A model generated the notes under the pieces. The model searched no databases, was not told the DNA's origin, and was given only the letters and a program-made list of their open reading frames with translations. Made by a program: the position numbers and the translations under genes. A stretch of 64,000 nt of DNA from contig NZ_SADE01000002.1 in assembly GCF_004005845.1 (NCBI RefSeq), positions 248,421-312,420 of the forward strand, written 5' to 3'. Of this stretch, positions 1-64,000 are shown piece by piece (the first letter of the stretch is position 1; each line of letters begins with the position of its first letter). Origin of the DNA: Hwanghaeella grinnelliae. GTDB lineage: Bacteria > Pseudomonadota > Alphaproteobacteria > UBA8366 > Aestuariispiraceae.

Positions 1-160
1 CATGTATTTCTGAAATTTGGCAATAGCGTACCGGTCGGATCGCGTGGTAAGCGCGTTTGAGCCAAAGACATTAAACGCGCGATCATACCTCAGTCCATGG
101 CCACACGTGACGGTAAAGGCGTCAAAGACGAATGGGCTCGCAGGCCCCGGCCACCCGACC

Positions 161-356
161 TATGCGAAGAAAGCCAAGGCCGCAGATGCCGCCGCCACCC
201 GTCTCAATGGAAAGAAAAGATGGTGCCCCCAGAGGGGCAAAGTTTGAACGCGCCAGAGTTCACAAGGCCGAATGGCCGCCCGAGCTTATGCGAGGAAAGC
301 CAAGGCCGCGGATGCGGCCGCCCGGCGATTGAGGGTTATGAAAAGATGGTGCCCCC
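161..356. repeat. 70-bp direct repeat carrying a tRNA-Leu 3' end, with a decayed tRNA remnant
   Basis: Positions 161-230 and 287-356 align without gaps, matching at about 56 of 70 bases by eye. The second copy runs into the 3' end of the intact tRNA-Leu (CCA complement at 347-349). The first copy holds the same 3' acceptor strand and is followed at once by AGAGGGGC. That octamer resembles the complement of the 5' acceptor strand, so this looks like a tRNA-Leu copy that lost its interior. No protein gene is convincing in 1-346. A short open frame crosses both repeats, but I see no family in it. Confidence 0.7.
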
Positions 357-433
357 GGGGAGACTCGAACTCCCACTTCCGTAAGGAAAACAGATTTTGA
401 GTCTGTCGCGTCTACCAGTTCCGCCACAGGGGC
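347..433 (-). tRNA. tRNA-Leu(CAA)
   Basis: The reverse strand reads GCCCCTGTGGCGGAACTGG, pairs its acceptor arms (GCCCCTG with GGGGGC), and has the anticodon loop CTCAAAA between ACAGA and TCTGT. The anticodon is therefore CAA. A long variable arm (TTCC-TTAC-GGAA) marks the class II leucine type, the T loop is GTTCGAGTC, and CCA is encoded. The length is 87 nt including CCA. A good promoter lies upstream at 487-515, and a partial duplicate of its 3' end lies downstream. Confidence 0.97.
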
Positions 434-486
434 ACTCAAAAGGCCGGGGCGCGGTTCGGATTACCGAATACGGCGCCGGGAGGGGT

Positions 487-515
487 CTAATAGCTTTCCG
501 GGCGCGGGCGGTCAA
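487..515 (-). promoter_or_regulatory. sigma-70-type promoter of tRNA-Leu(CAA)
   Basis: On the reverse strand, TTGACC (510-515) is followed by a 17-nt spacer and TATTAG (487-492). This is close to the consensus with optimal spacing. It lies about 54 nt before the tRNA 5' end, which implies a short 5' leader. This is inferred from sequence only. Confidence 0.6.
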
Positions 516-556
516 TCCGTCTGTTCGGGGCAACGGTGGAAAACAGGCGTTCAGCG

Positions 557-585
557 AAAAAAGGCCCGCGCAGGCGGGCCTTTTT
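557..585. terminator. bidirectional intrinsic terminator
   Basis: AAGGCCCGC (561-569) pairs with GCGGGCCTT (574-582) around a 4-nt loop. An A run precedes it and a T run follows, so it can stop transcription from either side. It sits 25 nt past the stop codon of the VPLPA-CTERM gene on the reverse strand. Confidence 0.85.
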
Positions 586-610
586 CATCAAAACCGCGCC
601 AACGGCCGGG

Positions 611-1300
611 TCAGGCGTTACGCCGCCGCCGAAGGATCAGGAATCCGCAGAGCCCGGACAGCAGAAGCGGCAGGGCGGCCGGGACCGGCACCGAGGTGAC
701 CGGATTTCCCCCGTTACCCGTATCGGGGTCGGTCTGCTCGGTCACCACATCGATGCTCGTCAGGGCTCCTTCAAGCGCCATAAGACCTTCCAACGTGTCG
801 AACGTGCCAAACGTAGCGACAATCGACACGAGCGAGCCCTCGCCAAACAGGAAAAGGCCCTCAGCAAAACCGAAATTTCCGTCGGTCAGGGGGTTGGCAA
901 TCAAAGCTTCCGGATCGTAGTCGGTGAAGATTGCAAAAAAGATATCGGGAAAGCCCGGCGACGTCTTCGCCAAGATGTTGAACCCATTCCCCGAACCGAA
1001 GTTGATCTCAAGATCATTGACCGACGTATCCGTGTAGGTTTGCCCGCCGAGTGTAATACTGCGCGCCACAACGGCATTGGGAATGATTCCGGCCACACCC
1101 GAGGGATCGGGATCCGGATTATCGAAATCGATGTCGTAGAAGAACGACCCCGCTGTACCCAGCAATGGAGCGGCCGTTCCGACCGCCTGATCGACCGTGA
1201 AATCCCCGCTGTAGCGGAGTGTAATGGCCGATGCCTGTTTTGTGGCGAAACAGCCGATTGCCGTTACCACCGCGATGGCGAAAATAGACCTCATCTTCAT
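611..1300 (-). CDS. VPLPA-CTERM/PEP-CTERM-type sorted surface protein
   Basis: This is a 229-residue exported protein. An N-terminal signal peptide (MKMRSIFAIAVVTAIGCFA) precedes a beta-rich, Gly/Asp/Phe-rich body with no recognised enzyme domain. The C-terminus (about 203-229) has the three parts of the PEP-CTERM sorting family: a VPVPAALP motif, a hydrophobic helix and a terminal RRRR cluster. Such tails are processed by exosortases and the proteins are linked to extracellular matrix or polysaccharide. A second member lies at 52785-53612, but no exosortase is in the window. The body is of unknown function. An operator-like palindrome and an attenuator-like hairpin lie upstream. Confidence 0.85.
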   Translation of the reverse strand: MKMRSIFAIAVVTAIGCFATKQASAITLRYSGDFTVDQAVGTAAPLLGTAGSFFYDIDFDNPDPDPSGVAGIIPNAVVARSITLGGQTYTDTSVNDLEINFGSGNGFNILAKTSPGFPDIFFAIFTDYDPEALIANPLTDGNFGFAEGLFLFGEGSLVSIVATFGTFDTLEGLMALEGALTSIDVVTEQTDPDTGNGGNPVTSVPVPAALPLLLSGLCGFLILRRRRNA

Positions 1301-1353
1301 GGAAACCCCCTAGACGACGCCGTTTACGCAATACGACTCGCCCCCCGTAAAAC

Positions 1354-1377
1354 AAAAAAGCGCGGCCCAGGCCGCGC
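1354..1377 (-). terminator. hairpin plus T run in the leader of the VPLPA-CTERM gene
   Basis: On the reverse strand GCGCGGC-N4-GCCGCGC (1360-1377) is followed by TTTTTT. It lies about 55-80 nt before the ATG at 1300, downstream of another terminator at 1483-1511. It may be a second terminator for the aminotransferase gene, or an attenuator within the VPLPA-CTERM leader. Confidence 0.6.
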
Positions 1378-1426
1378 AGGAGGGTTTCTACTGCACTCAA
1401 TCTATTTGGATAGCAATAGATGGATA

Positions 1427-1442
1427 ATTAACACGCGTTAAT
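1427..1442. promoter_or_regulatory. palindrome ATTAAC-N4-GTTAAT, possible operator
   Basis: Perfect 6-bp arms around ACGC lie in an AT-rich patch between the two terminator-like hairpins. This is where a promoter for the VPLPA-CTERM gene would be expected. The regulator is unknown. Confidence 0.35.
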
Positions 1443-1482
1443 AGTAGCGTTGACGTAAGTTCCTTTGGCACCTGCAAAAGCG

Positions 1483-1511
1483 ACAACGCCCGTGCGTCGC
1501 ACAGGCGTTGT
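1483..1511 (-). terminator. long hairpin terminator of the aminotransferase gene
   Basis: ACAACGCC and GGCGTTGT pair, and the inner GTGC-GAC-GCAC extends the stem to about 13 bp with a 3-nt loop. On the reverse strand it is followed by CGCTTTTG. It begins 25 nt past the stop at 1537. Confidence 0.7.
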
Positions 1512-1536
1512 TTTCTTCAATTAAGTCGTTTTTGGG

Positions 1537-2739
1537 TCAGGCGGCGTTCCGGGCCCTGCCCTCAATGACCCCGGCGAGGCGTTGAACCGCCTCGGCTATG
1601 GTCGCTTCCGGCACATTGGTGAAGTTGAGGCGCATCGTATTGTGGGCCGGGTTCATGGCATAGAACACATCGCCCGGCACAATAGCGACGCGGGCATCAG
1701 CCGCGCGTTGGAAAATGTCGTGTGCGTCGGTGCCTTCCGGGAGTGTTACCCAGACGAACATGCCACCTTCCGGCCGGGTCCAGGTCACGCCGGCCGGCAT
1801 TTCCGCTTCAAGCGCCGCCAACATGGCGTCCCGCCGGATGCGATACAGGTCCCGCGCGCGCTCAGACGTCTCCGCCTCAACCCCCGTTTCGATCAGATGC
1901 AGGGCCGCGTATTGCGTCAACGGGCTGGTGCACAGATCGAGCCCCTGTTTGGAGATAATCAGCCCATGCAACAAGCGCTGCGGCACGACCATCCAGCCCA
2001 CCCGAAGGGCCGGCGCCAATGTCTTGGAGACGGTGCCGGTATAGATCACGTGGCCATCATAGGGTCCGTCGCCTCCTTGATCGGCGATGGAGATCAGAGA
2101 GGCCGGTTGAACGCCTTCATACCGCAAGGCGCCATACGGGTTGTCCTCAATCAGGATTACGTCGTCCCGCTGCGCCGCGGCGACCAATGCCTTGCGTGCG
2201 TCCAAGGTCATGGTTTCCCCGGTCGGGTTGCGGAAGTTGGGCAGGCAATAAGCGAATTTCGGCATCGTCTCCGCATCGCTGGAGGGCTTGAATACGGGCG
2301 TATTGCCGGACCAATCGATCGCCGTATATCCCGGTTCACGCGGGCGCCAGGCGTCCAATGCACCCAGGAAGGTCGGTTCGTCCAGCGCGATCCGGTCGCC
2401 CTTGTTCAGCAAGGTTTGCCCGATCAAGGTGAGGCCCTGTTGGCTGCCGGTGGTGATCAGGACGTTTTCCGCGGTGACGGAACCCGCGCCTTCTTTCCGC
2501 ATTTGGGCAGCGATCAGCGCGCGCAGCGGTTCGATCCCCTCCGCCGGGCCGTATTGCAGCGATACCGCCGGCGCGCTGCGCGCGACATGGGCGAAAGCAT
2601 CGGCAACCGCATCACCCGGGAAGAGTTCCGGCGCCGGCAGGCCACCGGCCAGCGAAATGACGTCCGGCCGCGCCCCCAGGCGCAGGAGCACCTTGGTTGC
2701 ATCGTTGGAAGTTTCAAACCAGTCAGCCAGCTTCGTCAT
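1537..2739 (-). CDS. PLP-dependent aminotransferase (fold type I, 2-aminoadipate/aromatic-type)
   Basis: This 400-residue enzyme resembles the aminotransferase half of MocR proteins and LysN-like enzymes. It has no HTH domain. Visible motifs are SLAGGLPAPELFP near 29-41, TTGSQQGL (96-103), the FRNPTG substrate/cofactor loop (169-174), EDNPYGALRYEG (198-209) and the Schiff-base lysine K239 in TVSKTLAPALRVGW. Its gene is divergent from an Lrp/AsnC regulator 123 bp away, a common arrangement for a regulator controlling an amino-acid enzyme. The substrate cannot be told from sequence. It is distinct from the second aminotransferase at 51351-52574. Confidence 0.88.
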   Translation of the reverse strand: MTKLADWFETSNDATKVLLRLGARPDVISLAGGLPAPELFPGDAVADAFAHVARSAPAVSLQYGPAEGIEPLRALIAAQMRKEGAGSVTAENVLITTGSQQGLTLIGQTLLNKGDRIALDEPTFLGALDAWRPREPGYTAIDWSGNTPVFKPSSDAETMPKFAYCLPNFRNPTGETMTLDARKALVAAAQRDDVILIEDNPYGALRYEGVQPASLISIADQGGDGPYDGHVIYTGTVSKTLAPALRVGWMVVPQRLLHGLIISKQGLDLCTSPLTQYAALHLIETGVEAETSERARDLYRIRRDAMLAALEAEMPAGVTWTRPEGGMFVWVTLPEGTDAHDIFQRAADARVAIVPGDVFYAMNPAHNTMRLNFTNVPEATIAEAVQRLAGVIEGRARNAA

Positions 2740-2862
2740 CGCCGTAAATCCCTAAAAACATCGGTTGAAGCGCAAAGATTAATCCCGATGCCCCGGCAAG
2801 TGTATGCGAATATCCTGGCGAATTGGATATCATTTGAATAAATTAGTCATCATATTCCTTTT

Positions 2863-3426
2863 TTGAGACTTGATGTGACTATAGAACTGGATTTGACGGA
2901 TCGTAAGATCCTTCTATTGCTGCAAAAGGACGCCACCCTATCCACGGGGGAAATCGCCGACCGCGTGGGGCTTAGCCAATCCCCCTGCTGGCGGCGTATA
3001 CGGCGGCTTGAGGATGCGGGCGTCATCGCCAAGCGCACGGCTTTGCTGGACCCCAAATCGCTGGGCTTTCCCGTACTGCTTTTCGTGGAGGTGAAGGTTC
3101 GCCCGCCGACCCCGTCGGTGCAGGAGGCTTTCGAGGAAACCATCCGGCAAATCCCCCGGATCCTTGAATGCTACAAGGTGATGGGCGAACGGGACTATGT
3201 GCTGAAAATCGCCGCAAGGTCGATCGAGGACTATGAGGAGAACGTCCACGCCCGCCTGATGCGTATTCCGACCCTGTGGAACATGACCACGACCATGGTG
3301 ATGTCGACCGTGAAGGCGACGACGGAACTGCCCCTTACGCCTGATCCGCCGCCAGCAGCGCCGCGTCGGCCTCAGCCTTCCGGCGATGAGGCGCATCCAT
3401 ATACTCCGCGGATTGCATCTCCATAA
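2863..3426 (+). CDS. Lrp/AsnC family transcriptional regulator with a C-terminal tail antisense to zapE
   Basis: The N-terminal winged HTH (about residues 9-55, [20 protein letters not shown]) and the RAM ligand-binding domain (about 65-150, [20 protein letters not shown]) are typical of this family. It probably regulates the divergent aminotransferase gene. The start is TTG at 2863 or GTG at 2875, because no in-frame ATG fits. The usual family length of 150-160 residues is exceeded by a Pro-rich tail of about 30 residues that overlaps the 3' end of zapE by 92 nt on the opposite strand. The tail looks like a lost stop codon, not a domain. Confidence 0.88.
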
Positions 3427-4504
3427 GGCGCGAAACGGTTCGTTCGAATTCGAATGCGTGCCGCCCTGCGGGATAGATATCCTGCGGCGGCGCAGCCGCG
3501 GCCATCACGATATTGACCTTGTGCTCATACAACGCGTCGATCAGCGTCATGAAGCGCTTAGCCTCGTTGCGTTTGGATTCGTCCAGTTTCGGCACCCCGT
3601 TCAGCACCAGGGTGTGATAGCGGCCCGCGACGGCAATGAAATCCTCGGCCCCGCGCGGCTGTTCACACAATTCCTGGAACGTCATCCAGGCGGTGCCGCG
3701 GGCGGCGCGGGAAACCTTGATGGTCCGCCCGCGCAATTCGACCTCGTCCTCCATCACCTGCGCCCCTTCCGTCAAATCATGGAAAGCCTTTTCCAATTCC
3801 TTGGTCGAGGCCGGGCCGAGCGGGGCGTGGTAAATCTTGATGCTTTTCAGGCGGATCAGCCGATAGTCGGTGGGCGAATCCAGGTGCAACACGTCCAACT
3901 TGCTCTTCAAAAGATCGATGAAGGGCAGGAAATTCGCGCGCTGCAGACCGTCTTTGTAAAGATCGTCCGGCGGCCAATTGCTGGTCGCCACCACAACGAC
4001 CCCGTCTTGGAACAGGTATTCGAACAAGCGCCCCAGGATCATCGCATCGGCGATATCGGTGACATGGAATTCATCGAAACACAGCAACGTCACCTTTTCC
4101 GCCAATTCGGCGGCGATCTTCGGCAGCGGATCGCTTTCCTTGTTCTTGCGGTTCTTCTGTTCCTGACGCCAGGCATGAACCTTGCCGTGAACCTCGATCA
4201 TGAATTCGTGGAAATGAACGCGGCGCTTGGCCTCCATCTCCACCTCATCGAAGAACAGATCCATCAGCATGCTCTTGCCACGGCCGACGCCGCCGAACAT
4301 GTACAGCCCCTGTGGCGCCTCGGCGCGGCGGCGGGCAAGGCCCAGGCGTTCCTTCCAGCCCGTCTGGCCGGATTTGGACGCATAGCCTTTCAAGGCATGA
4401 TGCAGACTCTGAAGTTTTTCCGCGGCCAGTTCCTGCAACGGATCTTCACGCAGGGTGCCGTCGGCTTTCAGCGCACGGTAACGAAATAAAGGGCCGTCCC
4501 CCAT
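3335..4504 (-). CDS. zapE: ZapE/AFG1-family cell division ATPase
   Basis: This 389-residue AAA-like ATPase has Walker A GGVGRGKS (71-78) and Walker [17 protein letters not shown] (D144, E145). The sensor region [20 protein letters not shown] is also typical of AFG1/ZapE. In enterobacteria ZapE acts at the Z-ring late in division, and mitochondrial AFG1 assists membrane-protein quality control. Length and motif order fit the family. The 3' end is overlapped by the Lrp gene on the other strand. Confidence 0.92.
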
Positions 4505-4536
4505 CGCGGAACACCAACCTTCCTTATGAGTGAGAC

Positions 4537-5208
4537 CTAGAACCGGTAATTCAGGGAAAGGGTCACTTCATTCGACGTATAGTCATCGGATTGGAAACTT
4601 TCACCGCCGGCCAAGGTGCCGGTTTCCACTTCACCCAGATTGATGAAACGATAGCCGAGGTCGATGCCGAAACTGTCGCTTACATACCAGGTGAACCCGG
4701 CCATGATCCCCAGCGCCAGATTGTCGGTGCTGTTTTCCGTCGTCGTGATGGCGCCGGTGAAATTGTTACGCTCGACCTCGGACGTATTTCGCGCCCAGCC
4801 GACCGAAGCCCCCAGATAGGGCACCCAATCGTCCCCGAACTGACGAATTTCCCAGGCCAGATTCACCAGGGCGGTCGTGGTGTTCAGATTGTTCTCATAG
4901 CCGATGGTCGGCGGCCCGTTGTCGCGCGCATCGAAATCGAAGCGGAATCGATAGCCGACCTCGAATTCCGCGCGCAGGGGTACATCGCCGAAAGTATACC
5001 CCAGAACTCCCCCTGCACCGGCAACCAGGTCCTCACCATTGTTGACCTGGAACGCGGTCATGCCGGTGGAGGTAACGTCCTCTACCTCCGACAGGAAAGA
5101 ACCAACGCCTTTCAGGCCGATATAGGCCCGCCCCTGGTCCGCCTGTGCGGATCCGACGGATCCAGCCAGAAACACTGCGGCAGCAAGGGCTGCCAAACGA
5201 CCAATCAT
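4537..5208 (-). CDS. outer-membrane beta-barrel protein (opacity/porin-like)
   Basis: A 223-residue protein with a signal peptide ending near GSAQA, followed by alternating strands rich in Gly and aromatics. It ends in YRF, the typical C-terminal aromatic signature of an outer-membrane barrel. Repeated segments such as [22 protein letters not shown] and GLNYRF-like ends support an eight-stranded OmpA/Opa-type fold. I prefer ATG at 5208 over GTG at 5217, because a GAGGTGG site lies at proper distance and the signal peptide starts there. Function beyond the barrel is unknown. It is separated from zapE by 32 nt, so co-transcription is possible. Confidence 0.8.
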
Positions 5209-5505
5209 ATTCCCCACCTCGACCGAAACATTTCAGCCCAACGGTTATGCCGAATATGGCTGCGCCTGTCGAGGATTCCGGCCCACCCCGTGACAGCGAA
5301 ACACCGAACAGACCTGTCCCCGACCGTAGGCCAAGGGCCGCACAACGCGCGACTGTCACCACGAAAAGCGAAAGGGCCCAGCAATCGGCCGGACCCTTAA
5401 ACTTAACCGCGCCGCTCACACAGCGTGTACCGGCCGCCTTAAACGGCGGACCGCACAGGACCTGCCGCCATTGGATTAGCCGCTATTCAGTCAGCTGCAC
5501 GTCTA

Positions 5506-6042
5506 TCAGCGGGGAGCCAACACCATGATCATCTGACGTCCTTCCATGGAAGGACGCTGTTCGACCTTGGCCTTTTCGTCCATTTCGTCGCGAACACGGT
5601 TCAGGACTTCCATGCCCAGCTCCTGGTGCGCCATTTCACGCCCCCGGAACCGCAAGGTCACCTTCACCTTGTCGCCCTCTTCTATGAACTTGTGCATGGA
5701 ACGCATTTTGACGTCGTAGTCATGCTGATCAATGTTCGGACGGAACTTGATCTCTTTGACCTCGATGACCTTCTGCTTCTTGCGCGCTTCGTTCTTCCGC
5801 TTCTGGGCTTCGTATTTGTATTTGCCGTAGTCGAGGATCTTCGCCACGGGCGGGTCCGCGTTCGGCGAAATTTCAACCAGGTCCAACCCGGCCTCGAAGG
5901 CTAACTTGATCGCCTCCGCGGTCGCGGTGACCCCGACATTCTCTCCCTCAGCGTCAATCAAGCGCACTTCCTGCGCAGTGATGTCGTCGTTTACCCGCGG
6001 CCCGTCTTTTGACGGGGGCGGCGCAAAAAATGGCCGTCGTAT
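5506..6042 (-). CDS. infC: translation initiation factor IF-3, AUA start codon
   Basis: Residues [12 protein letters not shown], the lysine-rich linker [20 protein letters not shown] and the C-terminal domain ending [11 protein letters not shown] identify IF-3. An inner GTG at 5967 would give only 153 residues and cut off the conserved N-terminal segment. Reading on upstream in frame gives [19 protein letters not shown] and then ITAQEV. The frame reaches ATA at 6040-6042, placed 5 nt after AGGAGG, which gives 178 residues, the normal IF-3 length. Rare start codons on infC are known (AUU in Escherichia coli), where IF-3 rejects its own start and so limits its own synthesis. It lies downstream of thrS. 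Confidence 0.95.
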
Positions 6043-6053
6043 AGTGTCCTCCT
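6040..6053 (-). promoter_or_regulatory. Shine-Dalgarno site and AUA start of infC
   Basis: The reverse strand reads AGGAGGA (6047-6053), then CACT, then ATA (6040-6042). The strong Shine-Dalgarno site with ideal spacing decides the start. A non-NUG start on infC fits the known IF-3 autocontrol loop. Confidence 0.85.
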
Positions 6054-6228
6054 GAAGGCGTCTTCTCGCCTTGCCGTCTTTTCAGAAATCGTACCGTATT
6101 ATGCGCCCGGTCCCAATCAATTCCTCAAGGGAACCCCCGAAAGGATCCGAAACGCACCTTCGTGAAGCGGCGGCGGCAAGAACCACCGCCATTCCACACG
6201 CCGGGCGGTACCCCGGCGCTTCCGCATA

Positions 6229-8208
6229 TCATACCGTACCCGGTATTGTCGCGTCCGTTTTAAGGATAGCGAGTGCGGCGTCAAGCGCAAGGACCTCTTG
6301 CGCTTTGCCGCCCAGCCGACGCACGGCGACCGTGCCTTCCTCGGCCTCGCGATTCCCCACGACCAGCATCACCGGCACCTTCATGTGGCTGTGTTCGCGG
6401 ACCTTGTAGTTGATTTTCTCGTTCCGAAGGTCGGTTTCCACCCGCAAACCGGCCTTCCGGCATGCCGCGGCGACCTGTTCCGCATAGTCGTTGGCATCCG
6501 ACGTGATCGTCGCCACAACGGTCTGGACCGGGGCCAGCCACATCGGAAAACGCCCGGAATACTGCTCGATCAGGATGCCCATGAACCGCTCGAACGATCC
6601 CAGGATCGCCCGGTGCAGCATGACGGGACGGTGCCGGGCGCCGTCTTCGGCGACATATGTCGCGTCCAGCCGTTCCGGAAGCACGAAATCGACCTGCAGC
6701 GTGCCGCATTGCCAATCCCGGCCGATGGCGTCGCGCAGCACGAATTCCAGCTTTGGACCATAGAACGCGCCTTCGCCGGGATTGAGCTTCACTTCGACAC
6801 CGGCGGCCGTCGTCGCATCCATCAAGGCTTTTTCCGCTTTGTCCCAAACCGCGTCTTCCCCGGCGCGCGTGTCCGGGCGGTCGGAAAACTTCACGATGAA
6901 CTCATCGAAGCCGAAATCGCGATAGATCGACGCCAACAGGTCGATGAACAGCTTCGTCTCGCTTTCGATCTGATCTTCCGTGCAGAAGATATGGGCGTCG
7001 TCCTGGGTGAAGGCGCGCACGCGCATCAAACCGTGCAGGGCGCCCGACGGTTCATAGCGGTGGCAGGACCCGAATTCAGCCATCCGCAACGGCAGGTCAC
7101 GGTAGGACTTGATACCCTGACGGAAGACCTGGACGTGACCCGGGCAGTTCATCGGCTTCAACGCCAGCATACGCCGGTTATAGGCGCGATGCGCCTCGCT
7201 GCCGTCCTGCGCGGGCGGATGGTCGGTATCCGTTTCGTCCACTTCGGCAACGAACATGTGCTCGCGGAATTTCTCCCAATGCCCGGATTCTTCCCAAAGC
7301 TTCCGGTCGACGAGCTGCGGCGTCTTCACTTCCACGTAACCGGCATCTTCGAGACGGTTGCGCATATAGCGTTCCGCCTGGCGATAGACCGTCCAGCCCT
7401 TGGGATGCCAGAAAACGGAGCCCATGGCCTCTTCCTGCATGTGGAATAGGTCGAGTTCGCGGCCCAGTTTGCGATGGTCGCGTTTTTCCGCTTCCTCGAT
7501 CCGCGTCAGATGGGCCTTCAGCTCCTTCTCCGTCCGCCAGGCCGTGCCGTACAGGCGCTGCAACTGCGGCCGGCTGCTGTCGCCGCGCCAATAGGCGCCG
7601 GCCAGCTTCATCAGCTTGAAGGCCTTGGGCAGCTTGCCGGTGGATTCCAGATGCGGGCCACGGCACAGGTCGAGCCACTTTTCCCCCTGACGATAAATCG
7701 TCAGCGGTTCCTCGGACGGCAGTTCGCCCACCCACTCGGCTTTGAATTCCTCACCGATCTGATTGAAATAGTCGACGGCATCCGCACGGTCCCAAACCTC
7801 GCGCACGATCGGATCGTTGCGGTCGACGATTTCGGCCATCTTCTTTTCGATTTTTTCAAAATCCTCGGTGGAGAAAGGCTCCTCGCGATGGAAATCGTAG
7901 TAAAAACCGTCCTCCGTCGACGGACCGAAGGTGATCTGCGTACCCGGAAACAGTTCCTGCACCGCCTGCGCCAGAACGTGGGCGGCGTCATGCCGGATGA
8001 TTTCCAGCGCGTCTTCGTGATCCTTGGTGACGATTTCGACCTTGCTGTCTTTTTCAATGGGACGACTAAGGTCCCACAGGTCACCCTCTACCTTCACCAC
8101 CATCGCGGCCTTGGCCAGCCCAGGCCCGATCGAGGCGGCCAGTTCCGCACCCGTCACGGCGCCGTCGAATTCGCGGACGTTCCCGTCGGGAAGCGTGATC
8201 GCTACCAT
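6229..8208 (-). CDS. thrS: threonine--tRNA ligase
   Basis: This 659-residue class II synthetase attaches threonine to tRNA-Thr. In order it has an N-terminal TGS domain (1-65), then an editing domain with HDAAH (73-77) and CRGPH (182-186). The catalytic core follows, with the zinc ligand C355 in [10 protein letters not shown], motif 2 around [20 protein letters not shown] and motif 3 [13 protein letters not shown]. The anticodon-binding domain is at the C-terminus (from WLAPVQTVV). It is full length. infC follows 186 nt downstream, a widespread pairing. Confidence 0.98.
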
Positions 8209-8525
8209 TGTTCTATTCCCTAGTTAAGAAAATGAAATTTAGTTCGAAACAGGTGCCCGGGGACCGTCGCGGCAGCATCGATGTCGATGGAACAAGCGTC
8301 GGGCGGGCGGTGTCGCAATGACAACGGTTCAGACGACCCCCTCAGGGGGTTCGGGCGCTAGGCGTGCGCATACCGTCATTCAGGGCAAATTCGAACACAA
8401 CTTTCATCCCGGCAAGACCGTCATTCGAAGGCGGTTCCTCAAACGCGCGCGACTTTAGCGAAAGCCGGTACCAAGTCAAGGGAAGCCGCCCTTAACGGAA
8501 CATCGCGCGGGGTGTCAGCGGGTTG
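8209..8525 (-). promoter_or_regulatory. thrS promoter and long structured leader
   Basis: No gene longer than about 30 codons is convincing in this 317-bp gap. On the reverse strand TTGACT (8474-8479), a 16-nt spacer and TAAAGT (8452-8457) form a good promoter. This gives thrS an untranslated leader of roughly 235 nt. Inside it ACCCCC-TGA-GGGGGT (8336-8350) forms a tight hairpin. A 21-codon frame (8342-8407, MKVVFEFALNDG, with two Thr-Pro pairs near its end) stops in the hairpin loop. Whether it is translated is unknown. Confidence 0.5.
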
Positions 8526-9488
8526 TCAGCGGGGCTTTAAAGCCGCGAAAACCTGATCCGGCGGCAAAGCGTTCAGGTCCGGCTGCCGCAGGATGGTGAC
8601 CGAGGGGCCTTTCTGCGCGCACAAGGCCGGGTCGGACGCATGAGAATAGAGCACCACGCTGGGGCAGCCGGAAATCGTGATCAGATGCATCGGCCCGGTA
8701 TCATTGCCGACCGCGCCCGCGGCCCGGCGCGCCAACGGCGCAATCTGCAACAGACTGGTCTTCCCGATCAGCGACATAGCATCCGGGCAGCGCCGCAGAA
8801 TGGCGCCTTCGGCCTCGGCCTCGGCCTTGGTTCCCAGCACGACCGGCGTTAACCCGGCGGCCTGCAGCCGGGCGGCCAGGTCGGCGAAATTTTCGGCCGG
8901 CCAGCGTTTCTCCGGCCGGTGCGGCGCGCCGCCCGGCGCCAAAAGCACGAAACGATCGGGCAACGTCATCCCGTCTATCCCCTCGTCACCCAGAAAGGAA
9001 AGATCGGGAAGCGCGACATCCAGGATGCCCGCGCCCGCCAGTTGTTCCCTCTGCCGGTCGACCGTATGCATCGCGTCTCGGTCCGTATTGGCGTGGGGAT
9101 GCGACGCACCGGCGGCAATCCCGGACCATAAGGGCCTGTTCGGCCAAAACAGTTTCAGATAGGTGCTGCTGCGATCGGAGGTTTGCAGGTCGAAGACGAT
9201 CTGCGGGCGGGCGGCGCACAGCATGGTCCGCAAGCGCAGCACACCCGGCAGGTTCCATAAGGCCGGGCGCGGGTCGATCAGGATTGCGTCGAAAAGACCG
9301 CTCGCTTCCGCCAGTTTGCGGAAAGGCACGGTTGTCAGCAGGGAGATTTCCGCCATCGGATAGGCTTTACGGATCGCCTGCATCGGGCCAATGGCCTGCA
9401 GGAAGTCGCCCAAAGCCCCTAGTTTTATGATCAGGACCCTGTCCGCCGGCGGCGGATGGTTCTCAGCCTGTGCACTGTCGCCGGTCAC
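8526..9488 (-). CDS. glycosyltransferase family 9 (heptosyltransferase-like)
   Basis: A 320-residue GT9 enzyme of the ADP-heptose:LPS heptosyltransferase type, which builds the inner core of lipopolysaccharide at the cytoplasmic face. Motifs are LIIKLGALGDFLQAIGP near the N-terminus, LLAPGGAPHRPEKRWP in the middle and VGNDTGPMHLITISGCP towards the C-terminus. GTG at 9486-9488 is chosen because it lies 17 nt after the stop of the upstream GT4 gene. The frame stays open far upstream, but there it merely shadows that gene. The sugar and acceptor are not determined. Confidence 0.85.
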   Translation of the reverse strand: MTGDSAQAENHPPPADRVLIIKLGALGDFLQAIGPMQAIRKAYPMAEISLLTTVPFRKLAEASGLFDAILIDPRPALWNLPGVLRLRTMLCAARPQIVFDLQTSDRSSTYLKLFWPNRPLWSGIAAGASHPHANTDRDAMHTVDRQREQLAGAGILDVALPDLSFLGDEGIDGMTLPDRFVLLAPGGAPHRPEKRWPAENFADLAARLQAAGLTPVVLGTKAEAEAEGAILRRCPDAMSLIGKTSLLQIAPLARRAAGAVGNDTGPMHLITISGCPSVVLYSHASDPALCAQKGPSVTILRQPDLNALPPDQVFAALKPR

Positions 9489-9505
9489 GGATCGTTCCAA
9501 CCGGC

Positions 9506-10732
9506 CTAGCCCATGCGGCGGCGGTCGGCCAATTCGCGATAGACCTCCACCGTCTTGCGGCACATCTCTTCCTTGGTGAAGCGGCGGCGCACATTGTCGA
9601 TCGCAGCTTCGTGCAGCTTGTCGCGCGCTTCCGTATCGAGGGAAAGCGCCTCGCGCAGCACCGTGGCCACCGAATGCGAATTGCCGGGCTCGAAAAGCCA
9701 ACCGTTGACACCTTGCTCGATCTGCTCGGGCGCGGCGCCATGCGCGGGGGCGATGACCGGGCGGCCCAAGGCCTGCCCTTCCACAGCCACGCGGCCGAAC
9801 CCTTCCGGGTCGGTCGATGCGGACACGACGACGTCCGCCAGTTTGTAGGCCGCGGCCATGTCGTTGCAGTCGCCGACAATATGGACACGGCCATCGAGAC
9901 CTAGTCGCTTCGCTGCGGATTCCAATTCTTCGCGATAGGCGCTGCGGCCCTGGTCCGCGCCAACGAACAGGCAACGGAATTCCAGGTCGGAGATTTCCGG
10001 CAAAGCCTGCAACAACAGCATCTGTCCCTTCCAGCGCGTCAGGCGGCCGGACATCAGAATCACCGGCACACCGTCCGGCAGGCGCCATTGCGTCGCCAAT
10101 TTCACCACGCGTTCGGCGGAAACCGCCTGGGGGTCGAATATCTTCAGATCGATGCCGCGATGGATCACCCGCACCCGTGCCCAATCGATGTTGTAGTGTT
10201 CGATCATGTGGTCGCGGATGAAGTCACTAATCGCGATCACCCGGTCGCCTTTGACCATGACGGAATTGTACAGCTTCTTCAGCGGGCTTTCGTAGTTATA
10301 CGTTGCGTGAAAGGTGGTCATGAAAGCACGGCCGGAACGGCGTGCCGCGTACATCGCGCTCCAAGCGGGCGCGCGGCTGCGGGCATGGATGATGTCCACA
10401 TTCAGGCGTTCGGCGAGGTCCGCCAGGCGCCCGACATTGCGGTACATGGTGACCAGATTCTTACTGTCCATCGGCAGGTCGAAATGCTCGATCCCGGCGC
10501 GGACCAGTTCGCGCACCATCGGTCCGCCGCTGGATGCGACATAGGACCTGAAGCCGGCTTCCTTGGCCGCAAGGGCGACATCAATCGCGCCGCGCTCAGC
10601 CCCGCCCGTTACCAGGGCCGGAAGAACCTGCAGAATGCCGGGCGCATCGGCGGACGCCCCGTCAGCCGTGCCCGGCGCGGGTTCCCCGTGTGTCGCGGCC
10701 TCGCCCGCAGATGGTGTCGTGGTGTCGCTCAT
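9506..10732 (-). CDS. glycosyltransferase family 4
   Basis: A 408-residue GT-B glycosyltransferase. A low-complexity Ala/Gly/Thr-rich stretch of about 30 residues comes first. The donor-binding domain starts at LQVLPALVTGGAERGAIDVA, with GRLTRWKGQMLLLQALP in the second domain. STDPEGFGRVAVEGQALGRP carries the EX7E-type signature of GT4 retaining enzymes. It is first in a two-gene unit with the GT9 gene, which suggests cell-surface polysaccharide or LPS core assembly. The substrate is unknown. Confidence 0.88.
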   Translation of the reverse strand: MSDTTTPSAGEAATHGEPAPGTADGASADAPGILQVLPALVTGGAERGAIDVALAAKEAGFRSYVASSGGPMVRELVRAGIEHFDLPMDSKNLVTMYRNVGRLADLAERLNVDIIHARSRAPAWSAMYAARRSGRAFMTTFHATYNYESPLKKLYNSVMVKGDRVIAISDFIRDHMIEHYNIDWARVRVIHRGIDLKIFDPQAVSAERVVKLATQWRLPDGVPVILMSGRLTRWKGQMLLLQALPEISDLEFRCLFVGADQGRSAYREELESAAKRLGLDGRVHIVGDCNDMAAAYKLADVVVSASTDPEGFGRVAVEGQALGRPVIAPAHGAAPEQIEQGVNGWLFEPGNSHSVATVLREALSLDTEARDKLHEAAIDNVRRRFTKEEMCRKTVEVYRELADRRRMG

Positions 10733-10846
10733 GCTTCAATGGCGGCCGGTCAGCAGCCGCGCCGCTTTGATTGAATCTGGAAAATCCCGGTCATGGTGGC
10801 TATAGACCGAAAATTCGGACCACGCGCAAGCCTTAGACAGCCCCTC

Positions 10847-11629
10847 ATGACATTAGAAATTGACCAACCCGACACGATTGCAACACCGGACGGCGCGACC
10901 ATCGCCTATCGGCACCTGCCGGCCCCGGGACCGAAGGGCGGGCCCGGCCTGCTGTTTTGCTGCGGGTTTCATTCGGATATGGGGGGCAACAAGGCCACCC
11001 GGCTGCATGATTTCGCCGTTAGGACCGGGCGGCAATACACGCGATTCGATTATCAGGGCCACGGTGCGTCGAGCGGTGCCTTCCGGGACGGAACGATCGG
11101 GACTTGGTTTTCCGACGCCCTTGCCGTGCTGGACCGGGTCACGGCAGGGCCGCAGGTCGTCATCGGCTCCTCAATGGGTGGATGGATGGCGATGTTGCTG
11201 GCCCGGGCGCGGCCGGAAAAAGTGGCTGGCCTGCTGTTGATAGCACCGGCGCCGGACTTCCCGGAAAAACTGATGCTGCCTTCTATGCCTGACGAAGTTC
11301 GGGCGGCGCTCTATCGAGACGGCGTTTGGGATCGCCCGTCGGAATACGCCGACGAGGATTATCCCATCACCCTGAAATTGATTGAAGAATCCCGCGCACA
11401 TCACCTGCTGGACGGTGACCTGCTGGCCTTCCACGGGCCGGTGCGCATCATCCATGGGGACGCGGACGAGGTCGTGCCGTTACGCCATGTCCTCAGCATT
11501 CCAGCCGCCATCCGGTCAGCGGATGTGGTGACCGAAATCGTCAAGGGCGGCGACCACCGACTGTCCACGGAAGCCGACCTGCTTCGCATGGAAGCCCGGG
11601 TGGAAGACTTGATCGCCGCAACGGCCTGA
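10847..11629 (+). CDS. alpha/beta hydrolase
   Basis: A 260-residue hydrolase with the nucleophile elbow GSSMGG, an acid-loop segment HGDADEVVP and the catalytic histidine in GGDHRLS. These form the Ser-Asp-His triad of the alpha/beta fold. ATG at 10847 (MTLEIDQPDTIATPDG) fits the normal family start, and the upstream in-frame ATG at 10793 would add 18 unconserved residues. The gene stands alone between oppositely oriented neighbours. The substrate is not evident. The family includes esterases and carboxylesterase-like proteins. Confidence 0.82.
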   Translation: MTLEIDQPDTIATPDGATIAYRHLPAPGPKGGPGLLFCCGFHSDMGGNKATRLHDFAVRTGRQYTRFDYQGHGASSGAFRDGTIGTWFSDALAVLDRVTAGPQVVIGSSMGGWMAMLLARARPEKVAGLLLIAPAPDFPEKLMLPSMPDEVRAALYRDGVWDRPSEYADEDYPITLKLIEESRAHHLLDGDLLAFHGPVRIIHGDADEVVPLRHVLSIPAAIRSADVVTEIVKGGDHRLSTEADLLRMEARVEDLIAATA

Positions 11630-11655
11630 TCGCCACCACCGGCTGACGGGCGCGT

Positions 11656-12513
11656 CTAGAGCATCGCTTTCAGCGCCTGCCGGTAGTCCGGCCAGGCCAG
11701 GGTCACGCCCAGTTCATCCTTTATCCGCCGGTTAGAGACCCGTTTGTTATCGCGGTAGAAACTGCGCGCCATCGGCGACAGCTCCGCGTCTTCGAAAGGC
11801 ACCAGGGGCGGCGGTTCGACCCCCAGCAAGGTGCTGGCATGGGCGATCACTTCCTCCGGCGGCGCTGGGTTGTCATCGCAGCAATTATAGGCGGCCCCCG
11901 CATTGGGCCGGTCGATAGAAGCACGGAGGATTGCCGTGATATCGTCCCGGTGAATACGGCTGAAGACCTGCCCCGGCTTGTCGATTCGCCGGGCTTGGCC
12001 TTTTTTTACCGTCTCCAACGCATTGCGGCCGGGGCCATAGATACCGGCCAGTCTGAAAAGATGGACCGGCACGCCGGTGTCCCGGCCGAGTTCCAGCCAC
12101 CCGGCTTCGGCATTTTTCCGGCGTTCGCCGCGCGCGCCCGTCGGGATCAGGTCGGAGGTTTCATCGACCCAATCGCCGTCCCGGTCGCCATAGACGCCGG
12201 TCGTCGATAGATAGCCGATCCAAGCCATGCCGTCGGCGGCCGCCCGAATGGCGGCGCCCGCTTCATCGAGGACCGGATCGCCCGCTTCATCCGGCGGGAC
12301 CGAAGCGAGAAGATGCGTCACCCCGTCGAGCGCGCCGTCCGGCAACGCCATGTCGCGGTCAAATCGAAAAATCGACCAGCCCCGCGCCGAGAGCTCGGAT
12401 TGTTTTTCCGCGCTGCGGCAGGTGCCGGCGATGGACCAACCTTCAGCCTGCAAGCGCTCCGCCAAGGCGATTGCGGAATAGCCAAGGCCGAAACAGAAAA
12501 ATCGATTGGTCAT
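11656..12513 (-). CDS. SDR-type NAD(P)-binding protein (YeeZ-like)
   Basis: A 285-residue Rossmann protein beginning FCFGLGYSAIALAERLQAEG, a dinucleotide-binding loop of the form GxGxxA. STTGVYGDRDGDWVDE holds a Tyr in the position of the extended-SDR catalytic Tyr. FRLAGIYGPGRNALE is the usual epimerase-family follow-on. This points to the YeeZ/NAD-epimerase-like group whose reactions are mostly unknown. It converges with the hydrolase gene upstream. Confidence 0.78.
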   Translation of the reverse strand: MTNRFFCFGLGYSAIALAERLQAEGWSIAGTCRSAEKQSELSARGWSIFRFDRDMALPDGALDGVTHLLASVPPDEAGDPVLDEAGAAIRAAADGMAWIGYLSTTGVYGDRDGDWVDETSDLIPTGARGERRKNAEAGWLELGRDTGVPVHLFRLAGIYGPGRNALETVKKGQARRIDKPGQVFSRIHRDDITAILRASIDRPNAGAAYNCCDDNPAPPEEVIAHASTLLGVEPPPLVPFEDAELSPMARSFYRDNKRVSNRRIKDELGVTLAWPDYRQALKAML

Positions 12514-12710
12514 GGAATTGTCCTGCCCTCAAAAAAATGCGCGTGATCCGACCCTACGAATTTTGCGCTGCGGGCCCACCTGTCAATAGGACGGACCAAA
12601 CCCGAATCCCTATCGACTGCAATCCGTTTAATAGAATCGGCTTGATTTCGAGAAGCGCCCGGTGAGACTGCGGGCCGATCAAACGCCCCCAGCGGGTCAG
12701 GAGGAAGGCT

Positions 12711-13514
12711 ATGAATCCGGAAGCCAGTTTCCGATTTTCCCACGCGGTGACGCGGCAGCCGGGCAAGAGCGTCGCCCATGGCATCCGCGATGGTGCCGGC
12801 CCGGACCCGGATTCAGGCGCCTTTCTGCGCGAGCATGAAGCCTATGTGCAGGCGCTTCGTGCCACAGGGGCCGAAGTGACCGTGCTTGAGCCGCTTGAGG
12901 ATTTTCCAGACTCGGTCTTCGTCGAAGACCCCGCGCTCTGCGTTGCAGGCGCGGCCATCATCCTGCGCCCTGGCGCGGAATCCCGATTCGGCGAACGTGA
13001 CCCGATGCGCCGCGCGCTCGACGAAATCTTCACCCGCGTGATCGACCTGCCGGAAGGCGGTTTCGTGGATGGTGGCGACATCCTGGTCACCGGAAGAGAA
13101 GTCCTGATCGGCCTGTCGGCGCGGACGGACGAGGCGGGTGTTGCGCAGCTCGACCGGATCCTGGCGGAATTGGGCGTGCCGCTCCGCATCGTCCAGACCC
13201 CGCCCGAAATTCTGCATTTCAAGACCGGCTGCGGGTTACTGGATGCCGAAACGATCTTCGCAACGGCGCCCTTGGTCCGGTCCGGCTGTTTCGACGGGTA
13301 TGAGGTTGTCGAATGCCCGGAAGGCGAAGAGCCGGCGGCGAACCTGATCCGCGTCAACGATACGGTTTTCCTGGCGAAGGGGTTCCCACGTACGGCGGCA
13401 TTGCTGCGGGAAAAAGGCTATGCGGTTACGGAACTGTCCGTCGCCGAAGCGGCCAAGCTGGACGGCGGCTTGTCTTGCATGTCCCTTCGCTTTACGCCTG
13501 ACCCCAGCAGTTAA
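12711..13514 (+). CDS. dimethylarginine dimethylaminohydrolase-like enzyme (DDAH)
   Basis: A 267-residue guanidino-group-modifying enzyme of the DDAH/arginine-deiminase fold. DDAH converts methylated arginine to citrulline and a methylamine. Visible family features are DFPDSVFVEDPAL (64-76), FVDGGDILVTGREVLIGLS (118-136), the histidine in ILHFKTGCGLLD (H169) and the catalytic cysteine near the C-terminus in GGLSCMSLRF (C256). A good GGAGGAAGG ribosome site precedes the ATG. A related hydrolase on another guanidino compound is possible. Confidence 0.85.
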   Translation: MNPEASFRFSHAVTRQPGKSVAHGIRDGAGPDPDSGAFLREHEAYVQALRATGAEVTVLEPLEDFPDSVFVEDPALCVAGAAIILRPGAESRFGERDPMRRALDEIFTRVIDLPEGGFVDGGDILVTGREVLIGLSARTDEAGVAQLDRILAELGVPLRIVQTPPEILHFKTGCGLLDAETIFATAPLVRSGCFDGYEVVECPEGEEPAANLIRVNDTVFLAKGFPRTAALLREKGYAVTELSVAEAAKLDGGLSCMSLRFTPDPSS

Positions 13515-13576
13515 GGCCCTGGAACAGGGATAGGCATGATTTTGGATCGGCATTCCAGGGCATTTGAGGCGTAACA

Positions 13577-14380
13577 ATGGGTATTCGAAGCACAGCGCGG
13601 GCTTTCCTTTCGGCCCCTGTCCTTTTGGGCATCCTGATCGCGGTCAGCGCGCCTGCGCGTGCGCAACAGAACGACTTCCTGTCCAATCGCGAATATCAAA
13701 TCTGCCTGAGCCTGGCAGTCCGCAACCCGGAAGAGGGTTTCGAACACAGCCTGCGTTGGCACGATGCGGGCGGTGGTGAGGCAGCGCTGCATTGCTCCGC
13801 CATCGCGCTCATCAATCTCGGCCATTATGAGGAGGCGGCGAAGCGCTTGGAGACGCTGGCGCTGGGTATGACCGAAGAAACCCCGCCGAATGTCGTCGCG
13901 GAAATTCTTGCCCATGCGGCCATTGCCTGGCAGCAGGCCGACAACCCGGACAAAGCGTTGGAAGTTCAGAACAGCGCCCTGGAATTGAGCCCCAACAATC
14001 CTGACATCCTGACCGATCGGGCAGTGAGTTACTTTTCCCGCGCTGAATACTGGGAAGCCATCGACGATTTGAACCAGGCCTTGTTCCTGGCCCCGGGCAG
14101 CGCGCCGATCCACGCCCTGCGCGCCAGCGCCTACCGATATGTGGATGCCCTGGACCTGGCCATGGAGGATGCGAACCGCGCCCTGAAGCTTGAGCCGGAC
14201 AATCCCGAAGCCTTGCTGGAGCGCGGCATCATTCATCGGCTGCAAGGCAACGCGGTGGGTGCGCGGCAGGATTGGCTGACCCTGATCCGCCTGCATGAAG
14301 GCCGCCCTGCGGCGGAGGACGCGAAACGGAACCTGGAAATGCTGGACGTTCAGGTCGACGACGTGGCTGGGCCGGAATAA
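13577..14380 (+). CDS. exported tetratricopeptide-repeat protein
   Basis: A 267-residue protein with a signal peptide ending near APARAQ. Several TPR helices follow, including ALINLGHYEEAAKRLETLAL, ALELSPNNPDILTDRAVSYF and ALKLEPDNPEALLERGIIHR. TPR arrays bind partner proteins, so it probably scaffolds a periplasmic complex. No catalytic domain is present. It follows the DDAH gene by 62 nt on the same strand and may be co-transcribed. No specific partner can be named. Confidence 0.82.
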   Translation: MGIRSTARAFLSAPVLLGILIAVSAPARAQQNDFLSNREYQICLSLAVRNPEEGFEHSLRWHDAGGGEAALHCSAIALINLGHYEEAAKRLETLALGMTEETPPNVVAEILAHAAIAWQQADNPDKALEVQNSALELSPNNPDILTDRAVSYFSRAEYWEAIDDLNQALFLAPGSAPIHALRASAYRYVDALDLAMEDANRALKLEPDNPEALLERGIIHRLQGNAVGARQDWLTLIRLHEGRPAAEDAKRNLEMLDVQVDDVAGPE

Positions 14381-14402
14381 CCAAGCCGGGCCTGGCGACA
14401 CG

Positions 14403-15077
14403 CTAGAAGTCGAGATCCGCGTAATGCGGCGGCGGCGGCGCGCCCGGGATACGATCCGCCAGAATCTGACGGAAACACGGCCGCGATTTGACACGCGCAT
14501 ACCAGTCCTTGGCGGCGGGATGATCGTCCCAGGGAACGTCGCCCAGATAATCGACGCAGGAAAGATGCGCGGCGGCTGTCAGATCAGCCAGGCTCATATC
14601 CTCGCCCGCAAGCCAGGTGCGCCGGTCGACCAGCCATTCCACATAGGACAAATGGGTGTGCAGATTCCGGCTGCCGGCCTGAATCGCGCGGCTGTTCGGT
14701 TCCCCATGCCCCAAGAACCGTTTGACGATCTTCTCATCGACCAGATTGACGATGACTTCGTCATGGAATTTGCGGTCGAACCATTCGACCAGGCGTCGGA
14801 CTTCGGCCCGCGTGACTGCGCCTTGGCCGATCAGCGATGCGTCGCCATACATTTCGTCGAGATATTCGCAAATCGGTTGCGACCCGGCGATCCGGGTGCC
14901 GTCCTCGTCGATCAGAAGGGGGACTTCGCCGGTCGGATTGAGCGCCAGGAACGAATCGTCCCGTTCCCAGACCTTTTGAACCTTCATCTCGAAGTCGAGC
15001 TTTTTCTCCCCAAGGACCAGACGGACCTTCCGGCAGAAGGGAGAGAGCCAGACATGATAAAGAAGCAGCATACCCAC
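14403..15077 (-). CDS. glutathione S-transferase family protein
   Basis: A 224-residue protein with a thioredoxin-like N-terminal domain (LLLYHVWLSPFCRKVRLVLG, then GEVPLLIDEDGTRIAGSQPI with the cis-Pro of the glutathione site). A helical C-terminal domain follows, including DRRTWLAGEDMSLADLTAAAHL. The SPFC segment supplies Ser or Cys near the usual catalytic position. It could conjugate or reduce electrophiles, but the substrate is unknown. The preceding TPR gene converges on it. Confidence 0.88.
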   Translation of the reverse strand: MGMLLLYHVWLSPFCRKVRLVLGEKKLDFEMKVQKVWERDDSFLALNPTGEVPLLIDEDGTRIAGSQPICEYLDEMYGDASLIGQGAVTRAEVRRLVEWFDRKFHDEVIVNLVDEKIVKRFLGHGEPNSRAIQAGSRNLHTHLSYVEWLVDRRTWLAGEDMSLADLTAAAHLSCVDYLGDVPWDDHPAAKDWYARVKSRPCFRQILADRIPGAPPPPHYADLDF

Positions 15078-15239
15078 CGACTCGGATTAACGATTATCCC
15101 CCGATCCGAATCCCGGCGGGAGGTTCTAGCCGTAATAACCGCCGATGACCGGAACGGCAACGGGCCCGTTGCCCAAATCGATCCAAGAGTGATCAATCGG
15201 GAAACCGGGCCCGCCGTTTAAAGACAACCAGAAGGCGTT

Positions 15240-18200
15240 CTATTCCGCTGGAACCGCCGCTTGATCGCCGCCGATCGACACCGGGTGTTCCAGCTTGTCG
15301 ATGACTTCATACGGCACGACATGCCAGAAGTGCTGCCGGTTCAGGTCCCAATCGGCGAGCAGACCGTCCGCCCATTTCGAATGGGTTTCGCGGAAATGGT
15401 CCTCGATATGCCGACGGCAGAAATCCGACCAATAGTCGGTTTCCAGCCGATTGACGGAGACCGAGCCCGGATTCAGCCGGTGCATGAAATCGCCGTCGCG
15501 GTCATAAATGAAGGCCATACCGCCGGTCATGCCCGCACCAAAGTTATCGCCAACCGTTCCCAGGATGGTGACCACACCGCCGGTCATATATTCGCAACCG
15601 TTTGAACCGCAGCCCTCGACCACCGTCACCGCGCCGGAATTCCGCACCGCGAAACGCTCGCCGGCCCGCCCGGCCGCATAGAGCGTGCCCGCGGTCGCAC
15701 CATAGAGCACGGTGTTGCCAATGATGGCGTTGTCCTGGCTGGCCAGCGGGCTGACCGTGATCGGGCGGATCACGATGGTGCCCCCGGACAAGCCTTTACC
15801 GACATAGTCGTTGGCATCGCCCAGCACTTCCAATTTCAGCCCCTGAACCGCGAAAGCGCCCAGCGACTGCCCGGCCGATCCGCGCATGCGGACATGTAGG
15901 TGGCCCGGCGCCAAGCCGGTCATGCCGAATTGCCGCGTGATCTTTGAACTGATTTTGGTTCCGATCGCCCGGTAGGTATTCCGCACATTGTATTGCAGCT
16001 GCATTTTTTCGCCGTCGTCGAACAGCGCCTTGGCGTCGTCGATCATCTGCGCGTCGAGGGTTTCGGGAACTTCGTTCCGTCCCTCCAATGTGCAATAGGC
16101 GGGCGTGCCGCCGGTATCGGCCCGCACCAGAAGCGGGTTCAGGTCCAAATCGTCCAGATGTTCGGCGCCGCGATTGACCTGAGCCAGCAGATCCGTCCGG
16201 CCGATGACTTCGGCGAGCGACCGAACGCCCAAACCGGCCAGAATCTCGCGCACTTCCTCGGCGACGAAACTGAACAGATTGACGACCTTTTCCGGCGTGC
16301 CGGTGAACTTGTCGATCAAGCTTTGATCCTGCGTGCAGACGCCGACCGGGCAGGTGTTGGAGTGGCATTGGCGGACCATGATGCAGCCCATCGCGACCAG
16401 GCTGGCCGTGCCCAACCCATATTCCTCGGCCCCCAGGATCGCGGCGATTACAACGTCGCGCCCGGTCTTCATGCCGCCGTCGGCCCGCAGGCGGACACGA
16501 TGGCGAAGCCCGTTCAAGGTCAGCACCTGATGGGCTTCCGACAGGCCCAATTCCCAAGGCAGGCCGGCATATTTGATAGAGGTTTGCGGGCTGGCCCCGG
16601 TACCGCCGGAATGACCGGAAATCAGGATTACGTCCGCATGCGCCTTGGCGACACCGGCGGCGATCGTGCCGATACCCGCGCGGGCAACCAATTTCACGCA
16701 AACCTTAGCCTCGGGATTGATCTGCTTCAGATCATAGATCAGCTGGGCCAGATCCTCGATAGAATAGATATCGTGATGCGGAGGCGGACTGATCAGCGTC
16801 ACGCCTTCGGTGGAATGCCGCAACTTTGCAATGATCTTGGAAACCTTGAAACCAGGCAGCTGGCCGCCTTCCCCGGGCTTCGCACCCTGGGCCATTTTGA
16901 TTTCAATTTCCTTGCAATTGTTCAGGTATTCAGCGGTGACGCCGAAGCGGCCGGATGCGACCTGCTTGATGGCGCTGGAGGCATTGTCGCCGTTCGGCCG
17001 CGGCGTGTAGCGGGCGGGATCTTCGCCCCCCTCGCCGGAATCCGACTTTGCCCCGATCCGGTTCATCGCGATTGACAATGTTTCATGCGCGATCGGCGAC
17101 AACGCACCAAGCGAAATACCCGGCGCCACAAGTCTTTTCCGGATTTCGGTAATCGACTCCACCTCATCCAGCGGGGCCGGTTCACCCGAATAGTCGAAAT
17201 CCATCAGGTCGCGCAGATTGACCGGCGGCAGATTGCGAATCCCTTCCGCATAGCGTCGATAGATCGAATAACTGTCCCCGGCGACTGCCGTTTGCAGCGT
17301 GTGGATCAAATCGCCTTCCCAGGCATGAGATTCCCCGCCACGGCGATAGCGGTAGAAACCGCCGACCGGCAGCGCGAGGAAATCGTCGTCGAACGCGCGC
17401 TGATGCTGGCGCAGAACCTGGGCTTGAATGCCGCTCAACCCGATGCCGGAAATACGCGACGGCAGGCCAGGCATGAATTCGGCGACCAGGCTGCGGGAAA
17501 GACCGACGGCTTCGAAATTGTACCCACCGCGATAGGAGCTGATGATCGATATTCCCATCTTGGAAATGATCTTCAGCAAGCCGTCGCTGACGGATTTCTG
17601 ATAATTGGCGATTGCCTGGTCCAGCGTAAGGTCGTCGAACAGCCCGCGGCGGTGACGATCGCCGATCACTTCTTCCGCCAGATAGGCGTTCACGCAGGTC
17701 GCCCCCACGCCGATCAGGACGGCATAGTAATGCACGTCGAAGCATTCGCCGGTTCGCACCCCGATGGAGGTGAAGGTCCGCAATTGCGTGTTGACCAGAT
17801 GCGTATGAACAGCGGCCGCGGCCAGAATCATCGGGATGGCCGCACGCGTGTCGCCCATGCCCTGATCGGTCAGGACAAGATGCATGGCCCCGCCGCGCAC
17901 CGCGTCCTCGGCCTCGCGCTGAATGCGATAGACGGCTTCCCGCAATTCGGCTTCACCGGCCTTTTCCGCGCCGAAGGTACAGTCGATCTCGACCGCCGCT
18001 TCGCCCAGGAACTTGCGGACCCGTTTATAGTCCGCATTGGTCAGCGACGGCGATGCCAGTTCCAGGATTTCCAACTGGCTGGCATCCTGGTCCAGAATAT
18101 TGCCGAGATTGCCGAGCCGCGTGGTCAGGCTCATCACCGACCGTTCGCGCAAACTGTCGATCGGCGGATTGGTCACCTGACTGAAGTTCTGACGGAAATA

Positions 18201-19787
18201 GTGGTGCAGGCCCCGGTATTGATCGGACAGAACGGCGACCGGCGTGTCGTCACCCATGGACCCGGTCGCTTCCTTGCCGGTTTCGGCCATCGGCTGAAGG
18301 ATCAGTTCAAGGTCTTCCAGCGACCAGCCATAGGCAACCATCCGCTGGCGGATATCGTCGCGCGACATCTCCGGCTCCGGCGCGACCTCTTCACTGCGGT
18401 CCAAGGTCTTTATGTTCCGAACCCATTCATGGAACGGCGCCTTTTCGGCGACATAATCCTTCAGTTCCCGGTCATGCAGCAGGCGGCCTTTTTTCAGATC
18501 CACCGCGATCATCTCGCCCGGGCCCAAGCGGCCTTTTTCCATGATGGTCTTTTCGTCGACCTTCACCATGCCGATTTCCGAACCGACGATCAGCAACCCG
18601 TCACCGGTGACGACATAGCGCAGCGGGCGCAAGCCGTTCCGGTCCAGACCGGCCAGAACCCATCGGCCGCCATAACCGCAGATCGCGGCGGGGCCATCCC
18701 AGGGCTCCATGATCCCGTTGGCGTATTGGTAATAGTCGCGGTGGGGTTGCGGCACCGTTTCGGACTGTTCCCACGCTTCGGGAATGAGCATGGATTTCGC
18801 TTCCGGCAAATCGCGCTTGGTGCGAACCAGTGTTTCGAACACGGCGTCCAGCGCCGAAGAATCCGAACTGCCCGGTTGGATGATCGGTTTGATGTCATCC
18901 ACGGCGTCGCCAAAGATCGGGTCGTCGAACCGGATCTCGTGGCTCTTCATCCAGTTCACGTTGCCCAGCAGTGTGTTGATCTCACCGTTATGGGCCAGCA
19001 CGCGGAAAGGCTGCGCCAGCGGCCAGGCGGGAAAGGTGTTCGTCGAATAGCGCTGATGGTAGATCGCAAAGTTCGAGACGAAGAGCTCGTCCAGCAGATC
19101 CGGATAGAAGGTCGTCAGCTGCTCCGCCAGGAACAGGCCCTTATAAATGATCGACCGGCAGCTGAGCGAACAGATATAGGCGTCCCGGATATTCTGCGCC
19201 AAAACCGCCTTCTCAATCCGGCGGCGGATGATGTAGAGATCCGTCTCGAATGCCTGATCGCTGACTTCGCGTGCGTTTTCGACCATGATCTGTTCGATTT
19301 CCGGACGGGTCGCGTTCGCCTTTTCCCCAATTACGGTGATATCGACCGGAACCTGGCGCCAACCATAAATGCGGTGGCCGCGGCGGATGATTTCGGACTC
19401 GACGATCTGGCGCACGGATTCCTGCGCCGCAAGGTCGGTGCGCGGCAGGAAAACCATGCCGACGGCGAGCAGACCCGCACCCGGTTCATGCCCGGTGCGG
19501 CGAATGTGCCGGCGGAAGAATTCCTGCGGAATTTGAACATGAATTCCGGCGCCGTCGCCGGTCTTCCCGTCGGCATCGACCGCGCCTCGGTGCCATAGGG
19601 CCTTCAATGCTTGGATGCCGGATTCAACCACGTCCCGGCGTGGGGTACCGTCGATCGAGGCGACAAGCCCGACGCCACAGGCCGAGGTTTCCGTGCTGGG
19701 CATATACAGACCGTCGCGTTCGAGGCGCTCGGCCTCCCGCCGGTAGTTTTCGACCCATGCTGCTTGATCCTGATTAGAAGAAGTCAT
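15240..19787 (-). CDS. gltB: glutamate synthase (NADPH) large subunit
   Basis: This 1515-residue subunit makes glutamate from glutamine and 2-oxoglutarate with GltD. The N-terminal glutamine amidotransferase domain begins at C37 in SACGVGLVASIDG, which becomes the N-terminal nucleophile after propeptide removal. A central domain and an FMN-binding synthase domain follow. The 3Fe-4S cluster cysteines are in CIMVRQCHSNTCPVGVC, and the C-terminal beta-helix domain has the usual GGTIVIRP and GCGSNGCEYMTGG repeats. ATG at 19785-19787 is preferred over upstream in-frame codons, as it gives the normal short propeptide. It follows gltD by 34 nt. Confidence 0.98.
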   Translation of the reverse strand: MTSSNQDQAAWVENYRREAERLERDGLYMPSTETSACGVGLVASIDGTPRRDVVESGIQALKALWHRGAVDADGKTGDGAGIHVQIPQEFFRRHIRRTGHEPGAGLLAVGMVFLPRTDLAAQESVRQIVESEIIRRGHRIYGWRQVPVDITVIGEKANATRPEIEQIMVENAREVSDQAFETDLYIIRRRIEKAVLAQNIRDAYICSLSCRSIIYKGLFLAEQLTTFYPDLLDELFVSNFAIYHQRYSTNTFPAWPLAQPFRVLAHNGEINTLLGNVNWMKSHEIRFDDPIFGDAVDDIKPIIQPGSSDSSALDAVFETLVRTKRDLPEAKSMLIPEAWEQSETVPQPHRDYYQYANGIMEPWDGPAAICGYGGRWVLAGLDRNGLRPLRYVVTGDGLLIVGSEIGMVKVDEKTIMEKGRLGPGEMIAVDLKKGRLLHDRELKDYVAEKAPFHEWVRNIKTLDRSEEVAPEPEMSRDDIRQRMVAYGWSLEDLELILQPMAETGKEATGSMGDDTPVAVLSDQYRGLHHYFRQNFSQVTNPPIDSLRERSVMSLTTRLGNLGNILDQDASQLEILELASPSLTNADYKRVRKFLGEAAVEIDCTFGAEKAGEAELREAVYRIQREAEDAVRGGAMHLVLTDQGMGDTRAAIPMILAAAAVHTHLVNTQLRTFTSIGVRTGECFDVHYYAVLIGVGATCVNAYLAEEVIGDRHRRGLFDDLTLDQAIANYQKSVSDGLLKIISKMGISIISSYRGGYNFEAVGLSRSLVAEFMPGLPSRISGIGLSGIQAQVLRQHQRAFDDDFLALPVGGFYRYRRGGESHAWEGDLIHTLQTAVAGDSYSIYRRYAEGIRNLPPVNLRDLMDFDYSGEPAPLDEVESITEIRKRLVAPGISLGALSPIAHETLSIAMNRIGAKSDSGEGGEDPARYTPRPNGDNASSAIKQVASGRFGVTAEYLNNCKEIEIKMAQGAKPGEGGQLPGFKVSKIIAKLRHSTEGVTLISPPPHHDIYSIEDLAQLIYDLKQINPEAKVCVKLVARAGIGTIAAGVAKAHADVILISGHSGGTGASPQTSIKYAGLPWELGLSEAHQVLTLNGLRHRVRLRADGGMKTGRDVVIAAILGAEEYGLGTASLVAMGCIMVRQCHSNTCPVGVCTQDQSLIDKFTGTPEKVVNLFSFVAEEVREILAGLGVRSLAEVIGRTDLLAQVNRGAEHLDDLDLNPLLVRADTGGTPAYCTLEGRNEVPETLDAQMIDDAKALFDDGEKMQLQYNVRNTYRAIGTKISSKITRQFGMTGLAPGHLHVRMRGSAGQSLGAFAVQGLKLEVLGDANDYVGKGLSGGTIVIRPITVSPLASQDNAIIGNTVLYGATAGTLYAAGRAGERFAVRNSGAVTVVEGCGSNGCEYMTGGVVTILGTVGDNFGAGMTGGMAFIYDRDGDFMHRLNPGSVSVNRLETDYWSDFCRRHIEDHFRETHSKWADGLLADWDLNRQHFWHVVPYEVIDKLEHPVSIGGDQAAVPAE

Positions 19788-19821
19788 GAAACCACCCCCT
19801 TTCCCCGCGCCGAAGCGCCCC

Positions 19822-21267
19822 TTATTCCGCGGCCGCTGCGCCAGCGGTGGCGCGCGCCTGGATGAATTCGTGAATGCTTGCGGCGGCGTCCCGGCCATCG
19901 CGGATCGCCCATACGACAAGGCTGGCGCCCCGCACGATGTCGCCGGCGGCGAAGACGCCGTCCAAACCCGTCATCTTGGTGCGATGATCGACCCGCACCG
20001 TGCCCCAGCGGGTAACCGGCAGGTCCGGGTCCCCGAACATGCCGGGCAAGTCTTCAGGATCGAAACCGAGCGCCAGGATGGCGAGATCGCAATCATGGAC
20101 TTCGGTACTGCCGTCTACCGGCTTCGGCGAACGGCGGCCGGTCGCGTCCGGGCGGCCAAGGCGCATCTGGACCGAGCGAACCCCGGTAACGTCGCTGTCG
20201 CCGACAAAGGCTTCCGGCGCGGTCAGCCAGACGAATTGCACGCCTTCTTCTTCCGCGTTCTGCACTTCGCGCTGTGATCCCGGCATGTTCAGCTTGTCGC
20301 GGCGATACAGGCATTTGACCGATTTCGCGCCTTGGCGGATCGCGGTGCGGACACAGTCCATCGCGGTATCCCCGCCGCCGATGACGACCACGTTCTTGCC
20401 TTCGGCATTCAAGCTGCCGTTTTCGAATTCCGGCACCGCGTCACCCAGGCCAACCCGATTGCTGGCGGTCAGGTAGTCCATTGCCGGAATCACATTTCCC
20501 AGGCCCCGCCCCGGCACCGCCAGGTCACGCGCCTTGTAAACGCCGGTCGCGATCAGCACGGCATCGTGCTTGTCCCGTAATTCGGCGAAGGTGATGTCTT
20601 CGCCGACACGACAGTTCAGGTGGAATTGGATGCCGCCATCGGCGAGCCAGTCGGCGCGCCGCTGGACCACTTCCTTTTCCAGTTTGAAATTCGGAATGCC
20701 ATAGACCATCAATCCGCCGACACGGTCATAACAATCATAGACATGCACTTCGTATCCGCGCCGGCGCAGCTTGTCCGCCGCGGCCAGACCACCGGGGCCG
20801 GCGCCGATGATTCCAATCGATTCCGGACGCTCCCGTTTTGGGCGAATCGGTTTGACCCAACCTTCTTCCCAGGCGGTATCGGTGATGTATTTTTCGACCG
20901 ATCCGATCGTTACCGTGCCATGGCCGGACTGTTCGATCACACAATTGCCTTCGCACAGGCGGTCCTGTGGACAAATCCGCCCGCAAACCTCCGGGAATGT
21001 ATTCGTCGCGGCGGACACTTCATATGCCTCTTCCAGGCGGCCTTCGGCGGTCAGCATAAGCCAATCGGGAATATTGTTCTGAAGCGGGCAGTGGATCTGG
21101 CAGAAGGGCACGCCACACTGCGAGCAGCGCCCGGCCTGGGCCGAAGCTTCGGCAGGCTTGTACTGCTCATAGATCTCTTCGAAATCGGCGCGGCGATCGC
21201 CGGCGGACCGCTTCGTCGGTGTCCGCTGCTGACGCGTCACAAATTTCAACATCTGATCGGTTGTCAT
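19822..21267 (-). CDS. gltD: glutamate synthase small subunit
   Basis: This 481-residue iron-sulfur flavoprotein feeds NADPH electrons to GltB. The N-terminal cluster domain has CSQCGVPFCQIHCPLQNNIP and CGRICPQDRLCEGNC. FAD binds at GIIGAGPGGLAAADKLRRRG and NADPH at VVVIGGGDTAMDCV. The C-terminal GVFAAGDIVRGASLVVWAI closes the FAD site. ATG at 21267 (MTTDQMLKFV) is chosen, because AGGAAGG lies just upstream and the extra eight residues of a longer frame are not family-like. It is first in the gltD-gltB operon. Confidence 0.97.
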   Translation of the reverse strand: MTTDQMLKFVTRQQRTPTKRSAGDRRADFEEIYEQYKPAEASAQAGRCSQCGVPFCQIHCPLQNNIPDWLMLTAEGRLEEAYEVSAATNTFPEVCGRICPQDRLCEGNCVIEQSGHGTVTIGSVEKYITDTAWEEGWVKPIRPKRERPESIGIIGAGPGGLAAADKLRRRGYEVHVYDCYDRVGGLMVYGIPNFKLEKEVVQRRADWLADGGIQFHLNCRVGEDITFAELRDKHDAVLIATGVYKARDLAVPGRGLGNVIPAMDYLTASNRVGLGDAVPEFENGSLNAEGKNVVVIGGGDTAMDCVRTAIRQGAKSVKCLYRRDKLNMPGSQREVQNAEEEGVQFVWLTAPEAFVGDSDVTGVRSVQMRLGRPDATGRRSPKPVDGSTEVHDCDLAILALGFDPEDLPGMFGDPDLPVTRWGTVRVDHRTKMTGLDGVFAAGDIVRGASLVVWAIRDGRDAAASIHEFIQARATAGAAAAE

Positions 21268-21638
21268 CGAAGCGACCCCTTCCTGCCCCAAACCTTTTGC
21301 AAGAGCACCCTACAGAGACACCCCAACGGGGCACCCTGAATGCGTAAAAGTTCTTCGCCATAATACCGGCGGAGGGGTTCTATACACAGGCACAAGGCCG
21401 CTGGCCACCGAAAACATCAATATAGTTCACATATGTTAACTATTGTTTTTGCGTTTCCGGTGGTTTTACCGCAATGCGGAACAAAGGAATCCTGCTTGAG
21501 AATCTTTTAGTCCCATTTCGGACCTTTCTGCCGCAACGCTCTTCCTTTGCAGGTCGAACCGATTCGCGATAGGCAGAAGATCACCGCACCGCAATGGCGG
21601 GAATGCCTGCTCTCAGCCACCAAAATCCGGGGGAAACC
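21268..21638. promoter_or_regulatory. 371-bp divergent regulatory gap between gltD and uppP with a 20-bp palindrome
   Basis: No gene is visible. An imperfect palindrome, TAGTTCACATATGTTAACTA (21423-21442, 18 of 20 symmetrical), sits in the only AT-rich part. It is about 156 bp before gltD and 197 bp before uppP, a plausible operator or promoter area for either. Its core CATATGTGAAC recurs at 45808-45818. I find no -35/-10 pair I would defend. Confidence 0.4.
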
Positions 21639-22472
21639 GTGGCTCTTTATCAAATGTTGATCCTGGCCATCGTCCAAGGCCTGACGGAGTTTCTGCCGAT
21701 CAGCTCATCCGGCCATCTGGTCCTGACGGGCAAGGTAATGTGTTGGCAGGACCAGGGCCTTGCAATCGACGTCGCTGTTCATGTCGGGACGCTGTTTGCT
21801 GTGGCGCTCTATTTCTGGCGGGACATCTGGATGATGATGATCGGTTTCGGCCGGTTGGTGACTGGTCGCGGCGGGCCGCAGACCAAGGTTCTGATCAGTG
21901 TCGTCGTCGGCACCATCCCGGTGGTCATCGTCGGTTTCCTGGCCAAGGATTATGTCGCCATGGCCTTCCGCGATGTGGAAATCATCGCCTGGACAACGAT
22001 CGGCTTCGGTATTTTGCTTTGGGTCGCCGACCGCGTCGGCATGACGGTCTGGCGGGTTGAGCATCTGGGCGTCGCGTCCGCGCTGATGATCGGGGTGTCG
22101 CAGGTTCTGGCATTGGTCCCCGGCACCAGCCGGTCCGGAATCACCATGACGTCGGCGCGCCTGTTGGGATTGGAACGGTCGGAAGCGGCCCGTTTCTCGA
22201 TGCTGCTGTCCATCCCGACCATTATGGGGGCGGGCCTGTTGACCGGGCTTGATATCTACGAGCAGGGCAATCTCAACTTGGGGGCGGATGTGGTCCTCGC
22301 CGCCGGCATGTCCTTTGTAGCCGGCCTGATCGCCATCGCGCTGATGATGCGCTGGCTGCGGCATGCCGGATTCGGCCCCTTCGTCATCTACCGGCTTCTG
22401 CTCGGTGCGTTCCTGCTCTACTGGGTCTATGGCTATGGCCTTAGCGAGGGGACCAGCCCGTTCTGCGGTTAG
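21639..22472 (+). CDS. uppP: undecaprenyl-diphosphate phosphatase
   Basis: This 277-residue inner-membrane enzyme removes a phosphate from undecaprenyl diphosphate and so recycles the lipid carrier for peptidoglycan and polysaccharide. It also gives bacitracin tolerance. The two signature motifs are present: QGLTEFLPISSSGHLVL near the N-terminus (E17 and the Ser cluster) and VPGTSRSGITM in the middle. At least seven hydrophobic helices are visible. The start is taken as GTG at 21639, preceded by GGGGGAA at 5 nt, because upstream ATG codons add residues without similarity. It converges with the NDUFA9-like gene. Confidence 0.95.
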   Translation: MALYQMLILAIVQGLTEFLPISSSGHLVLTGKVMCWQDQGLAIDVAVHVGTLFAVALYFWRDIWMMMIGFGRLVTGRGGPQTKVLISVVVGTIPVVIVGFLAKDYVAMAFRDVEIIAWTTIGFGILLWVADRVGMTVWRVEHLGVASALMIGVSQVLALVPGTSRSGITMTSARLLGLERSEAARFSMLLSIPTIMGAGLLTGLDIYEQGNLNLGADVVLAAGMSFVAGLIAIALMMRWLRHAGFGPFVIYRLLLGAFLLYWVYGYGLSEGTSPFCG

Positions 22473-22547
22473 AACGCCTGGGGGCCAGCCCTTTCCAGGC
22501 GCTGGTCCTTTCCTGGCATTCCATCGGCACCGAACCCGAACCGGGCG

Positions 22548-23492
22548 TTAAACTGACGCGAAACGCCCGCCCCGGCGGTAGACATCCATATAGGTCGGCA
22601 GGACCGCCTGAATCGCGGTCGGTGTCACGCCGAGCGCCGAAAGCCCTTCCGACCCGGATGACACCACATTGTCGGTTTTCAGCATTTCGACCTGATCCCG
22701 CGTCAGCGGCGCGCCCGGCAGCCAGCCGGTCAGCGTCCCCATCAACGCCGCGACAGGAAAGGGAATGGAGAGGAGGCAAGCTTTCTGCCCTGTCTCCTTC
22801 AACATCATCTCCAACAGCTCCTTAAAGCTGTATTCCGCCGGGCCGCCCAGTTCATAGGTCTTGCCCCGGGTTTCCGGTTTCGTCAGGGCGGCCATGACGG
22901 CGGCGGCCACATCCCCGACATAGACCGGCTGAAATTTGGTCTTTCCCCCGCCGATCAAGGGCAGTGCGGGCGAGAGCTGCGCCATTCCCGCAAACATGTT
23001 GAAGAAACTGTCGCGCGGCCCGAAGACAATGCTTGGGCGTAGGACAACCGCATCGGGAAAAGCCTCCCGCACCGCGGCTTCCCCCATCGCCTTGCTGCGG
23101 GCATAAGCCGCGCGGGATGTTTCGGAAGCGCCGATGGCGGAAATCTGAACGAAGGATTTCACCCCGGCCGCCGTCGCGGCACGGGCGACCCTGCCGGCCC
23201 CTTCGGCCTGGACAGCGCGGAATTTCTGCTTGCCGCCCTCGGCCAGGATCCCGACCAGATTGACGACCGCGTCGGCACCCTGGACGACGGATTGGACCGA
23301 AGCATCGTCGCGGATGTTCACCTGGATCGGCGTCACTTGCCCCACATCGCCCATCGGCTTCAGGTCAAGCGCGGCCTCGGGGTCGCGGCAGCCGACCCGC
23401 ACCCGGATTCCGGCCTGCGCTAAATCCTGCACGACCTGCCGCCCGATGAAGCCCGATCCGCCGATGACGGTGACCAATTTCGGCATTTGCAT
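22548..23492 (-). CDS. complex I NDUFA9-subunit-family protein (atypical SDR)
   Basis: A 314-residue Rossmann protein starting KLVTVIGGSGFIGRQVVQDL, with a GGSGFIGR nucleotide loop. It has ARSKAMGEAAV, and VLRPSIVFGPRDSFFNMFAGM further on. Family members resemble the mitochondrial complex I accessory subunit NDUFA9 and occur widely in alphaproteobacteria. Their NAD(P)-binding role is poorly defined, with some data linking the group to ubiquinone or complex I assembly. The start is ATG at 23492 or two codons on. The NADH dehydrogenase genes themselves are not in the window. Confidence 0.85.
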   Translation of the reverse strand: MQMPKLVTVIGGSGFIGRQVVQDLAQAGIRVRVGCRDPEAALDLKPMGDVGQVTPIQVNIRDDASVQSVVQGADAVVNLVGILAEGGKQKFRAVQAEGAGRVARAATAAGVKSFVQISAIGASETSRAAYARSKAMGEAAVREAFPDAVVLRPSIVFGPRDSFFNMFAGMAQLSPALPLIGGGKTKFQPVYVGDVAAAVMAALTKPETRGKTYELGGPAEYSFKELLEMMLKETGQKACLLSIPFPVAALMGTLTGWLPGAPLTRDQVEMLKTDNVVSSGSEGLSALGVTPTAIQAVLPTYMDVYRRGGRFASV

Positions 23493-23668
23493 CTTCCCAT
23501 ACTCTCCCTGTCATGGCGGTTCGCTTCGCCTGCCGACCCGACCGCCAAATCCGCTGCCAATCGATTTGCGATATCGCCGATATGTGATCGTACCGCAAGT
23601 TCTCCACGCTGGAAAACACGGCAACCCCCTTCTCGTCCAGGAAAGTTGAAGAAAGCGATTCTTCGGTG

Positions 23669-23697
23669 TTGACTTTATCCGTCTGCTCGCAGATACA
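23669..23697 (+). promoter_or_regulatory. promoter of tRNA-Leu(CAG)
   Basis: TTGACT (23669-23674), a 17-nt spacer and GATACA (23692-23697) end 13 nt before the tRNA 5' end. The spacing is nearly ideal for sigma-70. Confidence 0.6.
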
Positions 23698-23710
23698 CCC
23701 GGTTCGTCGG

Positions 23711-23797
<87 letters not shown>

Positions 23798-23898
23798 ATC
23801 CCGACGAAATCATCAAGATAATCGAATGAAACGTGTGATCCCGCAGCCGACCGGCTTCGGGTTTTTCGGCTTTTGCGACGGTGTTTCCGGCCGTCCGG

Positions 23899-24798
23899 TC
23901 AGTCGGGATGGACGAGGTTCAGGGTTCGGTCCGACACGCGGATATCCGCGCGGATCCCCCATTCGAACTTCAGGAAATCCTGCTCAATCCCATCCGCAAA
24001 GATCACCCCGCCGTCGTTCATTCGGGATGTGACGGCCATTCTTGTGTCGCCGGCGACCTCGCCGAACGCGAGGTCACAGCCGGTCGCCTTGCTGGGCCAG
24101 GGTTCGCGCGCGAAAAAGATCGCCCGCCGCTCTTCCGGCGAAAAGGCCGCCTGCCGCCGCGTCGCGGTCAGGATAGAGCGCGCCCAGCCGGTCAGGCCTG
24201 TCCCGGTCGAGACGACCACACCGGAGGAAGACTGATCTTCGTCCCTGCCGTCCGCCGTGATCGTGTAGCGGGCGGATTGGTGCGAACGGTGCCCGATGAA
24301 AAGCTCGTTCAGCGCGGTCAGGCTCTGGCCATCGTCCAGCGTCGCCTCGACCATCGCCCGATGCTCGATCGTTACATCTTGCGCAGCAACCCGGCGCAAG
24401 AGGACGGGGAGGCCCTTAACCGGCGTCGCGGTCAGAACCCCTTCCGAGGCTTCTTCGGCCGGCGTGACCCCGACGACCGGTTGGCCGTCGAGGTATTTCG
24501 CCAAATTTGCCACCAGTCCATCCTGCCCAACGGCGATGACGATATCCCGGTCCGCGAAGAGGAACCGGTCGAGGTCGTCACGCGTCACTTGGGCGACGAC
24601 CCAGTCCTCCGGCAGGGCCCGCTTCACCCCGTCCACCGCAGAGGCGAGCCTTTCGCTTCGCTGTTCCAGCTCCGCGAGGGTCTGGCCCCGACGGTTTAGG
24701 AAAAATTCAGCCTGACCACGGGTCGCGTGGATGGCGATCAGTTCCTCCAGTTCCGTCGGCCGCGTAACCAGTACCGCGCGTGGGGTCAGGCTGGTCAT
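23899..24798 (-). CDS. NAD kinase-like protein, co-transcribed with an SPFH protein
   Basis: A 299-residue protein with the ATP-NAD kinase layout but divergent motifs. The usual GGDGT loop is GQDGL here (91-95), and its Asp is kept. LNELFIGHR (163-171) holds the Asn-Glu pair, and STGTGLTGW (197-205) stands for the usual STPTGSTAY. With the key Asp and the NE pair kept, it may phosphorylate NAD or a related nucleotide, or only bind it. Its ATG overlaps the stop of the SPFH gene (ATGA), a sign of translational coupling. A Nudix/NrtR-type regulator is divergent from the pair. Confidence 0.75.
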   Translation of the reverse strand: MTSLTPRAVLVTRPTELEELIAIHATRGQAEFFLNRRGQTLAELEQRSERLASAVDGVKRALPEDWVVAQVTRDDLDRFLFADRDIVIAVGQDGLVANLAKYLDGQPVVGVTPAEEASEGVLTATPVKGLPVLLRRVAAQDVTIEHRAMVEATLDDGQSLTALNELFIGHRSHQSARYTITADGRDEDQSSSGVVVSTGTGLTGWARSILTATRRQAAFSPEERRAIFFAREPWPSKATGCDLAFGEVAGDTRMAVTSRMNDGGVIFADGIEQDFLKFEWGIRADIRVSDRTLNLVHPD

Positions 24799-25838
24799 TG
24801 TACCGCCCTCCCCGTTTGTGCACCCGTTTGCGGCCCCGCACCGAACAGTCCGCCGACTTGGCTCAACAGACCGGACAGCATATCCGGCGTGATCGTCAGG
24901 CTGTCGACGGACTTCACCTTGCCGGCAAATTCCTGGGCGGCCAGGGCGAAGAGAACCGCCGGCGCCACATCGCCGAACACATCCATGCGCGCCTTTTCCG
25001 CCTCCGCCTTCGCCAAATCGACGGTGCGAATGCCGTGGGCTTCCGCGTCGGCACGGATGGTCTGCATCGCCGCTTCCGCTTCCGCATCGATCCGGCGGTT
25101 GGCGGCCTCCGCCTCTACCTTCGACCGGGCGTTCGTCGCCTCACGCTGGATCAGATCCTTTTTCCTGGCCGCCAATTCAATCTGATTGTTCAGCTCGTTC
25201 TCCGCGATGGCGCGTTCCTTTTCTACGGCCTGGGCACGGCGAGCAAAGGAGGCTTCGTCGGCCTGTTGCTGCAAGCTTTCATATGTCGGCGCCTGCAGAG
25301 CACGCGCCAATTCGCTGCTGGGTGCGACGTTTGCCACGTTGACCGTCACGACCTCGAGCCCCATTGCACGGACCGAAGCTTCGGCGGCGAAAGCCTCCGA
25401 CACGACATGCTGCAACGGCGCCGCCCCCGCTTTCAGCAAGTCGCGCACACCCTGTTGCTGCAAATAGGCGTGCGTGTATTGCCGGACGAGGCCGGTCAGG
25501 ACCGCGTTGATTTGGTTGATCGGCTGCGCAACCAACGCGCCGGTTTTCAGGTCAATGGTGAAGTCGACCCGGTTTCCAAGGATCGTAGGATCCGCGACCC
25601 GCCATACCACGGCCCCTTGAACCGTGATTTCCTGAAAATCGGAGGACTGCCCCTTAACCACAAAGGTCATCTGCCTGTCATCCATCGGAATTTCCGTGAT
25701 GGACGACCCGTCGGGCATGAACCAAAAGGCCAAACCTCGACCCACATGGACTTGTTTCCCCTTGCGATAGAGTTGAACGTAGGATGACGCGTCTGCCCGC
25801 AACTGTGACACGACGGGATATCTCTTGATCTCGGCCAT
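24795..25838 (-). CDS. SPFH/band 7 domain protein
   Basis: A 347-residue protein with an SPFH domain over about 30-200 (FVVKGQSSDFQEITVQGAVVWRV, GLEVVTVNVANVAPSSELAR). A long Ala/Glu/Lys-rich coiled coil follows over about 210-300. No N-terminal membrane helix is visible, unlike flotillins and stomatins, so membrane contact must be peripheral or via partners. ATG at 25838 has GAGGAG at 8 nt. The preceding in-frame codon adds three residues. It is first of a two-gene operon with the NAD kinase-like gene. Its promoter overlaps two operator-like palindromes. Its specific role is unknown. Confidence 0.85.
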   Translation of the reverse strand: MAEIKRYPVVSQLRADASSYVQLYRKGKQVHVGRGLAFWFMPDGSSITEIPMDDRQMTFVVKGQSSDFQEITVQGAVVWRVADPTILGNRVDFTIDLKTGALVAQPINQINAVLTGLVRQYTHAYLQQQGVRDLLKAGAAPLQHVVSEAFAAEASVRAMGLEVVTVNVANVAPSSELARALQAPTYESLQQQADEASFARRAQAVEKERAIAENELNNQIELAARKKDLIQREATNARSKVEAEAANRRIDAEAEAAMQTIRADAEAHGIRTVDLAKAEAEKARMDVFGDVAPAVLFALAAQEFAGKVKSVDSLTITPDMLSGLLSQVGGLFGAGPQTGAQTGRAVQ

Positions 25839-25920
25839 GGATCTCACTCCTCGATTGGCTGGTTTCTTGGATATTCGTTTTTACGGAGGCGGGCTGTGCT
25901 TGAGAGCCGTTTCCCTTTCC

Positions 25921-25968
25921 GTTAGTGTTTTAATAACACTAACTAGTAAGTGTCGTCAACACACTAAG
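25921..25968. promoter_or_regulatory. two tandem 23-bp operators, likely NrtR-type boxes
   Basis: GTTAGTGTT-N5-AACACTAAC (25921-25943) is a perfect inverted repeat with 9-bp arms. A second copy, GTAAGTGTC-N5-CACACTAAG (25946-25968), has the same length and spacing with two changes per arm. Their centres are 25 bp apart. The second ends 4 bp before the ATG of the Nudix regulator. On the reverse strand TTGACG (25954-25959)-N18-TATTAA (25930-25935) forms a promoter for the SPFH operon that lies inside both boxes. Binding would block both genes. Confidence 0.75.
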
Positions 25969-25972
25969 AGTC

Positions 25973-26641
25973 ATGACCTATACCTACACCTATCCCCATC
26001 CGGCTGTAACCGCTGATATCGTTGTCTTTTCCGTGGAAGACGACAGGCTGAAAATTCTTCTGATCCGGCGAAAGGAAGACCCGTTCCAGGGACAATGGGC
26101 CCTGCCGGGCGGCTTCGTCGGCATCGACGAAAGCATCGACGACTGCGCGCTGCGGGAGTTGGAAGAAGAGACGGGACTGAGCGGCATCTATCTTGAGCAG
26201 CTCTATACCTTCGGCACGCCTGACCGCGACCCGCGGGAGCGGGTAATCAGCGTCGCCTATTTCGCGCTGACCCCGATGACCGGATTGACCCTGAAACACG
26301 GGTCCGACGCGATGGACGCGCAATGGCACGATATCGACGCACAGCCCGAACTGGCCTTCGATCACGGCGCGATCATCCGCCTGGCAAGGGAACGGCTGAC
26401 GGCGAAGTTGGATTATTCGACGGTGGGCCTGAAATTCATGCCGGCGGAATTTACCCTGTCCGACGTCCAATCGCTCTACGAAACGGTTTCAGGGCAGGCA
26501 CGCGACAAGCGGAATTTTCGGAAATGGATTCTATCGCTTGATATTCTTGAAGAGACCGGGCGAAAGAAATCCGACGGCGCGCATCGCCCGGCCATGCTCT
26601 ATACCCTTAAAACACCGGCTGAAATTCGGATGATTAAATAA
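25973..26641 (+). CDS. Nudix-domain transcriptional regulator, NrtR type
   Basis: A 222-residue protein. An N-terminal Nudix domain of the ADP-ribose pyrophosphatase group has a complete box at 47-69 (G-x5-E-x7-RELEEETGL). A C-terminal winged-helix segment (about 145-222, KFMPAEFTLSDVQSLYETV to RKWILSLDILEETG) is typical of NrtR regulators of NAD metabolism. NrtR proteins sense ADP-ribose or related metabolites. The box is intact, so this one may also hydrolyse its ligand. It is divergent from the SPFH/NAD-kinase-like operon and the shared gap holds two palindromes, so auto- and cross-regulation are likely. Confidence 0.87.
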   Translation: MTYTYTYPHPAVTADIVVFSVEDDRLKILLIRRKEDPFQGQWALPGGFVGIDESIDDCALRELEEETGLSGIYLEQLYTFGTPDRDPRERVISVAYFALTPMTGLTLKHGSDAMDAQWHDIDAQPELAFDHGAIIRLARERLTAKLDYSTVGLKFMPAEFTLSDVQSLYETVSGQARDKRNFRKWILSLDILEETGRKKSDGAHRPAMLYTLKTPAEIRMIK

Positions 26642-26662
26642 GCCGAGGGGCAGCGGTGCCGA

Positions 26663-27208
26663 TCAGTCGCCCGATGCCATTTTGAGCAATTCGGCTTGCG
26701 GCACGAAAGTGTCGCCCAGGCTGAGGTCGGTGACGGAATAGACCATCACGATATCGACCGTCGCGCCATCGCTTGCAAAGGGCAGGAACACTGTTTCCCG
26801 GCGCGCAACCGCGCCAAGTTTGGTCGGCGCGTACTCAACGATATAGACCGGACCGCGCCGTTCGACGACCGACCGGTAATTGCCATCACAGAAATTGCCG
26901 TCGAACCCGGCAAAGGCATCCCGCACCGACCGCCCGGTCGGGTCGTAGCCACGGAACTCAACCTCCCGCGTGCCGACAAGACGGTAACTGAATTCAGGAC
27001 CGGGATAGACCACGTCGACCAACATGATGTCGGGCAGCAATTGAACGATATCGTGTGGTTCTATGGCACGCCGTTCAGGCAAGTCGTCGCCATTGAGGCG
27101 CGAGCGCCACAAAGCGACGAGTTCGGCGATCCGATCGTCGCATTCCGCAAGGAAACTCTCGTCCTCGCAGCGTATGGACTCGGGAATTTCATTGAGATTG
27201 ATCGTCAT
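26663..27208 (-). CDS. PAS-domain protein (PAS_5-like)
   Basis: A 181-residue protein with a single PAS-like domain and no output domain. The signature segments are LWRSRLNGDDLPERRAIEP, DIMLVDVVYPGPEFSYRLVG and a final VDIVMVYSVTDLS strand. This layout matches the alphaproteobacterial PAS_5 family of unknown function. ATG at 27208 starts the family-like sequence. An upstream in-frame start at 27256 would add 16 residues without similarity. It converges with the Nudix gene, with 21 nt between stops. Confidence 0.78.
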   Translation of the reverse strand: MTINLNEIPESIRCEDESFLAECDDRIAELVALWRSRLNGDDLPERRAIEPHDIVQLLPDIMLVDVVYPGPEFSYRLVGTREVEFRGYDPTGRSVRDAFAGFDGNFCDGNYRSVVERRGPVYIVEYAPTKLGAVARRETVFLPFASDGATVDIVMVYSVTDLSLGDTFVPQAELLKMASGD

Positions 27209-27601
27209 CGTTGAGGGCTTCCCGTTTCTTTGCCTGAACGCTATTTCCGCCCGCATTAAAAAACACTTAATGGTCGCTGGGAAGTCCTACCCAACAATTA
27301 AGGCATACCATGATACAGCGGCCTGGCGTGCGGGGATACCTGCGCCGCCCCGACACACGTCCTGGCGTCCACCTTGGCGTCCACCTTGGCGTCCACCCTG
27401 GCGCCCACCCAAGCGGCCAACGGTTTGAAAACACACACGGACCGGATGAGAAGGCAAAGCCCGGCCATTAAGATTGTCGTTTCGAAGACATTGCTGTAGG
27501 GACTTGTGCAAGCGCATCCGTAAAACACCCGGTCAAAAGGGTCGAAAGCGGTTCACACGAGACGGTCTTACCGCAGGCGTTCACACGAGGGTTGAGTATA
27601 C
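27209..27601. other. 393-bp non-coding gap with tandem repeats before rnd
   Basis: No convincing gene. It holds four 12-bp tandem units (27361-27408). It also has two 11-bp direct repeats, GTTCACACGAG, at 27551-27561 and 27579-27589, just before the RNase D gene. The second pair is 28 bp apart start to start, close to three helical turns, and may be a regulator site. Confidence 0.5.
27361..27408. repeat. 12-bp tandem repeat, four copies
   Basis: The units are CCTGGCGTCCAC, CTTGGCGTCCAC, CTTGGCGTCCAC and CCTGGCGCCCAC. Twelve is a multiple of three, so length change would keep frame, but no gene covers it. Confidence 0.9.
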
Positions 27602-28216
27602 GTGAGCATTCATCTTTATCAGGGCGATCTGCCTGACGGCCTGGACCTGGGGCCGCTTGTCGCTGTCGACACGGAAACCCAGGGTCTGAACCTTCAACGC
27701 GACCGGCTATGCGTGGTCCAACTTTCGTCGGGCGACGGGGTAAGCCATCTGGTCCAATTTCCCGACAGGAACTATGACGCGCCAAATTTGCGCCGTGTCC
27801 TGAGCGATCCGTCGGTAACGAAAATCCTGCAATACGCGCGGTTCGACATCGGTGTCGTCAAACGCAACATGGGTATCACCATGGCGCCGGTTTATTGCAC
27901 GAAAATCGCTTCGAAGCTGGTGCGGACATATACGGATAGGCACGGTCTGGCCGGGCTCTGCAAAGAACTTTTGGGCATCGATCTTTCCAAGCAGCAGCAA
28001 TCGTCGGATTGGGCTGCGGCGGAACTGTCGCCTGAGCAACTGTCCTACGCGGCGGCCGATGTGCTGTATCTTCACCAGCTGAAAGAAAAATTGGATGTCA
28101 TGCTGGAACGCGAAGGGCGGGTTGAACTGGCCAAGGCGTGCTGCGATTTCCTGCCGACACGGGCGGATCTCGACTTGGGCGGCTGGCAGGAAAACGATAT
28201 CTTTTCGCATAGCTGA
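27602..28216 (+). CDS. rnd: RNase D-type 3'-5' exonuclease
   Basis: A 204-residue DEDD-family exonuclease. Exo I is VAVDTETQGLNLQRDRLCVV, Exo II lies around LQYARFDIGVVKRN and Exo III in YAAADVLYLHQL. These supply the four metal-binding acidic residues. It lacks the C-terminal HRDC domains of full RNase D, as is common for short alphaproteobacterial forms, so it is probably a tRNA or structured-RNA trimming enzyme. The start is GTG at 27602. It opens the kdsD-lpt block on the same strand, 106 nt before kdsD. Confidence 0.9.
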   Translation: MSIHLYQGDLPDGLDLGPLVAVDTETQGLNLQRDRLCVVQLSSGDGVSHLVQFPDRNYDAPNLRRVLSDPSVTKILQYARFDIGVVKRNMGITMAPVYCTKIASKLVRTYTDRHGLAGLCKELLGIDLSKQQQSSDWAAAELSPEQLSYAAADVLYLHQLKEKLDVMLEREGRVELAKACCDFLPTRADLDLGGWQENDIFSHS

Positions 28217-28322
28217 CACCGCCTGACCCGATATCCGGACACTGGTTTCCCCAGTGGCGCCCCGGGCATAGTATGAGCATCGGAACCTTGCCCTGAAGTT
28301 TGGCCTATATAGTTTGGGTGAC

Positions 28323-29348
28323 ATGAACATGCAGTCCACAGCCAACGGAGTCGCCCCGGCTGCCCAGCAGCCGGACGCCACGGATCCAGATCGGGTTCCC
28401 GACGACCTCGCCGTTGCGCGGAAAGTCCTGGGCCTGGAAGCCGATGGTCTTGAAGCCCTGGCCCAATCCCTGGATGGGCGCTTCTCACAAGCCTTGGATA
28501 TCCTGGCCGACGTTTCGGGCCGCGTCGTCGTGACAGGCATGGGAAAGAGCGGCCATATCGGCCGGAAGATCGCAGCGACTTTCGCGTCCACAGGAACGCC
28601 CAGCCAATACGTCCATCCGGGCGAAGCGAGCCACGGCGATTTGGGCATGATCACGGAGGCGGACGCGGTCGTCGCCCTGTCGAACAGCGGCGAGACCTCG
28701 GAGCTGAGTGACCTGCTGCAACATTGCCGCCGCTTCTCCATCCCCCTGATTGCGATCACGTCGCGCGCAAACAGCACCTTGGATACTTTCGCCACCGTCG
28801 GCATGATCCTTCCCCCCGTTCCGGAAGCGGATACGATGGGATTGGCGCCAACGACATCGACCACGATGAGCCTTGCCCTGGGCGACGCGCTTGCGGTCGC
28901 GCTGCTAAACCGGAAGGGTTTCACCGCGTCGGATTTTCAGATCCTTCATCCGGGCGGGAAGCTTGGCCGGCAGTTGCTGCGGATACGCGATATCATGCAT
29001 CAGGGCGAAGAAGTCCCCCTGGTGCCGGAAACCGCGACCATGACCGACGTTGTCGTGGAGATGACACGTAAGCGGTTCGGTTGCGTCGGTGTTTTGGATT
29101 CGCATGGCGCGCTGGTCGGCGTCGTCACCGACGGCGATTTGAGCCGCCACATGTCGGAATCCGTGCTGGGTGAGCCGGTCACCGCGCTGATGACCCGAAA
29201 CCCGGTGTCGACCCGCCCGGAAGCCCTGGCGATGGAAGTTCTGGGTGACATGAACGCCAAGAAAATCGGCGCGGTCTTTGTGCTGGAAGAATTGAAGCCG
29301 GTCGGCATCCTGCACCTGCACGACGTGCTGCGCGCCGGCATCGTTTGA
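28323..29348 (+). CDS. kdsD: arabinose-5-phosphate isomerase (KpsF/GutQ family)
   Basis: A 341-residue enzyme converting ribulose 5-phosphate to arabinose 5-phosphate, the first step to the LPS sugar Kdo. An SIS domain (about 45-185) shows VTGMGKSGHIGRKIAATFAS, SHGDLGMI and LSNSGETSEL. Two CBS domains follow (about 215-341). ATG at 28323 is used, as the upstream TTG only adds three residues. The stop overlaps a possible TTG start of lptC, and the block continues into LPS export genes, which agrees with the Kdo role. Confidence 0.95.
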   Translation: MNMQSTANGVAPAAQQPDATDPDRVPDDLAVARKVLGLEADGLEALAQSLDGRFSQALDILADVSGRVVVTGMGKSGHIGRKIAATFASTGTPSQYVHPGEASHGDLGMITEADAVVALSNSGETSELSDLLQHCRRFSIPLIAITSRANSTLDTFATVGMILPPVPEADTMGLAPTTSTTMSLALGDALAVALLNRKGFTASDFQILHPGGKLGRQLLRIRDIMHQGEEVPLVPETATMTDVVVEMTRKRFGCVGVLDSHGALVGVVTDGDLSRHMSESVLGEPVTALMTRNPVSTRPEALAMEVLGDMNAKKIGAVFVLEELKPVGILHLHDVLRAGIV

Positions 29349-29374
29349 CCCGCGGCAAGAGGCACACCCGAACC

Positions 29375-30043
29375 ATGGCCGCCGCCGACAAAACGCCCCA
29401 AACCGGCCGCCAGCGCCAGAATATCCCGCTCGGCACGCGCAGTACGCGGATCGACCGGACCTATGGCCGCATGGTCCAATTCCTCAAGGTCGTGCTGCCG
29501 ACCGTCGCGTTGATGCTGATCGCCCTGTTGATCGCCTGGCCGCGCCTGTCCGACCAGACGACGCTTCCGGGCATGAAGCTTTTGGATATCGACGGCAATT
29601 CCGGAGATTCGATGCAACTGTCCAACGCGCGCTATCAGGGCGTCGACGATAAAGACCAGCCCTATACCGTCACGGCCGACAAGGTCCGGCAGGAAAACTT
29701 GGATGCAAACTTTGTAAACCTGGACGGCCCGAAAGCCGATATCATGATGGCCGATCAAAGCTGGGCCGCCATTACGGCGCTGACCGGCGAGTTCAACCGC
29801 GAAGAACAGGTTCTGAATTTGACGGGAAATGTGAACTTCTTCCACGACCTCGGCTATGAGATCAGGACCGAATCCGCTCAACTGGACATCGCCGACGGTC
29901 ACGCGGCCGGGAATGAGCATGTGGAAGGGCAGGGCCCGTTCGGGCAGTTTGATGCCGATGGGTTTGAAGTGTTCGATCGCGGCGCCAGGGTTTTGTTGAC
30001 TGGTAAGTCACGGGTGTTGATCTATCCGGACGCGGATCAGTAG
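29375..30043 (+). CDS. lptC: LPS export protein LptC
   Basis: A 222-residue bitopic inner-membrane protein. A short cytoplasmic N-terminus precedes one membrane helix (FLKVVLPTVALMLIALLIAW). A periplasmic beta-jellyroll follows (LSNARYQGVDDKDQPYTVTA, then LNLTGNVNFFHDLGYEIRTE). LptC passes LPS from the LptBFG extractor to LptA. The ATG at 29375 is preferred, but a TTG at 29345 overlapping the kdsD stop is possible and would couple the two. LptF and LptG are not in the window. Confidence 0.92.
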   Translation: MAAADKTPQTGRQRQNIPLGTRSTRIDRTYGRMVQFLKVVLPTVALMLIALLIAWPRLSDQTTLPGMKLLDIDGNSGDSMQLSNARYQGVDDKDQPYTVTADKVRQENLDANFVNLDGPKADIMMADQSWAAITALTGEFNREEQVLNLTGNVNFFHDLGYEIRTESAQLDIADGHAAGNEHVEGQGPFGQFDADGFEVFDRGARVLLTGKSRVLIYPDADQ

Positions 30044-30054
30044 GGTCGGACGAT

Positions 30055-30933
30055 ATGTCCACGCAGATTGGGGCAAGACAAGAAATGAGAAAAATGGCAC
30101 CAACGGCGAGGTTTTCGATCGCGGTCTCTGCGCCGGTCATTTTCAGATCTGTTGCGGCCGCCCTGTTGTCCGGCTTTCTGGCGCTTGCGCCAATACAAGT
30201 CGCGGCGCAAGGCCTGCTGAACACCGATAACCAGGAAGGTTCGCCGATCGAAATCCTGGCTGAGGACGGCATCGAATGGCTGCGCGATCAGCAACAGTAT
30301 ATCGCCCGCGGTAATGCGACAGCGACCCGTGGTGGCGTCGCGGTGCGCGCCGATACCCTGACCGCCCATTACCGGGGCGGCGAAGGCGGCCAGAAACAAG
30401 CAATCTATCGCCTGGATGCCGATGGGGCCGTGGTCGTCACTTCGGAAGGGACAAAGGCCGTCGGCGACAAGGCGGTCTACCACTTGGACGACAAGGTGGC
30501 CGTCCTGGTCGGGAACAACTTGAAACTGATCAACGAGCGCGCCGTGATCACGGCAAAGGACTCGCTTGAATACTGGGACGCGAAGCAACTGGCCGTGGCG
30601 CGCGGCGATGCCACGGTGGTCGAGAATGAGAACCGCCTGGTCGCGGATATCCTGACCGCGCATATCAAGAAAGCCGCCAACGGCAAGCAGGAAGTGGAAC
30701 GGATCGACGCCCTCGGCGGGGTGCTGATTTCCACCAAATCGGAGATCGTCCGCGGCGACGAAGGTGTCTATGAGGTGCCGAAACAGATCGCCACGGTCTG
30801 CGGCAATGTGAAGATCACGCGCGGTGAGAACCAACTGAACGGGGATTGCGCGGTTGTCGATCTGACGACCGGCCGTTCAAGGATGACGGGCGGTAGCGGC
30901 AAGGTCAAAGGCCTGATACTGCCGACACAATAA
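30055..30933 (+). CDS. lptA: LPS transport protein LptA
   Basis: A 292-residue periplasmic protein that bridges inner and outer membrane in LPS transport. It has a long N-region and signal peptide (VAAALLSGFLALAPIQVAAQ), then the OstA/LptA beta-jellyroll. Repeats include IARGNATATRGGVAVRADTL and VARGDATVVENENRLVADIL. It is longer than the enterobacterial form (about 185), with an inserted extra strand set, as is common in alphaproteobacteria. ATG at 30055 is 9 nt after the lptC stop, and ATG at 30085 is an alternative start. Confidence 0.92.
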   Translation: MSTQIGARQEMRKMAPTARFSIAVSAPVIFRSVAAALLSGFLALAPIQVAAQGLLNTDNQEGSPIEILAEDGIEWLRDQQQYIARGNATATRGGVAVRADTLTAHYRGGEGGQKQAIYRLDADGAVVVTSEGTKAVGDKAVYHLDDKVAVLVGNNLKLINERAVITAKDSLEYWDAKQLAVARGDATVVENENRLVADILTAHIKKAANGKQEVERIDALGGVLISTKSEIVRGDEGVYEVPKQIATVCGNVKITRGENQLNGDCAVVDLTTGRSRMTGGSGKVKGLILPTQ

Positions 30934-31109
30934 GCCCTGTTCGCGCCGGCGCGGCGCAGCGTTCGGCCCACGTCCAAATACCATGCAAAAACCATACCTT
31001 GATTGGTTACGCGGACCGTATTACTTCTTAACGGTGCGCACCACGCGCCCTTATCGTGTTTGAGAAATGCCTGCGGAACCGTAATCGTCGGGCTGGAAAT
31101 AGCGGGTAC

Positions 31110-32084
31110 ATGGACGACGACAAAAAAGAGCCGTCTTCCCTGAAAGGGAATGCGAACCAGGGTTTGGGGGACATCCCCTCGGCTCGCGCACCGGATTTGC
31201 CGCGAACCGAAGACGGCAATGAAGCCGCGGAACGCCGGATGCGCGGCGACCGACGGGTCGGTGCGGAACCCGGCAACACGGCTACCGAAGGCAAACGAAC
31301 CGGTACGGCGGAAATCAAACCCCTTCCTGCCTCACAGCCCTCCCCACGCGTTGTGCACAACAATGCGGGTCTCGAGGTCCGTTCGCTGGGCAAGCAATTC
31401 AAGAAACGCCCGGTCCTCCGCGACGTGTCTCTTCGTGTTCAACGGGGCGAAGCGGTCGGACTTCTGGGGCCGAACGGCGCCGGCAAGACAACCTGTTTCT
31501 ACATCGTGACCGGCCTGATATCCGCCGATTACGGCGAGATTTTCCTGGACGGCCAAGACATCACCGAATTGCCCATGTACCGCCGCGCGAAGCTTGGCGT
31601 CGGTTACCTGCCGCAGGAAGCGTCGATCTTCCGTGGCCTGACCGTCGAGCAGAACATCCGCGCCGTGCTGGAACTGGCCGAAAAGAACCGCAATCACAGG
31701 GAAGCGACCCTGGAAGCGCTGATGGCGGAGTTTTCCATCAGCCATCTGCGGCGCACCCCGGCCATCGCCCTTTCCGGCGGCGAACGCCGGCGCCTTGAAA
31801 TCGCCCGGGCGCTCGCCAGCCAACCGAATTTCATTCTGCTGGACGAGCCGCTGGCCGGGATCGATCCCATCGCCGTTCGCGATATCCGCGAATTGGTCAG
31901 CCATCTTAAAGATCGTGGCATCGGCGTATTGATCACCGACCACAATGTGCGCGAGACGCTCGATATCGTCGATCGCGCCTATATCCTGCATGATGGCAAT
32001 GTCCTCATGGAGGGGTCGCCGTCCGAAATCGTGGCCAATCAGGAAGTTCGCCGCGTTTATCTCGGCGACCGGTTCAGCCTGTAA
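31110..32084 (+). CDS. lptB: LPS export ABC transporter ATP-binding protein LptB with an N-terminal extension
   Basis: A 324-residue ATPase driving LPS extraction. Walker A is GPNGAGKT (120-127), signature LSGGERRRLEIARAL, Walker B FILLDEPLAGIDP, and the switch His is in LITDHNVRETLD. The ABC core starts near residue 88. Before it lie about 85 hydrophilic residues rich in Glu, Arg, Gly and Pro, with no known domain and absent from typical LptB. ATG at 31110 is the best visible start. An upstream GTG/TTG or a later start would change only the extension. Confidence 0.94.
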   Translation: MDDDKKEPSSLKGNANQGLGDIPSARAPDLPRTEDGNEAAERRMRGDRRVGAEPGNTATEGKRTGTAEIKPLPASQPSPRVVHNNAGLEVRSLGKQFKKRPVLRDVSLRVQRGEAVGLLGPNGAGKTTCFYIVTGLISADYGEIFLDGQDITELPMYRRAKLGVGYLPQEASIFRGLTVEQNIRAVLELAEKNRNHREATLEALMAEFSISHLRRTPAIALSGGERRRLEIARALASQPNFILLDEPLAGIDPIAVRDIRELVSHLKDRGIGVLITDHNVRETLDIVDRAYILHDGNVLMEGSPSEIVANQEVRRVYLGDRFSL

Positions 32085-32099
32085 GCGGATACATTCGCC

Positions 32100-33623
32100 A
32101 TGGCGATGACCCCGCGATTAGACCTCCGTCAAAGCCAAAATCTGGTCATGACGCCGCAATTGCAGCAGGCCATCAAGCTGCTGCAATTGAGCAATATGGA
32201 AGTCGCCAGTTTCGTCGAGGCGGAACTGGAACAAAACCCGATGCTGGAACGCGACGAGGGGCAGAACGACCCGCTGCGTGGCGAAGAACCCCGTGAAGAC
32301 CCGGTGGACAAACCCGAGCGCCCGTCCGAAGGCGGCGGCGACAGTCTGGACCAGTTGCAGCCGACCGGCATGACGGAGGACGCGACATCCCCCCTCGATG
32401 CAGATTACAGCAACCAATATGACGGCGATATCGCCGGGCCCGGCGCGTCGGGCGAAAGCCAATATTGGCAGGGAACGTCCGGCGGCGGGCGCGGCTTCGA
32501 CGGCGGCGATGGCGACTTGGAAGCCACCCTGTCGAGCGACATTTCGCTGCGCGACCATCTGATGGATCAACTGGCCCTCGACATTCACGACACACAGGAC
32601 CGGATCATAGGCGCCGCGATGATCGACATGCTCGACGATTCCGGCTGGTTGTCCGGTGGTTTGGAACAGGTCACGGAAATGCTCGGCTGCGAAATCGCCG
32701 ATGCCGAAAGGGTCCTGGAGCAGCTTCAGCGATTCGATCCGGCCGGAATATTCGCCCGTGACCTGAAGGAATGCCTTGCCCTACAGCTGCGGGAAAAGGA
32801 TCGTCTGGACCCCGCCATGCAGCGGTTCCTGGACAATCTGCATCTGTTGGCGGCCCGCGACGGCAAGGGGCTGATGAAGGCCTGTGGCGTCGACGCAGAG
32901 GATATCGCCGACATGGCAGCCGAAATCCGGGCGTTGAACCCGAAACCGGCTACCTTGTTCGAACATTTCGTCAGCCAGCCCGTCACACCCGACGTGCTGA
33001 TGCGGCGGTCGGAAGACAATCAATGGCTAGTGGAGTTGAACCCGGAGACGCTGCCGCGCGTGCTGGTCAACGAAAGCTATTTCGCGACGGTCAGCAAGGA
33101 CGTCAAAACCAAACAGGAAAACGAGTACGTAAACGAGCGCTTTCAATCCGCCAACTGGCTGGTGAAGAGCCTGCATCAGCGCGCAACGACCATCATCAAG
33201 GTATCAAGCGAGATTGTCCGTCAGCAGCAGGGCTTCTTCGACCATGGTGTCGGATTCCTGCGCCCGCTGGTCCTGCGCGACATCGCCGAAGCGATCGAGA
33301 TGCATGAAAGCACGGTCAGCCGCGTCACCAGCAACAAATACATCTCGACCCCCAGGGGTCTGTTCGAACTGAAATACTTTTTTACCTCTTCCATCTCGGG
33401 AACCGGCGGCGGCGAGGCGCATTCAGCGGAATCCGTGCGCCACCGCATCAAGGCCCTGATCGACGCGGAAGACCCGGCAAAGATCCTGTCGGACGATCGA
33501 ATCGTCGAAATCCTGCGCGAGGAAGGAATCGATATTGCCCGCCGCACGGTGGCCAAATACCGCGAGTCGATGAAGATCGCGTCTTCGGTACAACGGCGCC
33601 GTCAGAAGCGCGGAAGCCTGTAG
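32100..33623 (+). CDS. rpoN: RNA polymerase sigma-54 factor
   Basis: A 507-residue sigma factor for nitrogen and other enhancer-dependent promoters. Region I (LRQSQNLVMTPQLQQAIKLL) binds activators. An acidic Region II follows (32-130 area, rich in Asp/Glu/Gly). The core-binding domain, an HTH (IAEAIEMHESTVSRVTSNKY) and the RpoN box ARRTVAKYRE (about 480-489) complete Region III. It follows lptB by 15 nt and precedes hpf and ptsN, the usual order in proteobacteria. Confidence 0.97.
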   Translation: MAMTPRLDLRQSQNLVMTPQLQQAIKLLQLSNMEVASFVEAELEQNPMLERDEGQNDPLRGEEPREDPVDKPERPSEGGGDSLDQLQPTGMTEDATSPLDADYSNQYDGDIAGPGASGESQYWQGTSGGGRGFDGGDGDLEATLSSDISLRDHLMDQLALDIHDTQDRIIGAAMIDMLDDSGWLSGGLEQVTEMLGCEIADAERVLEQLQRFDPAGIFARDLKECLALQLREKDRLDPAMQRFLDNLHLLAARDGKGLMKACGVDAEDIADMAAEIRALNPKPATLFEHFVSQPVTPDVLMRRSEDNQWLVELNPETLPRVLVNESYFATVSKDVKTKQENEYVNERFQSANWLVKSLHQRATTIIKVSSEIVRQQQGFFDHGVGFLRPLVLRDIAEAIEMHESTVSRVTSNKYISTPRGLFELKYFFTSSISGTGGGEAHSAESVRHRIKALIDAEDPAKILSDDRIVEILREEGIDIARRTVAKYRESMKIASSVQRRRQKRGSL

Positions 33624-33733
33624 CGAAGCCCCCATCGAGTCGCTGTTTCGGTAAAGCAGCCCCTTCGAACACCTTAGAAATCCTCGCATTTCGCAGCATT
33701 CGCTCATATTTCCAAAGGGTTGAAGACACCGGG

Positions 33734-33762
33734 TTGACACTGTACTGCGTCGTCACTAGGTT
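33734..33762 (+). promoter_or_regulatory. sigma-70-type promoter before hpf
   Basis: TTGACA (33734-33739), a 17-nt spacer and TAGGTT (33757-33762) lie about 120 nt before the hpf start. This gives hpf-ptsN its own promoter separate from the rpoN unit. Confidence 0.6.
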
Positions 33763-33882
33763 CCGCCGCCGCAGCAGGAGGGGATGGTTTACAAGCACCC
33801 GACGCGCGAGTTGGCCCCGGCAAAAAATGGGGCTTCACACGCCCCCCAAGCGGGCGTAACTTGAAACCAACAAGAGAGACAA

Positions 33883-34473
33883 ATGCAGCTCACGGTAACC
33901 GGTAAAAAACTGGACGTTGGCGATGCGCTTCGTGCCCGGATTGAAGAGGGTTTGGGCGAAGCGGTCGCGAAGTATTTTGACCAGCCGGGTGACGGCACGG
34001 TTACCGTATCCCGTGAAGGGCACACCTTCCGGGTCGATATCCAGGTGCATATCTCCAAGCGCATTGTCGTTCAGGGTGTCGGCCAGGCCGCCGACGCCTA
34101 TGCCGCCTTCGAAGAGGCGCTCGAGCATGTTTCCAAGCGCCTGCGCCGCTATAAACGCCGCCTGAAAGACCACAAACACGTTTCGGCGGAGCGGGAAGTT
34201 CTGCAGGCGCAGCAATATGTCATTTCCCCGGAAGCCGACGATACTGATGTCGAGCCCGCCGAAACCGGCGATCAGCCGGCCATCGTCGCGGAAATGCCGG
34301 CGGAAATCGAAACCTTGTCTGTTAGTGAAGCTGTCATGCGCCTCGACCTGGCTGGGGCGACGGCCATGCTGTTCAGAAGTTCGAAGCATGGCGGATTGAA
34401 CATGGTTTACGTCCGCGAGGACGGAAATATCGGTTGGGTGGATCCGCAAATCCCCGCTGCCGGCGAATCCTGA
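33883..34473 (+). CDS. hpf: ribosome hibernation promoting factor, long form
   Basis: A 196-residue protein. The N-terminal S30AE domain (1-105, MQLTVTGKKLDVGDALRARI and FEEALEHVSKRLRRYKRRLK) binds in the ribosomal A/P sites. The C-terminal domain (about 140-196, ETLSVSEAVMRLDLAGATAM to MVYVREDGNIGWVDP) dimerises ribosomes into 100S particles. The two-domain length marks the long form. It is active when growth stops. It lies between rpoN and ptsN. Confidence 0.94.
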   Translation: MQLTVTGKKLDVGDALRARIEEGLGEAVAKYFDQPGDGTVTVSREGHTFRVDIQVHISKRIVVQGVGQAADAYAAFEEALEHVSKRLRRYKRRLKDHKHVSAEREVLQAQQYVISPEADDTDVEPAETGDQPAIVAEMPAEIETLSVSEAVMRLDLAGATAMLFRSSKHGGLNMVYVREDGNIGWVDPQIPAAGES

Positions 34474-34557
34474 TTACTTCAATTTCGGCGCCACGCGCCC
34501 AAGCGGCTGAACGCCGCAAAGCTTGAAAAAGCGCAGCCTTTACGGGGTCTTTACGCT

Positions 34558-35025
34558 ATGGAAATCAGTGATCTGTTGACGGTCGAATCGGTTGTCCCGA
34601 AGCTTTCGGTCACGTCCAAGAAACAAGCCTTGCAGGAACTCGCCAAACGCGCCCAAGCCGTCACCGGCCTGGAAGAGCGGCGTATTTTCGACACTTTGTT
34701 GGAGCGCGAGCGCCTGGGCACCACAGGTGTCGGCAATGGCATCGCCATCCCTCATGGCAAGATTGCTGAACTGGATGGTCTGTACGGCGTATTCGCCCGT
34801 CTGGATAAGCCGATCGATTTCGATTCCGTTGATGAACAACCGGTCGACCTGGTTTTCCTGCTGTTGGCGCCCGAATCCGCCGGCGCGGATCACCTGAAGG
34901 CGCTGGCCCGGGTGTCGCGACTGCTGCGTGACCAGACCGTCTGCGCGAAGTTGCGCGGGTCGGACAACGCCGACGCCCTGTTTTCCCTGCTGACAGAAAA
35001 CTCCACGAGCAACGTCGCGGCCTGA
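34558..35025 (+). CDS. ptsN: PTS IIA-like nitrogen regulatory protein
   Basis: A 155-residue EIIA-Ntr protein phosphorylated on H66 within GIAIPHGK by the nitrogen phosphotransferase chain. The conserved DFDSVDEQPVDLVFLLLAPE strand is present. It links nitrogen and carbon state to potassium uptake and other targets in proteobacteria. It lies 84 nt after hpf on the same strand. The length is full and the start is a clean ATG. Confidence 0.95.
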   Translation: MEISDLLTVESVVPKLSVTSKKQALQELAKRAQAVTGLEERRIFDTLLERERLGTTGVGNGIAIPHGKIAELDGLYGVFARLDKPIDFDSVDEQPVDLVFLLLAPESAGADHLKALARVSRLLRDQTVCAKLRGSDNADALFSLLTENSTSNVAA

Positions 35026-35085
35026 CCGGCCCGATCACTCTTCAGCCGACCCTGGTGTGATACGCCCCGATTTTTGGCGCCGCGC

Positions 35086-35505
35086 TTAGCCGACGGTATC
35101 GATCTTGATGGTCTGGACCACTTCTTCCCGCGGGGGTCGGGTCAGGTCGATGCTCAACAAGCCGTTGTCGAGCGACGCACCGTCCACCAGCAAACCATCG
35201 GCAAGCAGGAAACTGCGTTGAAACTGTCGGGACGCGATGCCCCGGTGCAGGAACTGACGTTCCGTATCTTCGGGCGGATGACGACCGGCGACGGTTAATT
35301 GATCGCCCTCCCGCTCGATCGCCAAATGCTCGGGCGCGAAACCTGCCACCGCCAGCACGATCCGCAAACGGTCCTCACCAATCTGCTCGATATTGTAGGG
35401 TGGGTACCCATCGCTCGCCATCTTGGCGACCCGGTCCAGCGTCGCCTCCAACTCGTCGAAACCCAGCAGAAGCGGGTTTCCAAAAACCGACATGCGCGTG
35501 GTCAT
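35086..35505 (-). CDS. small heat-shock protein (Hsp20/IbpA-like)
   Basis: A 139-residue alpha-crystallin-domain chaperone that holds unfolded proteins in assemblies. The N-terminal FGNPLLLGFDELEATLDRVA and PPYNIEQIGEDRLRIVLAVA segments match the IbpA class. The domain continues through HRGIASRQFQRSFLLADGLL, and the C-terminal tail is short. The canonical GxLxI-type motif is NGLLSIDL here. No heat-shock promoter was recognised with confidence upstream. Confidence 0.9.
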   Translation of the reverse strand: MTTRMSVFGNPLLLGFDELEATLDRVAKMASDGYPPYNIEQIGEDRLRIVLAVAGFAPEHLAIEREGDQLTVAGRHPPEDTERQFLHRGIASRQFQRSFLLADGLLVDGASLDNGLLSIDLTRPPREEVVQTIKIDTVG

Positions 35506-35648
35506 GCCTTAGATCTCCCCTAAATAGGCGGATAATCCGCAACAGGCGGATATAGCGTTGCCGCGCCAGGCACCTGCAACATAGGGAAATGTGACGCTTC
35601 GGCCGGCGGATTTCAACGTGTGCCCGGAATTTAGAGGCACCCGTGCCG

Positions 35649-35801
35649 CTACAACCGGCTGGAAATCATCGCCGGCGGGGCGGAATTCTCCAGTTCCGTG
35701 GGCATGCCGAATGGGGCATGGCCGAAAAACCGGCACACCAGAACGAACAGGACCACGATTAACGCCGACAAGGCCACGGTCGCCGAAGTGGACTTGATCA
35801 T
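35649..35801 (-). CDS. 50-residue single-span membrane peptide
   Basis: A clean ATG at 35799-35801 follows GGGAGG at 5-6 nt. It opens a 50-residue frame with one membrane helix (VALSALIVVLFVLVCRFFG) and a polar Pro/Met-rich tail ending SAPPAMISSRL, then TAG. The strong ribosome site and the well-formed helix favour a real gene. No family is recognised. It lies alone between Hsp20 and the Gfo/Idh/MocA operon. Confidence 0.6.
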   Translation of the reverse strand: MIKSTSATVALSALIVVLFVLVCRFFGHAPFGMPTELENSAPPAMISSRL

Positions 35802-35915
35802 GGGTTCCTCCCATCGTCGGGTTTGCGAACCCCGGAAGGATCGCCCGCCAATAGGGCGAAATTAGCGCGGTATTATGGCAATGTTGTGGCGGCGGTTCAT
35901 TTGCCGGGAATCGCT

Positions 35916-36932
35916 CTAATCCAGGGCGATCCGGCGGCTTTCCCGGGCGGATTGGTAAATGGCGTCTTCGATTTCGATATTCCGAAGATAATCCGCGCCC
36001 GTATTCTCCAACACCCCGCCGCGCAGCATATGCTCGGTCACATGGGCCTGAAGCGCGGCCACGCAATCACCGCCAAATCCGCGGTTTTCCCAAGCATAGT
36101 CGACCGGCTGCATCTGCCCGCCCAAAGGCAGGAAGGACAAGCCACCGTCGCCGTTCAGGAAAAGCGTGCCGTCCGACCCTTCGACGGCCAACTCACCCAT
36201 GGTCAGGCGCGGGTTTTCCGCGACATGGCCGCTCAACCGGTTGCCATCGAACAATGCGCGCAGGCCGCCCCGGCATGAAAACAGAACATGGCCCGCATCC
36301 TCGCCCGCGATGACGGGGTTGAGGCGCCGCAGATCCGCATAGACCGCTTCGATTTCACCGAAGAGGAACCGGAACACATCGATCAGGTGGATTCCGGTTT
36401 CATGGATCAGAAACCGCTCCATATCCTGGAAATAGGGCTGGCGGGACAGATAGGCTTCCGGTCCCTGGCCGTCGCCCGGCCGCAAGCGGAACGTCGCTTG
36501 ATAGGGCTCGCCGAGACGGCCGTCATCGATCCAGCGTTTGATTTCGCGGTACCAGGGTTGAAACCGGAAATTTTCATGGACGATAAGCGGTATCCCCGCC
36601 TCCTTCGCCACGCGGACGATTTCCCGCGATTCCTCCAGGGTGGGCGCCAGGGGCTTTTGACAGATACAGGCTGTGCCGGCGCTTGATGCAAGCGTTACCA
36701 TTGCCAGATGGGTCGCGGGCGGGGTCGCGACATCGATCAGGTCCGGTTTCAACGCGGCGATCATCGCCGCCGGGTCGTCCCAGGCCTGCCCGCCGAATTC
36801 AGCGGCCGCCGATTGCGCTTTCGACAGGTCCAGGTCGCAGGCGCCGACCAACTCGACATCGGCCAGCCGGGCCCAGGCCTCATAATGAAAACGGGCGAAA
36901 AAGCCGGCCCCTATGACGGCGACGCGCAGCAT
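35916..36932 (-). CDS. Gfo/Idh/MocA family oxidoreductase
   Basis: A 338-residue NAD(P)-dependent sugar/polyol oxidoreductase. The Rossmann loop is VAVIGAGFFARFHYEAW at the start. The usual EKP motif reads QKP in ICQKPLAPTLEESREI, keeping the catalytic Lys. A C-terminal substrate domain follows. ATG at 36932 starts the family sequence. It lies 19 nt after the dehydrogenase gene 36952-38043 and is probably co-transcribed. The substrate is not evident. Confidence 0.87.
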   Translation of the reverse strand: MLRVAVIGAGFFARFHYEAWARLADVELVGACDLDLSKAQSAAAEFGGQAWDDPAAMIAALKPDLIDVATPPATHLAMVTLASSAGTACICQKPLAPTLEESREIVRVAKEAGIPLIVHENFRFQPWYREIKRWIDDGRLGEPYQATFRLRPGDGQGPEAYLSRQPYFQDMERFLIHETGIHLIDVFRFLFGEIEAVYADLRRLNPVIAGEDAGHVLFSCRGGLRALFDGNRLSGHVAENPRLTMGELAVEGSDGTLFLNGDGGLSFLPLGGQMQPVDYAWENRGFGGDCVAALQAHVTEHMLRGGVLENTGADYLRNIEIEDAIYQSARESRRIALD

Positions 36933-36951
36933 GACGTCAGCTTTTCCTTTC

Positions 36952-38043
36952 CTAGGCAATCCGCTCCAGGATGGCATCGGCGATGGCGCGGGTGCCGGCT
37001 TCACCACCTAGTTCGAAACTCTTCAAGCCGCCGGTGGCGAAGGCATCCGCAACCGCATTGTCGATCAGGGCGGCGCCATCACGACAGGCCTGCAAGTCAT
37101 GTGTCTCGCCCAGCCAGTCCAACATCATGGCGGCACTGAGGATCGTCGCCGTGGGGTTGGCCTTGCCCTGGCCCATGATATCGGGCGCGGTGCCGTGGCA
37201 AGGTTGGAAAACCGCCTGCCGATCGCCGATATCGGCCGAGGGCGCGAAACCCAGGCCCCCGATCAGCCCGGCGGCAAGATCTGACAGGATGTCGCCGAAC
37301 ATGTTCTCGGTCACCAGCACGTCATAGGTCCAGGGTTTCTTGACGAAATTCATCGCGACCGCGTCGATATAGCCATAGTCGCGTTCGATATCGGGATACT
37401 GCTCACCGACTTCATCGAAGATCTGCCGGAAGAAGGCCGTCGATCCCAGCACGTTCGCCTTGTCGACACAGGTTAGCCGGCCGGGCTTGCCCTTTGCCTT
37501 GCGCTGCTGCGCAAGCTGGTAGCTGAAATGGAACAGTTTCTCGCTGGTGTTGCGCGTGATTTCCATCGTGTCGCGCGCGATCTCGTTGCCGATCCGCTCC
37601 GCCTTCTTGCGACCGACGAAAAGCCCCTCGGTCGATTCACGGATCAGTACGAAATCGATATCCGCAGCGCGCGGATCGGCCAGTACAGGCGGAACGCCCT
37701 TCAGCGCCTTAGCCGGGCGCACCCCGCCATACAGACCGAAAATCTCACGCAGGTCGACTTGCGGCGTGATCTCGCGCCCATCGGGATAACGGACATCGGG
37801 CAAGCCCATCGCGCCCACCAACATCGCGTCGGCCGCGCCGATCTTCTCCACAAGGTCCTGCGGCAGAGCGTCGCCTGTTTTTTTGTACAGGCCCGCGCCG
37901 CATTCGTGGTCCGAGAAGCTCAACTCGAACCCACCCAGCTTCGCCTGAACGGCTTTCAGAACCTCGACCGCGGGTTCCATGACCTCCAGTCCGATCCCGT
38001 CGCCGGGTAAAACAGCGACGTTAAAGCGCTGGTTCGTCGTCAT
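36952..38043 (-). CDS. isocitrate/isopropylmalate dehydrogenase family protein
   Basis: A 363-residue beta-decarboxylating dehydrogenase of the isopropylmalate/tartrate type. Motifs are VAVLPGDGIGLEVMEPA at the N-terminus, RESTEGLFVGRK in the middle and CHGTAPDIMGQGKANPTATI towards the C-terminus. It sits in a catabolic context beside Gfo/Idh/MocA, with SMP-30 and an aminotransferase divergent. A hydroxy-acid dehydrogenase of catabolism is therefore more likely than leucine biosynthesis (no leuC/leuD here). ATG at 38043 is used. Confidence 0.82.
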   Translation of the reverse strand: MTTNQRFNVAVLPGDGIGLEVMEPAVEVLKAVQAKLGGFELSFSDHECGAGLYKKTGDALPQDLVEKIGAADAMLVGAMGLPDVRYPDGREITPQVDLREIFGLYGGVRPAKALKGVPPVLADPRAADIDFVLIRESTEGLFVGRKKAERIGNEIARDTMEITRNTSEKLFHFSYQLAQQRKAKGKPGRLTCVDKANVLGSTAFFRQIFDEVGEQYPDIERDYGYIDAVAMNFVKKPWTYDVLVTENMFGDILSDLAAGLIGGLGFAPSADIGDRQAVFQPCHGTAPDIMGQGKANPTATILSAAMMLDWLGETHDLQACRDGAALIDNAVADAFATGGLKSFELGGEAGTRAIADAILERIA

Positions 38044-38186
38044 GCGTCTCGCTCCCAAAATTCTTTGCTTTATGGATAAACACCGCTCCCCCGCCAGGGA
38101 TGGCTTCCCATCCCCGTATACCCCGCGCATACTTGCACTGACCAGCGTTCAGCGGGAACAAACCCGTTTCCAAGCGGGGAGGGATC

Positions 38187-39215
38187 ATGACGGAAGCCAC
38201 GAACGGGCCAACGGCGGGGACCGCGCCGGGGGGCCTGGCCGATCAATTTCGACTGGACGATATCGCCTTCACGGGACGGGACCTGTACCGCCCGGAATGC
38301 GTCCTGGCGACAGCGTCGGGCAGTCTTTACACGTCCGATTGGAACGGGGGCGTCACTTGGTTGCGGCCGGATGGCGGGCAGGAACGAATCCTGGCGGACG
38401 GCCCCGCTGAAACCCTTGGAATCGACTTCAAGCCGAACGGATTCGCGCTGCTTGAAAACGGCGATTTCCTGATCGCCAATATCAGCGACGACGGCGGCAT
38501 CTGGCGGCTGTCCCGTGACGGCAATTTGCGCCCCTATCTGCTGGAAGCGGATCGGCAGACACTGCCCGCCAGCAACTTCGTCCTGCTCGACGACCTGGGG
38601 CGGGTTTGGATCACGATCAGCACAAGGCGGGAGCCCCGGTCGCTGGGCTACCGGCCCGACGTGGATGACGGCTTCATCATCCTGGCCGATGCGAAGGGCG
38701 CGCGGATCGTCGCCGACGGCATCGGTTTCACGAACGAGGTCGCGTTGTCCGACGACGGGCGCTGGCTGTACGTCAACGAGACCTTCGTGCGCCGGACCAG
38801 CCGGTTCCCGGTAGCGGATGACGGCAGTCTCGGCCCCAAGGAAGTCGTCGTCGAATACGGGCCTGGGATCTTTCCCGATGGTCTGGCCTTCGACGCGGAA
38901 GGGCATATGTGGATCACCTCCATCGTATCGAACCGGGTGATCCGCCTGGCGCCTTCCGGCGCCTACGAAATTCTGTTGGAGGATTTCGACCCGGACCATC
39001 TGGCCTGGGTCGAGGAAGCCTATCAAGCCGGCGAAATGGACCGACCGCATATGGACGGCATCAAAAGCCGCGTGCTGCGAAGCGTGTCCAGCCTATGCTT
39101 CGGCGGACAGGATTTACGACAGCTCTGGTTCGGTTGCTTGCTTGGCGATCAGGTCGGGCACATGGCTTCGCCGATTGCAGGCCGTCCGCCCGCGCATTGG
39201 GCTTTTCCCTGGTAA
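38187..39215 (+). CDS. SMP-30/gluconolactonase-type beta-propeller protein
   Basis: A 342-residue six-bladed propeller hydrolase of the SMP-30/LRE family, which opens sugar lactones. Visible blade segments are LYTSDWNGGVTWLRPDGG, NGFALLENGDFLIANISDDG and GIGFTNEVALSDDGRWLYVN (Asn/Asp metal-site residues). The gene diverges from the dehydrogenase gene and is followed 20 nt on by an aminotransferase gene. No signal peptide is visible, so it is probably cytoplasmic. Confidence 0.82.
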   Translation: MTEATNGPTAGTAPGGLADQFRLDDIAFTGRDLYRPECVLATASGSLYTSDWNGGVTWLRPDGGQERILADGPAETLGIDFKPNGFALLENGDFLIANISDDGGIWRLSRDGNLRPYLLEADRQTLPASNFVLLDDLGRVWITISTRREPRSLGYRPDVDDGFIILADAKGARIVADGIGFTNEVALSDDGRWLYVNETFVRRTSRFPVADDGSLGPKEVVVEYGPGIFPDGLAFDAEGHMWITSIVSNRVIRLAPSGAYEILLEDFDPDHLAWVEEAYQAGEMDRPHMDGIKSRVLRSVSSLCFGGQDLRQLWFGCLLGDQVGHMASPIAGRPPAHWAFPW

Positions 39216-39235
39216 GTGTAAAGGATGTCGACGTC

Positions 39236-40348
39236 ATGGCCTCGCCGCTGAAACCTTTCCTGACATCCCGTCCCAAAATCCCGCCCCTGCCGGTCGATTT
39301 CGGGGACAGGTCGGTTCATAGACTGCATTTCAACGAATGCCCCTTCCCGCCGTCACCCGCGGTGACGCAGGCCATCGCGGAAGCCGCCGGCAGGTTGAAC
39401 CACTATCCCGACGCGGTCTGGTCGGATCTGACGCATGCCATCGCGACGGAATGGGATTGGCCGCAAGACAGGATCATTTGCGCCAATGGCAGCGATGAAT
39501 TGCTGATGATGACAGGTCAACTCGTTTTGGGCCCCGGCGATGAAGCCGTCGCCCCCGGGCCCTGCTTTGCCAACTATCCGAAATCCGCCGCCGCGCAAGG
39601 CGCGACGCTGATCCAAGTGCCGGTGCGCCACGACGGCGGAATCGATATCGACGCCACATTGGCCGCGATCACGCCCCGCACGAAGCTCGTCTTCGTGACC
39701 ACGCCGATGAACCCGACCGGCACCTTGATGCAAACGGCGGAGTTCACCCGGCTGGCCCGGGAAATTCCGGACCATGCCCTGCTGGTGCTGGACGAAGCCT
39801 ATTACGAATTCGGCCGGTTCGAAGGCGGCGGCGATCACCTGCCCGCCCTGCGGGACCGGTCCGGACCCTGGATCGTATTACGGACTTTTTCCAAAGCCTA
39901 TGCTCTCGCCGGTTTGCGTCTCGGTTATGCCTTGTGCGGATCGGAAGAGGTCCGAACGGCCTTCGACCAGGTCAGGATCGGCTTCAACGTCAACCGACTG
40001 AGCCAGGCCGGTGCGGCCGCCGCACTGACGGATCCGGGCCATACGGCGATGATCCTGGAAAACAACAAACGGGAACGGGAACGGATGGCCGGGGCGCTGA
40101 CCGCGCTTTGGTGCCGTGTCCTCGACTCGGCGACGAATTTCATCGCCGCAGAACTGCCCTGCGCCAGCCCGACCGTTGTTTCGGCCCTGCGCGCCGAGGC
40201 GGATATCTGGACCCAGGCGATTGCTTATCCGGGGTTTGAAAATTTCATCCGGATCAGCGTCGGTGGTCCCGAAGATACAGATGCCCTGTTGGCCGCGTTT
40301 CCCGGCATCCTGCAGCGTGCTCTGGACGCCCGCGAACCGGCTGAATAG
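39236..40348 (+). CDS. histidinol-phosphate-type aminotransferase
   Basis: A 370-residue PLP enzyme of the HisC group. HFNECPFPPSP near residue 35 is the usual Asn-Glu-x-Pro start. NGSDELLMM, TPMNPTG and DEAYYEFGRF follow, and the PLP lysine is in RTFSKAYALAGLRLGY. It lies 20 nt after the SMP-30 gene and away from any his operon, so the substrate may not be histidinol phosphate. The frame is open far upstream over the SMP-30 gene, but ATG at 39236, after AAGGA, begins the family sequence. Confidence 0.86.
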   Translation: MASPLKPFLTSRPKIPPLPVDFGDRSVHRLHFNECPFPPSPAVTQAIAEAAGRLNHYPDAVWSDLTHAIATEWDWPQDRIICANGSDELLMMTGQLVLGPGDEAVAPGPCFANYPKSAAAQGATLIQVPVRHDGGIDIDATLAAITPRTKLVFVTTPMNPTGTLMQTAEFTRLAREIPDHALLVLDEAYYEFGRFEGGGDHLPALRDRSGPWIVLRTFSKAYALAGLRLGYALCGSEEVRTAFDQVRIGFNVNRLSQAGAAAALTDPGHTAMILENNKRERERMAGALTALWCRVLDSATNFIAAELPCASPTVVSALRAEADIWTQAIAYPGFENFIRISVGGPEDTDALLAAFPGILQRALDAREPAE

Positions 40349-40377
40349 GACGCCACCGTCGTGCCACCGGGCCAGGA

Positions 40378-40866
40378 TCAATCCCTGTTCAGAACTTTCT
40401 CGCGCAGCCGCAGATGCATGCGATTCTGCCCTTCTTCCCGGGCATAGTGGAGGAGGTCGCAGTAGTGCAGGATCAAGGGCCAACCCAGTTGCCCGTCCGG
40501 TCGATCGTCCAAGTGCTCATCCCGGCTGTCGCTCGGCAGGTCGCTGCGCGGATCGAACGGTGAACCATGATCGACATAGCGGAAATGCAGGACACCGTCA
40601 TCGATATGGAAATCAACGTGAATCCCGGTTTCCGGATCGTCATGAGCCCCTTTCCCCCAGCCGTGCATGATACTGTTGGTAACCAGCTCCTCCAGTACCA
40701 GCCGCAGGGCAAGCCCGCATCCGTCCGAGAATCCCAGCCGCGCCTGAAGTCTGTTCAGCGCGACACGGATTTCCGAAAGCGACGCCCTATTGAAAGGCAA
40801 CCGCAAATTTTCTGGAATCACCACTTTATCATCCGTACCCATGAGGCTGAGTTTGCCTAGAGACAT
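40378..40866 (-). CDS. RsbW-like anti-sigma/switch kinase (HATPase_c)
   Basis: A 162-residue GHKL-type ATPase of the serine-kinase anti-sigma family. The N box is LVLEELVTNSIMHGW (E59/E60, N64), the G1 box is VDHGSPFDP (D99, G101), and DGQLGWPLILHY takes the place of the usual GGLGL loop. Such kinases bind a target, often a sigma factor, and phosphorylate a STAS antagonist on Ser. A STAS protein and a SpoIIE phosphatase are nearby, so it is the switch kinase of this island. No sigma factor gene is adjacent. Its start is ATG 40866, or 24 nt later. Confidence 0.85.
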   Translation of the reverse strand: MSLGKLSLMGTDDKVVIPENLRLPFNRASLSEIRVALNRLQARLGFSDGCGLALRLVLEELVTNSIMHGWGKGAHDDPETGIHVDFHIDDGVLHFRYVDHGSPFDPRSDLPSDSRDEHLDDRPDGQLGWPLILHYCDLLHYAREEGQNRMHLRLREKVLNRD

Positions 40867-40985
40867 TTCAGGAGTCGATCCTTCATTCGGATTACGGTAG
40901 TATGTTTCCGGGAAAAAGTTCGGCTGTCATCGTGCCAACCGAATTTGGGGCAAAATAAAACTCAAACTTCGGAAGGTGACATTCT

Positions 40986-41435
40986 ATGTCGTGCCTAAGA
41001 GCTCTGTTTTTCCTTATCCTCCTCCCTGCACTGTCCATCGCTACAATCGGCACCGCCTTTGCAGATATCGGTCGGGTAAAAAGCGCCAGCGGGGCCGCGT
41101 CCATCGAACGGAACGGTGAAACGATTGCGGCGGAGCCCGGCCTTGCGCTGCACGAATCGGACACCCTGGTGACTGGGAATGACGGGAAACTGGGTGTGAC
41201 ATTCGTCGACAACAGCCGCTTCAGCGCCGGACCGAACAGCCGTATCGAACTGTCCCACTTCCGTTTCAACGCCACAACGCTGGAAGGTCAGTTCGATACA
41301 CGATTGCAGAAAGGGTCGGTCGCCATCATTTCCGGGCAAATCGCAAAGAAAACCCCTGACGCGATGAAGGTCCGCACGCCGTCATCCATTCTGGGCGTCC
41401 GTGGCACGGAATTCGTGGTCGAGGCGAACCAATGA
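40986..41435 (+). CDS. exported FecR-domain protein
   Basis: A 149-residue protein with a signal peptide (LFFLILLPALSIATIGTAFA) and a single FecR domain (IGRVKSASGAASIERNGETI, VTFVDNSRFSAGPNSRIELS and VRTPSSILGVRGTEFVVEAN). In this setting FecR is a periplasmic sensor or scaffold and not a TonB signal protein, because no FecI-type sigma factor or receptor is present. Its stop overlaps the start of the OmpA lipoprotein gene (ATGA), so the two are coupled. Confidence 0.87.
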   Translation: MSCLRALFFLILLPALSIATIGTAFADIGRVKSASGAASIERNGETIAAEPGLALHESDTLVTGNDGKLGVTFVDNSRFSAGPNSRIELSHFRFNATTLEGQFDTRLQKGSVAIISGQIAKKTPDAMKVRTPSSILGVRGTEFVVEANQ

Positions 41436-42040
41436 GCATTGGTGCCAACACGGTTTTGAGAGGCGTTGCGCTTTCTGTCTTCCTGATGCTCGCGGCCTGC
41501 GCGCGGGATACGGTCACGTTGCTGCCGGGCGCGGATGGCGGCAGCTCCGGCACCGTTGCGGTCCTGTCCGAAGACGGCGAATCCATCGCCCTGATCAATG
41601 AACCCTACCAGGTCGGCAGTGTTCGCGGCGATGCTGTCTCTACCCGGACGGCCAGCGCGGAAGAGGTGGAAACGAACTACGGCGATCTTATCCGGACCCT
41701 GCCGGCGGAACCCGCGATCTACGTCCTGTATTTCGAGGAAGGCACGACCAATCTCATGCAGCGGTCTGCCCCAGAAATGAAGAAGCTACTGGCCGATGTC
41801 GCGGAACGGCCCGGCGCGGAAGTGCAGGTCACCGGACATACGGACGCGGTGGGCAAAGCAGCCGACAACGATATTCTGTCGCTACAGCGCGCGGCGCGCG
41901 TCCGCGACCTGCTTATCGGCATGGGGGTGCCCCCGGGGGATGTCATTTCCGTTGGCCGCGGCGAACGGGCCTTGCTGATAGAGACCGAGGATGAGGTGGA
42001 AGAACCACGCAACAGACGGGTGGAAGTCACGGTTCGTTAG
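41432..42040 (+). CDS. OmpA-family lipoprotein
   Basis: A 202-residue protein with a lipoprotein signal ending LMLAAC (Cys23). A linker of about 70 residues follows, then an OmpA peptidoglycan-binding domain (about 95-202, VQVTGHTDAVGKAADNDILS and RNRRVEVTVR). It anchors to peptidoglycan and the outer membrane. It is translationally coupled to the FecR gene. Beside a CHASE2 receptor it may report on wall or envelope state, which is an inference. Confidence 0.88.
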   Translation: MSIGANTVLRGVALSVFLMLAACARDTVTLLPGADGGSSGTVAVLSEDGESIALINEPYQVGSVRGDAVSTRTASAEEVETNYGDLIRTLPAEPAIYVLYFEEGTTNLMQRSAPEMKKLLADVAERPGAEVQVTGHTDAVGKAADNDILSLQRAARVRDLLIGMGVPPGDVISVGRGERALLIETEDEVEEPRNRRVEVTVR

Positions 42041-42056
42041 GGAATAAACAGGGCGT

Positions 42057-44255
42057 TCAGGCGCCTTTGAAACGGATCGCCATCAAGGTCAGATCATCGG
42101 TGGGGTCGGCGCCATCCTCGAAAGTCCGAACATCGCGGACCAGGGTGCCAAGGCCGGCGTTCAAGTCGGCCTCCCCCACCATTCGCCCCAGCCCGACTTC
42201 CAATCGGTCGTGCCCATAGAACCCGCCGGTCGTGTTGCGCGCTTCGGTCACGCCGTCTGTCGTAATGACCAACGTTTCACCGGGCGCCAGGGTTAAGGTT
42301 TCCTTCGGATAGGGAAACCCTTCGAAGACACAAAGCGGCGGGCCGCCATCGCATTCCAAAACCCGAACCGTGCCGTCGGCTGAGACGATATGCGGGTCTT
42401 CATGGCCGGCATTGCAGAACTCGACATGCCCTGTCTCACCATCGATCACCCCGGCGAACATGGTAACGAACAGGTCGGCCGGATTTTCCCGCGAGATTTC
42501 GTCATTCGCCATTTCGATGATCGCGTTCATGGCCACGCCCGGTCCGCGCAGGGCTGCGCTTTTGCTCATCGCCTTGCTCAGCGCCATGAAGAGAGAGGCG
42601 GGCACCCCTTTCCCCGTCACGTCGCCGACCAGAAAGAAAAGCCGTTTTTCGTCGACCATGAAAGCATCGTACAGATCACCGCCCACTTCTTTCGCGGATT
42701 CCAGGAAAGCGGCGATATCGATGCCGGCCGGCACGCCCGGCAGGGCGGAGACATCCGGCAGGATTCCCATCTGGATATCCCGCGCCGCCTGCAATTCACC
42801 GGCAATACGCGCCGCGCCGATCCGTTCGGTCTGAAGCGTGGCGCGCAGGGTGCGCCGGCGGCGGTCGATTTCGGCAATCATGACACCAAGCATCGACAGC
42901 AGAATCACGGTCGAAAGAACGCTGGGCAGGATCGGGTCCAACTGTAGTTGTCCGAAACGAAAAGCCAGATGCGACGCCACAGCGGCGGCACCGCCGACGA
43001 CAACGAACAAAGCGACCGGTATCCATGGTTTGACGATCGGCATCAACCAGATCACCAACCCGCCAAGAACCAGCATCAAGGCCGCTTCCGCCCAAATTGC
43101 CCAAGCCGGCCGGATCAATCGCGTGCCATATAACAAATTCTCCAAAACCTGGGCCTGGATCTCAACGCCATGAACCAGGGGGGATACCGGCGTCGCGCGC
43201 TTATCGACCACGCCGATCCCGGTCACACCGACCAAGACGAGCCGGTTCTTGAACAAAATGGAATCGACCCGGCCGCTCAACACATCGGCGGCGGAGACAA
43301 AACGCGCATCAAGCGATTCCGTGAAATAGGGGGTCACCCGGGCGTCAGGATCGGTCGGAAAATCCGTTGGCCCGATCCGCACGCCGGACACACGCCCTTC
43401 CTGACCCAGGAACATCAGATCGGGTGAGCCGAGGCCGACACGCAGGACTTCGAGAATCATACCGGCATGGGGTTCGCCATCGATATTCATCGCCAGCGGC
43501 ACCCGTCGGACGATGCCGTCGGAGTCCGGTTCCCCATTCAATACGCCCAGACCGATGGCATTTCCTTCCAGCACCGGAAGGTTTGTCACGACCGCATCCG
43601 CCTTCGGCAGAACGTTCAGCAGCGAAGGGTCCTGAAGATCCGTCGGCGGCATCGGTTTGGATGCCTTTTTCCACACTTCGGCCTCATCACCCGTAAGCGC
43701 GGCGCGGCCCAGAACGACAGGGACGCGACCGACAACGCCGGCCAAAATCTCGTCATTGCTGCGCACTGTGCGCAGAATGTTCCGGACTTCGTCGGATAGA
43801 TCGTCACGATCTTCCGCGATCTGATTAAGCGACAGCCGGTCCGGTTCAGGAAACAGCAAATCGAGGCCTACGACCAGCGCGCCACGAAAGGTTATCGCCT
43901 GGATCAGGTTCGCGACCATGGTCCGCGGCCAGGGCCATTGCCCATAGGCCTGCAGCGCCTTTTCGTCGATTTCCACAATCATGACCGGCAGGTTTTCCGC
44001 TTGCCGGGGGTGCAGCCGCTGCTGGATGTCGAAACCCATATTCCGCCAAGGCGTCAAAAGGTCCCCAGTCCCGAGGAGGACAACCAAGGCGACGAGCAAC
44101 AGGAAGACCGAGAGCGGGCGCCCCTTGCCGGTTATGATCGTACGGATGGGTCCGGCGTTGGACCAACCGACGGTCTCGTCACCATCGCCGACAAGATCCT
44201 CCCCCCGGTTCTTGCCGGAAGCACCGCCGGAGCCAGACTTATCGTCATTTGTCAC
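42057..44255 (-). CDS. CHASE2 receptor with SpoIIE/PP2C serine phosphatase output
   Basis: A 732-residue membrane protein. After a hydrophilic start comes helix 48-66. A periplasmic CHASE2 domain follows (about 90-385, MIVEIDEKALQAYGQWPWPR and FFVGVTGIGVVDKRAT-like segments). Then there are three closely packed helices (about 400-470). The cytoplasmic SpoIIE/PP2C domain (about 500-732) has ARDIQMGILPD, GGDLYDAFMVD, LVGDVTGKGVPASLFMAL and LVITTDGVTEARN, all metal-binding Asp motifs present. It should dephosphorylate a STAS antagonist in response to a periplasmic cue. The nearby STAS gene is the likely substrate. Confidence 0.9.
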   Translation of the reverse strand: MTNDDKSGSGGASGKNRGEDLVGDGDETVGWSNAGPIRTIITGKGRPLSVFLLLVALVVLLGTGDLLTPWRNMGFDIQQRLHPRQAENLPVMIVEIDEKALQAYGQWPWPRTMVANLIQAITFRGALVVGLDLLFPEPDRLSLNQIAEDRDDLSDEVRNILRTVRSNDEILAGVVGRVPVVLGRAALTGDEAEVWKKASKPMPPTDLQDPSLLNVLPKADAVVTNLPVLEGNAIGLGVLNGEPDSDGIVRRVPLAMNIDGEPHAGMILEVLRVGLGSPDLMFLGQEGRVSGVRIGPTDFPTDPDARVTPYFTESLDARFVSAADVLSGRVDSILFKNRLVLVGVTGIGVVDKRATPVSPLVHGVEIQAQVLENLLYGTRLIRPAWAIWAEAALMLVLGGLVIWLMPIVKPWIPVALFVVVGGAAAVASHLAFRFGQLQLDPILPSVLSTVILLSMLGVMIAEIDRRRRTLRATLQTERIGAARIAGELQAARDIQMGILPDVSALPGVPAGIDIAAFLESAKEVGGDLYDAFMVDEKRLFFLVGDVTGKGVPASLFMALSKAMSKSAALRGPGVAMNAIIEMANDEISRENPADLFVTMFAGVIDGETGHVEFCNAGHEDPHIVSADGTVRVLECDGGPPLCVFEGFPYPKETLTLAPGETLVITTDGVTEARNTTGGFYGHDRLEVGLGRMVGEADLNAGLGTLVRDVRTFEDGADPTDDLTLMAIRFKGA

Positions 44256-44273
44256 GTGTTTGGATAATCCCGG

Positions 44274-45236
44274 TTAAACGTCGATGACCAAACCATCATA
44301 GGCACAGGATATACGTAACACATCATCGCCCGGGCGGACGAGTTCCTCGTATCGGATTGTTTCCGTATGGTTCTGAAGGATCATCGCATCGTCGAAGACC
44401 GGTTCGTGATGGAACATGGCCAGATGCTTGACGCCGGCCTGATGGCACATGTCGACCGCGACGATGTTGCTGGAATGGCCCCAGTCTTCTTTCACCGAAA
44501 TGGCGTCAGCCATGGAATACATCGTATCGAAGATGACGAGGTCCGCGCCCCGCATGAATTCGATATGCGCGTCGAAATCGTCAAGGTCGTCCAGCTTGTG
44601 TTCCGCATCGGTGGTGTAGACCACGGTCTTGCCACCCTTTTCAAACCGGTAACCATAGGAATCGCCGTGATGCGGCTGCTTGCGGATTTTGACCGTGAAG
44701 GCGCCGGTATCCAGCACCTCTCCATCCTTCATGACCTGAAATTCCCGCGGCGCGCCCATCCAGTCCAAGGGAACGGGGAAGGACGGATTGTCCTGCTGCC
44801 GCCGCAGCGCGAATTCGATATCGTGCCCGCCGACGATTTTAAGATTGTTCGTGGGCATGAAAGCCGGGGCGAAAAACGGGAACCCCATAATGTGGTCCCA
44901 ATGGGGATGGGACATGAAGAAGGAATAGGCCCCCTTCTTTCCCCCTTCATTGATGCGCCGCAGTGAATCGAAGCCGAATTCACGTAAGCCCGACCCCATG
45001 TCGCAAAGCACGAATTCATCATTCCCAAAGTCGATTTCGACGCAGGACGACGCGCCGCCATAGGTTCCGGCGACAGAGAAATCGAGCTCGTTATCGACAA
45101 AATCGGCGATCGCCTGGTCGTCATCCAGGTTTTTTCCACGGGCGGCCTGCAGCGCCTGGACGATCTTACCCCGGACCTTGTCCGCCTTCATCGCCACGGG
45201 AAGCGACCCGCGCGTTCCCCAAAACTTCACCTGCAT
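44274..45236 (-). CDS. metallo-beta-lactamase-fold hydrolase in the partner-switching island
   Basis: A 320-residue MBL-fold protein with the metal motif HPHWDH (110-115), CDMGSGLREFG before it, and later HHGDSYGYRFEKGGKTVVYT and MFHHEPVFDDAMI. This group includes cyclic-nucleotide phosphodiesterases and RNA-processing-like enzymes. The pairing with a phosphatase receptor suggests a small signal nucleotide, but the substrate is unknown. It lies between the CHASE2 gene (18 nt) and the STAS gene (53 nt) in one reverse-strand unit. Confidence 0.82.
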   Translation of the reverse strand: MQVKFWGTRGSLPVAMKADKVRGKIVQALQAARGKNLDDDQAIADFVDNELDFSVAGTYGGASSCVEIDFGNDEFVLCDMGSGLREFGFDSLRRINEGGKKGAYSFFMSHPHWDHIMGFPFFAPAFMPTNNLKIVGGHDIEFALRRQQDNPSFPVPLDWMGAPREFQVMKDGEVLDTGAFTVKIRKQPHHGDSYGYRFEKGGKTVVYTTDAEHKLDDLDDFDAHIEFMRGADLVIFDTMYSMADAISVKEDWGHSSNIVAVDMCHQAGVKHLAMFHHEPVFDDAMILQNHTETIRYEELVRPGDDVLRISCAYDGLVIDV

Positions 45237-45289
45237 GCAGCCGCCCCTTCCTGGTCTTGTTTCCCGACGCTTGACGGCGGGCTGTGGGA

Positions 45290-45637
45290 CTACCCCCGGA
45301 CGCCCGCTACGGCCGCATCGGCGGTATCGTAAATCGTGAAGATCTTATCGAAGCGGCTGATCTGGAAAATCTCCGCCAATGTCGCCTGCAATCCGGCAAC
45401 CACGACGCTGATCGACTTCTGCTTCGCGGCCTTCGCGGCAAGCATCAGAACACGAAGACCGACACTACTCATGTAATCAACACCCGACATGTCGAAGACC
45501 AGTCCTGTCCCGGCGGCTTCGGCCTCGTCCAAGGATGGCATCACCGCCTGTTCGAACGCGGCGGCTGTTTCATGGTCGATCGCTCCGTCCACGACGAGAA
45601 CGATCACCCCATCCTTGTTTTCCTTACGACATTCCAT
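45290..45637 (-). CDS. STAS-domain anti-sigma factor antagonist
   Basis: A 115-residue single STAS domain (VIVLVVDGAIDHETAAAFEQ, then LVFDMSGVDYMSSVGLRVL). The phosphorylatable Ser is S57 or S58 in the DYMSS loop. Such proteins in the unphosphorylated form sequester the switch kinase. With the CHASE2-SpoIIE phosphatase downstream in the same operon and an RsbW-like kinase nearby, this completes a partner switch. ATG at 45637 starts the domain. Upstream in-frame codons add unconserved sequence. Confidence 0.88.
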   Translation of the reverse strand: MECRKENKDGVIVLVVDGAIDHETAAAFEQAVMPSLDEAEAAGTGLVFDMSGVDYMSSVGLRVLMLAAKAAKQKSISVVVAGLQATLAEIFQISRFDKIFTIYDTADAAVAGVRG

Positions 45638-45986
45638 GCCTAATATTACTCCCTGCCAAAACAGCTGGCCGTTCGACCGACGCACCCCCAGAAGCAAAAA
45701 ACTTCAAATGCAAACTAATCCAGGTTTCGGGCGGTGGAAATGCCGATCACCCAACAAACCCTTGGATTTACGGGGAACATTATGAACGGTTGTTGAAGAC
45801 TTGTTCCATATGTGAACACCAGAGACTCGGTTCGGCTGTTCTCGGAACCGAAGTCGATATTCCCCAATTCAGCGCTGCACAGTCTTATTTTATACTGAAC
45901 AGTTCGAAATGATAACCAGCACCGCATATTTGCCTGGCCGACATTCGCGGCCCATTAGGTAATTCTTTTGCACAATTGCCGCACTG
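45638..45986. other. 349-bp intergenic gap before the MFS gene
   Basis: I see no gene. It is AT-richer than its surroundings. CATATGTGAAC occurs at 45808-45818, the same 11-mer as in the palindrome at 21423-21442. It serves the STAS operon (reverse strand) and the MFS gene (forward strand). No promoter pair was strong enough to list. Confidence 0.4.
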
Positions 45987-47321
45987 TTGGGATATTCGGC
46001 AACAAGAATAAGACCAACCGGGTTCCGCGACTTGATAGAAAAACTGTACGACGCCGTTACAGGGGCCGGCAGAAACGGTGCGCCCAAGGACAGGGCCGAA
46101 CCGTTGAACGGCGCCATCCATGTGACGTCCCTGTCCCTGACCAAGATTGCCGACGGGTTGATCAACCCGAAGCTCGTTCTGGCCTGGCTTCTTCAGTCGG
46201 TCGGCGCGCCCGGCGCGTTGATCGGCTTGCTGGTCCCGGTCCGGGAGGCGGGCGCCCTGTTGCCGCAACTGGTTCTGGCCCGCTGGGTCGAGGCGAGCGC
46301 GCGGCGAAAATGGTTCTGGGTGGCTGGTTCGCTTGTACAAGGCGCGGCCGCGTTTGGGATTGCCGCCACCGCCTTTTTCCTCGACGGAAACAAGGCGGGC
46401 TGGGCAATTGTCGGCTGCCTCGCCGTTCTGTCGCTGGGCCGAGCCTCCTGCTCGATCAGCCAAAAGGACGCGCTTGCCCGCACGATTCCAAAGACCCGGC
46501 GCGGGTCGATAACGGGCATCGCGGGTAGCGTGGCCTCCCTCGGCATTCTCGGTTTCGGCATTATACTGGCCTTCGGGATCATTCCGCTCACGGTGGCCAA
46601 CATCGCCGGGGCGGTTGCCGTCGCCGGTGCCGCATGGTTCACCGGTGCGCTTATCTTCAGCGCATTGCGGGAACGGGCCGATACCCCGGAAAAGGCAGAG
46701 AGCCGCGTTTTTTCCGCCTTCGTTGCCCCCTTCTTCGACGATGCCCAGCTTCGGCGATTTGTCCTGGCGCGCTCCCTCTTGACCGCTACGGCACTCGCGC
46801 CGCCCTTCATCGTCATGCTCAGCGCGGCCACGGAGGAGAACCGGCTCGGCCATCTCGGTCCGTTGGTCTTGGCATCCGGCGCCGCCTCAATCGTCTCCGC
46901 CTATTTCTGGGGACGGCTGTCGGACAGCAGCAGCCGGAAGACACTGATCACCGCCGGTGCGTTGGGATCGCTCACCTTCGCGGCAACCGGCCTGGCCGAT
47001 TTGATGAATGCGGGGATATTCGGATCGGGTTTCTACGGTATGGCCGCCTCGGCCGGCGCCATTTTCTTTGCCCAGATCACCCATGAAGGCGTCAGGGCCG
47101 GCCGGAAGCTGCATCTGACCGACATGGCGGGCGATGAAAACCGGGCCCGCTATACCGCCTTAAGCAACAGCCTGATCGGTCTGGTCCTGTTGCTGGGCGG
47201 CGGCTTGGGCAGCCTTGCGGACGCGGCGGGACCGGCCTGGACCCTGATTGCCCTGGCCGGCATGTGTGCCTGTGCGGTTCCGGCGGGCGCCTTGCTGAAG
47301 GAGGTTCAGAAAGGCGACTGA
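45987..47321 (+). CDS. MFS transporter
   Basis: A protein of up to 444 residues with about 12 membrane helices, including LLVPVREAGALLPQLVLARW, which is typical of a proteobacterial MFS subgroup. It also has LASGAASIVSAYFWGRLSDS and LIGLVLLLGGGLGSLADAAG. No in-frame ATG lies near the start. TTG at 45987 and TTG at 46032 (LIEKLYDAVTGAG) are the candidates, and GTG at 46122 would lose the conserved N-terminal helix lead. The transported substrate is unknown. Confidence 0.78.
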   Translation: MGYSATRIRPTGFRDLIEKLYDAVTGAGRNGAPKDRAEPLNGAIHVTSLSLTKIADGLINPKLVLAWLLQSVGAPGALIGLLVPVREAGALLPQLVLARWVEASARRKWFWVAGSLVQGAAAFGIAATAFFLDGNKAGWAIVGCLAVLSLGRASCSISQKDALARTIPKTRRGSITGIAGSVASLGILGFGIILAFGIIPLTVANIAGAVAVAGAAWFTGALIFSALRERADTPEKAESRVFSAFVAPFFDDAQLRRFVLARSLLTATALAPPFIVMLSAATEENRLGHLGPLVLASGAASIVSAYFWGRLSDSSSRKTLITAGALGSLTFAATGLADLMNAGIFGSGFYGMAASAGAIFFAQITHEGVRAGRKLHLTDMAGDENRARYTALSNSLIGLVLLLGGGLGSLADAAGPAWTLIALAGMCACAVPAGALLKEVQKGD

Positions 47322-47330
47322 AGCCGGTTC

Positions 47331-48107
47331 TCAAGACATGACGTGATAGCCGCCATCCACATAGGCGACATTCCCGGTGACCGACCGGGCATAGTCGGAA
47401 ACCAGACAGGTCGCCAGCGCCCCGACATCCTCGATCGTGGCCAATTTGCGTTCCGGCGCGCGGGTCTTTGCCTGTTCGATAAGCGTGTCGAAATCGGCGA
47501 TACCCGACGCGGCCCGTGTTTCGATGGGACCGGGGGACAAGGCGTTCACACGAATCCCGGCGGGGCCGAGTTCCGAAGACATATACCGCATTGTCGATTC
47601 CAGGGCCGATTTCACCGGGCCCATGATGTTGTAGTGATCGACGACCTTTTCGGCGCCGTAATAGCTGACCGTCAGCATGCAGCCACCCTGTTTCATCAAG
47701 GGTTCGGCAAGGCGCGCCATCCGCACGAAGCTGTGGACGGAAACATCCATGGCGCGGCCGAAGCCTTCCCGTGAACTGTCGACCACGCGGCCATGGAGGT
47801 CATCCTTCGGGCTGAAGGCGATGGAATGAAGCAGGAAGTCCAACCGGCCCCAGCGTTCCTCGATAGCGGCGAACAGGGTTTCCATCTGCCCGTCCTGCTC
47901 AACATCCAAGGGCATCAGCAGATCAGCGCCGACGGCGTTGGCCACCGGTTCCACATGCGGTTTGGCTTTTTCGTTCAGATAGGTGAGGGCAAGGTTGGCG
48001 CCCGCGGCGCTGAAAGCCTTGGCGCATCCCGCCGCGATCGACTTGTCATTGGCGACCCCAACCACAAGACCTGTTTTCCCGGCAAGTAACCCGACAGGCA
48101 TATCCAT
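47331..48107 (-). CDS. fabI: enoyl-[acyl-carrier-protein] reductase FabI
   Basis: A 258-residue SDR enzyme reducing trans-2-enoyl-ACP with NAD(P)H in fatty acid elongation. Motifs are GLVVGVANDKSIAAGCAKAF (the FabI-type cofactor loop), HSIAFSPKDDL, the active-site tyrosine and lysine in YNIMGPVKSALE, and LSPGPIETRAASGI. The gene is alone on its strand. A start two codons on is possible. Confidence 0.9.
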   Translation of the reverse strand: MDMPVGLLAGKTGLVVGVANDKSIAAGCAKAFSAAGANLALTYLNEKAKPHVEPVANAVGADLLMPLDVEQDGQMETLFAAIEERWGRLDFLLHSIAFSPKDDLHGRVVDSSREGFGRAMDVSVHSFVRMARLAEPLMKQGGCMLTVSYYGAEKVVDHYNIMGPVKSALESTMRYMSSELGPAGIRVNALSPGPIETRAASGIADFDTLIEQAKTRAPERKLATIEDVGALATCLVSDYARSVTGNVAYVDGGYHVMS

Positions 48108-48301
48108 AAAGTGTCTCCAGAAGAACCGTTGTTCCTGGCCTGGATCGGGATGAGGCGATAAACGCCCGTCCCCTCCCTGGAGACGCTATTCTCAATGCTG
48201 TTTTCCTTGGGTGCGCGGCGGCACCGACCGACATTTAGCGCAACAACGGCATCGCGCGCAAACGCGGGTTTGTTACATCTCGGCGACAGGTCGGATTTTC
48301 C

Positions 48302-48364
48302 GGGCCTTCTTTATGGGGCCTTCTTTATGGGGCCTTCTTTCGGGGCCTTCTTTAGGGGGCCTTG
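48302..48364. repeat. 13-14-bp tandem repeat GGCCTTCTTTATGG, about 4.5 copies
   Basis: GGCCTTCTTT starts at 48303, 48317, 48331 and 48344. A fifth, degenerate GGCCTT starts at 48358. Step lengths are 14, 14, 13 and 14. It lies in the 306-bp gap between fabI and the oxidase gene, 50 bp before the latter, where it could act as a spacer or phase-variable element. Confidence 0.9.
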
Positions 48365-48413
48365 ACCTTCCCGTTACCGGAAACCCTATCTTGCTTATAT
48401 AACAACCGGGAAG

Positions 48414-49829
48414 ATGAACGTGGCCTTTACACGGCGAAGAGTTTTACAGGGCGGCGCGGCCATCGCGCTTGCAGCGGGTTTCGGGAACGCGGCCGGGTTT
48501 TCGGCGGCGCAGGCGGCGAGCCCCATTCTGCGGGCCGGCGAAGGCTTGGCGCGCCTGGCGCCCGGCGATTATCCGGAAACACGGGTCTGGTCCTATGGCG
48601 ACCGGGTTCCCGGCCCGGTCATCCGCGTCGGCCAGGGCGAACGGTTGACTCGCCGCTTCGTCAATGACCTGCCGCAACCGTCGACGGTGCATTGGCATGG
48701 CGTGCGGATCGACAATGCGATGGACGGCGTGCCCGGTGTGACGCAGGAGGCCGTGCCCGTCGGCGGTACATTCGACTACGATTTCACGCTGCCCGATGCC
48801 GGGACCTATTGGTATCATCCGCATAATCGAACCTGGGAACAGTTGGCGCGCGGCCTGTACGGCCCGTTGATCGTGGAGGAAGCCGACCCGCCCGATGTCG
48901 ACCGGGATGAGGTCTTGATCCTCGACGATTGGCGGCTGACCGAGGATGCACAGATCCATGAAGACAGTTTCGGCGCGATGCATGACTGGTCCCATGCCGG
49001 ACGGATCGGCAATTGGATCACGGTCAACGGCAAGGGAGAATCGCGGCTGCCCGCGAAACGGTTTGAGCGGTTCCGCCTGCGCCTGATCAATGCCGCGAAC
49101 GCGCGGATATTCTACCTCTCGCTGGAGGGGATGAAAGCCTGGACCGTCGCCTTGGACGGCCAGCCCCTGGACGCGCCCCAACCGGTGGAACGGCTATCGC
49201 TTGGCCCGGCGCAACGCGCCGACCTGATCGTCGACATCACGGCGGGGGAGGGCGAGGAAGCCTTCCTCACCTCACACGAACAGACCCGCGACGGCGAAGA
49301 ACGGTTCGCCATCACCGGCTTCCCTGTCACAGGGGTGGCCCGCGACCAATCCCTTGCCGATCCACAACCGCTGCCTGCCAATCCGGTGCCCGCCCTGGGC
49401 GATCTGTCCAGCGCGCGGCGAGAAGGTTTGCAAATGGAAGGCGGTGCAATGGGCCGGATGCAGGGCGCGATGATGGGTGGAGGCTTCATGGCCATGCGGG
49501 ACCTGGCCGGGGCCGGCAAGGTTTGGGCCCTCAACGGTCGCGCCGACATGCCCGACACCCCCTGGATCACGTTGACGCGTGGGGAAACGGTCCGCATTGC
49601 GATGAAGAACGATACCGCCTGGCCGCACGCGATGCATCTGCATGGCCATCATTTCAGGCAGATGGTCGGTGCCGATATCGGTCCGCTGCGTGACACGTTG
49701 CTGGTCGGGCAGGGAGAAAGTGCGGAGATCGCTTTCGTCGCCGACAATCCGGGCGATTGGCTTTTCCATTGTCATATGGTGGAGCACAGCGCCGGCGGCA
49801 TGATGACCTGGCTGCGGGTCGACGCATAG
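48414..49829 (+). CDS. Tat-exported multicopper oxidase
   Basis: A 471-residue laccase-like periplasmic oxidase. A Tat signal (FTRRRVLQGGAAIALAAGFG) leads three cupredoxin domains. All four copper-binding segments are present: TVHWHGVRIDN, YWYHPHNRTWEQL, HAMHLHGHHFRQM and WLFHCHMVEHSAGGMM. A Met-rich loop (MEGGAMGRMQGAMMGGGFMA) before the third domain resembles the copper-efflux oxidase CueO. It may oxidise Cu(I), but no other copper resistance gene is adjacent. Confidence 0.9.
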   Translation: MNVAFTRRRVLQGGAAIALAAGFGNAAGFSAAQAASPILRAGEGLARLAPGDYPETRVWSYGDRVPGPVIRVGQGERLTRRFVNDLPQPSTVHWHGVRIDNAMDGVPGVTQEAVPVGGTFDYDFTLPDAGTYWYHPHNRTWEQLARGLYGPLIVEEADPPDVDRDEVLILDDWRLTEDAQIHEDSFGAMHDWSHAGRIGNWITVNGKGESRLPAKRFERFRLRLINAANARIFYLSLEGMKAWTVALDGQPLDAPQPVERLSLGPAQRADLIVDITAGEGEEAFLTSHEQTRDGEERFAITGFPVTGVARDQSLADPQPLPANPVPALGDLSSARREGLQMEGGAMGRMQGAMMGGGFMAMRDLAGAGKVWALNGRADMPDTPWITLTRGETVRIAMKNDTAWPHAMHLHGHHFRQMVGADIGPLRDTLLVGQGESAEIAFVADNPGDWLFHCHMVEHSAGGMMTWLRVDA

Positions 49830-49962
49830 CGGGGGGTGAATCCGCCTAGATCAATCACTACCAAAACTTACTTTTTTATAGACAACATATCGTAAAGGGT
49901 CGACCCTGGCGCCACTTTCCCCTTAAGACGGAAATCGTTCCCGGATAGCGAAGGATGTTTCG

Positions 49963-50988
49963 ATGACCGTTGCGCGGACCCAGCCCCCCTCCCAATATCT
50001 GCCCGGACGGGACGGCCATTTGCGGGAGCTGCGATTCCTGCGCCGGCAATGGGTTGTCCTCGCCCATGAGGGCGCCGTGCCGGAACCCGGCGACAATTTC
50101 GCCTTCGACATTCTGGGATGCCCCGTGCTTCTGCGACGGGAAGACGACGGCGACCTTTCGGCCTTCCTGAACGTCTGCCCCCATCGCGGCGGGCCCTTGG
50201 CCTGGCCGGGGCAAAGCAACACACGGCTGCTGCAATGCCGCTATCACGGCTGGACTTTCCAGGGTGACGGGCGATTGATCGAACCGGTCGGTTTCGGCCG
50301 AGAGCGGCGGGACATCCATTGCGCCGCCCCTTCCGCCCACCGGCTGCGGATCGACTGTCATGACGGTTTGATCATGGCCTGTCTGAACCTTGAAGCGGAT
50401 GGCGCGCCGCCGCCGGTGCCGGCTGCACTGACAACCCGGTTGGCGACGGCAAGCCTGGTGGCGACAGAGATCTTCCCGGCGGAATGTAATTGGAAACTCT
50501 ATGCGGAAAACTGGCTGGAGGCTTATCACATCCAAAGCCTTCATCATGGGCTTTCAAACGACATTCAGGGGGAAACCTATCGCGTCGATTGCGGGCCCGC
50601 CTGGGCGGAACACAGCGCCAAGCCCGCCAAGGGCACCTATGGCGGATACTGGGCCTTCTTGTATCCGGTCACGGCGATAAACTTCTTCACCGACGGGTTC
50701 AGCGTCGAACAAATTTCCCCGCTGACGGAAACAAGCTGCGCGGTGCAGTATCAGTTCTACCGATTCAAGGATGTGGAACGGGAAGACGGCATCGACGCGG
50801 AAATCGCCCTGACCCGGACCGTGACCGCCGAAGACATCGCCGCGGCGGAGCACGTTCAGAAAAGTCTCGCCGCAGGCATTTTCGAGCAGGGCTTTGTCAG
50901 CAAGGACCGGGAACCGGGCATCCTCGCCCTGCACGACTTTCTCAAGGAGAGATTGCCCTCGGACACTCGGTTGCGGAACGAACCCTGA
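49963..50988 (+). CDS. Rieske-type aromatic-ring-hydroxylating oxygenase alpha subunit
   Basis: A 341-residue oxygenase. The Rieske 2Fe-2S ligands are C72, H74, C92 and H95 (CPHRGG, then CRYHGW). The catalytic mononuclear iron ligands fall in NWLEAYHIQSLHHGL. The C-terminal domain is shorter than in classical dioxygenases, as in Rieske demethylases and N-oxygenases. No reductase or ferredoxin gene is adjacent. It lies 133 nt after the oxidase gene. The substrate is unknown. Confidence 0.87.
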   Translation: MTVARTQPPSQYLPGRDGHLRELRFLRRQWVVLAHEGAVPEPGDNFAFDILGCPVLLRREDDGDLSAFLNVCPHRGGPLAWPGQSNTRLLQCRYHGWTFQGDGRLIEPVGFGRERRDIHCAAPSAHRLRIDCHDGLIMACLNLEADGAPPPVPAALTTRLATASLVATEIFPAECNWKLYAENWLEAYHIQSLHHGLSNDIQGETYRVDCGPAWAEHSAKPAKGTYGGYWAFLYPVTAINFFTDGFSVEQISPLTETSCAVQYQFYRFKDVEREDGIDAEIALTRTVTAEDIAAAEHVQKSLAAGIFEQGFVSKDREPGILALHDFLKERLPSDTRLRNEP

Positions 50989-51027
50989 CACTTTTCCGGC
51001 TGACCACGCCAAACTGGCGTTATCGCG

Positions 51028-51270
51028 TCACCCCCGCTCCCCGCATTCCCGCTTCAATGTATGCCGGAGCTTACTTTTTTTTCGTTTCTTGCTCAGCCAT
51101 GCACTGCCAAACCATATGACCACCACGAACACTCCCCCCACAGTCATTAAAGGGAACGCCAAAGGGATCATCAGGATGCCGCCCATGACCAGCAAGGCAG
51201 CCCCGCCCAGTAGTACAAGGAGAATGACCGTATAGATGCCGGTGGTGATGTGCTCAAAAATACGAGACAT
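51028..51270 (-). CDS. small two-helix membrane protein of unknown function
   Basis: An 80-residue protein with two adjacent hydrophobic helices (IYTVILLVLLGGAALLVMGG and AFPLMTVGGVFVVVIWFGS) and a strongly basic tail (KKRKKSKLRHTLKR). It has no recognised family. The gene has a normal ATG and lies alone between converging and same-strand neighbours. The basic tail suggests a cytoplasmic C-terminus. Confidence 0.6.
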   Translation of the reverse strand: MSRIFEHITTGIYTVILLVLLGGAALLVMGGILMIPLAFPLMTVGGVFVVVIWFGSAWLSKKRKKSKLRHTLKRECGERG

Positions 51271-51350
51271 GCACCGATCGTTGCATGGACTGGCAACGAC
51301 AACAAGGAACAGCAGCAGGACTATAAAGCCGGAACGCCGACCGCCTCACG

Positions 51351-52574
51351 TCACCCCCGGTGGACGTTCCCGCTGCGCAGCGGCACGCCGAATTCGCGGT
51401 GGCAGACATCGGCCAGTTTGGCGATGCCTTCCTTGATATTCTCGACGCTCGGATGGCCGAAGCACAGGCGCATGCGGTGTTTGTTCGCTTCCCCGTCGAC
51501 ACTCCATTCCGGGCCGGGGTTCAGCGCGACGCCTGCCGCCGCGGCGGCCGCCGACAATTTCCGTGTATCGACCATGTCGGGCAAGGTGACCCAGATATAG
51601 ATCCCACCGATCGGCTTGATGTAATCCGCCGAGGCGCCGAAATGCTCGTCCAGCGACTGGGTCATGGCCTCGGCCTTTTCCTTCAGCATCGGAAGCAATC
51701 CATTCACATGCCGTTCGAAATTCGACGGCAGGTATTCGGCCAGCACCATCTGTTCCAACGCGCCGCTGCCGCCATCCGTTTTCAACGGCATGATATGCTT
51801 CAAGACCGTCCAGGGCGCCACGATGTAACCGACCCGCAGGGCCGGCGCGATGGTCTTTGAGAAGGTGGCGCAATAGATCACGCGCCCATCCGTATCCAGC
51901 GAGTAGATGGCGGGCGGGCGTTCGCCTTCCCAGATCAGATCCGCATAGCAATCGTCCTCGAATATCGGCACGTCGTAGTCGCGCGCGATCTCCAACATCT
52001 CCAACCGGCGTTCCGTGCTCATCACCGTGCCGGTCGGGTTCTGGACCGTGGGGATGGTATAGATCATCTTCGGCTTGCGGCCGTCCGCCTTGAGCGCCTC
52101 CATCGTGTCGCGCAGGCTGTCCATCCGCATGCCGCCCTCGTCCAGGTCGACCCCAACGAAATCGACGCCCAGCTTCCGCAAGCGGGAGAGCGCGCCGCCA
52201 TAGTTCGCCCCTTCCAAAACGACAACGTCGCCCGGTTCCAACAGCGCCGCGTTAACCAGATCCATCGCCTGCAGGGACCCCGTCGTGACCAACACCTCAT
52301 CGGGTGAGACCTTCATCGCCGCGCAGCGTTTCAGGTTGTCGCAGATAAACTGGCGCAGCGGCAGATAGCCTTGCGGCCCACTTTCCATGCCGTATTTCGC
52401 CATGTCATGCCCTTCGGCAAGAAGGACCTTCTTCACCGCTTCGGCCAGCGCTTCGGACGGGACCGTGGGTTCGTCGATATTGCCGCCGACGAAGTGATAG
52501 GGCGGATAGCCTTTCCAAGGCGAGGCCGCTGCGGCGGCGCGGGAACTGAGAATGGCGGAATAATCGAAAGTCAT
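51351..52574 (-). CDS. PLP-dependent aminotransferase (2-aminoadipate-type)
   Basis: A 407-residue fold-type I aminotransferase, again without an HTH domain. Motifs are YHFVGGNIDEPTVPSEALAE, TTGSLQAMDLVNAALL, TVQNPTGTVMS, FEDDCYADLIWEG and the lysine loop TFSKTIAPALRVGYIVAPW. The product is distinct from the enzyme at 1537-2739: the pre-lysine and N-terminal segments differ. No regulator is adjacent. The substrate is not evident. Confidence 0.86.
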   Translation of the reverse strand: MTFDYSAILSSRAAAAASPWKGYPPYHFVGGNIDEPTVPSEALAEAVKKVLLAEGHDMAKYGMESGPQGYLPLRQFICDNLKRCAAMKVSPDEVLVTTGSLQAMDLVNAALLEPGDVVVLEGANYGGALSRLRKLGVDFVGVDLDEGGMRMDSLRDTMEALKADGRKPKMIYTIPTVQNPTGTVMSTERRLEMLEIARDYDVPIFEDDCYADLIWEGERPPAIYSLDTDGRVIYCATFSKTIAPALRVGYIVAPWTVLKHIMPLKTDGGSGALEQMVLAEYLPSNFERHVNGLLPMLKEKAEAMTQSLDEHFGASADYIKPIGGIYIWVTLPDMVDTRKLSAAAAAAGVALNPGPEWSVDGEANKHRMRLCFGHPSVENIKEGIAKLADVCHREFGVPLRSGNVHRG

Positions 52575-52784
52575 GGCCTCACCTGAATCCTGAAGATTGT
52601 TTGATCTTTTGCCGGCATGGAACCGGATGGGTGAGGATGCTCCGTCCTTTCCGGTCCTGCAATCGACCGTGTTTGTGGAAAAGGTGAAAGGACGGGTGGG
52701 GACAAATAGGGGAAAGAGGGTCGACCCCTCAAGCCTGGCATACGGACTTCCCGGCTCCAGCCTTGGTTCGACCGGGTGGGCGCC

Positions 52785-53612
52785 CTAGGTCCTTGAACGA
52801 AGGGGCCGTATCCATCCGGTCTGCCGCATCATAGTCGCGGCAAACCCCATCAACGCGAAAAGATAGAGCGTCATGGAGGCGGGAAGCGGGACGGTGGCTA
52901 CCGTTCCAGTCCCGTTCCCGCCACCAAGACCGGATCCGGCGATGGTGAAGTCATCTGCGAAGATGAACTTCTGGTCGTCGAAGGTTCCCTCTGTTTCCTG
53001 GAAAAGGAAACTGCCGAACCCGGCCGTCTCGATAACGCCGAAGAAGCGCGCGGTGGTGCCCAGCACATCGGAATCGCCACCGCCCGGCAGGTTCCCGAAA
53101 TCCACCTTGGTTCCGTCGATGAAAACGGAAAGGGCCGCAAAAGGTGTGTTGGTTCGAACCCAACCGCCGACCCCGAACAAGCTGGCGGTGGAAGACCCGG
53201 CGAATCCGTCCGGTGTGTCGTCGGTATGATCGGGCCCGGCAAAATCCCCATGCGGGAAAGAAAACAGGCCCCAGTCGCCGGAAAGCGCCGCGCCGCCGGA
53301 TGTGGTCACGGCGCTGGCCGCGGCATTCGACGTCCAGCGCACGCCCTGGCTCAAGATGCTGGGTGCGGTGTTGAACCCATCGAGGGTGGAGGAACGAACA
53401 CCACCCCAAACCGTGTCCGCCTCGAACCCTTCCTGGATTGTCCTCTCACCCAACAGGCTCAGTGCCGATAGATAGGCCGCTTCATCCAGGAAACCGATGG
53501 GGGAGGCTTGGGCCCCGCCGCCAACGACGGCGGCAAGGCACAGACCGGAGAGGCCGCCGAGAATGCGTGGCAAAACTCGGCGGGCGCTGGGCGTGGCGAA
53601 AGACGAAAACAT
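52785..53612 (-). CDS. second VPLPA-CTERM sorted surface protein
   Basis: A 275-residue exported protein. After a signal peptide (RILGGLSGLCLAAVVGGGAQA) comes a beta-rich body (FGVGGWVRTNTPFAALSVFI) that looks like a jellyroll lectin-like module. At 241-275 comes VPLPASMTLYLFALMGFAAT followed by a basic tail, the VPLPA-CTERM sorting signal. The tail is longer and less Arg-clustered than in the first member (611-1300). A possible sigma-54-type element lies upstream at 53735-53749. Confidence 0.85.
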   Translation of the reverse strand: MFSSFATPSARRVLPRILGGLSGLCLAAVVGGGAQASPIGFLDEAAYLSALSLLGERTIQEGFEADTVWGGVRSSTLDGFNTAPSILSQGVRWTSNAAASAVTTSGGAALSGDWGLFSFPHGDFAGPDHTDDTPDGFAGSSTASLFGVGGWVRTNTPFAALSVFIDGTKVDFGNLPGGGDSDVLGTTARFFGVIETAGFGSFLFQETEGTFDDQKFIFADDFTIAGSGLGGGNGTGTVATVPLPASMTLYLFALMGFAATMMRQTGWIRPLRSRT

Positions 53613-53734
53613 ATCGGAAAACTCCCCGGGGACGTCGCGTGGAAAGGCGCGAAAAAACAGTCCCGGAGATTGGTGTCAGTAAGCTTACGAAAACCTTACA
53701 GATCGTATGGGCAATGCGAATAAAACCAGTGCTG

Positions 53735-53749
53735 GCCAAAATATGGCCA
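53735..53749 (-). promoter_or_regulatory. possible sigma-54-type element before the second VPLPA-CTERM gene
   Basis: On the reverse strand TGGCCATATTTTGGC keeps the invariant GG-N10-GC of the -24/-12 class, but with TTGG and not TTGC at -12. It lies about 125 nt before the ATG at 53612. rpoN is present in this window. The surrounding TGGCCA-N5-TGGCCA could instead be a simple operator. Confidence 0.3.
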
Positions 53750-53793
53750 AGCTATAGTGGGTTTGCGATACCGCAGATAGGGCCGCCAGTATT

Positions 53794-56364
53794 TTACGCG
53801 GCCAGATGCCTGACCAATTGTCCACGCCCGCCGGGAACTGCGCCGAGGCCGCCGACAGCGCCTGCGACGACAGAGGAAGCGACCCCCAGGACGACGGGAA
53901 GGACGAAGACAAAGGCGCTCGGCGCCCAATCCACTCGCAGTGCTTCGGTGACGACAAAATAACCCCCGACCATGCCGGCAAGCCCACCAAGCGCGGCGGC
54001 GATCGCGCCAACCGCGGCGGCCTCGGCCAGGCGGACCAGGGCAATCTCCCGCCGCGACGCACCGACCACGGAGAAAACGAGGGCTTCCTGGCGGCGCGCA
54101 TCGACATCGGCCGCGACCAGCGCGGCAAGCGACATGGCACCTGCGACGACCAACAGGCCCGCCATCAGAAAAGACGCAAGCGTCGCACCGTCGATGACGC
54201 CGCGGACCTGTGCAACCAGCGGGCGGATGTCGATGGCCGTCACGTTGCCATGCGCCGCCGACACGTCCCTGATCAAACCGTCGAGCGCAGCGTCGGTCTT
54301 GCCCTGCAAGCTCATGATCCAAGTGTGCGGAGCGTCCCGGAAAGGCTGCGGCGAGGCCAACAACAGATATTCCGGCCGGAAGGTGCGGTGATATTCCTTA
54401 CGGATATTGACCACTTCGGACGTGAAGGTTCGGCCGAGGACGCTGTAGGTCAGACGATCCCCCACAGTCAGATCGAAGGCTTCCATCAGGTCTTCCTCCG
54501 GGGAGACGAGGGGCTGGCCATCATAGTCCACATCCCACCAGTCGCCTGCCAAAAGCGCCGCCCCGGTTGGTTCCGCCGCCCAAGAGAAACTGCGGTCCCC
54601 TTCGATTACCCAAGACTTGTCTTCACGGACCAGAGCATCTTCTACCGGGACGCCGTTCACCTGGGTCAATGTCATTCGCATGAAGGGGTCCGCCTGCAGA
54701 CCCTCCAGGCCGGGGTCGCCTTCGACCCGGTCCCGAAGCGCCGCGACCTGGTCGGGCTGAACATCGATCAGGACAAGGTCCGGCACGCGTTCGGGCAGTT
54801 CCTGCGTCAACGCCTGCTGCAGCGAGTTCTGCGCGGCGACGATTGCCGTGATCCCGATGATACCGACACCGATCGCGATGGTCCGTGTCGCCGTATGTCC
54901 GGCATTCTCCAGACTTTGACGGATGACGGTGCCAAGGAAGCCGCGCGGCCGGCGGCGAGACACGCACTTGGCCAAACCCGCCGCGGCCAGCGCCAGCACA
55001 CCGATGGCCGCGGCCAACCCCAGGGTCATCAATCCGGCCAGAACGGGTATCGGCAGACTGAGCGCCGCGGCCCCCAGGGCGAACAGGACAAGCCCGGCGC
55101 CGGCGGCCGCATGAAGCGGATTCGCGGAGGGCGGGGCTTCCCCACTTCGCATCGCCGCACCGGGGGACACTTCCGCCGCGCTCGACATCGCCAGAAGTCC
55201 CGTTCCAGCCAACCCGGCGACAAGGATCAAGGCGACGGTCGCCATCTGTTCGACGACATTGCCGGTGGCGAGGGGAACGTGAAGGCGTGTCGTGATAACG
55301 TCCAGCAGCGGCAGCGCAACGGCGGCGCTTGCCCCCAACCCCACGGCGAGGCCGAGAAAACTGGCAAAGACGACAATCACCGCATGCAGCGCCAGGACCA
55401 TCCCCGGCGTGGCACCCGAAAGGCGGTATAGCGCGATCGTCCGGATGCGCCGGCGAACCCACGCCTTGGCGGCCGCCCAGGCCCCGGCAATGCCGATCGC
55501 AAGGGCGGTGATCCCGACCATCCCCAGGAAAGTGGTCGTCCGGTCGACGGTCCGCAGCACCCGGTCGCCGGCATCGGCGGGGGTTTCCAACTCCCACCCT
55601 GCTTCCGGGCGCAGGTCGCGCACCGCATCCACCAGATCGTCCGGCGCATCCGCCCGGTCGCGCAGGCGATAGCGGAATTCGACGATCGAGCCGCGCTGGA
55701 TCAACCCCGCCGCCCGCAGCGCGTCGAGGCGGACAATAATGCGCGGCCCGACCATGAAACGGCCGACCGACAGGCGGTCCGGTTCCTGGGATAGGGTATC
55801 GGCGATCACGAAATCCTGGCCCCCCAGGCGCAGCACGTCGCCGATGCCCGCGCCCGTCCGGGCCAGGAAGGTCGGCTCGACGATCGCGGCGGGGCGTCCT
55901 TCCGTTTCAACATTCCCGGTTCGGTTCAGAACGGTTCGAAAGTCGCGGCCACTGCCCAGCGTAACGCCGCCGTAAAGCGGATAGGCCCCGTCCACGCCCT
56001 TCAATTCCACCGCCACCCGTTCGCCGCCAGCCTGGGCGGAGGATCGCAATTCGGCCACTTCCGACATCGCGCCGAGAGCGCTCAGCCGGTCGGCAAGATC
56101 GGCCGGTAGGGGCACATTCGTCGTCGTGACGGAGACGTCGCCGCCCAGGAATGTCGTCCCGCCACGGCTCAACATGGTCGACAATCCGTCACCCAGCATC
56201 CAGACCGTGCCCATCATGAAGGTCGCGATGGCGACACAGCCGATGAACAGGCGCAACCCGAAAATACCGGCCGCCCATTCGGCGCGGACCAGGGCCCGCA
56301 ACACCCTGAACTGATCGGCCCGCGATAGCGGCGCGGCCGTATCGCGGCCGTCACGATCCCTCAC
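53794..56364 (-). CDS. ABC transporter permease, FtsX/YbbP-type
   Basis: An 856-residue permease with an N-terminal helix (FGLRLFIGCVAIATFMMGTV), a large periplasmic domain and two blocks of membrane helices. These are around 275-470 (FLGMVGITALAIGIAGAWAA, GLAVGLGASAAVALPLL) and a C-terminal FtsX core (ALVAADVDARRQEALVFSVV). It is the full size of the YbbP type (roughly 800-850). With the ATPase it should form a lipoprotein- or lipid-handling exporter. The start is GTG at 56364, overlapping the ATPase stop (GTGA). Confidence 0.88.
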   Translation of the reverse strand: MRDRDGRDTAAPLSRADQFRVLRALVRAEWAAGIFGLRLFIGCVAIATFMMGTVWMLGDGLSTMLSRGGTTFLGGDVSVTTTNVPLPADLADRLSALGAMSEVAELRSSAQAGGERVAVELKGVDGAYPLYGGVTLGSGRDFRTVLNRTGNVETEGRPAAIVEPTFLARTGAGIGDVLRLGGQDFVIADTLSQEPDRLSVGRFMVGPRIIVRLDALRAAGLIQRGSIVEFRYRLRDRADAPDDLVDAVRDLRPEAGWELETPADAGDRVLRTVDRTTTFLGMVGITALAIGIAGAWAAAKAWVRRRIRTIALYRLSGATPGMVLALHAVIVVFASFLGLAVGLGASAAVALPLLDVITTRLHVPLATGNVVEQMATVALILVAGLAGTGLLAMSSAAEVSPGAAMRSGEAPPSANPLHAAAGAGLVLFALGAAALSLPIPVLAGLMTLGLAAAIGVLALAAAGLAKCVSRRRPRGFLGTVIRQSLENAGHTATRTIAIGVGIIGITAIVAAQNSLQQALTQELPERVPDLVLIDVQPDQVAALRDRVEGDPGLEGLQADPFMRMTLTQVNGVPVEDALVREDKSWVIEGDRSFSWAAEPTGAALLAGDWWDVDYDGQPLVSPEEDLMEAFDLTVGDRLTYSVLGRTFTSEVVNIRKEYHRTFRPEYLLLASPQPFRDAPHTWIMSLQGKTDAALDGLIRDVSAAHGNVTAIDIRPLVAQVRGVIDGATLASFLMAGLLVVAGAMSLAALVAADVDARRQEALVFSVVGASRREIALVRLAEAAAVGAIAAALGGLAGMVGGYFVVTEALRVDWAPSAFVFVLPVVLGVASSVVAGAVGGLGAVPGGRGQLVRHLAA

Positions 56365-57146
56365 GAACCGACCGTATCCCGAACCTTGCCATTATCGATG
56401 GCAATGGTCCGATCGCATCGCGCCGCCAGGGATTCATCATGGGTGACCAACAGCATCGACGCACCGGTTTCACGGACCAGGTCGAACATGACACCGACCA
56501 CCTCGTCACCGGTCGCCTGGTCCAAATTTCCGGTCGGCTCATCCGCCAGCACAAGACGCGGTTCGGCGGCGAAGGCCCGGGCGATGGCGACGCGCTGCTG
56601 TTCGCCGCCGGACAGGGCCGACGGTCGGTGGTTGAGCCGGTGGGAGAGGCCGACGCGCGCCAGCATCTTTGCCGCTTCCGATTCCGCCTCGAAGTTTCCG
56701 GCCAGCATCAGGGGCAGGGACGCGTTCTGCAAAGCGCTCATCGCGGGCACCAGGTGAAAAGACTGAAAGACAATGCCGATATTGCGCCGGCGAAGGTCGG
56801 TCCGGGCCGCCTCGCCCGCCGTGGTGAGGTCGATGTCCAGAACCTTCACCTCCCCGCCGGTTGGCCGTTCCAATCCGCCGATCACCGCGATTAGCGACGA
56901 CTTGCCCGAGCCTGACGGTCCGGTGGCAGCGACGATCTCCCCAGCCCCGATTTCCATATCGATGCCGCGCAGGACGTCGACCTCGGCCCCGTTCGCCTCC
57001 GGGCCGCCGTCTCCGATCCCGGGATAGGACAGTCGCGCCCCCGACAAGACGGCCACCGGCGCGCCCTTTTCGGCGTCCGGCGAGGGGGGTCGATCTACGG
57101 TGTCGGCGCGCTCGGTCTTGCTGAACAATGCGGATTCCCTGATCAA
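56361..57146 (-). CDS. ABC transporter ATP-binding protein, YbbA/LolD-like
   Basis: A 261-residue ATPase with Walker A GPSGSGKS (76-83), signature LSGGEQQRVAIARAF and Walker B RLVLADEPTGNLD. The family is the MacB/LolD/YbbA clade. The N-terminus is about 30 residues longer than usual and low in conservation, so a start nearer SGARLSYPGIG is possible. It is the first gene of the pair with the permease. YbbA/YbbP systems pair with a lysophospholipase (TesA), which is not present here. Confidence 0.9.
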   Translation of the reverse strand: MIRESALFSKTERADTVDRPPSPDAEKGAPVAVLSGARLSYPGIGDGGPEANGAEVDVLRGIDMEIGAGEIVAATGPSGSGKSSLIAVIGGLERPTGGEVKVLDIDLTTAGEAARTDLRRRNIGIVFQSFHLVPAMSALQNASLPLMLAGNFEAESEAAKMLARVGLSHRLNHRPSALSGGEQQRVAIARAFAAEPRLVLADEPTGNLDQATGDEVVGVMFDLVRETGASMLLVTHDESLAARCDRTIAIDNGKVRDTVGS

Positions 57147-57293
57147 TGAAAATCAATGCGGTTGCACTTAATCTTTGTCGCGGGCGGGAAATTTCAATTG
57201 CGGTAAAGGGTTGCCCGCGCAAACCTAGGATGGGACGGGCCTGTAAAACCGGGAAACGTCGCCGTTTTTTGCTCTTATGAGGCGATCGAAACC

Positions 57294-58625
57294 ATGACCG
57301 CGACCGTAGCCCCCATTGCCGCTTTATTGTTCAGCGTCGCCCTGCTGCTGATGGGGAACGGCCTGCAGGGGACCCTGTTGCCGGTCCGCGCGAATATCGA
57401 GGCTTTCTCGCAACTCGATATCGGGGTGATGGGCTCGGTCTATTTTCTCGGCTTCGCAATCGGGTGCTATTTCGGACCCTATCTGGTCAGGCGCGTCGGG
57501 CATATCCGGGTTTTCACGGCGATGGTGGCAATTGCGTCCAGCGTCGTACTCGGCCATTCGCTGATCATCGAATCCACAACATGGTGGATCATGCGCGGTT
57601 TGACCGGCATGTGCTTCGCCGTCCTGTATCTTGTGATCGAAAGCTGGCTCAACGCGAAAGCGACCAACGAGAACCGCGGGCTGATCTTCTCGATTTATAC
57701 GATCATCAACCTCACCGTCATCACGGTGGGCCAGATGCTGCTCATCACCGACAGTCCGCAGGCCTTCACGCTGTTCGCCCTGGCGTCGGTCCTGATCTCG
57801 CTGGCCGCCGTGCCCGTCGCGCTGACAACGGCGCCGGCGCCGCCGCCGGTCGCCACCGTCAAGATACGCCTGTTCCGCCTGTACAAACTATCGCCGGTCG
57901 GGGTCATCGCCTGCCTGGCGGTCGGCTTGGCGAACGGGGCCTTCTGGTCGCTTGCCCCGGTTTTCGCGCAGGAATATCTGGGCGGGGTTGAGAACATCGC
58001 CATTTTCATGAGCGTGGTCGTGATCGCGGGCGCGATCGGGCAATGGCCGTTGGGTTGGCTGTCGGACAAGGTCGACCGCCGCAAGGTCATCATAACCTCT
58101 ACAATCGGCGCGGCCCTGGCGGGCGGGGCGCTGACCTTCCTTGCCCCGGCCTTCCAGACCGCCTTGATGCCGCTGGCCTTTGCCTTCGGCTTTTTCGCGC
58201 TGCCGCTTTATGCGCTGTCGGTCGCCCATATGAATGATTTCGTCGGTGCGGAAGACTATGTCGAAGCCGCGGGCGGATTGCTGCTGGTCTTCGCCGCCGG
58301 CGCGGTTCTCGGCCCGATTTTCGCCTCGATCGTCATCGAGCAGAGCGGCTTGGCCTATCTGTTCCTCTATACCGCCGTGATCCACGTTTTGACCGGCAGC
58401 TTCGCCTTTTACCGCATGTTCAAACGGCACCGGGCTCCGGACGAGGAACAAGTGGCCTTCGCCGATTCCCTGCGCTTCGCACAAACCGTCGGGAACATCG
58501 AGGAATTGACGCCGGAGCCAGATGCCGACACACCGCCCGACGGATACGCAGCGTCGGCGCAACCACCCGCCGGAACCATCGAAACCGTCGACGCTATCGA
58601 AGAAAGGGGGCCTCGCGATGGATGA
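57294..58625 (+). CDS. MFS transporter (YcaD-like)
   Basis: A 443-residue 12-helix transporter. Typical segments are GSVYFLGFAIGCYFGPYLVR with the inter-helix basic loop, FWSLAPVFAQEYLGGVENIA and WPLGWLSDKVDRRKVIITST. A hydrophilic C-terminal tail of about 60 residues is rich in Pro, Asp and Glu. Homologues are widespread and mostly uncharacterised. GAGGCG lies before the ATG. Its stop overlaps the next gene by 8 nt, so the two are coupled. Confidence 0.87.
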   Translation: MTATVAPIAALLFSVALLLMGNGLQGTLLPVRANIEAFSQLDIGVMGSVYFLGFAIGCYFGPYLVRRVGHIRVFTAMVAIASSVVLGHSLIIESTTWWIMRGLTGMCFAVLYLVIESWLNAKATNENRGLIFSIYTIINLTVITVGQMLLITDSPQAFTLFALASVLISLAAVPVALTTAPAPPPVATVKIRLFRLYKLSPVGVIACLAVGLANGAFWSLAPVFAQEYLGGVENIAIFMSVVVIAGAIGQWPLGWLSDKVDRRKVIITSTIGAALAGGALTFLAPAFQTALMPLAFAFGFFALPLYALSVAHMNDFVGAEDYVEAAGGLLLVFAAGAVLGPIFASIVIEQSGLAYLFLYTAVIHVLTGSFAFYRMFKRHRAPDEEQVAFADSLRFAQTVGNIEELTPEPDADTPPDGYAASAQPPAGTIETVDAIEERGPRDG

Positions 58626-59133
58626 CAAGATCCTGGCCGCGCTGATTGCCGGGCTGGTTTCCCTCACGGTCGGTGTGGTTTCTTTCTTCGCCACGCGCTG
58701 GAAGGTGGAGCACGAGCTGCGGCAGACGCAGTTCCGCGACATCCTGCAAAAGCGGATAGAAATCTACCCCAGGCTCTGGTCCATCTGCATTCGCTATGAG
58801 ACGAATTGGGTCATCGACGGCAAACCGAAGGACCGCGACTGGGCCCAGGCCTTCCTGGCGGAATTGAACGCCTTCAACATCGACGGCGGCCTGTTCTTCA
58901 CCGAAGAGCTGTATAACAGTTTCGGCGATGTCCGGGCCGGCCTGCGGCGGGCCGTCGATGAAACCGGACCGGGCGATACCGTCGACCCGCAACTCACCGC
59001 CAGGATCCGCATCGCGATCTATGGCACGACGGACGAGAAAGGCAGGGTCATCCCCGGCCTGTCGACCCATCTGAAAGACGATCTGGGCAGCTACCGCGCG
59101 ACCACATTGCAGCGCCGCCTTGCGCGGGAGTGA
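58618..59133 (+). CDS. N-terminally membrane-anchored protein of unknown function
   Basis: A 171-residue protein with one N-terminal hydrophobic helix (ILAALIAGLVSLTVGVVSFF). A basic turn and a soluble, mixed-charge domain follow (RYETNWVIDGKPKDRDWAQA, FAIDGGLFFTEELYNSFGDV-type). I know no family. ATG at 58618 overlaps the end of the MFS gene by 8 nt, implying translational coupling and perhaps a shared membrane complex. A decayed near-copy of its 3' two-thirds is at 63643 to the window end. Confidence 0.75.
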   Translation: MDDKILAALIAGLVSLTVGVVSFFATRWKVEHELRQTQFRDILQKRIEIYPRLWSICIRYETNWVIDGKPKDRDWAQAFLAELNAFNIDGGLFFTEELYNSFGDVRAGLRRAVDETGPGDTVDPQLTARIRIAIYGTTDEKGRVIPGLSTHLKDDLGSYRATTLQRRLARE

Positions 59134-59184
59134 GGTGTTGGCGGTGCCGTCATGATTCTGACGGGTCTTGGGGAAAGATAAAGC

Positions 59185-59763
59185 TCAACCGCCACGTGGC
59201 GCGATTGGCAGCCAAGGGTGGAGCACCTCCAAATCGGGCAATGACGCCAACCAGTAATGACCCTGATAGGGTTGGTCCGCCGCGCGGCTGATTGGCTGCT
59301 TCAGATAACTGCATAGAAGCAATGTGCCGACGGCGCCATGCGCCACCACCGCCACGTCACCATCCGATTCTTGAGCGAGAATCCGCCCCGCCGCCTTTTC
59401 GATCCGGCATTGCGCATCGATGGCGCGCTCCCAGCCGCGCACGCTCTTTTCCGGTTCAGCGAAAAAAGCGTCCGCCAACTTCTCGAACTCTTGGGGCGGG
59501 ACGAAGCCCGTCGCGGTTCGGTCGTTCTCGCCAAGCTCCGCATCGACTTGAACGCCCGCACCGAAACGCGCGGCAAGGATGCCGGCCGCCTCAATCGCCT
59601 TGGCTTCGGCGCTCGACCATATCGAAGTGACATTGGCGACCACCGTGCTTTCGGCAAAAACTCTCATTCTCGCCAATCCGGCGTCACTCAGACGCCAGCG
59701 GCGGACATCAATCTGCGGATCGACGGTGACCTCGGGATGTGTGACGAAGATCAACTTTCTCAT
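59185..59763 (-). CDS. histidine phosphatase-superfamily protein with altered RHG motif
   Basis: A 192-residue protein in the SixA/phosphoglycerate-mutase fold. The canonical RHG near the N-terminus is THP here (H9 in FVTHPEVTVDP). The second catalytic His is kept in VAHGAVGTLLL. Keeping the first His but losing Arg and Gly makes full catalytic competence doubtful, though substrate shifts are possible. ATG at 59763 (MRKLIFVTHPE) begins the family sequence. It follows the monooxygenase gene on the same strand with a 157-nt gap. Confidence 0.75.
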   Translation of the reverse strand: MRKLIFVTHPEVTVDPQIDVRRWRLSDAGLARMRVFAESTVVANVTSIWSSAEAKAIEAAGILAARFGAGVQVDAELGENDRTATGFVPPQEFEKLADAFFAEPEKSVRGWERAIDAQCRIEKAAGRILAQESDGDVAVVAHGAVGTLLLCSYLKQPISRAADQPYQGHYWLASLPDLEVLHPWLPIAPRGG

Positions 59764-59920
59764 GCCGCAACATTGGCATAGCAATCCAGTCAGCACTATC
59801 CGCATTCGGGACGGAACTCGACGACGCCAGATGGCCGCGCATCGCATCGGCAGGAAAGCCTGGACCGCTATCGCTGTTTACCTTGCGTCCGGCAAACCGG
59901 TCGACGCCCATGCCGCGCCT

Positions 59921-61543
59921 CTATGAAAGCTTGAGCCCCCTGTAATCGTCGGCGGCAATCTCGTCGCAGACCTTGCGATAGGTGCCGACGCCGGCAACAT
60001 ACGGCATGAACACGCGCGGTTTTCCGGGAATATTCGCGCCGATATACCAGGAGTTGGCTTTCGGATAGAGCGTCGCGTCGGCAACCTCGTTGACGTGTGA
60101 AACCCAGTTCGTTTCCGCCTCCATATCCGCCTCGACACGATGAACCTGTCGCTCAACCGCAGTCTTGAGCAGGTCGGACACCCAATCGATGTGTTGTTCA
60201 ATCGAGTGGATCATTTGGCTTTTGACGCTTGGGCTGCCAGGGCCGGTGACAATGAACATATTCGGGAACCCGGCGACCATGAGGCCGAGATAGGTCGTCG
60301 GGCCGCCGTTCCACTTGTCGGCGAGGCGCGTGCCATCGATGCCGCGAATGTCGATCTCGCGCAGTGCGCCCGTCATCGCATCGAAGCCGGTCGCGAAAAC
60401 GATGGCGTCCAGCTCGAACTCCTGATCGGCCGTTCGCAGGCCCTTCGGGGTGATCTCCTGGATCGGTGCCGAGCGCACATCGACGAGCGAAACATTCGGG
60501 CGATTGTAGGTCTCGTAATAGCCGGTATCGAGGCAGAGGCGTTTCGTGCCGATCGGGTGATCCGTCGGTGTCAGCAGAGCGGCCACCTTGGGGTCTTTCA
60601 CGGTGCTGCGGATCTTCTCGCGAACGAACTCGGCCGCGGTCTCGTTTGCCTCCTCGTTCACAAGGACGTCGCTGTAGCAGGTGAGGAAGCCGATGGTACC
60701 GCCCCGCTCCCAAAGCATCTCGTAATTCTTGCGACGCTCTTCCTCCGTGACGTCCAGTGCGGATTGGGTCGGCGCCGGATATCCCGATACGCCGAAGCCG
60801 GAATGGCGCGCTTCCTCGCGGCGTTTACGATAGTCCGCTTTGAAGGCGCTCTCGTGGTCGCGTTCCATGGGCCCGTTTCGCGCGGGCAGGCAATAGTTGG
60901 CGGTGCGCTGGAAGACGTGGAGGTGTTCGGCTTGCTGCGCTATCAGCGGAATCATCTGGATTCCCGAGGACCCGGTGCCGATTACACCGACACGCTTGCC
61001 GGTGAAGTCGACGCCTTCCGCCGGCCACATGCCGCTGTGGTACCACTTGCCCTCGAATGTATCGATGCCCTTGAAATCCGGTACGCGCGGCGTCGAAAGG
61101 TTGCCGGTCGCCATGATGCAGAAGCGCGCGGAGATTATCTGACCGTTGGATGCCTTCAGTATCCAGCGATTGATGTCGGTGTCGAAGGTCGCTTCGGTGA
61201 TGTGGGTATTGAGCTGCACGTCGCGCATCAAGTCGAAGCGTTCGGCGACATGCTGGATATACGCCAGAATCTGCGGCTGAGTCGCGTAGCGCTCCGGCCA
61301 ACGCCACTCCTGCTGCAGATCGTCGTCGAACGAGTAGGAGTATTCGAGGCTCTCGATATCGCAACGGGCGCCCGGATACTTGTTCCAAAACCAGGTGCCG
61401 CCGATCCCGCTGCCGGCTTCGAAGGCACGTGTCTTGAAGCCCAACCCCCGCATGCGATGGATGGCGTAGAGGCCGCCGAGGCCGGCGCCGATGATTGCGA
61501 CATCGAGTTCGATTGCTTCCTGGACAGGGGTGACTTGGTTCAT
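59921..61543 (-). CDS. Baeyer-Villiger flavin monooxygenase
   Basis: A 540-residue FAD/NADPH enzyme that inserts oxygen next to a ketone to form an ester or lactone. The first Rossmann loop is GAGLGG (19-24), the second GTGSSG (189-194), and the Baeyer-Villiger fingerprint FEGKWYHSGMWP (163-174) is complete. Length agrees with the cyclohexanone-monooxygenase group. It lies 59 nt after the dehydrogenase gene on the same strand, so an alcohol-to-ketone-to-ester route is likely. No esterase is adjacent. Confidence 0.93.
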   Translation of the reverse strand: MNQVTPVQEAIELDVAIIGAGLGGLYAIHRMRGLGFKTRAFEAGSGIGGTWFWNKYPGARCDIESLEYSYSFDDDLQQEWRWPERYATQPQILAYIQHVAERFDLMRDVQLNTHITEATFDTDINRWILKASNGQIISARFCIMATGNLSTPRVPDFKGIDTFEGKWYHSGMWPAEGVDFTGKRVGVIGTGSSGIQMIPLIAQQAEHLHVFQRTANYCLPARNGPMERDHESAFKADYRKRREEARHSGFGVSGYPAPTQSALDVTEEERRKNYEMLWERGGTIGFLTCYSDVLVNEEANETAAEFVREKIRSTVKDPKVAALLTPTDHPIGTKRLCLDTGYYETYNRPNVSLVDVRSAPIQEITPKGLRTADQEFELDAIVFATGFDAMTGALREIDIRGIDGTRLADKWNGGPTTYLGLMVAGFPNMFIVTGPGSPSVKSQMIHSIEQHIDWVSDLLKTAVERQVHRVEADMEAETNWVSHVNEVADATLYPKANSWYIGANIPGKPRVFMPYVAGVGTYRKVCDEIAADDYRGLKLS

Positions 61544-61602
61544 GGTAACCGCCCTTTCGCGCCGTGTTCTGGTTTAGGTGATTTGAGTTTTTCGCTGGGG
61601 CG

Positions 61603-62652
61603 CTACATCAGGAAGACGCCCTTGCCGGTGGTCTGCCGGTCGAACAATTTGTAGGCTTCATCGGCTTGATCGAGCTTCCAGCGGTGCGTGAAAAGATCGT
61701 CCACCTTGATCTTGCGATCGGCGACGAAGGTCGCGCACTCCGCCTGACCTACTGTCGAGAACGTCCACGAACCGATGATGGTGACCTGCCGGCGCAGCAT
61801 GTCAGGGCTCACGTCCAGCGTGACCTGCCCGCCCTCGCCGACAAAACACGCCTTGCCCCAGGTCCGCACACTCTGAGCGGCTTGACGGCGCGCTTCCGAC
61901 GACGACGAGGAATCGAGGGTCGCGTGTGCGCCGAGACCATGGGTCGCTTCGCGTATGGCGTCGACCGCGTTCGTCTCCGTCGGATTTATCAGAACATCCG
62001 CGCCAAACTCCTTCGCGCGGGCCAGTCGCTCGTTGCTGATATCGAGGGCGATCACGCGGGCGCCCATCGCGGATGCGAGTTGCGTCGCCGACAGCCCTAC
62101 CGGTCCTTGACCGAAGATCGCAATCGTCTGGTCGCCGGTGAGGTCGAGGCGCTTGAGCGCCCCCCACGCCGTTCCCGTGCCGCATGAGATTGCAGCGCCG
62201 GTTTCGAAGGAGAGTTCATCCGGGAGGGTCACCAACGTACGGGCCGGCACGACCATATAGGGCGCATGAGCACCGTGACCGGTCAAACCATAGACCTCGG
62301 CAACGCCCTCATCGCAGAGTTGCATCCAGCCTGTCGAGCAGTGGGGGCAGACGCCGCAACCGCGATAATGATGCACCATCACCCGCTGGCCCACACGGGC
62401 TTCCCGCTCACTGACGCCACTTCCCACCGCTGCCACGAGACCGCACGGTTCATGGCCTGCAATGATGGCGCGCGTGCTTGAGAAGCCGAGCGACTTCGCC
62501 GCTTCACCAGGGGCCGCGCGGTAGAACTTCAAATCGCTCCCGCACATACCAGAGGCCTTGATTTCAAGCACGACTTCACCCGGTCCGGGGGTGGGATCCG
62601 CAAAGTCCTGGAACGCCACGCGCCTGTCACCGGCGAAAACTACGCCCTTCAT
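61603..62652 (-). CDS. zinc-dependent alcohol dehydrogenase
   Basis: A 349-residue medium-chain dehydrogenase. Catalytic zinc ligands are C37 (GMCGSD) and H67/E68 in GHEPCG. Structural zinc cysteines are C99, C102, C105 and C113 (CGVCPHC and LC). The Rossmann loop is GQGPVGLSATQLA. ATG at 62652 has GGAGG at 6 nt, and earlier in-frame codons lie in the control region. It would supply ketone to the adjacent Baeyer-Villiger enzyme. A divergent GntR gene begins 183 bp upstream. Confidence 0.92.
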   Translation of the reverse strand: MKGVVFAGDRRVAFQDFADPTPGPGEVVLEIKASGMCGSDLKFYRAAPGEAAKSLGFSSTRAIIAGHEPCGLVAAVGSGVSEREARVGQRVMVHHYRGCGVCPHCSTGWMQLCDEGVAEVYGLTGHGAHAPYMVVPARTLVTLPDELSFETGAAISCGTGTAWGALKRLDLTGDQTIAIFGQGPVGLSATQLASAMGARVIALDISNERLARAKEFGADVLINPTETNAVDAIREATHGLGAHATLDSSSSSEARRQAAQSVRTWGKACFVGEGGQVTLDVSPDMLRRQVTIIGSWTFSTVGQAECATFVADRKIKVDDLFTHRWKLDQADEAYKLFDRQTTGKGVFLM

Positions 62653-62714
62653 GCATTCCTCCCGCACGGAGTGCAGCGCCTTGGAGCGAACACTCTCTTG
62701 TTGCCATTGGGGGC

Positions 62715-62772
62715 AGACTAACTTCAAAATGTCGACTGTCAACAATTTATCGATATCTGTCACTCGTTGACA
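62715..62772. promoter_or_regulatory. divergent promoter/operator between dehydrogenase and GntR genes
   Basis: On the reverse strand TTGACA (62737-62742)-N16-TAGTCT (62715-62720) forms a promoter for the dehydrogenase gene. An inverted repeat TGTCAAC (62737-62743) and GTTGACA (62766-62772), 22 bp apart, overlaps its -35. It is a likely operator for the divergently encoded GntR protein. Confidence 0.55.
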
Positions 62773-62835
62773 ATTTTGTGCGTTGTCGCCATTCCTCCCC
62801 ACTCGCACGCGGGAGCACTGGATGATGGGGTTGGG

Positions 62836-63627
62836 ATGATGGAATTGCCGGAAATCGTTCGTTCGCCGTCGCTCGCCGCCATGGCGAAGCGCCTTATTCA
62901 GGAGGCGATTTGGTCCGGCCAGCTGGCGCCCGGCGCGCATCTTGTCGAGACGGCCTTGGCCGAACAGTTCCAGATCAGTCGCGGTCCATTGCGCGAGGCG
63001 CTGAAGAGCCTAGCATCCGAAGGGCTCGTCGAATTCCATCCTGGGCGAGGCGCGTTCGTGGTCGACCCAACGCCCGAGCAATTGCAGGACATGATCATAA
63101 TGCGCGCCGTCCTCGGGGGCATGGCGGGGCGCTATGTGACGGCCAAGGCTGACGCATCTGTTTTTGAGCGGCTCGAGGAATCGCTGGAAAAGATGCGCGC
63201 GGCAGTCGATCGAAATGACGAGAAGGGTTTCTTCGACGAGAATTGGGTGTTCTATGATATTCTCCATCGGGCATCGAACGAGTTCATCTTCCGCTCGTGG
63301 CACTCCCTTTATGGTCTGATCAACATCTACGTCCGACGACTGGGGCGTCCTTATGTCCCGCTGCACGCCACCCTGCGCGGTTACTATACATTCGTGGACC
63401 TTCTGAAGTCTGGAGATCCGGACGAGGCCGAAGCCGTCCTTCGCAGCCAGATGCTGCGCGTGGGTTTCATCGTTCTGAATCGCCCCATTCCGCCGATGCT
63501 GCACGCCTATGTCACGCGACGCGTTCTCGATGACGGTTCGGTCCAGCATTTCGATCCTGCTGCCGAACAACCGCAGGCGCCGTCGCAGGCGGCCGATAGT
63601 GAGAGACAGAGCAGACACGGAAGCTGA
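62836..63627 (+). CDS. GntR-family regulator with FCD ligand domain
   Basis: A 263-residue regulator. The N-terminal winged HTH (LAAMAKRLIQEAIWSGQLAP to LREALKSLASEGLVEFHPGR) is followed by an FCD all-helical domain. In that domain MIIMRAVLGGMAGRYVT starts the helices and Asp/His-type metal residues are likely. It probably controls the divergent dehydrogenase-monooxygenase operon in response to an organic-acid or alcohol-type ligand. The start is ATG at 62836 or 62839. A longer frame upstream is not family-like. Confidence 0.87.
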   Translation: MMELPEIVRSPSLAAMAKRLIQEAIWSGQLAPGAHLVETALAEQFQISRGPLREALKSLASEGLVEFHPGRGAFVVDPTPEQLQDMIIMRAVLGGMAGRYVTAKADASVFERLEESLEKMRAAVDRNDEKGFFDENWVFYDILHRASNEFIFRSWHSLYGLINIYVRRLGRPYVPLHATLRGYYTFVDLLKSGDPDEAEAVLRSQMLRVGFIVLNRPIPPMLHAYVTRRVLDDGSVQHFDPAAEQPQAPSQAADSERQSRHGS

Positions 63628-63642
63628 GTCGCTCCGCACGCG

Positions 63643-64000
63643 TTCTCCCTGCCGACCGGTATTGTGTCGTTCTTCGCAACGCGCTGGAAGGTGGAACACG
63701 AACTGCGGTAGACGCAGTTTCGCGACATCCTGCAAAAGCGGATCGAACTCTATCCCAGGCTCTGGTCCATCTGCATTCGTTATGAGACCAACTGGGTGAT
63801 CGACGGCAAACCGAAGGACCGCGACTGGGCCCTGGCCTTTCTGGCTGAGTTGAACGCCTTCAATATCGACGGCGGTCTGTTCTTTACCGAAGAGCTGTAT
63901 AACAGTTTCGGCGAGGTCAGGGCCGGCCTGCTGCGCGCCGTCGACGAAACCGGGCCGGGCGCGGTGGTCGCGCCCGCCCTTACCGACAAAATCCGTAAAG
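63643..64000 (+). pseudogene. decayed, 5'-truncated copy of the 58618 gene (runs off the window)
   Basis: The frame SLPTGIVSFFATRWKVEHEL is close to the 58618 product from its first helix on, but the copy lacks the start and most of the first helix. A TAG at 63709-63711 stands where the other copy has CAG (Gln). After it the frame is open to the window end and remains similar (WVIDGKPKDRDWALAFLAEL). Most base changes are synonymous, so it was under selection until recently. It is incomplete at 64000, so its 3' end is unseen. Confidence 0.85.

Follow-up and report, generated by a model that had tools for sequence, protein, structure and literature searches.

Tandem 23-bp palindromes between an NrtR-type regulator and an SPFH/NAD-kinase-like operon, very probably NrtR operators

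Which protein reads two palindromic boxes that share a divergent gap between a regulator gene and an operon for an SPFH protein and an NAD-kinase-like (NADK-like) protein, and which genes do they switch? The window, the 64-kb stretch of DNA analysed here, has an nrtR-type gene on the right (25973..26641, plus strand, 222 aa), the SPFH/NADK-like operon on the left, and both boxes in the 125-bp gap between them. Judged from the letters of protein and DNA, the boxes are very probably NrtR operators and probably switch both nrtR and the SPFH/NADK-like gene pair. The full reading, which we regard as likely, is that of tandem operators of the adjacent NrtR-type regulator, which would repress the SPFH operon and itself and be released by an ADP-ribose-type ligand.

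Box 1, the SPFH-proximal and better box (25921..25943), reads GTTAGTGTT-TTAAT-AACACTAAC and is the perfect 9-5-9 palindrome described in the first-pass annotation of this DNA. Box 2 (25946..25968; neither box is assigned a strand) is an imperfect copy, GTAAGTGTC-GTCAA-CACACTAAG, at an offset of 25 bp; it carries the two changes per arm that had been noted, with 14 of 18 arm positions identical to box 1, and 6 of its own 9 arm pairs are complementary. Each box holds the string GTGT-N7-ACAC, which occurs in the 64-kb window at 25925 and 25950 only, that is, inside both boxes. The nrtR ATG lies 4 bp past the end of box 2 and 5 bp past its 21-bp core (25947-25967). Palindromy alone was rejected as evidence, because about 3.4 perfect 9-bp inverted repeats with spacers of 0-8 are expected in the window, where 9 are listed, nested ones included. 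Within the 125-bp gap only 0.0007 such repeats with a spacer of 5 would be expected, and among 20000 mononucleotide shuffles of the gap minus box 1, 3 produced a second copy that agrees at 14 or more of 18 positions; the box pair, unlike the lone palindrome, exceeds chance.

The regulator combines a Nudix domain (PF00293, E 4.9e-22) with an NrtR winged helix (PF21906, E 3.1e-23), both above cut-off. Its score of 165.4 bits against NF050029, the NCBIfam equivalog for the ADPR responsive repressor, compares with a curated cut-off of 400, and by this measure the protein is of the same family and not that equivalog. Among solved structures its best match is BtAraR of Bacteroides thetaiotaomicron (E 6.7e-47), followed by SoNrtR of Shewanella oneidensis (3gz5, 3gz6, 3gz8; E 2.1e-36). 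In the BtAraR-DNA crystal complex, residues D178, K179, R180, N181, R183 and K184 lie at a GTGT-N7-ACAC operator, whose GTGT motif is defined by major- and minor-groove contacts (PMC4666351). The recognition helix of the window regulator, RDKRNFRKW (residues 177-185; 26501..26527, plus strand), has the same letters at the same six numbers, where we infer the BtAraR numbering as chain index minus 3. Within the AraR DNA-contact set of K179, R180, N181, K184, K204 and R205, five of six residues are the same, the wing residue Arg205 being kept and Lys204 replaced by His. Several relatives have frames of about 350 aa that match the C-terminal part of the regulator alone, as the solved NadQ does; none of the three matches to the regulator in the window genome is of this kind.

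The likeness to BtAraR thus comprises Nudix plus winged helix, the contact helix DKRNFRK, GTGT-N7-ACAC and tandem sites. The araM operon is described with two tandem 21-bp sites upstream, 3 bp apart in the majority of genomes, and a BtAraR gel shift gave two bands ascribed to one and two dimers, a dimer covering 25 bp (PMC4666351). With 4 bp between the window's 21-bp cores, two dimers should just find room side by side. The question of cooperative binding, which the first-pass annotation had left open, is narrowed by these BtAraR sites with their one- and two-dimer bands. Its suggestion that the dimers would lie near the same face of slightly overwound DNA is wrong: at 10.5 bp per turn, 25 bp make 2.38 turns and leave the dimers about 137 degrees out of phase, and 10 bp per turn gives 2.5 turns, which places the dimers on opposite faces.

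The effector is a separate matter from the operators, and here the two solved relatives differ. BtAraR, a sensor of L-arabinose with a degenerate Nudix box and with Gly89, serves many arabinose operons (PMC4666351); the window regulator has an intact Nudix box (GX5EX7REUXEEXGU; 26111..26179, plus strand), Arg88, and good sites only beside one SPFH/NADK-like operon. SoNrtR contacts ADP-ribose through Arg41 and Arg98, while BtAraR is described with Gly89 and as lacking the nucleotide cleft (PMC4666351). R33 and R88 of the window regulator align with Arg41 and Arg98, and each occurs in all 20 divergent and in 54 of the 55 co-directional regulators at the loci described below (the best 80 of at least 579 relatives plus 5 loci). 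SoNrtR shares the domain order as well and is unlike the window protein in its recognition helix and in the NAD metabolism genes described as NrtR targets. Since the Nudix domain keeps the arginines with which SoNrtR holds ADP-ribose, this compound is our best guess for the effector, and ADP-ribose, an NAD breakdown product, or a close relative would most likely release the repressor. The intact Nudix box means that the repressor may also hydrolyse its own inducer. The Nudix motif is described as impaired in NrtR regulators of NAD metabolism, and another family member, NdnR, is said there to respond to NAD (PMC4666351); the motif of the window regulator is intact.

The alternative that fares best keeps the same operators and replaces ADP-ribose by a sugar or another Nudix-type ligand, a reading that we hold to be improbable. 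It draws on the regulator's lying nearer to AraR than to SoNrtR, as the two E values above indicate. The arabinose-binding residues R34, R86 and H131 of BtAraR also have counterparts in R33, R85 and H131. Against this, position 88 is Arg, as in SoNrtR Arg98, in place of the Gly89 that goes with the missing cleft in BtAraR (PMC4666351), and the predicted target pair is NAD-kinase-like plus SPFH, not sugar catabolic. The clustering with arabinose genes seen for AraR does not recur, the neighbours in the immediate flanks scanned being the SPFH, NADK-like and PAS_5 genes. The PAS_5 domain protein is encoded at 26663-27256 on the minus strand, convergent to nrtR. A defence system was considered and rejected, the sole PADLOC match being PDC-S07 with 28.8 bits over residues 17-73 of the Nudix part.

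A third characterised relative, MsNrtR of Mycobacterium smegmatis, is an autorepressor with a 23-bp 8-7-8 palindrome, GTTTTCGA-N7-TCGAAAAC, in the nrtR-nadABC intergenic region, the same frame as that of the window boxes (PMC6800001). It is unlike the window in having one box, other letters and nadABC as target, and is reported to have an altered Nudix motif and no detected ADP-ribose hydrolysis (PMC6800001). NrtR motifs are reported to carry taxon-specific substitutions (PMC5343134).

The putative target operon consists of an SPFH/Band 7 gene (PF01145; 24795..25847, minus strand), with a GTG start at 25847 and an ATG at 25838 that fits the family start better, and the gene for the 299-aa NADK-like protein (23899..24798, minus strand), which overlaps it by 4 bp. 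The SPFH protein gave no sequence match among solved structures. The NADK-like protein had no match in Pfam, NAD_kinase included, and its NCBIfam NAD-kinase matches were far below cut-off. Its profile came closest to human mitochondrial NADK2 (7r4j-7r4m, 7n29; E 5.1e-15) among solved structures, and its AF2 model (pLDDT 92) gave NADK2 as the best PDB match (E 1.6e-20, TM 0.75 by query length), making NADK2 the closest solved relative by profile and by fold. On this model-based comparison the protein has a predicted NAD kinase fold, and its NAD kinase activity is putative. The canonical motifs of NAD kinases are GGDG and TPTGSTAY; the NADK-like family, unlike these enzymes, has GQDGLxAN for the former and TGTGxTGW for the latter. 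GQDG stands at the GGDG place in 82 of 84 proteins, and the aspartate D93 and the NE motif, N164-E165, are kept in 84 of 84, a conservation biased by the selection of the loci, drawn from the best 80 of at least 579 relatives and partly chosen by GQDGLVAN. The motifs GQDGLxAN and HQSxRY mark this NADK2-like family, of which at least 579 relatives were confirmed. Elsewhere the window genome has one NAD_kinase match above cut-off and a second below it, so the NADK-like protein would be an additional enzyme. A literature search, with subscription papers mostly outside its scope, found no paper linking NrtR with SPFH, SPFH with both Nudix and NAD kinase, or band 7 with NAD kinase and an operon; the papers listed by a looser search do not, judged by title and opening of the abstract, deal with this cassette.

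A putative promoter of the SPFH operon would run through both boxes. The first-pass annotation had proposed TTGACG-N18-TATTAA inside them, and the strings are present on the minus strand as written: the -35-like TTGACG at 25954..25959 inside box 2 and the -10-like TATTAA at 25930..25935 inside box 1, with an 18-nt spacer. As a promoter the proposal gained no confirmation from the scan, which found no sigma-70-type site passing its criteria in 25700-26100; TATTAA is weak, matching TATAAT at 4 of 6 positions, and any promoter function of the two hexamers is predicted from their letters. A regulator dimer on box 1 would cover the -10 region of this promoter and one on box 2 the -35 region together with the start of nrtR, and the regulator would repress the SPFH/NADK-like operon and, more weakly, itself.

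The nrtR-SPFH-NADK2-like cassette is patchy in the class. Close relatives of both regulator and NADK-like protein were found in 2 of 43 genomes of the window's order, and the other same-genus genome searched (G004) had no close relative of either. A class sample of 385 genomes yielded a close (>50% identical) NADK-like relative in 4 and, in 8, a regulator match with E no higher than 1e-20; both counts include the window genome. The second genome of the order, the MAG contig G035 (also found as L080), has the same divergent layout, a regulator 69% identical, and two boxes exactly 25 bp apart, each with GTGT-N7-ACAC; in its 8-kb locus this string occurs at 3798 and 3823 only. Between the window and G035 the box region is identical at 38 of 48 positions, compared with 32 of 82 columns of the leader, gaps counted as differences. 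The SPFH-side box is the better one in both, with 0 mismatches against 1 in the window and 1 against 2 in G035. The -35-like hexamer of G035 is TTGACA and the -10-like one CATTGT. Close conservation of the boxes is that of one ortholog, G035. Together with the helix match, the G035 boxes support the initial proposal that the regulator next door has two operators in tandem within the divergent promoter, where they likely control the SPFH operon.

Two further genomes have the box beside a regulator. G164, from another family of the class, was found by regulator protein similarity alone (E 9.9e-63) and has no SPFH or NADK-like match among frames of at least 120 aa in 11 kb; its helix is LDKRNFRSW, K184 being Ser, and its single such box, CATAGTGTTAATATAACACTAAG, ends 5 bp before the regulator ATG. 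G025, of the window's order, has a related regulator readable as far as a run of N just after an intact Nudix core, with TTCGTGTCATAAATACACGAT standing 36 bp before the regulator ATG; its 3.2 kb hold two GTGT-N7-ACAC strings, the second one far upstream. With boxes beside the regulators in G164 and G025, the box follows the regulator rather than the SPFH operon. At locus L169 of G164 (4278-5878), the gene that directly follows this NrtR, whose Nudix box is intact, is a Q_salvage (queuosine salvage) gene, which may be a new NrtR target.

For other bacteria, a profile search of genome contigs with the NADK-like alignment returned at least 579 relatives, the best 80 of which were kept; with four further loci and the window, 85 loci were examined. 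An NrtR-type neighbour is present in 76 of these 85 and absent from 9: in L103, L125, L132, L134, L142 and L150 the SPFH gene is missing or has hardly any sequence, or none, upstream of it, and L128, L129 and L152 offer at least 2.7 kb in which no such neighbour is found. Relative to the SPFH gene, 20 regulators are divergent and 55 co-directional in the same sample, a count that leaves out L080 as a duplicate of L076. The taxa with the cassette include Alphaproteobacteria, Myxococcota, Planctomycetota, Acidobacteriota and Actinomycetota.

The operators of these loci were sought by their letters, since palindromes picked for their symmetry, whatever their letters, mostly did not rise above the background of those loci. 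A de novo motif search covered 71 loci, namely 53 of the 55 co-directional (L091 and L095 out) and 18 divergent, with two shuffles per group and with the window and G035 treated apart. Among these relatives, from the best 80 of at least 579, all 16 divergent loci from Actinomycetota have TTATCGT-N7-ACGATAA, against at most 3 after shuffling, and TATATGC-N5-GCATATA was found in 11 of the 13 loci of a co-directional group made up mainly of Myxococcota and Planctomycetota, again against at most 3; the motifs of the other co-directional groups were weaker (7/14, 5/14 and 4/12, with shuffles reaching 2 at most), and for the Roseomonas/Labrys pair no motif did better than the shuffles. The same 16 actinobacterial cassettes all have the helix D[PS]RNFHR. 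Two sites are present in 15 of the 16, spaced 34 bp in 11, 33 bp in 2, 36 bp in 1 and 27 bp in 1, again within the best 80 of at least 579, and of the 45 matches in 147 kb of these loci, 31 are the sites of these regions. Co-directional pairs 15 or 22 bp apart occur in 10/13, 13/14, 12/14 and 6/12 loci of the four groups from the same best 80, counted with a lenient cut of 6/18 mismatches and half-sites chosen from the same loci, and in none of 50 shuffles per group. Upstream of nrtR in L123, L133 and L138 the layout is unusual: palindromes 15 bp apart overlap and have their central arm in common. The centre spacings, 25 bp in the window and G035, 33-36 or 27 bp in Actinomycetota and 15 or 22 bp at co-directional loci, differ in helical phase, and same-face cooperativity as a conserved feature was rejected for this reason. 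A new finding is that several phyla share the nrtR-SPFH-NADK2-like cassette, with operators that are again paired but differ in letters and in spacing.

A second alternative, to which we give a slightly smaller chance still than to a sugar inducer, divides the boxes, with box 1 for the SPFH operon and box 2 for nrtR autoregulation only, or has the regulator activate in one direction. The SPFH-side site is the better one in 12 of the 15 two-site actinobacterial cassettes (equal in 2, worse in 1), and G164 has a single such box beside nrtR, both of which would fit separate roles; in the window, however, the boxes cover the hexamers of one putative promoter, and 25 bp leave little room for separate promoters. 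Activation is disfavoured by the description of several characterised NrtR regulators as repressors (PMC4666351, PMC6800001). That the palindromes serve another DNA-binding protein or arose by chance is very improbable: a perfect 9-bp inverted repeat is indeed expected by chance in 64 kb, but the second copy, the 25-bp conservation in G035, the crystal-based helix match and the G164 box all speak against it. Several points count against the preferred reading of tandem repressor operators: the weak putative -10 is poorly kept in G035, Lys204 is His, the nearest solved structure is AraR, whose inducer is L-arabinose, and the boxes are closely conserved in a single ortholog, G004 having no close relative of the regulator.

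The range of the regulator looks local, confined to nrtR and the SPFH/NADK-like operon. In the 5.32-Mb genome, TTAGTGT-N7-ACACTAA has 1, 1, 0 and 16 sites at 0, 1, 2 and 3 mismatches, against composition expectations of 0.004, 0.18, 4.3 and 61, and the pattern read backwards gave 82 sites with up to 3 mismatches against 18 for the real one, so the 3-mismatch sites look like chance. No further site with up to 2 mismatches exists in this genome beyond the two boxes, and on this ground a wider regulon was rejected. PF21906 has a single match in the same genome, which is 97.85% complete. The first-pass annotation had offered the 9-5-9 pattern as a motif for a wider regulon, an expectation left unsupported: the search gave no second locus and no other occurrence near NAD-related genes, one half of what that annotation had named as refuting its proposal. 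We read this absence as a local regulon, rather than as evidence against the operators. The actinobacterial operator pattern, searched in the window genome, gave 19 three-mismatch sites against 2 for its backwards control and none better than 3 mismatches, an excess that the control leaves unaccounted for. NadA (PF02445) has no match in the window genome at 97.85% completeness, while 12 of 14 control genomes have one.

Trees of the three proteins suggest that the window lineage exchanged its regulator and kept the target genes. The NADK-like and SPFH trees group the window and G035 with 11 co-directional loci of Alphaproteobacteria, a set of 13 rows (SH-aLRT 98 and 97); in the regulator tree they lie outside the 55-row co-directional set (SH-aLRT 99). 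AU tests were run on the regulator and NADK-like trees, with groups named after the trees were seen. Holding the window and G035 regulators with those 11 co-directional ones was rejected (p 0.019), as was holding the NADK-like proteins with the actinobacterial divergent ones (p 0.026). A constraint joining the two regulators to the complete set of 55 co-directional ones was not rejected (p 0.53), so the window regulator could be the sister of the whole co-directional clade. By alignment columns, the catalytic motif R-E-x-x-EE is kept whole by 18 of the 20 divergent regulators, all but L141 and L153, and by 0 of 55 co-directional ones among the best 80 of at least 579 relatives, a link between Nudix box and orientation that, with few independent lineages, is a correlation by clade.

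As tandem NrtR/AraR-type operators the sites are ordinary in kind; what is unusual is their putative target, their local range, and a regulator whose Nudix box is intact. One speculative picture, which may well prove wrong, is a widespread and undescribed NADP-supply module, in which an NADK2-like enzyme and an SPFH scaffold would stand under an NAD-breakdown signal, the divergent repressor would destroy its own inducer and so give a self-limiting pulse, the co-directional relatives would have lost catalysis, and the window lineage would have swapped its regulator type while keeping paired operators. The pairing of DKRNF with GTGT and of D[PS]RNFHR with TCGT in natural relatives makes helix-operator specificity directly testable. 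The locus would tie an ADP-ribose-type sensor to an uncharacterised NADK2-like/SPFH gene pair of several phyla, and it raises the question of why divergent regulators mostly keep an apparently active Nudix box and the co-directional ones examined do not.
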